From positions 1 to 37,623 of the forward strand of contig JAUNPQ010000016.1 in NCBI GenBank assembly GCA_030536615.1: a DNA stretch of 37,623 nt. The letters run 5' to 3'. Position numbers and translations under genes: made by a program. How positions within the stretch are numbered: position 1 is the stretch's first letter; every line of letters starts with the position of its first letter. Of this stretch, positions 1 to 37,623 are shown in pieces. The stretch comes from Bacteroidales bacterium (GTDB taxonomy: Bacteria > Bacteroidota > Bacteroidia > Bacteroidales > Muribaculaceae). Under the pieces are notes generated by a model, which made no database searches, was not told the DNA's origin, and saw only the letters and a program-made list of their open reading frames with translations.

Positions 1-1
1 T

Positions 2-43
2 CAGCGACCCGGAGGGAACACTCCCCAGCGACCCGGAGGGAAC
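2..43 (+). repeat. Tandem 18-bp direct repeat (24-bp period) inside the truncated CDS
   Basis: The 18-base unit CAGCGACCCGGAGGGAAC occurs at 2-19 and 26-43 and encodes QRPGGN twice. It sits at the window edge, so more copies may lie upstream. Such in-frame repeats can change copy number by slippage without a frameshift. Confidence 0.85.
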
Positions 44-679
44 GGACCGCAACGCCCCGGCGGCGGTTATACTCCAGGACATGGCCCGGGGGGGAACCAT
101 GGGCATCATCGTCCCGGCACTCCGCCTCCTCCCCGTCCCGGCGGCGGTCACCATCACGGCGGCTATCGCCCCGGCCCTCCCCCACGTCCGCATATGCCTG
201 CACACCGGCCCTGGCGTCCGCCGGTACCGCCACCCAATTTCAGACCATATTACGGAGCACCGTCATTCACCGGAATTCTGGGGCTGACCTTCGGCACAGC
301 GTTGGGAATCACCCTTTCCAATCTGGCCAATACGGGCTATAATGTCACCGGATACGGCAATGACTGCATTTATCTGTCAAATGTGCCGATGTTCAACCTT
401 TCATGGCCAAATGCCACACTCAACTATGTGAACGGCAACTTGCGCGGTTCGGAGTTCACATACTCGACACCCGGCTATGACATGAGCCGCTACAATATGC
501 TCTATAACAGCCTCGTGGCGCAATATGGGTACCCTGTTTCCGTACAAAACAACGGCGGCTACAACGTCTCGGCAACATGGTGGGGTTATAACAACGGATA
601 CATAACCCTGAGCTATTTCTCAGATTATGCCTACAACGGCACCATGCGCTATTATACGACACTGTCAATAGGCAACTGA
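2..679 (+). CDS. Gly/Pro/His-rich envelope protein, 5'-truncated by the window edge
   Basis: The reading frame is open from base 2, so the gene begins before the window; the first ATG inside (194) lies in the middle of a low-complexity region and is unlikely to be the true start. In order, the visible 225 residues are a Gly/Pro/His/Arg-rich segment (about codons 1-75, starting with two copies of QRPGGN), a short hydrophobic glycine-zipper-like stretch (about 88-108, GILGLTFGTALGI), and a Tyr/Asn/Gly-rich C-terminal domain with a conserved-looking WWGYNNGYITLSY stretch. I do not recognise a named family. The composition suggests an envelope or secreted protein; a signal peptide, if any, is outside the window. 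The downstream glycosyltransferase starts one base after its stop, so the two are probably cotranscribed. Confidence 0.75.
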   Translation, partial: QRPGGNTPQRPGGNGPQRPGGGYTPGHGPGGNHGHHRPGTPPPPRPGGGHHHGGYRPGPPPRPHMPAHRPWRPPVPPPNFRPYYGAPSFTGILGLTFGTALGITLSNLANTGYNVTGYGNDCIYLSNVPMFNLSWPNATLNYVNGNLRGSEFTYSTPGYDMSRYNMLYNSLVAQYGYPVSVQNNGGYNVSATWWGYNNGYITLSYFSDYAYNGTMRYYTTLSIGN

Positions 680-680
680 G

Positions 681-1826
681 GTGCAGCCCACAGAGACAAA
701 ACCACTTAGAATACTCCTCGTCGGCGACTATAGCAATATGCACAGTCAGCTGGCGAGGACTTTACGTGACATGGGACATCATGTGACACTGATGTCTGAC
801 GGCTGCGGATTCATGGACACACAGCGGTCAATAGACATAACCCGCCGCAAGGGCATAGTGGGCGGCGCATGGTTGGCCGCGCGGTGCTATGGCCCGCTTC
901 ACAAGTTCATGCGCGGCAATGACATTGTGGCACTTCAGGACACACATTTCATGCCCTTGCGGACAAAACGGCTCCGGTATTTCTTTGAGCGTCTGCGCGG
1001 TGAGAATGGAGCTGTTTTCCTCACAGCGGCAAGCACCGACTCGTACTATGTCAAAGAATGCCTCAACCATGATTCGTCTCTCCACTACAATGAGTTTCGC
1101 GTGGGCAACAACCTCACGGAGTTCTCACTGAGCAACAAGGAATGGCTGGACGGATGGCAATGCGATGAGCTGACGGCTTATAATGACTACATATATCAGC
1201 ATGTGGACGGTGTTGTGACCGCTCTCTATGAATATCAGCTTGCCACGCTCCGCAATCTGCCTCCCGAGAAAGTTGAATATGGCGGAATCCCAATAGATAC
1301 GGAGAGTCTCAAACCGTATGCTATCCCCGGGAATCCTGACTGCGTGAATATTTTTCTGGGACGGCACAAGCGCCGCATGCTTGAAAAAGGCACTGATATC
1401 CTTGAGCAGGCGGCAAGGGTTGTGTGCGACAGGCATCCCGGAAAAGTGCATCTTGAGATTGTTGAGGACAGGCCATATGCTGAGTACATAAACCTTATGG
1501 CAAAAAGCCATATTGTCCTTGACCAGATTTACAGCTACAGTCCGGCTACAAACGCCATGATAGCCATGTCACGCGGACTTGCGGCGGCAAGTGGCGGCGA
1601 ACCGGAGTTCTATGACTTCATAGGTGAGCGTGAGAACCGTCCGATCATAAATGTCACGCCTGATCTTGACCGTACCATAGAAATTCTTGACGGTGTGGCA
1701 AGCGCGCCTGAGAAATTGAAAGCAAGGGGCGAGGCCTCACGCAGATTTGTGGTCAGGCACAATGAGGCCACTGTTGTGGCTGAACGTTTCCTGAATTTCT
1801 GGCGCAGACGTCTGGCGAGCAAATGA
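681..1826 (+). CDS. Glycosyltransferase, GT-B fold (GT4-like)
   Basis: A 381-residue protein with the N-terminal pattern of GT-B glycosyltransferases (LRILLVGDYSNMHSQLARTL) and a C-terminal donor-binding half (about 225-375) that contains a KGTDIL segment and the SPATNAMIAMSRGLAAASGGEPE stretch, where family members bind the nucleotide sugar. Donor and acceptor cannot be told from sequence. The start is GTG at 681: an in-frame stop (669-671) lies just upstream, and the next ATG (741) would remove the first Rossmann strand. It begins one base after the preceding stop, suggesting translational coupling, and converges with ychF with only 9 bp between. There is no signal peptide, so it is cytosolic or peripheral to the membrane. 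Confidence 0.82.
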   Translation: MQPTETKPLRILLVGDYSNMHSQLARTLRDMGHHVTLMSDGCGFMDTQRSIDITRRKGIVGGAWLAARCYGPLHKFMRGNDIVALQDTHFMPLRTKRLRYFFERLRGENGAVFLTAASTDSYYVKECLNHDSSLHYNEFRVGNNLTEFSLSNKEWLDGWQCDELTAYNDYIYQHVDGVVTALYEYQLATLRNLPPEKVEYGGIPIDTESLKPYAIPGNPDCVNIFLGRHKRRMLEKGTDILEQAARVVCDRHPGKVHLEIVEDRPYAEYINLMAKSHIVLDQIYSYSPATNAMIAMSRGLAAASGGEPEFYDFIGERENRPIINVTPDLDRTIEILDGVASAPEKLKARGEASRRFVVRHNEATVVAERFLNFWRRRLASK

Positions 1827-1835
1827 TGCAGTCCG

Positions 1836-2939
1836 TCAGACGTTGAAACGGAAATGCATTATATCGCCGTCCTGCACAACATATTCCTTGCCTTCCACCC
1901 CAAGTCGGCCGGCTTCCTTGACTCCCTGCTCTCCGCCAAGGTTAACGTAGTCATCATATTTTATAACTTCCGCACGGATAAAACCTTTCTCAAAGTCTGT
2001 GTGGATTATTCCGGCAGCCTGAGGTGCCTTTGTACCGCGGACAAATGTCCATGCACGTACCTCGTCAGGACCGGCAGTGAAATAGGTCTGCAGGTCAAGC
2101 AATGAGTAGGCAGCGCGGATAAGCCGCGCCACGCCGCTTTCTTCCAGACCGATTTCCGCAAGGAATTCCTGACGTTCCTCATATGTGTCAAGCTCGGCTA
2201 TCTGGCTCTCTGTGTCGGCGGCAACCACAAGCAGGTCAGCGTCCTCTCCCTTGATAGCCTCACGCACAGCCTCGACATATGCATTACCGGCGGCTGCAGA
2301 GGCTTCATCCACATTGCACACATAAAGCACCGGCTTGTTGGTGAGCAGGAAGAGTTCTTTGGCATATCGCTCCTCATCGGGCGTGTCAAACTTCACTGTC
2401 CGCGCAGGCTGTCCGCCATCAAGAGCTTCCTTGAAACGGCTCAGCACGCCATACTGCATTTTGGCGATCTTGTCACCACCAGTCTGTGCGGCTTTCTGCG
2501 TCTTGGCAATACGTGCCTCGACAGTCTCAAGGTCTTTGAGCTGAAGTTCATAGTCAATTATCTCCTTGTCCCGGACCGGGTCAACCGTGCCGTCAACATG
2601 CACAACATTGTCATTGTCAAAGCAACGCAGAACGTGTATAATGGCATCTGTCTCACGTATGTTGGCCAGAAATTTATTACCGAGTCCCTCTCCGCGCGAA
2701 GCTCCTTTCACAAGCCCGGCGATATCAACAATCTCAACGGTTGCCGGCACAACAGAACGCGGCTGGCACATGTCCACAAGTTTGTTCAGTCGGTGGTCCG
2801 GAACGGTGATGACACCCACATTGGGTTCAATTGTGCAGAAAGGGAAATTCTGCGCCTGAGCCTTTGCGCTTGACAGACAGTTGAACAATGTTGATTTGCC
2901 TACGTTCGGTAAGCCCACTATGCCGCATTGAAGTGCCAT
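1836..2939 (-). CDS. ychF: Redox-regulated ATPase YchF (Obg-family, OLA1-like)
   Basis: A 367-residue member of the YchF/OLA1 branch of the TRAFAC GTPases, which prefer ATP and associate with ribosomes. The P-loop GLPNVGKS is at residues 9-16, followed by the switch region with [12 protein letters not shown] and the [17 protein letters not shown] motif. A helical insertion comes next, then [12 protein letters not shown] (the altered NKxD equivalent), and finally the C-terminal TGS domain ending [13 protein letters not shown]. Length and architecture are standard and complete. It has its own promoter at 3015-3046, overlapping the terminator of the upstream oxidoreductase operon, so it is probably transcribed separately. 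Confidence 0.97.
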
Positions 2940-2969
2940 GATCTTATATGAAAAAAGTTCTATTGAAAC

Positions 2970-3015
2970 AAAAAAAGCAGGTTGACTGCGGTGATATAGC
3001 CGTCAGTCAGCCTGC
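2970..3015 (-). terminator. Intrinsic terminator of the 2-oxoacid oxidoreductase operon
   Basis: Read on the minus strand, 3015-3004 pairs with 2988-2977 (12 bp with one mismatch) plus three inner pairs, and is followed at once by seven U residues (2976-2970). It lies 64 bp beyond the stop of the gamma-subunit gene and inside the ychF leader. Confidence 0.85.
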
Positions 3016-3046
3016 AAATTTACGCATATTATCCGAGATGGCCAAA
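3015..3046 (-). promoter_or_regulatory. Bacteroidota-type promoter of ychF
   Basis: On the minus strand there is a -33 TTTG (3046-3043), a 20-bp spacer, and a -7 box TAAATTTG (3022-3015) that fits TAnnTTTG. Transcription should start near 3008-3012, about 70 nt before the ychF ATG. The last base of the -7 box is the first base of the terminator hairpin. Confidence 0.72.
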
Positions 3047-3078
3047 ACACACATTCGTGCCAAGTCCATCCCGCAAGG

Positions 3079-3615
3079 TCATTTCACTAGTGATTTTCCT
3101 TTGGCTATGGCCTCCTGATTCAGAGGAATGAGATGGTGATGTCTCTCAGGGAGAGTCTTTTTAAGACCGCGTATAACGGCTTCATCTTCCATGAGCGGAC
3201 GGGCTTTCAGCAACGCGCCCAGCAGAATCATGTTATATGTCTTGGAATTTCCCATTTCTATGGCCGCCTCGGTGGCATTCACCGGAATAACGGTAATGTC
3301 TTTACGCTGCGGGGCATGATGTATTCCATAGGGGTCATAAATGAGTGTGCCGCCGGGTTTCACTTTGCTCTCAAACTTGTCAAGGCTCTGCTGATTAAGG
3401 ATCACGGCGGTGTCATAGCTGTCCACAATAGGCGATGAAATGGACTTGTCACTCACAATTACAGTTACATTGGCGGTGCCGCCTCGCTGTTCGGGACCGT
3501 AGGCAGGCATCCAGGTCACTTCGCGGTTGTCCATGAGGGCCGCATATGCCAGAATCTTACCCATGGAGAGGACGCCTTGTCCACCGAATCCGGCTATGAT
3601 GATTTCTTCTTTCAT
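3079..3615 (-). CDS. 2-oxoacid:ferredoxin oxidoreductase, gamma subunit
   Basis: A 178-residue gamma subunit of the pyruvate/2-oxoacid:ferredoxin oxidoreductase superfamily. It starts with the family signature IIIAGFGGQGVLSMGKILAYA and carries MPAYGPEQRGGTANVTVIVS, the CoA/TPP-proximal segment. It is the last gene of the four-gene operon, 21 bp after the beta subunit. Together with alpha, beta and the ferredoxin-like subunit it oxidatively decarboxylates a 2-oxoacid with CoA, passing electrons to ferredoxin; the separated four-subunit form is typical of 2-oxoglutarate (Kor) or branched-chain 2-oxoacid (Vor) enzymes. Substrate cannot be fixed from sequence alone. Confidence 0.93.
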   Translation of the reverse strand: MKEEIIIAGFGGQGVLSMGKILAYAALMDNREVTWMPAYGPEQRGGTANVTVIVSDKSISSPIVDSYDTAVILNQQSLDKFESKVKPGGTLIYDPYGIHHAPQRKDITVIPVNATEAAIEMGNSKTYNMILLGALLKARPLMEDEAVIRGLKKTLPERHHHLIPLNQEAIAKGKSLVK

Positions 3616-3636
3616 ATCAATGAGTTCTGTTTGCGG

Positions 3637-4398
3637 TTAGACATTTTTCAAATCACCCAGAGGATATTTCTCAAACATATTCTCCTCCATCCAGTGATTT
3701 GACTGTTCAGGGGTAAGTTTCCAGCCGGAATTGCAGGTGGATACAACCTCGACAATCGATGTGCCGCGTTTCTGCCGGGCGTTCTCAAAGGCTTTCTTCA
3801 ACGCTGCTTTTGTTTTGCGCACGCTGGCCGGTGTATGAACACTCTGACGTGTCACATAGCATGTTCCGTCAAGGCCGGCAAGGATATCACTGATCTTTAT
3901 AGGATAGCCGTTAAGCTCGGCGGTGCGCCCATATGGCGTTGTCGCCGTCTTCTGGCCCAGAAGTGTCGTGGGAGCCATCTGGCCGCCGGTCATGCCGTAG
4001 ATAGCATTGTTTATAAACACAATCACTATGTTTTCTCCGCGATTGGCGGCGTGGATGGTCTCGGCAATTCCTATTGCGGCAAGATCGCCGTCGCCCTGAT
4101 AGGTGAACACAACATTCCCGGGGTTCAGACGGCTCAGTGCCGTGGCAACAGCCGGTGCGCGTCCATGTGCTGCCTCAACCCAGTCTATATCAATATAATT
4201 GTATGCGAACACCGCGCAGCCCACCGGGGCCACACCGACAACGTTGTCTTCAAGTCCCATCTCATCAATGACCTCGGCAATAAGTTTATGAACCACGCCG
4301 TGGCTGCAGCCGGGACAATAATGTGTATTCACGTCAAGCAACAGACGCGGACGACTTGCCGTCTTGTTCTCGGGTCTGATTATTTCTTCAATATTCAT
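3637..4398 (-). CDS. 2-oxoacid:ferredoxin oxidoreductase, beta (TPP-binding) subunit
   Basis: A 253-residue thiamine-pyrophosphate subunit. Visible motifs are HYCPGCSHG near the N-terminus and the TPP/Mg motif beginning GDGDLAAIG and closing at INNAIYGMTGGQMAPTT. The length is normal for the short beta subunit of Kor/Vor-type enzymes, which lack the C-terminal extension of pyruvate oxidoreductases. It lies 45 bp after the alpha subunit and 21 bp before gamma on the minus strand, in the usual operon order. The enzyme is cytosolic and central to ferredoxin-linked anaerobic metabolism. Confidence 0.94.
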   Translation of the reverse strand: MNIEEIIRPENKTASRPRLLLDVNTHYCPGCSHGVVHKLIAEVIDEMGLEDNVVGVAPVGCAVFAYNYIDIDWVEAAHGRAPAVATALSRLNPGNVVFTYQGDGDLAAIGIAETIHAANRGENIVIVFINNAIYGMTGGQMAPTTLLGQKTATTPYGRTAELNGYPIKISDILAGLDGTCYVTRQSVHTPASVRKTKAALKKAFENARQKRGTSIVEVVSTCNSGWKLTPEQSNHWMEENMFEKYPLGDLKNV

Positions 4399-4443
4399 AT
4401 TTATTGGAATTTGACCTTTTTCTTTTTTGTTGCTATATCACCG

Positions 4444-5529
4444 TCATTCTTTGCCGAAGTCACGGTTGAAAGCGTCCAGTATCTCTGCCGGCGTGGGAAT
4501 CATTCCGCCCATACGCCCGAAATGTGTCACCGGTACACGCCCTTCTGCGGCAAGACGCACATCCTCAACCATCTGACCGGCGTTTAGCTCAACAGTCAGA
4601 ATGCCTTTCACTTTCCGGGACATTGCGGCCACAGCGTCAGTGGGGAACGGCCAGAGGGTTATGGGACGCAAAAGGCCTATCTTTATACCTTTCTCGCGGG
4701 CTTCCTCAATGGCTTTCAGGGCTATGCGGGCAACGGTGCCGAAAGCCACAATCAGGTAATCGCAGTCATCGGTGAAATACTCCTGACAACGAACTTCGTT
4801 GGCGGTTATGAGTTTGTACGTATCCTGAAGAATCTCGTTGTTCTTCTCCATGACGGCGGAGTCAAGTTCAAGCGATGTCACCACATTGCGGTGTCCGCGG
4901 CCATGCTTGCCGGTTGCGGCCCACGGGCATTGCGCACGCACTTCCTCGTCGGTGCGGCGCGGACGCGCAGGCGGGAGAACAACTTTCTCCATCATCTGAC
5001 CTACTATACCGTCGGCAAGGATCATGGCCGGCACGCGGTATTTGAATGCGAGATCCATACCAAGCCCCACAAAGTCTGTCATCTCCTGAACTGTTGCCGG
5101 CGAGAGGACTATGAGATGGTAGTCACCGTGGCCTCCGCCTTTGGTGGCCTGAAAATAATCGGCCTGCGACGGCTGTATGGTGCCCAGTCCGGGACCTCCG
5201 CGCATCACATTGATGATAAGCGCCGGCAGGCGCGCGCCCGCTATATAGCTTATGCCCTCCTGTTTGAGTGATACGCCTGGCGATGAGGACGATGTCATCA
5301 CCGCCTTTCCCGATGCGGCGCCCCCATAAACCATATTTATGGCAGCGACTTCACTCTCGGCCTGAAGGACAACCATTCCGGTGGTCTCCCATGGCTTTTC
5401 AAGGGTAAGTGTTTCCAGAACTTCACTCTGCGGGGTAATGGGATACCCGAAATATCCGTCCATACCGTAGCGTATGGCCGCATGGGCAATCGCTTCGTTG
5501 CCCTTCATAAGTTTTACTTCCTGTTCCAT
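4444..5529 (-). CDS. vorB: 2-oxoacid:ferredoxin oxidoreductase, alpha subunit (VorB-like)
   Basis: A 361-residue alpha subunit. The N-terminal pyrimidine-binding domain begins EAIAHAAIRYGMDGYFGYPITPQSE, the pattern of 3-methyl-2-oxobutanoate/2-oxoglutarate:ferredoxin oxidoreductase alpha chains. The C-terminal half has the domain-II sequence YLIVAFGTVARIALKAIEEAREKGIKIGLLRPITLWPFP. In this group the closest known members are called VorB, but KorA is an equally fair name without biochemistry. It sits 34 bp after the ferredoxin-like gene and 45 bp before beta. No truncation or missing motif is seen. Confidence 0.92.
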   Translation of the reverse strand: MEQEVKLMKGNEAIAHAAIRYGMDGYFGYPITPQSEVLETLTLEKPWETTGMVVLQAESEVAAINMVYGGAASGKAVMTSSSSPGVSLKQEGISYIAGARLPALIINVMRGGPGLGTIQPSQADYFQATKGGGHGDYHLIVLSPATVQEMTDFVGLGMDLAFKYRVPAMILADGIVGQMMEKVVLPPARPRRTDEEVRAQCPWAATGKHGRGHRNVVTSLELDSAVMEKNNEILQDTYKLITANEVRCQEYFTDDCDYLIVAFGTVARIALKAIEEAREKGIKIGLLRPITLWPFPTDAVAAMSRKVKGILTVELNAGQMVEDVRLAAEGRVPVTHFGRMGGMIPTPAEILDAFNRDFGKE

Positions 5530-5563
5530 AGTGTGCGATGTTTTTGTTGGTTTTTACTCGCCC

Positions 5564-5794
5564 TTATTTCTCGACAACACGGTAGACTTCAATGCATGCA
5601 TCCGGACAGACAAGGGCGCATGATCCGCAGCCGATGCACTTGTCAGGATGTGCCATATATGCAAAATGATATCCACGGTCATTGACCTCCTTGGGCTGGA
5701 GGGCAAGGACGTCTACAGGGCAGGCAACGACACACAGGTCACAGCCTTTGCAACGTTTGTCGTTGACTGTTATCGCTCCTTTTATTTTAGCCAT
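5564..5794 (-). CDS. 2-oxoacid:ferredoxin oxidoreductase, 4Fe-4S delta subunit
   Basis: A 76-residue ferredoxin-like protein with two classical 4Fe-4S motifs: CKGCDLCVVACPVDVL and CIGCGSCALVCPDACIEV. It is the first gene of the operon and should relay electrons from the TPP subunit to free ferredoxin. The N-terminal KIKGAITVNDKRCKGC matches stand-alone delta subunits of Kor/Vor enzymes. The start codon at 5794 leaves a leader of about 35 nt from the -7 box at 5829-5836. Confidence 0.94.
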   Translation of the reverse strand: MAKIKGAITVNDKRCKGCDLCVVACPVDVLALQPKEVNDRGYHFAYMAHPDKCIGCGSCALVCPDACIEVYRVVEK

Positions 5795-5828
5795 TTTTCT
5801 TGGATTAGTAATGTTTGGTTGTTCTCCA

Positions 5829-5836
5829 CAAATATA
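5829..5836 (-). promoter_or_regulatory. Candidate -7 box of the 2-oxoacid oxidoreductase operon
   Basis: Minus-strand TATATTTG (5836-5829) fits TAnnTTTG and is 35 bp upstream of the first gene. A -33 TTTG at the right spacing is not present (the closest is an ATTG at 5863-5860), so the promoter is only half supported. Confidence 0.45.
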
Positions 5837-5980
5837 AAAAGTTTTTTTGTAACTTCCTACAATTAACGTTTCATTAACATTATTGTTCTCCGCCTATGCC
5901 CGCAATACGGCTAACGTCACAACTGTACCGCCACTTCTTATCTCCCGGCTCTGCCATCGGAGCATCCATTATCCTCCCAA

Positions 5981-6017
5981 AAGAGAGGACCTCCGCAATT
6001 CGCGAAAGCCCTCTCTT
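5981..6017 (-). terminator. Probable terminator downstream of the biotin-dependent carboxylase subunit
   Basis: An 8-bp perfect inverted repeat (5981-5988 with 6010-6017) begins 20 bp after the stop codon of the gene at 6037-7923. On the minus strand the hairpin ends in CTCTCTTTTGGG, a short U-tract. This would separate that gene from the oxidoreductase operon. Confidence 0.55.
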
Positions 6018-6036
6018 ATTGTTGGTATTCAGACTA

Positions 6037-7923
6037 TTATTCAAATTCAACGAGAACGGCATCGGCAGCCACCGGCTGTCCGGGAGCGGCAAAGACGCGC
6101 TTCACTGTTCCGTCACGGTCTGCCTCAACCTCGTTCTCCATTTTCATGGCTTCATAGACAAGTACTGTCTGGCCTTTCTTGACGCTGTCACCGGGCTTGA
6201 CTTTTATCTCGACAACCGTACCGGGCATCGGAGCGGTCAGTGTATGACCGGTGATAGGAGCATCGTCAGCAGCAGTACCGGCAGCCTCAGCTTTCTCCGC
6301 TTCAGGAGCAGCGGCTTTGGCAGCGGCAGCTTCCTCGGCGCGACGTTTGCGCAGGAAACCGTTGGCAACGTTCGGCAGAAGTTCAAGCAGCAGTTCTTCC
6401 TCACGGTTAGCCGCAAGTTTCACACCGCCAAGCTCAGGCAATGCGGGATTCTCAGGGCGTTTATATGTGGAGGTGTCATAGGGATGCTCTGTGGCATCGC
6501 CGGTGATCATGGCACGGAACTGCGGGTCAACCGGCACGGGAGTGTGTCCGTATTCACCTTTCACCAATGAAATGAACTGATTTGATTTGGTGGTGTAGTC
6601 CGGTTTGCCGGCGCGGCGGTCTATGGCCACCATCACTGCCTGTGAACCAACTATCTGACTGGTCGGAGTAACCAGCGGCACCAGTCCGGCATCACGGCGC
6701 ACCATCGGGATGAGGCGCATGGCGTCATCAAGCAGATCGCTGGCATTCAGGCTCTTCAGCTGGGCTACCATATTTGAATACATTCCGCCGGGAACTTCAG
6801 CCTCTTTGACAAGCTCGTTGGGTTTGGGGAAGCCGAAGTACTGCTCAATGGCATGACAGTGGCTGAGCAATGTCTCATAGTCATTGGCCTTGGCAGCCGC
6901 TACTGCGGCATCAAGATGAGCCTCGACATCGGCAGGCAATGTGTCTGTCAGAGGATCAAACTCGCGCGGGAAGTTGTCTTTCTGGAGGTCAAATGCGGCA
7001 AGACTCTGACGTGCGGCACGCAAGTGCTTGCGGATTTCGCCCACAGCCTTCATGTCTGCTTCTATTTCCACGCCAAGTTTCTGGCAGAAAAGATATACAA
7101 GCTCTATTGCCGGAGCGGCTGAACCACCGCCAAACCACCATATGTTGGTGTCAAGAATATCAACTCCGTTGATAATGGCCATCACTGATGATGCCAGTCC
7201 ATAACCGGGGGTGCAGTGTGTGTGGAAATCCACAGGAACTTTAACAGCCGCCTTGAGTTTGGCGATGATTGATGCGGCACGCGCCGGGGTGACAAGACCA
7301 GCCATATCTTTTAGAGTGATGATTTTTGCACCAAGAGCCTCCATCGCCTTGGCTTTCTCCACAAAATACTCATCGGTGAATATTTTCTCGGGTTCAGGCG
7401 CAGCCTTTTTCTTTCCGAAAAGACGTTTGAAGAAACCGGAATCTTCCTGCGGTGCAGCCACAGGCTTGGGATCGACAGTGTAGCAGACAGCGCCGTCGGC
7501 AATGCCGCCAAGCTCGTTTATAAGTCTGATTGACTCACGCACATTGTCAATGTCATTGAGTGCATCGAAAATGCGCATGACATTCAGGCCGTTGGCAATA
7601 GCCTCTTTATAGAATCCCTCAAGCACATAATCCGGATAAGGCACATAGCCGAAAAGGTTGCGTCCGCGTGAAAGCGCCGACAGCAGCGATTTTCCTTTCA
7701 TAGCTTTTGAGATTGTGCGCAAGCGGTCCCAGGGGCTTTCGTCAAGATAGCGCATAACCGAGTCAGGGACTGCACCGCCCCATACTTCCATGATATAGAA
7801 GCCGGCGTTCTCATAGAACGGGAGCAGCTTGTCTATTTCTTTCTGACTGAGGCGGGTGGCAAACAATGATTGTTGGCCGTCACGCAATGTAAGGTCTCTG
7901 ATTTGCAATTTGCGTCTTTCCAT
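6037..7923 (-). CDS. oadA: Biotin-dependent carboxylase/decarboxylase subunit (oxaloacetate decarboxylase alpha / pyruvate carboxylase subunit B type)
   Basis: A 628-residue fusion of a carboxyltransferase TIM barrel and a biotinyl domain. The barrel opens with IRDLTLRDGQQSLFATR and the metal-site region; a conserved C-terminal domain follows. A linker rich in Ala and Glu (about 520-555) leads to the biotinyl domain, whose EAMKMENE motif holds the biotinylated Lys (about residue 594). The family either decarboxylates oxaloacetate with sodium export or carboxylates pyruvate, depending on partners not present here. Residues about 154-180 form a Lys/Pro-rich insertion (SGFFKRLFGKKKAAPEPEK) inside the barrel. 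The protein is cytosolic and probably monocistronic, with a -7 box at 7970-7977. Confidence 0.92.
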   Translation of the reverse strand: MERRKLQIRDLTLRDGQQSLFATRLSQKEIDKLLPFYENAGFYIMEVWGGAVPDSVMRYLDESPWDRLRTISKAMKGKSLLSALSRGRNLFGYVPYPDYVLEGFYKEAIANGLNVMRIFDALNDIDNVRESIRLINELGGIADGAVCYTVDPKPVAAPQEDSGFFKRLFGKKKAAPEPEKIFTDEYFVEKAKAMEALGAKIITLKDMAGLVTPARAASIIAKLKAAVKVPVDFHTHCTPGYGLASSVMAIINGVDILDTNIWWFGGGSAAPAIELVYLFCQKLGVEIEADMKAVGEIRKHLRAARQSLAAFDLQKDNFPREFDPLTDTLPADVEAHLDAAVAAAKANDYETLLSHCHAIEQYFGFPKPNELVKEAEVPGGMYSNMVAQLKSLNASDLLDDAMRLIPMVRRDAGLVPLVTPTSQIVGSQAVMVAIDRRAGKPDYTTKSNQFISLVKGEYGHTPVPVDPQFRAMITGDATEHPYDTSTYKRPENPALPELGGVKLAANREEELLLELLPNVANGFLRKRRAEEAAAAKAAAPEAEKAEAAGTAADDAPITGHTLTAPMPGTVVEIKVKPGDSVKKGQTVLVYEAMKMENEVEADRDGTVKRVFAAPGQPVAADAVLVEFE

Positions 7924-7969
7924 GTCTTGTTATTATAGGGTAAGTTTTATGATATTTTATTGTAGTCCA

Positions 7970-7977
7970 CAAAGATA
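7970..7977 (-). promoter_or_regulatory. Candidate -7 box of the biotin-dependent subunit gene
   Basis: Minus-strand TATCTTTG (7977-7970) matches TAnnTTTG, 46 bp upstream of the start codon. No clear TTTG is seen at the -33 distance. Confidence 0.45.
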
Positions 7978-8033
7978 TTGTATTTTTTCTGAAATAAAGA
8001 AATTATTCCGTAATTTTTTTGGAAATATTTCAT

Positions 8034-8041
8034 TATTTTTG
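8034..8041 (+). promoter_or_regulatory. Candidate -7 box of the PHP phosphatase gene
   Basis: TATTTTTG at 8034-8041 fits TAnnTTTG and lies 23 bp before the ATG at 8065. The nearest upstream TTTG (8018-8021) is only 12 bp away, so the -33 element is not convincing. Confidence 0.4.
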
Positions 8042-8064
8042 TCACGTAATACCGTTTCACCGCC

Positions 8065-8799
8065 ATGTTCCATTTTTTCACAAAATCCAGACAGCCGATA
8101 ACCTTCTGTTTCTCAACCGATATCCATGCCCACATCATTCCGGGAATAGATGATGGCGCCCCGGTCGCTGAAACATCACTTAAACTGATCGATGCAATGC
8201 ATCACATGGGCATAGACACTATTTTTGCAAGTCCGCACATCGCCGAGGGAGCATTTGAAAACACACGGACGTCAATCACCACGGCTTATGAAACACTTAT
8301 GGCGGCATTGAACCGCACCGGCCGTACGGATGTGGCCATAAAATGCCATGCTGAGAACCGCATTGACAACATGCTGCTTGAGAACATATCTCGCACGGCT
8401 GTCCCCACACTCCCTGACGGGTACGCCCTCATTGAGAATTCTTTCATTCAAGAGCCGTGGAATCTCGAGCAATTGATTTTTGACATGCAGGTAAAAGGCT
8501 ACCGTCCCATTCTGGCACATCCCGAGAGGTTCAGCTACTATGACATGCGACGGCTTAAAAAACTGCATGAACGCATTCCGTTCCAGATAAACATGCTCAG
8601 TTTTGCAGGCTACTACGGCAAAGACATATGCCGCAAGGCCGTGATGCTTGCCCGCGAAGGGTTTGCCGATTTCCTTGGCACAGACATCCACAGCATGCGC
8701 CATATAGACTGCCTGCGCCATTATCTCACAACCTCTGACGCAAAACGTCACCGCGCCGTTTTGGAACGGATTGTCAGGAATGACATCTTCAACATCTGA
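8065..8799 (+). CDS. CpsB/CapC-family PHP-domain tyrosine phosphatase
   Basis: A 244-residue member of the polymerase-and-histidinol-phosphatase (PHP) fold, in the branch of capsule-associated tyrosine phosphatases (CpsB, YwqE). Metal-ligand motifs are in the right order: the DIHAHIIPGIDDGA motif with His21 and His23, ASPH near residue 57, the LAHPERF motif, and the closing GTDIHS. Relatives dephosphorylate the bacterial tyrosine kinase that controls polysaccharide chain length. No kinase or capsule gene is next to it, though glycosyltransferases lie elsewhere in the window. There is no signal peptide; length is normal. Confidence 0.9.
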   Translation: MFHFFTKSRQPITFCFSTDIHAHIIPGIDDGAPVAETSLKLIDAMHHMGIDTIFASPHIAEGAFENTRTSITTAYETLMAALNRTGRTDVAIKCHAENRIDNMLLENISRTAVPTLPDGYALIENSFIQEPWNLEQLIFDMQVKGYRPILAHPERFSYYDMRRLKKLHERIPFQINMLSFAGYYGKDICRKAVMLAREGFADFLGTDIHSMRHIDCLRHYLTTSDAKRHRAVLERIVRNDIFNI

Positions 8800-8850
8800 T
8801 AACCGGCCGGAGCGAGAATAGCATTCGCAAAACAAAAATCTCATTTCTAT

Positions 8851-8892
8851 ATCAATAGCGAATATTTTTTATTAAATTTATTTGCTATTGAT
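8851..8892. repeat. Imperfect 14-bp inverted repeat across the serpin promoter
   Basis: ATCAATAGCGAATA (8851-8864) faces TATTTGCTATTGAT (8879-8892), complementary at 13 of 14 positions with one G-T pair, and separated by a 14-bp AT-only spacer. The -33 TTTG of the serpin promoter (8881-8884) lies inside the right arm. It could be an operator or a weak hairpin after the phosphatase gene. Confidence 0.6.
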
Positions 8893-8912
8893 GTTATTTT
8901 TACATAAATTTG
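8881..8912 (+). promoter_or_regulatory. Bacteroidota-type promoter of the serpin gene
   Basis: A -33 TTTG (8881-8884), a 20-bp spacer and a -7 box TAAATTTG (8905-8912) match the consensus exactly. The implied leader before the serpin ATG at 9145 is unusually long, about 225 nt. Confidence 0.72.
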
Positions 8913-8971
8913 CATCATTGACATCCGGCAGCGCTAAAAATCCGATACCCCATCACAAACACATAATATTT

Positions 8972-9064
8972 ATGAAACCAAAAATCCACCATCTAATCCT
9001 GCCTGCTATGGCAATGATGTACAACATGCAGTACAAAATCCGCATGATAAAACCATTACCATAA
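8972..9064 (+). CDS. Possible 30-codon upstream ORF in the serpin leader
   Basis: An ATG-started frame of 30 codons lies within the long leader between the promoter (8881-8912) and the serpin gene. It reads MKPKIHHLILPAMAMMYNMQ and then ten more residues; it is Met- and Lys-rich. Nothing else supports its translation, and an AT-rich leader of this size can hold such a frame by chance. Confidence 0.15.
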   Translation: MKPKIHHLILPAMAMMYNMQYKIRMIKPLP

Positions 9065-9144
9065 TCCTATAACTGCGCAAAATAAGAAGCAACTACGATC
9101 ATCAATTTAATTATATAACTATTTCTGAATAAATCTATTTGCAT

Positions 9145-10419
9145 ATGAAAACAAGAATATTTATTTATAATCTGCTGACAACAACAGCCATTGCTGTCGC
9201 ATCAATGATGATGTCGGCTTGCAGCAACGATGATGATAATGTAACGCCGCACAAGCAGGAAGCAAAACCGCTCGTAGTAGATGAGGCTCAGAAGACAATT
9301 ATAGCAGCCCACAACAAGTTTGCGCACAACTTCTTTGCATATGCGCTGAAAGCTGCCAACGGTGACAATGTGGCAGTGTCTCCGCTCAGTGCTGAAATAG
9401 CGCTTAGCATGCTTGCCAATGCCGCCGACGGAGAGACGCAGACCGAGCTATTGAATGTTTTGGGATACAGTGACATGACCGCACTGAACAGCTTTAACCG
9501 CTATATGCTGGAAAATCTCCCTATGGTTGATCCCTCTCTTGTCAGACTTGACCTGTGCAATTCCGTTTGGCTGAACAGTGACTGGAATGTGTCATTGACC
9601 CCTGCGTTCACAAATACACTTGACAGTGACTACTCTGCCTCAGTCACATCTCTGCCGTTCAGTAATTTCAATATAAACATCAAAGCCAATGAATGGGTGG
9701 ATGAAAAAACCCAAGGGATGATAAATAAATTTTATGAGGAAGATGAAGATTTGTCCCGACTAAACTTTTCATTGCTCAATGCCATGTATTTCAACGGCAA
9801 ATGGAATGAGAATTGCAAATTCGACAAGAAAAAAACTGAGCCGGCGGATTTTACATATACTGATGAATCAGGAACCAAAGCGACCAAAAAGGTTGAAATG
9901 ATGACCACTATGTATACAGGTTTTGGCTGTGAAAAGCCGGGCGAATATAAGGCTGTAAAGTTATATTATGGACAAAATGCTTTCTACATGCTTATTGTTG
10001 TGCCTGAAGATGGCCAAGACATAAATTATTGCATGTCAAACGCCATGAATGTCAAAGCGCCTGATGTATATTGGCAACCTTATCGGCTCACGCTGAAATT
10101 GCCACGTTTTGAAAATGAAGCAACAATCCAAATGACTCCATTCCTTATAGATGCCGGAATAGACATGGAGAGATGTAATCTTTCTAACGTTCTTAGCGAT
10201 GGAAAACCTGTTATAGATGAGCAAATCTTTATAAAACAATGCACAGCGATAAAGGTATATGAAGAAGGGACTGAGGCAGCCGCTGTAACCGGTATTGACG
10301 GAGTGGGCGCCACACTAATATATCCGTTGACAGTGACAGCAGACCGTCCGTTCGGCTATGCTATTGTGGAAAAGGAAAGCAATACAATCATTATGATGGG
10401 AGCATTCCAGAAACCATAA
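9145..10419 (+). CDS. Surface lipoprotein serpin (serine/cysteine protease inhibitor)
   Basis: A 424-residue serpin behind a lipoprotein signal: MMSAC places the acylated Cys at residue 26, followed by SNDDDN, an acidic run like the export signal of surface-displayed Bacteroidota lipoproteins. The serpin core covers about 50-424. The reactive-centre-loop hinge EEGTEAAAVTGI (from residue 373) keeps Thr at P14 and small residues at P12-P9, the pattern of inhibitory serpins; the scissile region is near VGATL. The C-terminal serpin signature DRPFGYAIVEKESNTIIMMG is intact. I chose ATG 9145 over an in-frame TTG six bases upstream. A strong terminator follows (10441-10480). Confidence 0.93.
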   Translation: MKTRIFIYNLLTTTAIAVASMMMSACSNDDDNVTPHKQEAKPLVVDEAQKTIIAAHNKFAHNFFAYALKAANGDNVAVSPLSAEIALSMLANAADGETQTELLNVLGYSDMTALNSFNRYMLENLPMVDPSLVRLDLCNSVWLNSDWNVSLTPAFTNTLDSDYSASVTSLPFSNFNINIKANEWVDEKTQGMINKFYEEDEDLSRLNFSLLNAMYFNGKWNENCKFDKKKTEPADFTYTDESGTKATKKVEMMTTMYTGFGCEKPGEYKAVKLYYGQNAFYMLIVVPEDGQDINYCMSNAMNVKAPDVYWQPYRLTLKLPRFENEATIQMTPFLIDAGIDMERCNLSNVLSDGKPVIDEQIFIKQCTAIKVYEEGTEAAAVTGIDGVGATLIYPLTVTADRPFGYAIVEKESNTIIMMGAFQKP

Positions 10420-10440
10420 TCAAGTTACCTATATACAATC

Positions 10441-10480
10441 ACAGCCCCATGACCATTTTTCCGGTCATGGGGCTGTCCTT
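10441..10480 (+). terminator. Strong intrinsic terminator of the serpin gene
   Basis: A perfect 14-bp stem (10441-10454 with 10463-10476), an 8-nt loop, then CCTTTT. It lies 22 bp beyond the serpin stop and 31 bp before the convergent stop of the glycosidase gene. The T-rich side favours the plus strand. Confidence 0.88.
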
Positions 10481-10510
10481 TTGTCAGGCGTAATTGTCTG
10501 TCAGAAGTGA

Positions 10511-12784
10511 TCAGCGGCGCTCCAGACGCACTCCGTCAACGAGTGCGTGGTTGCTCTCGCGGTTCATGTTCTCGTTATAGGGCCGTAACTCAAGAAGCAA
10601 GGTGTGTTTGCCGGCAGTCAACGGGACTTTGAGACTGTTTGTCATGCCCCAGTCTGACCAGTTTGCGCGTCCACGATGCGGCATGACTACTGTCCCGACA
10701 TCATTGCCGTCAACAACAAGAGTACGGATGGCACAACGGTTTTCCGTGTTGACCGGGCCGTTGCCGTTGGCATAACGGAAAGAGATAAAATAATCGCCGG
10801 CGGCATCAACTTCAACAGGGATTGTAAGTGTTGAAGCAATATGGTCTGTCTCTGTAAAACCGTTTCCTTTGTAGCCGGCAACAGAATATGTCGGTTTGTA
10901 GACAATTTCTTCTGAATCCATATCTGTTCTTTCGCCGGGGATGTCAAACCATTTTGCCGGACGTGTTGACACCGGTTCGGAAGCAAAGCCCTCAATGCCT
11001 TTATCGCTGAGCGCAATCACCTGATATTCTCCGGGCAACGAAGCATCATAGACAGTGGTATGCACAGTGTCGGCACGTTGGCCGTCGCGAACAATCACAT
11101 ATGTGTCAACATATTCAATGGGCTGCCATTCAAGCATATTGCCGTTGAGACGCGCAATGGGCGTAAGCGGAGCCTTGACATTCGCCACTTCATTGATCTG
11201 CATAGGCGCTATGGGTTTATCGGCCATCACAATCTCAATTTTCAATTTGCGTCCACGGTTTTTCTCGGCCTGACGCACACTTATGAGCGGCTCTTGTCTG
11301 TGGCCGTCAACGGTGAATGAGGCAATGCTGTCACCATATCCTTTCACAGTTATGTCAAGGCGCACACCACGGTAATTGAAGTTTTCAAGTGTGCGCACGG
11401 CATTCATGGCCTCAGGCACAAAGGGATGGAACGCAAGTCCTTTTTCTGTAAAATCAATGCCAAAAAGAATCTTATGGGTGATTGCCAGATTACCGGACAG
11501 GCACCAGAGCATGTTTGACGAGTTGAGTTCTGTGGCTATGTCGCCGTTGTCAAGGTTAAAGTTCTCCTTGTTGGTGGCAAACAGTGCAGCGGGGCGAAAT
11601 ACGGAGCCTATTGCCTGAAGCGTTCCGGCCTCATTGCCGGCTTTGGCATTGGCGATGGCCCACCATGCTCCCACCCATGGCCAAAGGGCATTGTTATGGT
11701 ATGCGGGCATATCCGCTATCTGTGGAAAAAAGATAGCGGAGCCGAAAGGAGTTACGGGATTATGCTCTGTGATGGTACGGGCGCGATCGTTGCCGGCCAC
11801 GTCCCAGACAATTGCCAGAGACTCGCCAAGTGTCTCGGCCCGCGGATTGGCAATGAGGTTGTCGCGTCCATAGCGGAACATGTCGTAATAGCCTTTCTCT
11901 TCATTCCAAAGCACATTGTTTATGGCATCGGAGAGTTTGCGCGCCTGTGAGGCAGCATCGGCTGAAACTTTCTTATGGCCCAGAATGTCCGCTATTTTAG
12001 ACAGAACAGTCCATGCCTGCGCATGTACAACTGATGTGCCGAGAGCTTCCGAGCGGTATATGTCGGCGGTCTGCATCCACTTGGGATAGCTCTGCTCACG
12101 CCAGTCAATAAATGAAGTCTCGCCGCGCACAAGACCGCTGTCATCAGCGTAAAGGCGCGAATCACGGTCATCATACAGTGATTTTTTTATAATCGGATAA
12201 ATGGTCTCAAGCCACTGCCGGTCACCGGTAACAAGATAATACTCATATGCAGCCACAGCCCATATCATGCGGTCAGTAGACACGGGCCAGGCGCCTCCCG
12301 AGCCGGTATCCTGTATTATACGACCCAGAGGATCAATCTTTTTCATGAGTGAGATGCGCGTGGCTTCCGGCTGCATATATGCCATGGAGAGCAGTATGGA
12401 ATAGCTGACATCACGGGTCCAGACACCGGCCCATTCCTTTCCGGTGCGCAAGGTGGTGTCAGGCTCAACGGCATTCACCATTTCATCAAGGCCCATGTTG
12501 TATATTGCACGATGCAAGGTGTTCGGAGTGATCAGACGCGGATAACCGCTGATGTCATTTTTCAGGCGCCAGGTTTTGTCAATACCCATATAATAGCCGG
12601 GCTGAGCCGAATATGTTGACACAATGACCGTGTCTGAAGGTGCAGTGGCCATGTAGACGCCCTGGGTAATGGTATCACCGCTCCACACATATGCCGGTGT
12701 ACGGATTATTTCTGAGGAACGTGCAGCGGTGGCACCAGTGAAAGTGGCGCAGGCACACGCCAATGCCAAAATTTTTATTCTCAT
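10511..12784 (-). CDS. Secreted six-hairpin (alpha/alpha)6-barrel glycoside hydrolase with C-terminal beta-sandwich
   Basis: A 757-residue secreted protein. Residues 1-21 form a signal peptide. The region of about 100-465 has the pattern of six-hairpin glycosidases: WAGVWTRDVSYSILLSMAY, an SGGAWPVSTDRMIWAVAAYEYY stretch, repeated aromatic helices, and YHNNALWPWVGAWWAIA. This resembles MGH1/GH63-like and debranching-type clans, but I cannot assign a GH family. A short fibronectin-like segment (about 545-605) and a C-terminal jelly-roll resembling CBM6/CBM35 modules (about 625-757, ending HALVDGVRLERR) follow. No SusC/SusD pair is adjacent, so it is not in a classical polysaccharide locus. Its promoter is at 12820-12851. 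Confidence 0.78.
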   Translation of the reverse strand: MRIKILALACACATFTGATAARSSEIIRTPAYVWSGDTITQGVYMATAPSDTVIVSTYSAQPGYYMGIDKTWRLKNDISGYPRLITPNTLHRAIYNMGLDEMVNAVEPDTTLRTGKEWAGVWTRDVSYSILLSMAYMQPEATRISLMKKIDPLGRIIQDTGSGGAWPVSTDRMIWAVAAYEYYLVTGDRQWLETIYPIIKKSLYDDRDSRLYADDSGLVRGETSFIDWREQSYPKWMQTADIYRSEALGTSVVHAQAWTVLSKIADILGHKKVSADAASQARKLSDAINNVLWNEEKGYYDMFRYGRDNLIANPRAETLGESLAIVWDVAGNDRARTITEHNPVTPFGSAIFFPQIADMPAYHNNALWPWVGAWWAIANAKAGNEAGTLQAIGSVFRPAALFATNKENFNLDNGDIATELNSSNMLWCLSGNLAITHKILFGIDFTEKGLAFHPFVPEAMNAVRTLENFNYRGVRLDITVKGYGDSIASFTVDGHRQEPLISVRQAEKNRGRKLKIEIVMADKPIAPMQINEVANVKAPLTPIARLNGNMLEWQPIEYVDTYVIVRDGQRADTVHTTVYDASLPGEYQVIALSDKGIEGFASEPVSTRPAKWFDIPGERTDMDSEEIVYKPTYSVAGYKGNGFTETDHIASTLTIPVEVDAAGDYFISFRYANGNGPVNTENRCAIRTLVVDGNDVGTVVMPHRGRANWSDWGMTNSLKVPLTAGKHTLLLELRPYNENMNRESNHALVDGVRLERR

Positions 12785-12819
12785 GGTAATCTCTTTGGTT
12801 ATGTTATTTCTTTACACTG

Positions 12820-12851
12820 CAAAGTTACAAATAAGCCGGTGCAATGCCAAA
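12820..12851 (-). promoter_or_regulatory. Bacteroidota-type promoter of the glycosidase gene
   Basis: Minus-strand TTTG (12851-12848), a 20-bp spacer and TAACTTTG (12827-12820) match the consensus. The leader would be about 30 nt. A perfect inverted repeat (12889-12908) lies about 40 bp upstream. Confidence 0.75.
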
Positions 12852-12888
12852 TCCAATCCGGGCATTTCCGTGGCGAAAATATTTAGAG

Positions 12889-12908
12889 GGTCGTACAAAT
12901 GTACGACC
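12889..12908. repeat. Perfect 9-2-9 palindrome upstream of the glycosidase promoter
   Basis: GGTCGTACAAATGTACGACC is two perfectly complementary 9-bp arms around AA. It lies 38 bp upstream of the -33 element of the glycosidase promoter, a position suited to an activator or other dimeric regulator. It has no U-tract and is not a convincing terminator. Confidence 0.7.
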
Positions 12909-12925
12909 ATCCTATCTACAATGCA

Positions 12926-12959
12926 GATCAAGCCCGAGGCCGAAACCCCGGGCTTGATC
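12926..12959 (-). terminator. Hairpin downstream of the leucine-rich-repeat gene
   Basis: A perfect 11-bp stem (12926-12936 with 12949-12959) starts 36 bp after the stop codon of the LRR gene. It is GC-rich but lacks a U-tract on either strand, so it may be a 3'-end stabiliser or a weak terminator. Confidence 0.55.
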
Positions 12960-12994
12960 ATCTTATCTATTTATCCGTATTATTGTGTCATAGT

Positions 12995-14053
12995 TCAGAA
13001 GTTCCACTGGCAGGCAACCATTGTCAGGTTGGGACAAGCCATTGTGCGGAGATCAATGATCTGGTTGTAACGGCAGTTGATATAGGTCAGAGCCTGATCA
13101 AATGATACGTCGAGTGTGGTAAGTTCGTTGTTGTTGCAAAGCAGACGCTGCAGGAAAGTCTGGTTGGAAAGGTCCAGAGAAGTCAGGTCATTGTATGAGC
13201 AGTCAATGAACTGGATGCGCGGGCACTCGCTGATTGACAGTTCGGTAAGATCGTTATAGGAGCATACCAGGTCAAGAAGCACTGCGCAGTTGCGCACGCC
13301 AAGGGTCTTCATATTGTTGTCCGTGCAGACAAATGTTGACAGAGAGGGCAGACCGGAAACAATCATGTTTGATATGTTGTTGCCGTCAAGGTTCACATTG
13401 GCAAGGTTCTCGACGCCACTGAATGTGAGGCCTGTAAGTTTGTTATATCCGGCATAGAGGTTCTTGAGGGCGGTGCAGTTGTCTATAACGAGGCTTTCCA
13501 GGCGGTTGCCCTGACAGTTAAGTGTCTGGAGTGTGGGAGAGGCGCTCAGGTTCAGCTCAACAAATAGATTGTTAGACAGGTTGAGTGATTTCAGCACGGG
13601 GACATTTGAGATGTCAATGTCTGTCAGGCGGTTGTTGTTGACAGACACGTCTGTCAGCTGCGGGCAATTGGTAAGGTTGACATCGGTGAGTTTGTTGCGT
13701 GACACATTCACGTCAGTCAGAGCGGGGTCATTGGCGGTTGTCACTGATGTGAGCTTGTTACGTGACACATCCACTTTGCGCAATGCGGTGAATCCTGACA
13801 GGTTGAGATCACCGGCAAGTTTCTTGTCTTTCCACTTGATTTCAACCACGTGTCCGTTTTCAACAGTGACGCCCTCCCATGTAGAAGCATCTTTCAGATT
13901 GGTGATCTTAAGTGCCTGAGCGTTTGATGCGTCTTTCTCAGCAGGAGCTGACAGGAACGTCTGGAGCTGTTTCAGCTCGTTTTTACTGATGTTCTGGGCG
14001 AAGGCCATCGAGGTTCCGAGAGTGACGGCCAACAGTAATACGGCTTTTTTCAT
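12995..14053 (-). CDS. Secreted leucine-rich-repeat protein with exact 21-residue repeats
   Basis: A 352-residue protein with a signal peptide (1-19, cleaved after AFA). Residues about 52-88 (DASTWEGVTVENGHVVEIKW and on) look like the N-terminal cap of leucine-rich repeats. From residue 90 to 341 there are twelve consecutive repeats, each exactly 21 residues, of the form xLxxLxxSxNxLTxLxLxxCP, with a partial thirteenth (342-352) ending ACQWNF. This is a surface or periplasmic binding scaffold; the partner is unknown. There is no lipobox or recognisable sorting domain. It is downstream of dnaB on the same strand (191-bp gap) and shows no clear consensus promoter of its own. Confidence 0.88.
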   Translation of the reverse strand: MKKAVLLLAVTLGTSMAFAQNISKNELKQLQTFLSAPAEKDASNAQALKITNLKDASTWEGVTVENGHVVEIKWKDKKLAGDLNLSGFTALRKVDVSRNKLTSVTTANDPALTDVNVSRNKLTDVNLTNCPQLTDVSVNNNRLTDIDISNVPVLKSLNLSNNLFVELNLSASPTLQTLNCQGNRLESLVIDNCTALKNLYAGYNKLTGLTFSGVENLANVNLDGNNISNMIVSGLPSLSTFVCTDNNMKTLGVRNCAVLLDLVCSYNDLTELSISECPRIQFIDCSYNDLTSLDLSNQTFLQRLLCNNNELTTLDVSFDQALTYINCRYNQIIDLRTMACPNLTMVACQWNF

Positions 14054-14244
14054 AATGTTGATGTTGTGTGTTTTGTATGTTGAATGTTATCTGTGTGACA
14101 TCGTGAGAGATCTGAGCCATTCTTCTCTTCTCCGATGTCTGATTAGATAACAAGACAACACGCGCAAAGGTTTGTTCGCGCACAAAATTTTTCCGTATAA
14201 AAATCTGTTGGCTATAATTGACTGGCAGACACAGACGTTTCAGG

Positions 14245-15795
14245 TCAGAACGGGGTTGCGTCATCAGAGGCTGTAAGCGCACCCTCCCCGCCGCTGAATG
14301 GTGATGCCAGAGAGATGTCAGTCATCGGAGCCGGCGCGCCGGCAGTAGCATTGAGGCGGCTTCCCACTGACGCCATCTTGGACGGTACACCGGGATCATC
14401 GTCCCAGTTCTCGAAGCGTGCATACTGCGCCCGGAAACGCAACTGTATGTCCTCTACAGAACCGCTGCGGTGCTTGGCGATGATAAACTCCGCTTTGCCG
14501 CGTATGTCATTGCCGTTGGCATCAGTATCGGAATGCAGGTAATACTCCGGACGGTGTATGAAGCACACAATGTCCGCATCCTGCTCAATAGCGCCTGACT
14601 CACGGAGGTCGCTGAGCTGGGGGCGTTTGCCATCGGTGCGGCTCTCCACAGAACGGTTGAGCTGCGAGAGGGCGATGATGGGGATGTTCAACTCCTTGGC
14701 AAGCTGTTTCAAAGAGCGCGAGATCATGCTGACTTCCTGCTCACGTGACCCGAACTTCATCCCTGAGGCGTTCATGAGCTGCAGATAGTCTATGATGATC
14801 ATCTTTATATTGTGTTCGCGCGCCAGACGCATCGCTTTTGTGCGCAATTCAAAGATTGACAGAGAGGGTGTGTCATCAATATACAGGGGAGCACCGTTCA
14901 GATATTTTATACGGGCCATGAGCTGATCCCATTCCAAAGGCGAGAGTTGGCCGCTTTTTATCTTGCCGCCGTCCAGTTCACACACATTGCTTATAAGACG
15001 GTTTACAAGCTGCAGGTTGCTCATCTCAAGCGAGAACACTGCTATCGGAGTATTGTAGTTTACTGCCATGTTCTTGGCCATGGAGAGCACAAAAGCGGTC
15101 TTACCCATTGCCGGACGTGCCGCAATGATTATGAGATCACTGTTCTGCCATCCGCTTGTCACTTTGTCAAGCTTGTGATATCCTGTCTCCAGCCCTGACA
15201 ACCCCGATGTGCGGTTGGCGGCATTCTGTATCTGCTGCAGAGCCTGAGAGATGACCGGATCAATCTGGGTGACATCTTTCTTGACATTGCGCTGGGATAT
15301 CTCGAACAGTTTGCCCTCGGCCTCCTGCAGAAGGTCCTCCACATCGTTGCTCTCATCATAGGCTTTCCCCTCGATGTTTGAGGCAAAGGCAATAAGTTCG
15401 CGGGCAAGGTACTTCTGTGCCACTATGCGGGCATGGAACTCCACATGTGCCGCCGAGCTGACGCGTGAAGTAAGCTCGGTGATGAACACGGCATCGCCGG
15501 CCTCTTTGAGAGTGCCGTTGAGGCGCAACTGCTCTGTCACCGTGAGCATGTCAATGGGCCTCTGGGCGGCGCCAAGAGTCTGGATTGCCTCATATATCAG
15601 GCGGTTGGCGGGTTCATAGAAGCATTCGGGTTTCAGCAGATCACACACGGTGGCATAGGCGTCTTTCTCAAGCATAAGCGCGCCCAGCACCGCTTCCTCA
15701 AGTTCCTTGTCGCGGGGTGCTATCCTTCCCAATTTGTCTCCGACATTTAAAACCGGATTTTTCTGTTTGCCATATGCATTGTTCTGTGAGGCCAT
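14245..15795 (-). CDS. dnaB: Replicative DNA helicase DnaB
   Basis: A 516-residue replicative helicase. The N-terminal helical domain (about 28-135, APRDKELEEAVLGALML) binds primase and the loader; the RecA-like motor domain follows the linker at about 190. The Walker A motif ARPAMGKT is at 226-233, the Walker B-like MIIIDYLQLM near 335, and the arginine-finger region includes KRPQLSDLRESGAIEQDAD. A disordered tail rich in Ala, Gly and Ser ends the protein. It is a full-length, ordinary member with no intein. The promoter is at 15840-15870. Confidence 0.97.
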   Translation of the reverse strand: MASQNNAYGKQKNPVLNVGDKLGRIAPRDKELEEAVLGALMLEKDAYATVCDLLKPECFYEPANRLIYEAIQTLGAAQRPIDMLTVTEQLRLNGTLKEAGDAVFITELTSRVSSAAHVEFHARIVAQKYLARELIAFASNIEGKAYDESNDVEDLLQEAEGKLFEISQRNVKKDVTQIDPVISQALQQIQNAANRTSGLSGLETGYHKLDKVTSGWQNSDLIIIAARPAMGKTAFVLSMAKNMAVNYNTPIAVFSLEMSNLQLVNRLISNVCELDGGKIKSGQLSPLEWDQLMARIKYLNGAPLYIDDTPSLSIFELRTKAMRLAREHNIKMIIIDYLQLMNASGMKFGSREQEVSMISRSLKQLAKELNIPIIALSQLNRSVESRTDGKRPQLSDLRESGAIEQDADIVCFIHRPEYYLHSDTDANGNDIRGKAEFIIAKHRSGSVEDIQLRFRAQYARFENWDDDPGVPSKMASVGSRLNATAGAPAPMTDISLASPFSGGEGALTASDDATPF

Positions 15796-15839
15796 ACCGT
15801 TAATCTTGAATTTTTTTCATACCTTTGCGCATCAGAATG

Positions 15840-15870
15840 CAAAGGTACAAGTTTTAGGCAAGTGTTCAAA
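15840..15870 (-). promoter_or_regulatory. Bacteroidota-type promoter of dnaB
   Basis: Minus-strand TTTG (15870-15867), a 19-bp spacer and TACCTTTG (15847-15840) match the consensus, about 45 bp upstream of the dnaB start. Confidence 0.72.
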
Positions 15871-15890
15871 ATTAATTTAGAATTATAACC

Positions 15891-15955
15891 GATGCATGCA
15901 ACCTCCACCCTGCTTCTGTCCGCGGGTTATGAGGCCGGGCAAACCTTAATGCATC
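15891..15955 (+). ncRNA. Candidate structured RNA leader of nhaA
   Basis: Nested complementary segments can fold: an outer 7-bp stem (15891-15897 with 15949-15955), a 4-bp stem (15902-15905 with 15931-15934), and an inner CCC/GGG plus GC/GC stem with one bulged T (15908-15913 with 15922-15926) closing an 8-nt loop. It ends 68 nt before the nhaA start. I cannot match it to a known riboswitch consensus. Confidence 0.3.
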
Positions 15956-16023
15956 ACGTTTGTTACACATAAAACACGGCAGCATGCCGGCATAAGACAC
16001 ATAATTTCCAACAGGACAACACA

Positions 16024-17481
16024 ATGACAGATTCTTCACGGCCATGTCCGGACGCGGACAAGACGGCTGAAAACAAAAAACCGAACAGCAATCATGCTCC
16101 TGAGCAGCAGACTGCTGACCATTCTATATTCTATGCCGCCCGCCAGGCGCTAAGGCGCCATGCCACCGGCGGTAACATACTTATTTTCTGTACTGTTCTG
16201 GCTCTGGTCATAGCAAATATTCCCGCCATAAACGGGCACTATTTCCAGTTCTGGGATCAGGAAGTACGCCTACAGATCGGGTCATTCAACCTGTTCAGTC
16301 ACGAGGGACACCCCATGACAATGCTACAGTTCATAAACGATGCCCTGATGGCCGTGTTCTTTTTCTCGATAGGTCTTGAGATAAAGCGTGAGGTGCTTGT
16401 GGGTGAGCTTTCATCGTTCCGTCAGGCGCTTCTTCCCATCATGGGTGCCATAGGAGGTATGGCGATGCCCGTGCTCATCTTCCTTTTCCTGAGCAAAGGC
16501 ACCGATTACGCCGGGGGCGCGGCCATACCCATGGCAACAGACATAGCCTTCTCACTGGGCGTGCTTGCCATGCTGGGCAAACGTGTGCCGCTGTCATTAA
16601 AGATCTTCCTGACAACACTTGCTGTGGTTGATGACATAGGCGGAATCATTGTCATCGCCGCTTTCTACTCCACACACATTGAGCTCACATTGCTTGCCTA
16701 TGCCGCCGGTCTGCTGGCGTTGCTGCTTTTAGGTTCGGCATTGAAAATAAAGAGTCAGGCATTCTATCTTGGCATAGGGACTGCCATATGGTTCCTGTTT
16801 CTGAACTCCGGCATACATCCCACCATAGCCGGTGTGCTTGTTGCCTTCTGTGTACCTGCACGTCCGGTCTATTCGCCCAAGAAATACATCAAGAAAATGC
16901 GCAAGGCCATAAGCAATTTCCGCAGTCAGGATGACGAGATACTTACCAAGAAATCCATTCTCACATGCGAGCAGATGAACTGGCTCAAGCAGGTTGAATC
17001 AGCATCAGACAAAGTCATCTCTCCGCTTCAGGAACTGGAAGACACTCTCCATCCCATTGTCAACTATTTTATCCTGCCTCTGTTTGCTTTTGCCAATGCC
17101 GGGATATTCCTGCTTGACATGGATCCGATGAGTATTTTTGAAGGTGTCTCCCTGGCCATAATCCTAAGCCTTGTTCTGGGAAAATTCTTAGGCATACTTT
17201 CATTTTCGTGGCTTACGGTCAAGACCCGCATGGCCCCCATGCCGGCACATTCAAACTGGCATGAGATGTCATCAATCTCTATGCTTGGCGGCATTGGATT
17301 CACCGTGTCACTGTTCATAGCCACATTGTCATTCGGAAGCGACCCCGCTCAGGCTGACCTTCTGGCACATGCCAAACTCGGCATTGTTGTAGGCTCTCTG
17401 ATATCCGGCATAATCGGCTTCCTGTGGCTTCACATCACACTGCCCAAAGGCATTGCTCCCGATGCCGTAGATCCTGACTGA
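16024..17481 (+). CDS. nhaA: Na+/H+ antiporter NhaA
   Basis: A 485-residue inner-membrane sodium-proton antiporter, used for sodium and pH homeostasis. The hydrophilic N-terminus (1-33) is followed by about 11-12 membrane segments. Asp203-Asp204 in TTLAVVDDIGGIIV correspond to the ion-binding Asp163/Asp164 pair of E. coli NhaA, and Asp173 in ATDIAFSLGV to Asp133. The protein is longer than the E. coli form (388) mainly through the N-terminal tail and a charged cytoplasmic loop (about 280-345, with KKYIKKMRKAI). It is monocistronic, with a possible structured leader and a bidirectional terminator at 17503-17541. Confidence 0.96.
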   Translation: MTDSSRPCPDADKTAENKKPNSNHAPEQQTADHSIFYAARQALRRHATGGNILIFCTVLALVIANIPAINGHYFQFWDQEVRLQIGSFNLFSHEGHPMTMLQFINDALMAVFFFSIGLEIKREVLVGELSSFRQALLPIMGAIGGMAMPVLIFLFLSKGTDYAGGAAIPMATDIAFSLGVLAMLGKRVPLSLKIFLTTLAVVDDIGGIIVIAAFYSTHIELTLLAYAAGLLALLLLGSALKIKSQAFYLGIGTAIWFLFLNSGIHPTIAGVLVAFCVPARPVYSPKKYIKKMRKAISNFRSQDDEILTKKSILTCEQMNWLKQVESASDKVISPLQELEDTLHPIVNYFILPLFAFANAGIFLLDMDPMSIFEGVSLAIILSLVLGKFLGILSFSWLTVKTRMAPMPAHSNWHEMSSISMLGGIGFTVSLFIATLSFGSDPAQADLLAHAKLGIVVGSLISGIIGFLWLHITLPKGIAPDAVDPD

Positions 17482-17502
17482 TAACTCCAACATCCATACT
17501 AC

Positions 17503-17541
17503 AAAATGGGCTGTACCTCACAACTGGCACAGCCCATTTTT
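17503..17541. terminator. Bidirectional terminator between nhaA and the cobalamin operon
   Basis: A perfect 12-bp stem (17503-17514 with 17529-17540) carries A-runs on one arm and T-runs on the other. It lies 21 bp after the nhaA stop and 26 bp after the last gene of the convergent cobalamin operon. Confidence 0.85.
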
Positions 17542-17566
17542 ACACTTCTTTATCTATCCAACTAAG

Positions 17567-19006
17567 TTATCTTATCATGACTTTACGTGCCGATGATGTG
17601 GATTTCCAGATATAAATGCCTCTCTGCAATGCCGGCCACTGTCCATATTCAACTTTATGGGCAACAAGAACGCCGCCAAGCGTATACAGATCGCCATAGG
17701 GTTCAGTATCTTCGGCAGTCATATCAACTATGCCTGAATTGTCCCTGGCCTGCGGGAACACAAACAATGACGGGAACCAGTAGTTGCTTATCATGGGATA
17801 CTCTTTGATTACATTGCCCTTGTTGTCATAACGCACAGTCATATAAGTGGGATCGCTGAACTGATGGAACAGTGAGGCATAGAGTTCATCAGTCTTGGGA
17901 TGTATTCCCAATGAACACCCGTATAGATGCCAGTCACCGGCCGTGTAGTCAATGATTTTCTCAAGCTTGCGGCTGTCAATGTCATACTTGAATATCCTGT
18001 AGTTTGCGAACCAGCTGTTGTCACCTCCGCACCAGTAGAGAGTATTTGTCATCTCTGAGGCGCAGAATGGATCAGGAGTCCATGCATACCATGAATTTGC
18101 GGGAGGATACATGCCGTCACCTGAGATTTTTATGACCTCGCGCTCAAGAGTCACCGGATCAAGACGGATAAGATATGGCACTGCCGCACCTGTTCCCTGC
18201 ACATTCTTGGACGCCGCATACCACAGATTTCCGTCCTTTGATTTCACTATGGTTGAACCTATTCCGGAAGTGCGCCGCGGGCGTGTTCCTGTGTCCTGCT
18301 CAATCGCATCATCAACAATTTCCATGTCAAGGATCTGCTCCACGCGGTCTGTCTGCGGATCAACGACAAGCATGCCATATTGCTGATGGACAGCAAAGAC
18401 TTTTCCGGCCGCAAGCATCATTGTGCCTGTCTGCCCGTAATATAGCGAACTTGTGGGGTCTCCCGCCGGCTTGTCATTGTCACCGCCTGCATTAGGGTTT
18501 GCAGACCCCTCAACCTGCCCCTCTATCTCAAGGGTTTCAAGATTCAGAATCCACATTCCGTTGCTCGACGAGACATATCCTTTTTTGTCAGATACGCCCA
18601 CAAAAGCGCGGCCGTCACATTGTTTGCCGGATGGATCTATGAGCTGCAGCTGTTTTATCATTTTCATGGTTCTGGCATCAGCCACTGAGATGCGTCCGCC
18701 AATGATCTGAGCGCCGGGATCTTTTTCCTGCTTTGCGATCATATAGATGCGTCCGTTCCATATGGCGCCATACTGGTTGGTGCATCCCAGTTCCATGCCG
18801 GGATTCTCTTTCTGTATGACACGGTATTGCCAGTAGTCACCGGCCTGATCATCAGGCAAAAGATAGTTGACCGTTGAATTCTGATGTCCGTACCAGTCCT
18901 CGTTGATTATGATTATTCCGTCTGAATAATCATTTTCTCCGGCAGCCGCCATCCGCGGTAAAGCGGACAGGAGTGCCAGAAAAAACAATGTCATGCTCTT
19001 TTTCAT
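17567..19006 (-). CDS. Secreted beta-propeller protein with T9SS-like C-terminal signal (cobalamin operon)
   Basis: A 479-residue protein with a signal peptide (1-22). The body has repeated beta-propeller blades similar in layout to the BtuG-like protein of the same operon: an opening DGIIIINEDW near the start, and blades such as GRISVADARTMKMIKQLQLID and GYVSSSNGMWILNLETLEIE. This is the DUF5074/YncE-like type. The last 40 residues (from DLYTLGGVLVA to RGIYIWKSTSSARKVMIR) resemble a type A T9SS sorting signal. It has no lipobox, so it would be anchored or released by T9SS. It is the last gene of the riboswitch-controlled operon, 2 bp after the preceding gene. Role in cobalamin binding is inferred from context only. 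Confidence 0.75.
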   Translation of the reverse strand: MKKSMTLFFLALLSALPRMAAAGENDYSDGIIIINEDWYGHQNSTVNYLLPDDQAGDYWQYRVIQKENPGMELGCTNQYGAIWNGRIYMIAKQEKDPGAQIIGGRISVADARTMKMIKQLQLIDPSGKQCDGRAFVGVSDKKGYVSSSNGMWILNLETLEIEGQVEGSANPNAGGDNDKPAGDPTSSLYYGQTGTMMLAAGKVFAVHQQYGMLVVDPQTDRVEQILDMEIVDDAIEQDTGTRPRRTSGIGSTIVKSKDGNLWYAASKNVQGTGAAVPYLIRLDPVTLEREVIKISGDGMYPPANSWYAWTPDPFCASEMTNTLYWCGGDNSWFANYRIFKYDIDSRKLEKIIDYTAGDWHLYGCSLGIHPKTDELYASLFHQFSDPTYMTVRYDNKGNVIKEYPMISNYWFPSLFVFPQARDNSGIVDMTAEDTEPYGDLYTLGGVLVAHKVEYGQWPALQRGIYIWKSTSSARKVMIR

Positions 19007-19008
19007 AG

Positions 19009-19578
19009 TCAGATTGCTTTAGAATCTAATTTTCTCATACTTATCACCGGTTCTGCGGGTGCCGTAGCATCGGCGGCAGTGTACTCCAGAACAACGTCAT
19101 CACCGGTCGCAACAGTGGTTTCACAGGTAGCCTCCGCGTTGTTGACAAAGATTTTCCAGCATGTTGCATCAGAATTCACCTTCCAGTGGTCATAGTCCGA
19201 TGATCCTTTGGCTGCAGAATAGTCATCGGCAGTCACAGCAACACCGGCAATGAGTTCCAGAGCACCGCCCACGCTTATGGCCTCCGAGTTGTCACCGTTG
19301 GTGTCAAAGCCGAAAGCTACGAATGAATCCCCACCATCTTTCAGCGCATAGAAGCGCGGATCCTCAGCAAGAGCGGTGTTAATGATGTCACCAACAGTAG
19401 CCGTACCGTTAAATTTCACGGTGCTTGCAAGATTGTCAATGGCGACATCGTCACCCCAACGCACAGTCAGTGTTGTTGTCTGACTGCCTTCTCCAAGCAC
19501 ATTCCGCGCCGGCTCCGTTGCCGACATTGCTGAACCTGCCACAAACAAAGCAGTTGCAATAATGATTTTTTTCAACAT
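19009..19578 (-). CDS. Small secreted protein with DUF4430-like (transcobalamin beta-domain-like) pattern
   Basis: A 189-residue protein with a cleavable signal peptide (about 1-19). The mature part has the layout of DUF4430, the domain type that forms the beta-domain of animal transcobalamin and intrinsic factor: TVGDIINTALAEDPRFYAL, then FVAFGFDTNGDNSE, then WKIFVNNAEATCETTVATGDDVVLEYTA (the W-x-hydrophobic-x-N ... GD ... Y pattern). The match is by eye, not by profile. It has neither a lipobox nor a T9SS signal. It lies 11 bp after the preceding gene and 2 bp before the next, so it is clearly part of the operon. Confidence 0.68.
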   Translation of the reverse strand: MLKKIIIATALFVAGSAMSATEPARNVLGEGSQTTTLTVRWGDDVAIDNLASTVKFNGTATVGDIINTALAEDPRFYALKDGGDSFVAFGFDTNGDNSEAISVGGALELIAGVAVTADDYSAAKGSSDYDHWKVNSDATCWKIFVNNAEATCETTVATGDDVVLEYTAADATAPAEPVISMRKLDSKAI

Positions 19579-19589
19579 AATATTCCGGT

Positions 19590-21032
19590 TTATCTGATAT
19601 ATATTTTGTTTACTGTATTTCCTCGCCGTTCAAGGTATATGCCTGTCGACAGATTCTCCGCTGCGACTTTCACACCGGTCAGTGTAAAGTACTCGGCTGT
19701 ACCATCCGTATCAGCGGCAATGTCCTCAACCCCGGATGACGGATCGCGGTGTGTGAAGTTGAGCCGGTTGGAATCAAACTCAGGAGTTTCATTGTCTGAA
19801 GCGCTTACAATGAGCACTGCTCCGGGGTTAAGCCATCGGTTTGACGGTACCTGCACAAACTCGGCGTCAACCACACGGCGTATATATGTCTTGTAGGTTG
19901 TACCGGCTGCTTCTGCAGGCGCATATACTCCGCTTCGGGCCGCATCGCCACTGCCATATGTGTATGTCAGGCTTATTTCTCCATCGTTGTTTGTGACAGT
20001 GAGATGGCTGTCAGCCTTGGCCAGATTTTCAAGGACGGTTGTGAAACGGTCATCATATCCGCCGGTCCACCTGTAGCCGTACACAATATCGTCGGTGCTG
20101 TCACCGTTGGGCACACGGACAATGACCGTGGCCGTTTTCTCACCTTTGTCCTTGCCGCCCCAATATTGTATCTTATCCATATCCATGAGACTTACAGGAG
20201 CCCGGTATTCTTTCCACTGTTCATTGTAACCTTTTATGTCATAGCTTAGCTCCTCATTGAGGTCACCGCCAACTGACATTGTCTCGTCAGGAAGAATCGG
20301 GGTGGCTTTCCAGACCTGCACATACCCGTCAACCAGAAGGGTACTGCTCATGCCAAGTGCGGAATAGCTGACGTCCTCATAGTCGTTTGGGCCGTGCCAA
20401 TAGCTCCAATAGCCTTTGTACCAGTGCGCGTACCAGAGAAACGAGGGATTCTCCGCGAGTGTGGCGGCGTCCAGATCCCAGAAATCATAATCATAGGCCG
20501 GATAGCCGTAACGGATCGCATTCAGCGGATGTTCAATGATGCCTGTCTCTTTTGCCACTTCTATAGCGTCATAGCACATCGGTTCAGCCTCAGGGCCGGG
20601 GCAACCGTCCTGACCCATCGCTGTGGTAGGAGAGGTATAGCCGAATGACACGTCTGTTGATTCAGATGCACTTGCGTAATCGTAAATAAGATAGTCAAGT
20701 TCTTCCCTGTCATCACTAATGCCCAGGCCGTTCAACGTGGACCCCATGGTGCCGGTATATTGCACAAGAGCTGTCAGCACACTGCTCTGCGCGGCAACGG
20801 CACGCACAAGGTCCTCGCCGGTCTTTGTGCCGTTCCATCGATAACCCCACACATAACAATAATTCTTACCGGCTTTCTGAAAATCAATGATCAGTGCCGT
20901 ACGGTTTTCACCGGCGGGATCACCGGCCCAGTACTGTATCTTGTCCCAATCAACCCAGGGCACAACCTCATAGGCCTGATGGGCAAAACTTATTGCCGAC
21001 AAGGCAACGAATGTGAGTAAAATTTTTTTCAT
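19590..21032 (-). CDS. Secreted two-module protein of the cobalamin operon, T9SS-like C-terminus
   Basis: A 480-residue protein. I place the start at ATG 21032, giving a signal peptide MKKILLTFVALSAISFA; a longer frame to 21110 would bury it. Two related modules are visible: DKIQYWAGDPAGENRTALII ... WGYRWNGTKTGEDLVRAV near the N-terminus, and DKIQYWGGKDKGEKTATVIV ... YGYRWTGGYDDRFTTVLENL in the second half. Between them is a Tyr/Trp-rich region. The C-terminus (EYFTLTGVKVAAENLSTGIY, ending KIYIR) looks like a T9SS type A signal. It is preceded by a 46-bp gap and followed after 11 bp. I do not know a function; position in a B12-controlled operon suggests corrinoid capture. Confidence 0.78.
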   Translation of the reverse strand: MKKILLTFVALSAISFAHQAYEVVPWVDWDKIQYWAGDPAGENRTALIIDFQKAGKNYCYVWGYRWNGTKTGEDLVRAVAAQSSVLTALVQYTGTMGSTLNGLGISDDREELDYLIYDYASASESTDVSFGYTSPTTAMGQDGCPGPEAEPMCYDAIEVAKETGIIEHPLNAIRYGYPAYDYDFWDLDAATLAENPSFLWYAHWYKGYWSYWHGPNDYEDVSYSALGMSSTLLVDGYVQVWKATPILPDETMSVGGDLNEELSYDIKGYNEQWKEYRAPVSLMDMDKIQYWGGKDKGEKTATVIVRVPNGDSTDDIVYGYRWTGGYDDRFTTVLENLAKADSHLTVTNNDGEISLTYTYGSGDAARSGVYAPAEAAGTTYKTYIRRVVDAEFVQVPSNRWLNPGAVLIVSASDNETPEFDSNRLNFTHRDPSSGVEDIAADTDGTAEYFTLTGVKVAAENLSTGIYLERRGNTVNKIYIR

Positions 21033-21078
21033 ACTTTTATCTTTGATTGATATGGTTTTAGGCGTTGAATGATATAGT

Positions 21079-22281
21079 TTATTTTCCGAGAGGATCAGGT
21101 AGCGGGACACCCGGCAGGTCTATATGCAGGTCCTGAGCTTTTGACAACTCCGTGGATGTCTCTCCAAGCCATCCGCAATACTGGTTCAGACCGGTATAGA
21201 CGCGGATGAAATCAGCACCCGGCAGATGCACCGGGTTCCCGTCGCTGTCCACAGCGTGGCCTATGTCAAAGCTGTTGAGATCAGGATAATCATTGGGATG
21301 ATTGTCAACATATCCCCAATCAAAGGCATAGAGAACATAGTAACGTCCTGTCCCGCTAAGGTCTATGCCGTTGGGTGGAAGACATGTGCCGGTGAACGAA
21401 ATTGTATTGTCGGTGACCCAGGCAGGAAAATAATCCTGTGAATGGAAGATGTTTTTGGCAATATGCCCGCGCGTACCGTCAGTGTCCTCCCAGGCAATAT
21501 AGTTTATGTCATTGAGATAGCCGGTGTCATCCTCATCTATCACGCGGTCAGGATCAGGGCGGTGATAGATGATGCCGTAACGGTGCTTGCTCTTTGCATA
21601 TGCACTGCCGGCAAGTTCATACCATGGGTCATCAGGAATACCGTTGCAGTTTGCGTCATAGCTGACCATGACTATTCCCGGTTCGGCAGAGCCGCCTTTC
21701 GCATCGGGATTGGTCAGTTCGTAAAAAGCATTTCCCCAGATGCGGAAATCTTTTTCGCCGGGAACGTTGATGACGGTGTGGTCAAACCCGAATGTCACAT
21801 AACCGCCATAGCCTCCCAGTGAAATCATCACATCATTTGTGCCTGAGATGGATTCCTCGCATTTTTTCAGGATATCCGCATAGGTGTCTCCGGGCTCATA
21901 TTGCGGCATTGTGTTTATGAACTGTCCCGGGGCCGGACAATATTCATACACTCGCGTTATGTAAGGGCTGTATTCAACTTCCTCATGCAGCACATTCACC
22001 GTGAAGTCGAAATGGTAGGGTGTCTCGGGGTCTATTATGTCAAATGACATTTCATAGGTTCCTTCTTCCTGAGCTATAAAGATATAATTGTCAGCATCGG
22101 AAACCTCTTTGCCGTTGATTTTCCAACTGTAGCGCTGACCTGTCAGCGCCGACCTTAGAGGGAGCTTGGACATGCGCGGAATGTAGTACACTTCATCAAT
22201 GCCCAGATTGACCATCGGAATGTCATCGGTACATGATATAAGTGCACAAGGGCTTAATATAAACAGTAACGTTTTTTTCAT
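21079..22281 (-). CDS. Surface lipoprotein with PKD-like N-terminal domain (cobalamin operon)
   Basis: A 400-residue lipoprotein: lipobox LISC puts the lipidated Cys at 17, followed by TDD, an acidic surface-export pattern. Residues about 35-115 look like an immunoglobulin/PKD-type domain (YSWKINGKEVSDADNYIFIA). The main domain has the sequence SLGGYGGYVTFGFDHTVINV and AEPGIVMVSYDANCNGIPDD, a pattern I recall from uncharacterised Bacteroidota cell surface proteins. It may correspond to the accessory B12-binding lipoproteins reported in Bacteroides (BtuH class), but I cannot confirm this. Its start overlaps the stop of the BtuG-like gene by 4 bp, so translation is probably coupled. Confidence 0.8.
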   Translation of the reverse strand: MKKTLLFILSPCALISCTDDIPMVNLGIDEVYYIPRMSKLPLRSALTGQRYSWKINGKEVSDADNYIFIAQEEGTYEMSFDIIDPETPYHFDFTVNVLHEEVEYSPYITRVYEYCPAPGQFINTMPQYEPGDTYADILKKCEESISGTNDVMISLGGYGGYVTFGFDHTVINVPGEKDFRIWGNAFYELTNPDAKGGSAEPGIVMVSYDANCNGIPDDPWYELAGSAYAKSKHRYGIIYHRPDPDRVIDEDDTGYLNDINYIAWEDTDGTRGHIAKNIFHSQDYFPAWVTDNTISFTGTCLPPNGIDLSGTGRYYVLYAFDWGYVDNHPNDYPDLNSFDIGHAVDSDGNPVHLPGADFIRVYTGLNQYCGWLGETSTELSKAQDLHIDLPGVPLPDPLGK

Positions 22282-23435
22282 TGATAAAGGAATGTTATGT
22301 GTGCGGGAATATCACCGGTGCGCACACTCCATTTCTTATTACCATCGCGGCCAAAGCAATAAAGTGTTCCGGAAGACACATAGTTCTTGGCATCGGTCAC
22401 GAAGATATCACCGGTAATAGGGTGGATAGCAATACCGTATGGTATAGTGATGTCCTTGTCTGTGCCGTCAGTGATAAAATTGTCTGATACAATCTTCTTT
22501 GTCCGTATGTCTATTATGCCGTAAGAGATTGTGTTTGTGGCCGTGTAGTTGTTCCACTCTGTGGCATAATAATAGAGCGAATCACCATAGATGGCCATAT
22601 TTGTGCATGCAACGGGAATTGTGTCCGTGACAATCATTTTGTTGTAGCCCGGTTTCTTTGAAAGTACATAGAGCCTTGACGGGCGCGATTCATAGTCACC
22701 GCGCGATGTCACCCAGAGTTTCTTGTACCGGTCTTTTTTCAGCCGGTGCAGGTTTATACCCACCGGAATCTGCTCAACCTGCTTGAAGTCAATCATCTGT
22801 ATCACAGAAACAGTATTGTCGTAATTGGGTACACGGTAACCTCCTGAATTTGCCACATACATATAGTCATCAACAACCTCCATCTCCTCCGGCTGATAGC
22901 CTACGGAAACTTTACGCGTCACAGCAAGCGTGGCGGTGTCAATTTCAAAGACAGCACCTTTGGGGGCATTGGCATCAATAAGCACCGGCCCGACATAGGA
23001 GCTGACGTATGCTTTCCCGCGATGGAAACGCACATAGCGACAGTTGGGGATGTCTATCTGCCCGATACGGATGCCGGTATGGGCATCCATCACCTCAACT
23101 TTATGCGAGCAGTTCACAACCACATAAAGCTTTGAACCGTAAATTCCGATATCATTACCAACATCGCCAAGTTCCTTGATGACATTGGGGTTCTTCTCTG
23201 AATAGAAATTGCGTGAGAAAAGGCCTGTATAATAGTCATAGAAGTCAAGGGTGCATTTGTTGGAGCCCATGTTGCCCTCATTGACAAGATAGAAGCCGCG
23301 GAGCGGGCTTTGCGGGGACTCGTCACCAATAATCTCATACTCCGTAGGCACCACGAGTTCGTCCTCTCGACAACTCGTGGCAACCATCAGGAGTGGCAGA
23401 AAAAAATATATGAAAAACTGTTTTTTTACGTTCAT
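22278..23435 (-). CDS. btuG: BtuG-like surface cobalamin-binding beta-propeller lipoprotein
   Basis: A 385-residue lipoprotein with its Cys at residue 22 (MVATSC) followed by REDE, a surface-export signal. The rest is a YncE-like beta-propeller with blades such as NDIGIYGSKLYVVVNCSHKV, RVPNYDNTVSVIQM and PYGIAIHPITGDIFVTDAKN. BtuG proteins of Bacteroides cap the BtuB transporter and bind cobalamin very tightly. Position fits exactly: its start overlaps the btuB stop by 4 bp, in a riboswitch-controlled operon. The symbol rests on family pattern plus context; binding residues were not checked. Confidence 0.85.
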   Translation of the reverse strand: MNVKKQFFIYFFLPLLMVATSCREDELVVPTEYEIIGDESPQSPLRGFYLVNEGNMGSNKCTLDFYDYYTGLFSRNFYSEKNPNVIKELGDVGNDIGIYGSKLYVVVNCSHKVEVMDAHTGIRIGQIDIPNCRYVRFHRGKAYVSSYVGPVLIDANAPKGAVFEIDTATLAVTRKVSVGYQPEEMEVVDDYMYVANSGGYRVPNYDNTVSVIQMIDFKQVEQIPVGINLHRLKKDRYKKLWVTSRGDYESRPSRLYVLSKKPGYNKMIVTDTIPVACTNMAIYGDSLYYYATEWNNYTATNTISYGIIDIRTKKIVSDNFITDGTDKDITIPYGIAIHPITGDIFVTDAKNYVSSGTLYCFGRDGNKKWSVRTGDIPAHITFLYQ

Positions 23436-25429
23436 ATCTCAACAGTCAGTGTTACCCGGAAATTGCGTTTTGGCATCGGATAATTCAAAATAACGTCATA
23501 ATCCTGGCTGAGCAGATTGTTCACTTCAAGCAATGCACGCATATTGACACGTCCAAGCGTCAGGTCGCGGCTGAGGGATATATCACTTGTATACCACGGC
23601 TGCGTGTAATTGTAGCGGATGTTCTCCTGCTGGTTATAGCGCTCACCCACATATATATAGCTATAGTTGAGATTCCATTTGCGCCATGTGAGATTTATGA
23701 CCGCGGCGCCTGAGTTTCGGGGAATATATGGAATCTGGTCGCGGTAGTAATTGTCAGCGGGATTGGTCACGTCAATGGCACGCTGGAAAGTGTATTGGGC
23801 GCGGACTGTGGCATAGAAATCACGGAAGGGATTCAGAGTGACAAGCGCCGTCACGTCAATACCGCGGATGTCAACTTTGCCCAGATTGAGCATTGTCCAG
23901 CGGAACTGCTGACCTTTGGGATATGCCACAATCTTGTCTTTTACGCGGTTATAGTATATGTCTGTGCTGAAGCGCATGGCACTGACAAATCCACGGTCAT
24001 TCTTGCTGAACAGAAGGCCTAAGTTGTATTGTGTCACACGTTCAGGTTCAAGCTTGGAGTTGCCCATATCGGCATAATAGAGATCATTGAAAGTCGGCAT
24101 GCGGTATGACTGCTTGTAGAATGCCCGTGCCGAAAGGCCTCTGCACAGTGTGTATGACACAAAGGCGGCGGGGGTGAGCACATGTTTGTCGGCCAGAGCT
24201 TCCTGACCTTTGAGTATGTCATGGATAAAAGTACCCAACACACTTCCCTGAAATTTGAAGCGCCTGTAATCTATGGCAGTGGCCACTGAGAGCATGTTTG
24301 TGAACCGGTCAGGTTTGGCAAAGCCATATACATCAGCATCAAGAGCGTTCCACATGAAATCATATGCGGCTGAGACGTGCCACCAGGGAAAGATAGTATA
24401 TTGGTTGGATGACGAGAAATAGACCTCTTTTTGTTTGTAGAGATTGTCAATCTTTATCTGTTTGTCATCATTGTTCACATAATGTGTGCGGTAAAAAGCA
24501 TATTTGAGATTGTTGAGCGTTGTGAACTTGCCGAAAGACTGTGTGTAGCTGCCCTGTACAAACGAGTTTGTGTCCCATATTCTCTCGCCGCGCCGCCACA
24601 CGTTGTTGACAATAGCGCCTGGAACGCCCCGCTCAGAATTGTAGTTATAGGCCTTGAAATGCCACTCTCCAAGATTCAGTTGCCCGTTGACATTAACTTC
24701 GATACGCGTGGCGTTTATGTCACCGTTCTGGCGCACAGCCGTTGTGTCATAGGCAAGTTCTCCCGCCGGATTGACACGGCGATAACGGAATTTGTACTTG
24801 CCGCTTGAGTTTATCCATTCGGCACTGAGAGAGGTGTTCACTTTCTCGGATAACTTGAGTTCCACCAGAGCGGAGGGGTTTAAAAGATCAAATGAGCCGG
24901 TGCGCATCGTGGCTCTGGCATGATAGGTCTCCTGGCCGTTGAAGCGGGGAGTGCGCGTGCGTATGTATATTGAACCGGCAGAGCCGAAATCCTTGGCCGG
25001 CTGCAGAATCTCGCTCTTCTGGCCGTTATAGAGCGATATACCCTCGATGTTATCAAGCGAGAACTGGCCGAGGTCAATCTGCCCGTTCTGAGCATTACCG
25101 AGTTCCACACCATCATATACAACGCCGGTGTGGTTGGTTCCCATTGACCTTATGTTGACTGTCTTGATACCTCCCACCCCGCCATAATCTTTTACCTGAA
25201 CACCTGAGAAATATCGCAAGGCATCGGCAATGCTGTTACTGTTGAGACGTTGCAGTTCCTCTCCGTCAAGACTTTGCGCAGGTATCACCTCGACTTTCGG
25301 GGTCGCCGCTGTGACAACGACTTCGTGCAGCCGCTGTATTTTGTCAGGATTGAATGTTGAGTCCGATGGCTCTGTGGCATAGGCGGCAATGATGGCCATG
25401 CACATAAGAGTTGCTGGAATAGGCCTCAT
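23432..25429 (-). CDS. btuB: TonB-dependent cobalamin transporter BtuB
   Basis: A 665-residue outer-membrane receptor. After a signal peptide (about 1-19) comes a TonB box (LHEVVVTA, about residues 34-41), a plug domain (about 50-160, with IADALRYFSGVQVKDYGGVGGIKTVNIRSMG) and a beta-barrel to the C-terminal aromatic-ended strand FRVTLTVEI. It lacks the carboxypeptidase-like N-terminal domain of SusC proteins, consistent with a BtuB-type importer. A cobalamin riboswitch and attenuator lie just upstream (25459-25795), which supports cobalamin or another corrinoid as the substrate. First gene of a six-gene operon. Confidence 0.93.
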   Translation of the reverse strand: MRPIPATLMCMAIIAAYATEPSDSTFNPDKIQRLHEVVVTAATPKVEVIPAQSLDGEELQRLNSNSIADALRYFSGVQVKDYGGVGGIKTVNIRSMGTNHTGVVYDGVELGNAQNGQIDLGQFSLDNIEGISLYNGQKSEILQPAKDFGSAGSIYIRTRTPRFNGQETYHARATMRTGSFDLLNPSALVELKLSEKVNTSLSAEWINSSGKYKFRYRRVNPAGELAYDTTAVRQNGDINATRIEVNVNGQLNLGEWHFKAYNYNSERGVPGAIVNNVWRRGERIWDTNSFVQGSYTQSFGKFTTLNNLKYAFYRTHYVNNDDKQIKIDNLYKQKEVYFSSSNQYTIFPWWHVSAAYDFMWNALDADVYGFAKPDRFTNMLSVATAIDYRRFKFQGSVLGTFIHDILKGQEALADKHVLTPAAFVSYTLCRGLSARAFYKQSYRMPTFNDLYYADMGNSKLEPERVTQYNLGLLFSKNDRGFVSAMRFSTDIYYNRVKDKIVAYPKGQQFRWTMLNLGKVDIRGIDVTALVTLNPFRDFYATVRAQYTFQRAIDVTNPADNYYRDQIPYIPRNSGAAVINLTWRKWNLNYSYIYVGERYNQQENIRYNYTQPWYTSDISLSRDLTLGRVNMRALLEVNNLLSQDYDVILNYPMPKRNFRVTLTVEI

Positions 25430-25458
25430 CTATAAGGTTTTGTCTGATGTAACTATAC

Positions 25459-25499
25459 AAAAATTTCCCGTTTTGTGGACTGTGGCCGCAAACGGGAAA
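25459..25499 (-). terminator. Riboswitch-controlled attenuator ahead of btuB
   Basis: On the minus strand a perfect 10-bp stem (25499-25490 with 25473-25464) is followed directly by five U residues (25463-25459). It sits between the B12 aptamer and the btuB start (29 nt further on). Upstream segment 25526-25536 is complementary to its 3' arm at 10 of 11 positions and could act as an antiterminator. Confidence 0.8.
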
Positions 25500-25594
25500 A
25501 TATATGATGACAATCGTTATCTGACAAAACCGGAAATGCTGCATCCTGCCTTGTATTTCTTAGTCCATGATCCCGTAGACGGTAGTTCTATGTG

Positions 25595-25795
25595 ATATGG
25601 CAGGTCTTCTGACTTATCCCGGTTTGTCCGCGCCTTCCCGGCTTTGCAGCCAGTGACTTGATGCGGAAAACTTTTGCCCGGCAGATCAACACCGTTCCGG
25701 GCGGGAAATACAGCAGCGGGTACTGTCAAGGATTCTAACCTTGTTCCCTATTAATGCTCTTAAGTCCCGTCTCTTCAGGACAAAGCAACCATTTC
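25595..25795 (-). promoter_or_regulatory. Cobalamin (adenosylcobalamin-type) riboswitch
   Basis: Read on the minus strand, the conserved cobalamin-aptamer segments appear in order: GGTTAGAATCC, ACAGTACCCGCTGCTGTA, GTCACTGGC, and the 3' B12 box AAGTCAGAAGACCTGCC (at 25615-25599). The aptamer begins directly after the btuB promoter. High cobalamin should favour the downstream attenuator and shut off all six genes. The exact 5' boundary is approximate. Confidence 0.93.
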
Positions 25796-25800
25796 TGCCG

Positions 25801-25832
25801 CAAAGATACAACTTTTTATTTTATAGCCCAAA
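25801..25832 (-). promoter_or_regulatory. Bacteroidota-type promoter of the cobalamin operon
   Basis: Minus-strand TTTG (25832-25829), a 20-bp spacer and TATCTTTG (25808-25801) match the consensus. Transcription would begin near 25795, at the start of the riboswitch. Confidence 0.8.
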
Positions 25833-25860
25833 TATCACAGCTTTTTTGCTAATTATTCGT

Positions 25861-25868
25861 TATTTTTG
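25861..25868 (+). promoter_or_regulatory. Candidate -7 box of the SIMPL-domain gene
   Basis: TATTTTTG at 25861-25868 fits TAnnTTTG and lies 57 bp before the ATG. The nearest upstream TTTG (25845-25848) is only 12 bp away, as also seen for the phosphatase gene, so the -33 element is doubtful. Confidence 0.4.
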
Positions 25869-25925
25869 CATCAGGAAGCTGTCATCATGACACAGCATTT
25901 ATAAACACCATATACCTAAGTACAT

Positions 25926-26636
25926 ATGAAAAGAAAATTGCGTCAGCACCTCACCCTGTCATTTCTCGTAGCTGCCACGGCATTGTGCTTTCACATGCCG
26001 GCGCACGCCCAGACATCGGCTCAGGCTTTCATTGAAGTCAACGGAACCACAACATTGAACATAGCCCCTGACCGCATAACTGTTGAAATTGAGATCGAGG
26101 AATACTTCCGGCCGGACAAAAGCGGTGACAGCACCGTTGTCAGGCTGCGTGACATAGAGAGGTCCGTGCGCAAGGAGCTTTCCGGAATAAACGTGCCTGA
26201 CTCACTCATCATCACGTCTGATCTTGGCAATTACCGCGACCGGAGAACGGGAGGCCGCTTTCTAATGGCCAAAAGCATATCGGCCACACTCACGGATTAT
26301 CAGCAGCTTGACCGGCTCTCGGAGAAAATGTCAATGCGCGGCATAAGGAGTTTCCGCATTGCCCGTCTTGACAACAGCATGCTTGAGACCTATAACCGTC
26401 AGGGCCTTAAGGGAGCGCTTGATGCTGCACGTGCCAAGGCCGAATTCATTGCTGAGAATGAAGGTCTTGTGATAACCACCCCTCTGGAAATAATTGAGAC
26501 CGGCATAAACAGCTATGGTATGCCGGCAGTCAGCAATGCCGCCTACGATGCCGGCGGCAGCATGGAGAACATGCGCCACATCACGCGCCGCTACAATGTG
26601 CGCGTCCGCTATCTGTTCTCGCCAAAATCCAATTGA
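25926..26636 (+). CDS. SIMPL-domain (DUF541) envelope protein
   Basis: A 236-residue protein with a signal peptide (about 1-28, cleaved after AHA). The mature part has the DUF541/SIMPL layout: an N-terminal strand region FIEVNGTTTLNIAPDRITVEIEI, the helical GALDAARAKAEFIAENEGL segment, and a final strand ITRRYNVRVRYLF. The family is periplasmic or surface-associated and has no agreed biochemical function. It is transcribed divergently from the cobalamin operon and converges, with a 4-bp gap, on the M15 peptidase gene. Confidence 0.85.
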   Translation: MKRKLRQHLTLSFLVAATALCFHMPAHAQTSAQAFIEVNGTTTLNIAPDRITVEIEIEEYFRPDKSGDSTVVRLRDIERSVRKELSGINVPDSLIITSDLGNYRDRRTGGRFLMAKSISATLTDYQQLDRLSEKMSMRGIRSFRIARLDNSMLETYNRQGLKGALDAARAKAEFIAENEGLVITTPLEIIETGINSYGMPAVSNAAYDAGGSMENMRHITRRYNVRVRYLFSPKSN

Positions 26637-26640
26637 ACGG

Positions 26641-27519
26641 TCATCTGTGCGCTTTGTACAGGTCTCTGTAATGAAGTAGTTCGGGACGAAACTCAAAGTG
26701 CATGGTGTCATAATGATACCATGCGCCGCCCCATATGAATCCGTGTTTCTCAAAGATCTCCACAATCCGGGCAGGTATGCGGTTGCGATATCGGATTCTG
26801 TCTGTTTCTCTGGCCCGCGGATTCCGGAATTTCCAATAATCCGATTTGTCAACGCCTATGTCAAAGGCTATGCCATAGCTGTGCGCGCTCTGACGGTTTG
26901 CTCCGCGCACCTTGCGCCAATAAAATGTTCCGGATGATTTAAGCAACGGTCGCAGATCCGGGTGAGCCGCAAGTTCTGCCGCCACCCGCCGCAGAGAATC
27001 AGCAGCACCGTTTGTGCGGCTGAAATACACGCGTTGTCCAAACCAATCAACACGCTCCAACTGCCGGCGCACAGCCGCCTCATCAGCGCCATACATCTTT
27101 TTGAAGAAAGCATCGGAGCGCGAGCGCCCGGCATCAGAGAGATAGGCAGGTGCGGAATCAGGCACCTCGTAAGGGACAAAAAACATATCCTCTATGTCTG
27201 AATTGTCAAGCAGTTCGTCAAAGGATTTTTCTTTTCCGTCATCATAAGTCAGCTCTGACCCGTCTGCCATGCGGATACGTCCGTCGGCATATCCCACAAC
27301 AAAATCCGGATACGCGTGCATAAGTGCCCTGACGCCAAGAGGCATATCCGGCTGTATCCCGGCCGTGTCCTCCTTTGCCTGACACGGCACGGTGTCAGTC
27401 ACCGTTGTTTCATCCGCCCCATGTATGGCTGAGACAGAAGTGTCGCTGCCGGACGCGCTGCATGAGGTGATCCACAGCAGCATGACCGGCAGCGCCATTA
27501 TATTCTTTGTCAATGTCAT
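26641..27519 (-). CDS. M15-family peptidase lipoprotein (peptidoglycan peptidase)
   Basis: A 292-residue lipoprotein with its Cys at 20 (WITSC). The C-terminal half is an M15 (VanY/L,D- or D,D-carboxypeptidase type) metallopeptidase. The zinc ligands are His213 and Asp220 in SAHSYGIAFDIGV and His274 in MHFEFRP; WYHYD just before supplies the catalytic acid region. Members cut peptidoglycan stem peptides. The start codon overlaps the stop of the WG-repeat lipoprotein gene by 4 bp, so both are probably made together and act in the periplasm. Confidence 0.88.
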   Translation of the reverse strand: MTLTKNIMALPVMLLWITSCSASGSDTSVSAIHGADETTVTDTVPCQAKEDTAGIQPDMPLGVRALMHAYPDFVVGYADGRIRMADGSELTYDDGKEKSFDELLDNSDIEDMFFVPYEVPDSAPAYLSDAGRSRSDAFFKKMYGADEAAVRRQLERVDWFGQRVYFSRTNGAADSLRRVAAELAAHPDLRPLLKSSGTFYWRKVRGANRQSAHSYGIAFDIGVDKSDYWKFRNPRARETDRIRYRNRIPARIVEIFEKHGFIWGGAWYHYDTMHFEFRPELLHYRDLYKAHR

Positions 27520-29507
27520 TCGTATTTCTGTATCAGAGCAACATTGTGCCGCTCTATCTCATTCAGTTCATTGACTGAGACATCCGCCTTTGTGGGCTTG
27601 TACCAGTCATATTTGCTGAAATGGTCACTCAGGTCCTTTGAGGCGAATTTGCGTCCGTGCATGGCATAGACCGTGTTGCGCATGATACGGAGCTGTGCCT
27701 TTGTGTAGCCTTTGAGATCATCTGCCGTCAGTTTGCGCGCAGTCACCATCTGCCGGTAATCATCGCTGCCTGACTCCTGTGCCTGAGCGGATTCCTCGGC
27801 CTGGGATGTCTGAGGTATTGCCGGCGCATTCTCAAAATAGCCATAGGCCTCTGCCACAAGCACCTGTTCATTTCCATCAAAGTATGTGAGATAGAAACTG
27901 TTGTTATACTTGTTGTCATAAGAGAGCAATACATCCGTATTGCCTTTCTTGAGAATAGCTCCGGTAGCATTTGAAGATCTCTGTGCGCCCTGATGATCCA
28001 CTTTGAATCCTTTGGCTTCAAGAGTTTTTATAACGGCCTTGTAAAATTCCTCGTTAAGTTTGTCAGAGCCGGTGACTTTCACCCGGTAAACAAAAAGCCG
28101 TGCATCCGGATTCCATTGATAACTTCCTGAGTATGATCCGTCGTTATAAACATACTTCGCAGCATCCTCTGAAAAGACAAGGTTGCACTGTATCCGGTAT
28201 TTCTTGTTATCGACATTCGCGGCTTCATAATCAACATCACGGGAAGCGTATTTATAGCTGCATTCTGTGCCTTTATTAATGTCCACCGAGGTAGCACCGA
28301 GCTTATATGTCGCGGGCATGTTCTCCATAAGCACTTTCTCGACAGCCAATGAGGCAAGACCTTCAACGTCAAAATAGTCACTTTCTATGCTTGAGAACAG
28401 AGAAAGTGCCGTTGAAAGAGCTTTGAAATCTTCTTTACCTTTCTGTTTGCCGTCGTTGTCCAGAAGAATATATTTGCCATGGTCACGGGCAATGATGCCG
28501 AATTTGCCGGCATTCTCTTCAATGCCTGTTCCGTCAACCTCCTGAAGTACCTCGCCTTCTTTGTCAAGGCGCACAATCTGATCGCCACGATCATTGACAG
28601 CCATGAAATTGCCTGTGCCGTCAAACACTATTCTGCGGTATTTTGGTCTGATGAGTGTCTCACCTTCCATATCGGCAACACCCCAGTCGCCGTTGCTGCT
28701 GAATATTACATACTTGCCATCATAGTCCTGTATTCTTGTGATCTTGGAGGGGAACTTTCTGACTTCTCCTTTTTTGTCAAGCAGCACGCAACGGTCATCA
28801 TCAGTTCTGACTGACAGATAGCCGCCTTTGAAACCGGTTGAAGAAAGTGAATATTCTTCTTTGATTTTGAACTGTACTTCGCCTTTCTTATTGATGACTT
28901 TTCTTATAACAGCATTGTCATCGCCTTCTCCAACAACAGCCAGACCTTCAGAAAAATCAAAGGCATCGCTGAACTTGTTTTTAAACGCCGCCTTACCGTC
29001 AGTGTCAACAAATGTCACCATACCGTCCGAGAGCGTCACTCTCAGCAGCCCGTCAGCATAACCTGCCGCACATTCCTCCACTTCTTTTCCGTCAATGGCC
29101 GTAAGGTCAAATTTCTTTGCACCGTCCTTGTCAACCAAAGAAATACGTTCGCCGGCACGGACAACAGGAATGAGGCCGTCAGACATATAACCCACCTGCT
29201 TCAGATTGTCGCAGTCTTTCACAAGCTCAGGCTTTTTACTGCCAACGGTATAGAGGGCATAAGTCTCGTCCTCACGTACGCTGAACACGCCGTTGTATGC
29301 CACCGTGGGCATATTCTTGAACTCGTCCTCATAAACAATATCTCCGTCATTGTTGACCATGCTCCAGCTGCCGCCACTGCTCAACTGCACGGGAATAAGT
29401 TCAATATTGTTCCATTTTTCATCACTGCTGTCGCCTGAGCATGAAGAGGCCGCCAGCACCAGTGCCGCCGACATAGCCACGCCCATTGTTGTTTTTAAAA
29501 ATTTCAT
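27516..29507 (-). CDS. WG-repeat lipoprotein with C-terminal YARHG domain
   Basis: A 663-residue lipoprotein with its Cys at about residue 23 (AASSC). The N-terminal half consists of diverged WG-type beta repeats (SWSMVNNDGDIVYEDEF, GDWGVADMEGETLIRPKYRR, and weaker copies), often found in secreted scaffold proteins. The middle (about 385-545) has no family that I recognise. The C-terminus (about 590-663) is a YARHG domain, with NTVYAMHGRKFASKDLSDHF; the signature here reads YAMHG. YARHG domains are extracellular and linked to peptidases or peptidoglycan. Coupling to an M15 peptidase gene fits this. Confidence 0.82.
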   Translation of the reverse strand: MKFLKTTMGVAMSAALVLAASSCSGDSSDEKWNNIELIPVQLSSGGSWSMVNNDGDIVYEDEFKNMPTVAYNGVFSVREDETYALYTVGSKKPELVKDCDNLKQVGYMSDGLIPVVRAGERISLVDKDGAKKFDLTAIDGKEVEECAAGYADGLLRVTLSDGMVTFVDTDGKAAFKNKFSDAFDFSEGLAVVGEGDDNAVIRKVINKKGEVQFKIKEEYSLSSTGFKGGYLSVRTDDDRCVLLDKKGEVRKFPSKITRIQDYDGKYVIFSSNGDWGVADMEGETLIRPKYRRIVFDGTGNFMAVNDRGDQIVRLDKEGEVLQEVDGTGIEENAGKFGIIARDHGKYILLDNDGKQKGKEDFKALSTALSLFSSIESDYFDVEGLASLAVEKVLMENMPATYKLGATSVDINKGTECSYKYASRDVDYEAANVDNKKYRIQCNLVFSEDAAKYVYNDGSYSGSYQWNPDARLFVYRVKVTGSDKLNEEFYKAVIKTLEAKGFKVDHQGAQRSSNATGAILKKGNTDVLLSYDNKYNNSFYLTYFDGNEQVLVAEAYGYFENAPAIPQTSQAEESAQAQESGSDDYRQMVTARKLTADDLKGYTKAQLRIMRNTVYAMHGRKFASKDLSDHFSKYDWYKPTKADVSVNELNEIERHNVALIQKYE

Positions 29508-29544
29508 AGGGTGTTGGGTTATTGGTTTATAAAATTCGTATTCA

Positions 29545-29552
29545 CAAAGGTA
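29545..29552 (-). promoter_or_regulatory. Candidate -7 box of the WG/YARHG - M15 operon
   Basis: Minus-strand TACCTTTG (29552-29545) fits TAnnTTTG, 37 bp before the start codon. No TTTG is found at the -33 distance. Confidence 0.45.
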
Positions 29553-29594
29553 ATAAAAGTTCCGTTTAGAAACGCTGAATAGTTACATGATTTA

Positions 29595-29603
29595 CCCCCC
29601 CCC
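29595..29603. repeat. Homopolymer of nine C in the uvrA - WG gene interval
   Basis: Nine consecutive C (G on the minus strand) lie about 43 bp upstream of the -7 box of the WG/YARHG gene. Tracts of this length slip readily. Confidence 0.85.
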
Positions 29604-29710
29604 GTTAAATAATGTTAAGATAGTGGTAATATTGCTAATTTACCGGAATTCAACTGCAAATCGTCTTGGAACAGCCAATAAATTCATTATTGAGAGCGTC
29701 TAAAATTTTT

Positions 29711-32602
29711 TTAATCTCCAAGTTCCTCGGCCAGATAAGGCGCAGTGGGAGAATCAGAGGCGGCAATCTGTTCAGGTGTACCGGCGGCAATTATCCGGCC
29801 ACCGTTCTTACCGCCACCGGGACCCATGTCAATTATATGGTCGGCGCTTTTCAGCACATCAAGGTTGTGCTCAATCACAAGGACAGTGTTACCCCGGTCA
29901 ACAAGCCGGTTCAGAAGCACCATCAAGGTCTTTATGTCATCAAAATGAAGACCTGTGGTGGGTTCGTCGAGTATGAAAAGTGTCTTGCCCGTATCTTTCT
30001 TGGCAAGTTCTGTAGCAAGCTTGACACGCTGGTTCTCGCCGCCTGACAAGGTTGAGGACGGTTGGCCGAGCCTTATGTATCCGAGACCTATCTCATCAAG
30101 CACTTTCAGTTTTTTGACAATAGCAGGTACTGACGCAAAGAATTCCACGGCCTGAGATATTGTCATGTCAAGGACATCGGCTATACTCTTGCCTTTAAAC
30201 CTCACCTCGAGGGTCTCACGGTTATAACGCTTGCCGTGACACATCTCGCATTGTACAAGCACATCGGGCAGAAAATTCATTTCTATTGTCCGGTAGCCAT
30301 TGCCGGCACAAGCCTCGCAGCGCCCCCCGCTCACGTTGAAACTGAAGCGGCCCGGCTTGTAGCCTCTGATCTTGCTCTCGGGAAGATTGACGTACAATGA
30401 TCTTATGTCAGAGAATACGCCGGTATAGGTGGCCGGATTTGACCGTGGCGACTTGCCCAACGGTGACTGGTCGACGGTGACTACCTTGTCTATATTGCCG
30501 TCACCCTCAAGCAGCTTATATGGCAGCGGCTCTGCAGTGGAACGATAGAATTTCTTCGCCAGAATAGGATAAAGCGTACCGTTCACAAGCGATGACTTGC
30601 CACTACCCGACACACCGGATATACATGTCAGTGTGCCAAGCGGAAGACTGAACGTCACATCCTTGAGATTGTTGCCGGTGCAGCCACGCAAAACAATCTC
30701 TTTGCCGTTTCCCTTGCGACGTTTGCCGGGAACATCTATATGACGGTTCCCGTTGAGATATGATGCCGTGAGGGTATCTGCCGCAAGCATCTTTTCAGGT
30801 GTTCCCTGAAAAACGACATTGCCCCCTTTGCGTCCTGCTGCCGGACCAATATCCACAATATAATCGGCATCGAGCATTATATCCTTGTCATGCTCAACGA
30901 CAATAACCGAATTTGATGCGTCGCGCAGCCGTTTCAATGAATTGATGAGGCGGCGGTTGTCACGCTGATGCAGTCCTATTGACGGCTCATCAAGTATATA
31001 GAGCACATTCACAAGTTCAGAGCCAAGCTGCGTGGCAAGACGTATGCGCTGGCTTTCACCGCCCGACAAGGTTGCGGAGGCCCGGTTTAGCTGTAGATAA
31101 TCCAGACCCACGTCAATAAGGAAATGCAGCCGGTTTCGTACTTCTTTCACAACCTCGGCGGCAACAGCGCGCTCACGCGCATCCATGCCAGTGTCAATGT
31201 TGCCCAGAAAGTCATAGAGGTCTGAAATATCCATCCTTGACAGTTCTGCAATGTTTTTGCCGCCGATGAAGAAATGAAGTGCCTCGCGGTTCAGCCTGTC
31301 ACCGTGGCATTGCGGGCATAGCGCGCGTGTGTAGAATTGTCCACTCCATTTACGTGCCGCGGCGCCGGCATCGTCGTCCTGCTGCATCTCTATATACTTC
31401 ACAACGCCCTCATAACTCATGAAATAATTGTGAAGCGACATTGTCTCATTCCTGATGACCAGACGTTCTGCCGTGCCGTTCATGATCTCATCCACGCATT
31501 CATCAGGCAACAGCTCAAACGGAGTATCAAGGGTGCAGCCGTATTTTTCACATATCGCTCCGATCTGCCAGAAGATCATGGAATTCTTATACTTGCCCAA
31601 CGGGGCTATCGCGCCATTGCGTATGCTCAGTTTCTTGTCAGGCGTGACCTTTTCCGTATCAACTATATTGACATATCCCAGGCCTTTGCAATGGGGACAT
31701 GCACCTTGGGGAGAATTGAACGAGAAATTATGGGGTGCCGGCTCACGGTAGGAGATGCCTGACACGGGATCCATCAGTGACTGCGAATAGTGTGTGATTG
31801 TACCGGCCTCAACATCATAGACCATCATCTGCTTGTCACCGCGGTCAAGGGCGATATCAATGGTATCACGCAGGCGCTCGGGCTCTGTGGCTGACACACG
31901 GATGCGGTCAACGACGAGTTCAACGGAATGGTTCTTATAACGGTCAAGCTTCATGCCGTATTCAATCTCGCGGAGTTCACCGTCCACACGCACACGGAGA
32001 TATCCCTTTTTGCGCAGGTTTTCAAACAATTCCTTATAGTGGCCCTTACGGTTGCGCACAAGCGGTGCAAGTATGTAGACACGCCGACCGTCAAAACGTC
32101 CGGCAACAAGTTCCATGATTTTCTGGCGCGTATATTTCACCATCGCCTCTCCGCTGACGTATGACCGTGCACGGCCTATACGGGCAAAGAGCAGGCGCAG
32201 AAAGTCATAAATTTCCGTCGTGGTGCCTATGGTTGACCGCGGGTTGCGGTTGATTGTCTTCTGTTCTATGGCGATAACGGGACTGAGCCCGCTGATCTTG
32301 TCAACGTCCGGACGTTCAAGTGATCCAAGCAGGTTGCGGGCGTAGGCCGAGAATGTCTCTATGTAGCGCCGTTGCCCCTCCGCAAAGATGGTGTTGAATG
32401 CCAATGATGATTTTCCGCTGCCCGAAAGTCCGGTGATCACCGTCAGCGAGTTGCGGGGAATGGTCACGTCAATATTTTTCAGATTGTTGACGCGCGCGCC
32501 TTCAACAACCAGAAGCCCGGTGCCGTCATCGGCAGTGAGCGTCCGGTTGGCATGCGTGTAGTTTTCAGGCACAATGCCGATTGTATTTTTCAGTTCACCC
32601 AT
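29711..32602 (-). CDS. uvrA: Excinuclease ABC subunit UvrA
   Basis: A 963-residue nucleotide-excision-repair protein that finds DNA damage and loads UvrB. It has two ABC ATPase modules: Walker [16 protein letters not shown] and [13 protein letters not shown], and two ABC signatures [13 protein letters not shown] and [13 protein letters not shown], each followed by [11 protein letters not shown] or [11 protein letters not shown]. The C-terminal zinc finger is complete (CEACAGNGY ... CEMCHGKRY). In the first zinc module only CPHCKG is present; the preceding Cys pair is replaced by DPVSG. Its start overlaps the mltD-like gene by 13 bp, so it belongs to that operon. Confidence 0.97.
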
Positions 32603-33543
32603 TTGTCGTTGTATGCTTTGGGATGCTGGTGCGAGCGCAAAAGCGCTTTTTCACGAGGAACACGTACATTGTATGTCTTGTTTTCCTTATTTGTGAGTTT
32701 ACGGGCGCGTATCCACGGGTTTTCTTCTCTGAGCTGCGAATAGGTGATGCCGTGCGCCTTGGCCCATTCCGGCCAACTTTCAACAGACTCACTGACTGTG
32801 ACAATGTCAACATCTACAGGCTGATAAAGCTGTGAGGCATCCTGAATGACATAGCCGAACACTGCCGGATTCTCCATAACCGCTTTCATAGCCATGATGC
32901 GGAAAACATATCGCTGTGTCTCCTCTGTCAGAAAGAGATCAAAAGCATTGTCCACAAGCTGGTTATCAAGTTCAGAGGATATTCTTCCCTGGCCTCCGTT
33001 GTATGAGGCCATCGCCGTGGGCCAGTCACCGTATTTCTGATATGCTTTTTTCAGATAGCGGCAGGCGGCGTCAGTAGCTTTCTCAAGATTATAGCGTTCA
33101 TCAACCTCGTCAGTCACTTCAAGACCATACTCCTTTGCGGTGGATGCAAGGAACTGCCACACCCCGGCGGCTTTGGCGCCTGAGTAGGCGCGCGGACTCA
33201 GGTAGCTCTCTACGCATGCCAGATAAAGCACATCGGCAGGAATGCCGTTACGTTTCAATATCGGTGCCATCACCGGAAAATATTTGTTGGCACGTTTTAT
33301 TGTCAACAAAGTATTTCCATGTGTATAGGCCACTGAGGTCAGTTCACGGTCAAAACGTTCAAAAATGTCCGCGCGGTCAAGATCAATTTTCTTTTCGCAG
33401 AAAGTCATTGAGGACGGGACGCGCGGGCTGACTACCGGAGACGCCGTCACCGCATGCCGCGAGTGTGCGCTTGTAGCAGGCGCTACTGCCAACAGCAGCA
33501 TTGTGGCGGCAATAGCCGCCTTATAATATATGTGTTTTCCCAT
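32590..33543 (-). CDS. MltD-like lytic murein transglycosylase with LysM-like C-terminus
   Basis: A 317-residue exported enzyme (signal peptide about 1-26, no clear lipobox). The GH23/SLT domain covers about 85-215: the catalytic Glu is in YLACVESYLSPRA, followed by GAKAAGVWQFLASTAKEYGL and MASYNGGQGRI. The C-terminus (about 235-300, with WPEWAKAHGITYSQLREENP) is LysM-like and would bind peptidoglycan. It cleaves glycan strands to 1,6-anhydro products. It lies 28 bp after the T9SS cargo gene and overlaps uvrA by 13 bp. Confidence 0.88.
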   Translation of the reverse strand: MGKHIYYKAAIAATMLLLAVAPATSAHSRHAVTASPVVSPRVPSSMTFCEKKIDLDRADIFERFDRELTSVAYTHGNTLLTIKRANKYFPVMAPILKRNGIPADVLYLACVESYLSPRAYSGAKAAGVWQFLASTAKEYGLEVTDEVDERYNLEKATDAACRYLKKAYQKYGDWPTAMASYNGGQGRISSELDNQLVDNAFDLFLTEETQRYVFRIMAMKAVMENPAVFGYVIQDASQLYQPVDVDIVTVSESVESWPEWAKAHGITYSQLREENPWIRARKLTNKENKTYNVRVPREKALLRSHQHPKAYNDKWVN

Positions 33544-33571
33544 TTTTATGTCAAGTTTATTTTATGTTGTA

Positions 33572-34924
33572 TCATTCCTCGCCTGAAGTTCCGGCTGAAT
33601 TGCTGATACGTGAGTTTATAATGTTTATATCACCGCTCAGATCATAGGCTTTCCCATCGGCGCCTTTGGCCTTTATGACATAGAAATATACGCCCGATGG
33701 CACAAATTTCCCTTTGTATTTTCCATCCCATCCCTGCGAGGGATTGTTGAGCGTGGCCATCTTTATGCCCCAGCGGTTGAAGATATTGCACTCAAAACTG
33801 ATTATGGATGTATAGCTAACTTTCCATTCATCATTTATACCATCCTGATTGGCGGGCGAGAACGCGTTGGGGCATTCAAGTTTCGATGCTCCGATAGTGA
33901 TGGGATATACAGACCCTTCATAGACGCATTTTCCTGACGCGTCGGCACATACGTAACGTGCGTATACCGTTCCCTCGTCAGTAAAGACACGCGTGATCTC
34001 GTCCTGATTGAAGCGTTCCGTTATATCCTCAAATTCGGAAGATGGAGAGAATTGCCATTCGCGGAACACAGCCGCATCGGTCGGGAAAGCCCTGAACGTT
34101 ATCTCTGCGGGCGCCGAGCCGCCAAGTTCACCGTCTCCTGACGGGCGGCTCTCATTGTCGGCGGTATGCTCAACCTGTTCAACAACAGTCTGGGCATTAA
34201 CGGCAATCGTATTATAATAGCCGCTGACAACCTGCTGTTCCTGACCCCATTCAGCAAGAAAGCGGTCGCCGCGCAAAGTGAAGTCTGTGTTACACAAGGG
34301 TGCGTCAACAGACAGATGCTGCCGCAACGACGGGAATGTTACCGATGCTTGAGACTCACGCCACACCTGCGCGTCCTCATCATAGGCCAGAGTGCGGTAT
34401 TCCACTTCAATATCCCGGCTCAGTTCCACGGCTCGCCCGTTGATGCTGTAATATGTGATTGCGTCTCCCTGCCCTGCCGGAGCAAGCACTGTGCGGTCAC
34501 ATTCGCTGTCATCTTCACTGACGGAGAGAGATTCAAGCCGCAGATTATGGTTGGAATAATTTACAGTCCAGAAACAGTGGCGGCGTGTTCCGTCATCAAT
34601 TATATAACCCACATCATTGCCATCGGCATGTATGGTGAACGTATTGCCTGTCCGGTTCACGCCGGTAACCGGCTCCGCAAAACCGCCGCCAAGATTGCTG
34701 TAGCGCTGCCAGGTGACATTTCCTGACGATGATGTATAGCTGACCGTACACGCCTGTAAGTTATCAACAACGTAAACAGCCGCCAGACCGGTAGAAGCCT
34801 CAGGCGCAATTTCAATAACCTTGTGTGGGCTGCCATTGAATGTCAGTTTCTGTCCATATGCGGTGCCAAGACACAAAAAGCCTGTAACAATGAGAATTGA
34901 GAGACTTCTGTTTTTCACTGCCAT
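33572..34924 (-). CDS. Secreted protein with T9SS type B (gliding-motility-type) C-terminal sorting domain
   Basis: A 450-residue protein with a signal peptide (about 1-24). The last 95 residues are a type B T9SS signal: CPNAFSPANQDGINDEWKV, IFNRWGIKMATLNNPSQGWD and GKFVPSGVYFYVIKAKGADG. The body (25-345) has repeated beta-rich segments, probably Ig-like, with no catalytic motif that I recognise. It would be carried through the outer membrane by T9SS and left on the cell surface. First gene of an operon with the lytic transglycosylase and uvrA; a -7 box lies at 34963-34970. Confidence 0.87.
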   Translation of the reverse strand: MAVKNRSLSILIVTGFLCLGTAYGQKLTFNGSPHKVIEIAPEASTGLAAVYVVDNLQACTVSYTSSSGNVTWQRYSNLGGGFAEPVTGVNRTGNTFTIHADGNDVGYIIDDGTRRHCFWTVNYSNHNLRLESLSVSEDDSECDRTVLAPAGQGDAITYYSINGRAVELSRDIEVEYRTLAYDEDAQVWRESQASVTFPSLRQHLSVDAPLCNTDFTLRGDRFLAEWGQEQQVVSGYYNTIAVNAQTVVEQVEHTADNESRPSGDGELGGSAPAEITFRAFPTDAAVFREWQFSPSSEFEDITERFNQDEITRVFTDEGTVYARYVCADASGKCVYEGSVYPITIGASKLECPNAFSPANQDGINDEWKVSYTSIISFECNIFNRWGIKMATLNNPSQGWDGKYKGKFVPSGVYFYVIKAKGADGKAYDLSGDINIINSRISNSAGTSGEE

Positions 34925-34962
34925 ACGTTTTTATATAAAGTCATTGGAAAATGTTCAACCAT

Positions 34963-34970
34963 CAAAGTTA
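34963..34970 (-). promoter_or_regulatory. Candidate -7 box of the T9SS cargo - mltD - uvrA operon
   Basis: Minus-strand TAACTTTG (34970-34963) fits TAnnTTTG, 38 bp before the start codon. No TTTG is found at the expected -33 distance. Confidence 0.45.
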
Positions 34971-35009
34971 CAAAAAATATGCCATAATCATGAAGCAACC
35001 ATACGTCAA

Positions 35010-35043
35010 TTTGGAAATATTCCAATAAATTTGGCTATATTTG
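35010..35043 (+). promoter_or_regulatory. Candidate promoter with an internal palindrome ahead of the second glycosyltransferase
   Basis: TTTG (35010-35013) and TATATTTG (35036-35043) are 22 bp apart, slightly more than usual. Between them lies TTGGAAATATTCCAA (35011-35025), two perfect 6-bp arms around ATA, overlapping the -33 box. The ATG follows 31 bp after the -7 box. Confidence 0.5.
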
Positions 35044-35074
35044 CATTTACAGTGATTTTTCAGTTTTTCATATC

Positions 35075-36187
35075 ATGAGCCGAAAACCGGTGGTTCTACA
35101 GATCAATACAGTTGCCCACGGCACATCGCCCGTCGGGAGACTGATGCGTGCGCTTGCCTCAACCCCCGGCGTAGAGATGCATATGGCGGCAGGATATGGT
35201 CCGGAAACCGACGGTTGCAGAATCATCGGGAGAAAATCAGACCGCTATGTCAATGCGTTGCGTGCACGCATGTATGCCAACGACGGATATGCGGCCACAG
35301 GCAACACGCAGCGTCTGTTGAAATATGCCTCACATCTGAATCCCGACATAGTGCATCTGCACAATAGCCACGGCTATTATCTTAATCTGCCCATGCTCAC
35401 TGACTGGCTCAGAGAGAGACATATCCCTCTGATAGTGACCATGCATGACCATTGGTGGCTGACAGGCAGATGCGCCACGCCATCGGTATGTGTGAAATTT
35501 ATGGACAAACGTTGCTCGGAATGCTCTGACCGGACTGCATATCCCGCTGTATGGCGTAAGACCGCACCTCGCTACAAATCTCTTCATGAGGCAGCCTGCG
35601 TGGTTGTTCCCACACAATATCTGGCATCACGGTTGCCAGAGGGCCTCTGCATCCGCATCATACCGAATGGCGTCGGGCCGGAATTCACTCCGGAGACGCA
35701 CATGAAACAGCGCACCGGCGTGATAGCCGTTGCCGCACGCTGGACACCATCAAAAAATCTTGATGCAATTGCACGTCTGGCAGAACAGATGCCGGATGTA
35801 GGCTTCACAGTGGTTGGAAAAACATCCAGACACGTGCTGCCTGCCAACGTGCAGGTCATGAAAGGCCCTTTCAGTGCCGGGGAGATGGCAGCGTTATATC
35901 GTAACGCCGCTGTTCTTCTTAGCGCATCAACGTGTGAATCATTTGGAATGACGGTGGCCGAGGCTTTGGCTTGCGGCACTCCCGTAGTGGTGCAACAAGA
36001 CACGGCACCCGCTGAACTTGTGGCGCCCGGTGACGGCTTTGTCGTGGACTTCCATGATATATCCGCAACGGAGAAAGCCATCCGAAACGCTTTTCTACTT
36101 ACTCCGGCAGCAGAAAGAATCACCACACTCAATGACATGTGCAATGCATATGCTGACGCCTACCACGCTCTGTGCGATAAAATTTAA
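35075..36187 (+). CDS. Glycosyltransferase family 4
   Basis: A 370-residue GT-B glycosyltransferase. N-terminal acceptor half: VVLQINTVAHGTSPVGRLMRAL, then IVHLHNSHGYYLN and VTMHDHWWLTGRC, where an HDHWWLTGRC type motif is common in colanic-acid-like GT4 enzymes. The C-terminal donor half has RWTPSKNLDAIARLAEQM and the E-x7-E motif region TCESFGMTVAEALACGTPVV, the retaining GT4 signature. It is cytosolic and monocistronic, with a bidirectional terminator at 36263-36295. The substrate is unknown; surface polysaccharide synthesis is the usual role. Confidence 0.93.
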   Translation: MSRKPVVLQINTVAHGTSPVGRLMRALASTPGVEMHMAAGYGPETDGCRIIGRKSDRYVNALRARMYANDGYAATGNTQRLLKYASHLNPDIVHLHNSHGYYLNLPMLTDWLRERHIPLIVTMHDHWWLTGRCATPSVCVKFMDKRCSECSDRTAYPAVWRKTAPRYKSLHEAACVVVPTQYLASRLPEGLCIRIIPNGVGPEFTPETHMKQRTGVIAVAARWTPSKNLDAIARLAEQMPDVGFTVVGKTSRHVLPANVQVMKGPFSAGEMAALYRNAAVLLSASTCESFGMTVAEALACGTPVVVQQDTAPAELVAPGDGFVVDFHDISATEKAIRNAFLLTPAAERITTLNDMCNAYADAYHALCDKI

Positions 36188-36262
36188 TTTCTACTCTTCC
36201 GGACTCACCTGGCAGATAAAATTCATAGAAATAAGCCCAATAACACTATTGTTCATGAAAAT

Positions 36263-36295
36263 AAAAACTCCGGAGGATCACCTCCGGAGTTTTTT
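36263..36295. terminator. Bidirectional terminator between the glycosyltransferase and OmpA genes
   Basis: A perfect 14-bp stem (36263-36276 with 36281-36294), a 4-nt loop, and T-runs on both strands. It serves the convergent genes ending at 36187 and 36326. Confidence 0.93.
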
Positions 36296-36325
36296 CTGTG
36301 TTTATGTCAGTTATGTAATCGTGAC

Positions 36326-37468
36326 TTATTTGGAAGCATCCTCGATGGTGCAGATGCTTACGCGGTTCCATGATTCCTCGCTGAACATGTGACCGATACC
36401 TTCACCTTCAGCCTGGATGCGGTCTGCGCTGATCTTGTACTTGTTGACAAGAGCTGTCTTGACTGCCTCTGCACGTGCTTTTGCAAGTTTGATGTTGAAG
36501 TCAAGGTTACCATCCTGTGAAGCATAACCTTTCACGAGAACTTTGCTGCCTTTGTGATTCTTGAGGTAAGCGGCAATCATTTCTACGTTAGGCTGCTGGT
36601 CAGCTGTGATAACTGAAGAACCAATGCGGAAGAAGACGTAGCGAACTGAGTTGAGGCTGTTGCTGACTTCCTTGACTGTCTGTACGGGACGAGCGTTGCA
36701 GGCAGCGAGCTGGTTGGCGAGGTCATTGGCTTTAGCTTCGTTTGCGTTAGCAGTTGCAGTAGCCTGATCAAGAGCGGCGCGGAGGTCATTGATCTGACCG
36801 TTGAGGGCGTCAATCTCAGCCTGGTTGTAAGGCATTACGCAAGCGAATTTGTGACCGCCGAAGTGATAGGTGACAGATGCCTGAAGGTTGAATGTAGCAC
36901 CGTTGATGTTATAGGCGGTTGTGGTCTGGCTTGCGCCGGGGTTGTTCATATTCCATGCAACATAGGGGCTTACGCCGATGGTAACTTTGTCGCTTACATT
37001 GAAATTGAAGTTAAGACCTGCCTTTGTAACAAAATAGTTCTGGTCACCATGTCCAACAACATAGTTGTGTCCCCAACCTGCACCGGCAACTGCCTCGATG
37101 GTGAAAGGACGCACGCCTGTCTCGCAGGTGTAGCCGCCGAAAAGGTTGAAGAGATCAACAGTACCATAAGTACCTACGTATGAATTGTCAAAAGCGGTAG
37201 CGCTGTGGCCTGTGCCATTCCATGTGCTTGTGTTCACACCGAACTGGCCCTCAACGCCAAGTCCGAATGTCGGAGTGATCTGTTTGGCTACATGCAGACC
37301 AACAAGGCCGCGCATGGAACCGAAGAAAGCGTGATTCTTCATGGGTGTTGTGAGACCGCCGTCTACACCTACAGACCAGTTGTCGAAAAATTTGGGCTGC
37401 TCAATAGCTTGAGCTGATGCACTCATTGCACCCAGTGCAATTGCGGCAAAAAGAATCGTTTTTTTCAT
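36326..37468 (-). CDS. OmpA-family outer-membrane protein
   Basis: A 380-residue protein: signal peptide (about 1-20, cleaved after AQA), an N-terminal beta-barrel of about eight strands (21-205), a coiled-coil linker (about 213-262, INDLRAALDQATATANANEA), and a C-terminal OmpA-like peptidoglycan-binding domain (about 275-375) with VLVKGYASQDGNLDFNIKLA. It anchors the outer membrane to the cell wall. A canonical promoter and strong terminator fit an abundant protein. The gene is monocistronic. Confidence 0.94.
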   Translation of the reverse strand: MKKTILFAAIALGAMSASAQAIEQPKFFDNWSVGVDGGLTTPMKNHAFFGSMRGLVGLHVAKQITPTFGLGVEGQFGVNTSTWNGTGHSATAFDNSYVGTYGTVDLFNLFGGYTCETGVRPFTIEAVAGAGWGHNYVVGHGDQNYFVTKAGLNFNFNVSDKVTIGVSPYVAWNMNNPGASQTTTAYNINGATFNLQASVTYHFGGHKFACVMPYNQAEIDALNGQINDLRAALDQATATANANEAKANDLANQLAACNARPVQTVKEVSNSLNSVRYVFFRIGSSVITADQQPNVEMIAAYLKNHKGSKVLVKGYASQDGNLDFNIKLAKARAEAVKTALVNKYKISADRIQAEGEGIGHMFSEESWNRVSICTIEDASK

Positions 37469-37504
37469 CTTAATATAAGTTGATAACGTTTAAGAAATTC
37501 GGTG

Positions 37505-37535
37505 CAAAGATAGACACTACACACGTAATTTCAAA
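37505..37535 (-). promoter_or_regulatory. Bacteroidota-type promoter of the OmpA-family gene
   Basis: Minus-strand TTTG (37535-37532), a 19-bp spacer and TATCTTTG (37512-37505) match the consensus. The start codon is 37 bp downstream. The 88 bases beyond it to the window end are AT-rich and show no feature. Confidence 0.78.
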
Positions 37536-37623
37536 ATATATTAATTAATTTTATGAAATCGTTTTAAGTCTTTTTTTGTAAAAAGGTTAAAGTATCATCT
37601 CTTATTTTTTATTGTTTTTTCTA

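Follow-up and report, generated by a model that had tools for sequence, protein, structure and literature searches.

What do the distal genes of a riboswitch-headed vitamin B12 uptake locus contribute, when they follow the receptor genes in the same orientation? The question is posed by a 37,623-nucleotide stretch of Muribaculaceae DNA (the window), in which six collinear minus-strand genes lie downstream of a cobalamin riboswitch, with intergenic gaps of −4, −4, 46, 11, and 2 bp. The assembly from which it comes is a draft in 114 contigs, with a completeness of 93.9%.

Locus organization and control elements

The features of the locus, in the order of transcription, are as follows.

25801..25832, minus strand: probable promoter, TTTG-N20-TATCTTTG, read in the sequence by eye
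25582..25808, minus strand: cobalamin riboswitch aptamer RF00174 (88.4 bits against a gathering score of 31.5; E = 1e-20)
25459..25499, minus strand: attenuator-like hairpin before btuB, CCCGTTT...AAACGGG and then a T-run (−14.6 kcal/mol; z = −2.8; equaled by 3/200 shuffles)
23432..25429, minus strand: btuB, TonB-dependent B12 receptor, 665 aa (Pfam barrel 1.7e-28, plug 3.5e-16)
22278..23435, minus strand: btuG, beta-propeller lipoprotein, 385 aa (PDB 8blw 2.8e-41, 8ptf 1.5e-39; DUF5074 57 bits)
21079..22281, minus strand: btuH (gene 3), lipoprotein, 400 aa, PKD-like domain and BtuH B12-binding domain (PDB 8blw 5.5e-68; 7biz, BtuH2, 1e-44)
19590..21032, minus strand: gene 4, 480 aa, signal peptide (by eye), module A (approximately aa 15 to 250), module B (approximately aa 270 to 420), C-tail (aa 425 to 480)
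19009..19578, minus strand: gene 5, 189 aa, signal peptide (by eye) and one module (module profile 5.8e-6), no C-tail
17567..19006, minus strand: gene 6, 479 aa, signal peptide (by eye), DUF5074 beta-propeller (PF16819 354.4 bits against a cutoff of 27.2), C-tail
17503..17540, minus strand: terminator-like 15-pair hairpin just past gene 6, before the converging nhaA (−25.7 kcal/mol; z = −6.3; equaled by 0/200 shuffles)

The single riboswitch and six-gene operon proposed in the initial annotation are supported by the aptamer score, the six open reading frames, and their spacing, and the hairpin taken there for an attenuator folds better than most shuffled sequences. A simple terminator scan listed neither hairpin and returned 7 terminators, compared to 7.9 expected by chance, while a simple promoter scan returned 20 promoter-like sites, compared to 13.4 expected. 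The putative promoter read by eye fits the Bacteroidota consensus.

The first three genes belong to a known type of system. btuB adjoins the gene of the propeller lipoprotein BtuG (lipobox ATSC, by eye) with the riboswitch upstream, the arrangement of Bacteroidota BtuB-BtuG-BtuH uptake loci; its top NCBIfam model is TonB-B12, at 96 bits, which is under the equivalog cutoff of 600. Gene 3 (lipobox LISC, by eye) was correctly described as a PKD-type lipoprotein (PKD_3, 29.3 bits; cutoff, 26.3), but the view of it as an uncharacterized PKD protein was rejected: BtuH homology spans its C-terminal half, the B12-binding domain, and five of the six B12-contact residues reported for BtuH (PMC8941943) are identical (Q120, N184, H280, Y314, and W371), with Trp511 replaced by Y315. 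The earlier count of four uncharacterized proteins, with only BtuB and BtuG known, is accordingly reduced to three, genes 4 to 6, since BtuH is a published B12-binding lipoprotein. By homology with proteins of known biochemistry, BtuB and BtuG would form a transporter with a lid, and BtuH would serve as an additional surface catcher of B12.

Genes 4 and 5 share a transcobalamin-like module

The start of gene 4 was set at the ATG at 21032; the first start given by the open reading frame tool is a GTG at 21110. When a profile of the module was run against the window's own genome, module A matched at 3.9e-62, by construction because it is a row of that profile, and module B at 8.2e-9; neither module B nor gene 5 is a row. 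A profile of gene 5 orthologs matched the module profile at 98.2% (E = 5.7e-14). Judged by these comparisons, genes 4 and 5 hold three copies of one domain. The duplicated module of the initial annotation was upheld, with the correction that the domain of gene 5 is of one family with those of gene 4.

Gene 5 is shorter than each of the 13 proteins in which relatives carry the same domain; it ends where those proteins continue, and gene 6 begins 2 bp farther on. On sequence grounds, it is a shortened form of the longer protein of relatives, and it may be a remnant.

Pfam and NCBIfam scans returned no match for genes 4 and 5 or their modules, and PDB sequence and profile searches with the modules gave no usable match. 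The NCBIfam model SCO2322 matched 3/32 module members weakly (best E = 0.09), and the literature lead from it was empty. Assignment of genes 4 and 5 to BtuJ/DUF4465 was also considered and rejected, as PF14717 had no Pfam match in any of the six genes.

The small transcobalamin-like domain proposed initially was upheld through intermediate profiles. For neither of the two genes, nor for the modules they contain, did PF14478 (DUF4430) give a direct match above its gathering score. The module profile matched distant single modules at 99.5%, and the gene 5 orthologs matched these distant modules at 96.6%. The DUF4430 cutoff was passed by 2/15 distant single modules, both of them copies from one protein, and DUF4430 was matched by 1/17 distant full-length module proteins scanned. 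By this chain of profiles, and through one distant protein, the module resembles DUF4430, the transcobalamin beta-grasp domain.

Gene 6 and the C-terminal tails

With btuG, gene 6 accounts for the two beta-propellers initially noted; it also matched PDB 9s6c at 4.5e-14. The portions of the XusB paper on the 9s6c propeller that were consulted led nowhere for gene 6. Its homologs lie in btu or module loci in 11/12 other genomes, and one (at locus L287) lies away from B12 genes.

Genes 4 to 6 lack a lipobox. The C-tail of gene 4 is similar to parts of six other places in its own genome, and that of gene 6 is a member of the tail alignment used for profile comparison. Por_Secre_tail had no direct Pfam match in genes 4 and 6; the tail profile matched a type IX-like tail alignment at 88.7% (E = 2.6e-6), five of whose six rows come from proteins above the PF18962 cutoff, with the remaining row (L064) below it. 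The resemblance of the tails to type IX secretion signals is suggestive only; the two products would probably be exported along this route, by means of the C-tail, rather than as lipoproteins. SprA_N was not found in this draft genome, but the reading that type IX secretion is absent was rejected because 143/149 genomes of the family have SprA_N, the nine remaining members of the genus among them, and because the window's own genome encodes PorV (1.7e-69).

Recurrence of the layout within and beyond the family

Strong matches to gene 4 were found in 31/149 family genomes (the window's own and 30 others), representing 13/30 genera. The other 118 lack one, and the unit is therefore not universal. 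A higher tally of 112/149 module carriers was discarded, as many of the listed matches involve the C-tail only.

Conservation of gene order, which the initial annotation had named as a check, was borne out in these relatives. In 29/30 of their loci, the module has btuG and/or btuH as a same-strand neighbor; the remaining locus is on a contig of 3.9 kb. Among seven weaker own-family loci outside that count (L064 to L070), btu genes lie near the module in six; none was seen at L065, which is close to the end of its contig. In a set of the best 80 of 133 relatives' loci found by motif, btuB is present in 64, btuG in 68, and btuH in 74, with all three in 64 and at least one in 74. A gene-6-type propeller (>250 bits) is also present in 74 of these best 80, and in 57 the module and propeller share one open reading frame. 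Of the six loci without a btu gene, five are on contigs of 3.9 to 8.6 kb, and the sixth, L146, is a stand-alone module-propeller set with its own riboswitch approximately 150 nt before the module gene. The 30-locus and 80-locus sets overlap, partly with identical contigs, and are not independent. Of the 37 larger own-family loci, 23 were searched for a riboswitch, as was L146. One was found in 20 of the 23, and in each of the other three the upstream sequence is truncated.

Outside the family, 28 module loci from 27 genomes were analyzed; of 23 module-bearing genomes, besides the window's own, in one survey, G149 and G659 were left out and G206 was counted with another survey. A cobalamin riboswitch is present at 25 of the 28 loci, and in 17 the first gene downstream of it is that of the module. 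At L173, L211, and L213 no riboswitch was found; the first two are at contig ends and the third is not. Genes resembling btuB, btuG, or btuH accompany the module at 22/28 loci (>100 bits in 16). At three loci of distant relatives (L212, L218, and L220), the protein directly behind the riboswitch consists of a signal peptide, one or two modules, a tail, and little else.

A further set of 17 loci comes from a family (f59) that we infer to be Bacteroidaceae-like. Nine extra exported proteins were scanned there, yielding DUF4465 in four, DUF5074 in three, and a receptor-L domain in one; the ninth had only a subthreshold leucine-rich-repeat match. Among the open reading frames displayed, the module profile matched at two of these loci (L260 and L261).

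Proposed role of genes 4 to 6

We read the locus as the operon through which a gut bacterium of the Muribaculaceae type takes up cobamides, with genes 4 to 6 encoding further exported capture proteins, and put the probability of this at roughly 0.78. Gene order, the riboswitch, homology, conserved linkage, and fusions are the observations behind this reading. Genes 4 to 6 very probably serve cobamide acquisition, because the linkage to btu genes is recurrent, the riboswitch accompanies the module outside the family, and a stand-alone set carries its own riboswitch; conserved linkage to riboswitches and btu genes likewise supports the initial proposal of a role in corrinoid acquisition for the distal genes. 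Under cobamide scarcity, transcription would be allowed to proceed past the riboswitch into all six genes. The products of genes 4 to 6, presumably exported, would bind cobamides or cobamide-carrying proteins and deliver what they bind to BtuH and BtuG, from which BtuB would import it. Since the same kinds of parts are often one polypeptide in relatives, these products probably act together. The enlarged surface machine envisaged initially, as a single stable assembly of six proteins, is not supported.

The products of genes 4 to 6 might instead bind no corrinoid themselves and serve at the surface in scaffolding, adhesion, or vesicle-related roles, being coregulated because they support the uptake proteins. 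There is precedent in Bacteroides thetaiotaomicron: in the parts of PMC12751083 consulted, BtuL, from a riboswitch operon, showed no B12 binding yet promotes early vesicle release, and neither BtuL nor BtuK2 of such operons bound cobalamin in the authors' assay. Coregulation is therefore no proof of binding. Several module proteins of relatives also carry BspA-type leucine-rich repeats or Ig-like domains, which are usual in adhesion. Yet the minimal proteins of L212, L218, and L220 contain little beyond the module and lie directly behind a riboswitch, and therefore the module itself would be the B12-relevant part; by the profile chain, it also resembles the domain that contacts B12 in transcobalamin. 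We accordingly regard a purely supporting role as rather unlikely. Less likely still is that the distal genes are silent or nonfunctional in this strain, through decay of gene 5 to a remnant or a misjoined assembly, leaving only btuB, btuG, and btuH to matter. The early stop of gene 5, the start of gene 6 so close behind it, and the draft state of the genome are compatible with this explanation; however, genes 4 and 6 have complete reading frames that encode a signal peptide, the domains, and a tail, and gene-6-type propellers recur in nearly all of the best 80 relatives' loci.

Within the reading as capture proteins, a more specific model is possible, although we hold it only tentatively. The proteins could be a Bacteroidota analogue of intrinsic factor. 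As secreted carriers of B12, they would pair a beta-grasp module of the transcobalamin type with a propeller, replacing the animal alpha/alpha toroid, and would sandwich the cobamide between the two faces; the propeller would be DUF5074 or, in distant relatives, one of a different kind. Exported by type IX secretion, such cobalophores would load BtuH, BtuG, and BtuB and possibly rival host intrinsic factor; they would recur in Muribaculaceae B12 operons and be split into separate polypeptides here.

The module points to a riboswitch-linked Bacteroidota domain family that Pfam and NCBIfam do not recognize and for which cobamide capture is a testable function. It would connect a common gut family with the domain found in the transcobalamin and intrinsic factor of animals. 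Muribaculaceae are abundant in mice, and B12 competition shapes gut communities, in which the proteins of genes 4 to 6 would be additional putative players.

Comparison with known systems

Cobamide loci 1 and 2 of B. thetaiotaomicron (BtuB-BtuG-BtuH, with BtuJ, BtuK, and BtuL) have in common with the window the riboswitch, the TonB-dependent BtuB, the BtuG lid, the BtuH lipoprotein, and extra exported proteins. The extras differ: those of the window comprise transcobalamin-like modules and a DUF5074 propeller, none of them with a lipobox, and Pfam gave no DUF4465 (BtuJ) match in the six genes. DUF4465/BtuJ proteins, described in the consulted portions of PMC12751083 and PMC13398666 as exported B12 binders of riboswitch loci with a jelly-roll fold (PF14717), are similar in setting, whereas the window proteins had no Pfam match to PF14717.

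The transcobalamin-like SLBB clade (DUF4430) belongs, by the profile chain, to the same superfamily as genes 4 and 5. According to the sections of PMC1796856 consulted, its members are extracellular predicted B12 scavengers, some of which have Ig-like domains or beta-propellers as partners and another paralog in the operon. They occur in animals, low-GC Gram-positive bacteria, planctomycetes, and a few archaea, where CbiO/CbiQ genes and alpha/alpha toroids accompany them. The window, in contrast, places such modules in Bacteroidota, beside BtuB, BtuG, and BtuH and with propellers as partners.

The distal genes of the operon lie behind a riboswitch and a known core

The initial annotation of this locus described a riboswitch followed by six genes on the same strand, an arrangement that our analysis reproduces: the six open frames on the minus strand behind the riboswitch (btuB, btuG, btuH and genes 4 to 6) are separated by gaps of -4, -4, 46, 11 and 2 bp.

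Features of the operon and its flanks (window coordinates)
25808-25582, minus strand: cobalamin riboswitch, RF00174, 88.4 bits
25926-26636, divergent from btuB: SIMPL-domain protein
26641-27519: M15-type carboxypeptidase
16024-17481, converging on the operon: NhaA antiporter

A hairpin with a T-run lies upstream of btuB and a strong hairpin lies 3′ of gene 6, at the end of the converging nhaA; both are absent from the list returned by a simple terminator scan of the window. TTTG-N20-TATCTTTG, judged by eye against the Bacteroidota consensus, is promoter-like. The same genome holds a second cobalamin riboswitch (C1:196-400, recovered in L002 and L063; 67 bits), which is directed off the contig end, so that its gene is absent from the contig, and which is preceded on the same strand by genes that resemble cysE and cysK by eye.

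Gene 1 encodes a TonB-dependent receptor nearest the B12 type, with a score below the equivalog cut-off, and gene 2 aligns with BtuG propellers of solved structure (2.8e-41). Gene 3 had been counted among four uncharacterized exported proteins, a description that does not hold: its C-terminal ∼280 residues match the BtuH domain of 8blw (5.5e-68) and BtuH2 in 7biz (1e-44), and five of the six B12-contact residues reported for BtuH2 in PMC8941943 are identical, the exception being Trp511, which is replaced by Tyr. For this mapping, chain index and residue number were taken to differ by 100, the sole one of three offsets tried that fitted all six letters. By eye, genes 2 and 3 carry a lipobox.

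Genes 4 and 5 share an unnamed module

Genes 4 (480 aa) and 5 (189 aa) have no Pfam or NCBIfam match above the cut-off. A module profile (A3), built from 13 modules from relatives and module A of gene 4, matched the source genome in three places, all within this operon: module A (3.9e-62, a hit to be expected, as module A is a row of the profile), module B of gene 4 (8.2e-9), and gene 5 (5.8e-6). In profile-profile comparisons, gene 5 orthologues matched the module profile (98.2%, E 5.7e-14, 122 columns), and a profile of distant riboswitch-linked modules (A6) was matched by both the module profile (99.5%, E 4.3e-22, 66 columns of the N-terminal half) and the gene 5 group (96.6%, E 5.2e-10).

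Two of the 15 A6 members match DUF4430 (best E, 1e-6); these are the two copies within one protein, that of locus L220, whose first copy reaches 28.1 bits (cut-off, 23.8) and which scores 47.6 bits as a whole. This protein is the sole DUF4430 match among 17 distant full-length module proteins scanned, and no window protein matches DUF4430 directly. The putative relationship of the module to DUF4430 therefore runs through intermediates. DUF4430 is described as a domain of the transcobalamin C terminus (PMC4350170), and bacterial B12 scavenging has been predicted for the transcobalamin-like beta-grasp clade (PMC1796856). No description of these modules in Bacteroidota B12 loci was found in the open-licence PMC literature, judged from the search listings.

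The gene 5 domain is found in 13 proteins of relatives, 900 to 2,154 aa in length, and lies near the N terminus in 9 of them. These proteins run on past the point at which gene 5 ends, and gene 6 starts 2 bp beyond it; gene 5 is therefore a shortened form, apparently the remainder of the longer protein of its relatives.

Modules are linked to B12 genes and riboswitches within and beyond the family

A strong gene 4 match was present in 31/149 genomes of the family, probably Muribaculaceae (the source genome and 30 others, from 13 of 30 genera) and missing from 118. Of seven weaker matches that were fetched, six lie in btu loci. The module adjoins btuG and/or btuH in 29 of the 30 other strong-match genomes, the remaining one being a 3.9-kb contig. 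Module motifs identified 133 relatives; among the best 80 of them, 64 loci have all three btu genes, 74 have at least one, and 74 have a gene 6-type propeller scoring above 250 bits. Five of the six loci that lack a btu gene sit on contigs of 3.9 to 8.6 kb. The remaining locus, L146, carries a separate cobalamin riboswitch (9612-9832) ahead of the module gene at 9980, and btuB, btuG, and btuH were not found among the open reading frames of the 10 kb upstream; from the riboswitch onward, the module-propeller set stands alone. A cobalamin riboswitch was detected in 20/23 loci tested from the family (batches of 7/7, 5/8, 3/3, and 5/5), and in the three misses (L043 to L045) the upstream region falls outside the locus.

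Module profile matches were also found in 7 further genomes of a phylum sample of 395 and in 23 further genomes of an order sample of 198. In a non-family set of 28 loci from 27 genomes, 25 have a cobalamin riboswitch (6/7, 8/8, 7/9, and 4/4 by batch); in 17 of these no other gene separates the riboswitch from the module gene, which begins ∼50 to 250 nt away, and in the other 8 the module gene lies inside a btu cluster behind the riboswitch. The three loci without a riboswitch are L173 (the contig ends just past btuH), L211 (at a contig start), and L213 (not at a contig end). Genes resembling btuB, btuG, or btuH occur in 22/28 loci, with scores above 100 bits in 16. Each of seven genomes counted has two to four cobalamin riboswitches; chance proximity is therefore no serious explanation of the linkage. 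The locus is a real, recurrent, riboswitch-controlled B12 operon. At L205 (6656-19501), a BtuG-BtuH fusion occurs in one of two tandem btu clusters, and the module protein that closes the array is served by a separate riboswitch.

Module and propeller are often fused in relatives

Gene 6 encodes a DUF5074 propeller (354 bits, Pfam) with one solved relative, 9s6c. At E 1e-10, it had matches in 13/198 order genomes. Besides the source genome, six of these are module loci already counted, and for most of them the hit is to a propeller domain, either in the module protein or in its neighbor; five more lie behind btuB-btuG-btuH, and one lies elsewhere. The last (L287, 9426-10904) is a gene 6-type propeller in a genome of the same family, distant from any B12 gene.

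Module and DUF5074-type propeller are joined in a single reading frame (900 to 2,154 aa) in 57 of the 80 best loci, and fusions of ∼750 aa occur outside the family as well. Some fusions also have a C-terminal tail together with repeats of the Ig-like or BspA leucine-rich type, and in the distant loci L208, L209, and L216 the stretch N-terminal to the module resembles a propeller by eye. In the window, the module and propeller parts are separate polypeptides. BspA-type repeat regions, which are unusual for vitamin uptake, were seen in proteins of the B12 loci L045, L055, L066, L069, L070, and L203, most of them module bearing.

Export and possible roles of genes 4 to 6

By eye, genes 4 to 6 have a signal peptide without a lipobox. 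The last 55 residues of gene 4 resemble segments of other open frames in the same genome (six places listed), and a profile of this tail with other family tails matched the tails of distant module proteins (88.7%, E 2.6e-6), five of six of which score above the Por_Secre_tail cut-off. This likeness is suggestive, though no proof, of a type IX secretion signal. PorV is present in the genome; SprA_N was not found in it and is present in 143/149 family genomes. A CHU_C type IX signal protein in the window (33572-34924, 61 bits) suggests that the lineage uses such signals.

In the published accounts, BtuG forms a lid on BtuB, and BtuH, a high-affinity catcher in its own right, does not associate stably with the complex (PMC10404256, PMC8941943, PMC6143338). 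Genes 4 to 6 may be scaffold or vesicle helpers, by analogy with BtuL, which provides a precedent for such a role (PMC12751083). More probably, as we read the locus, they would act as a third tier of exported proteins that capture cobamides, beyond the BtuG lid and the BtuH catcher. The core of the operon is already known, and its distal unit is a new variation that carries the unnamed transcobalamin-like module.
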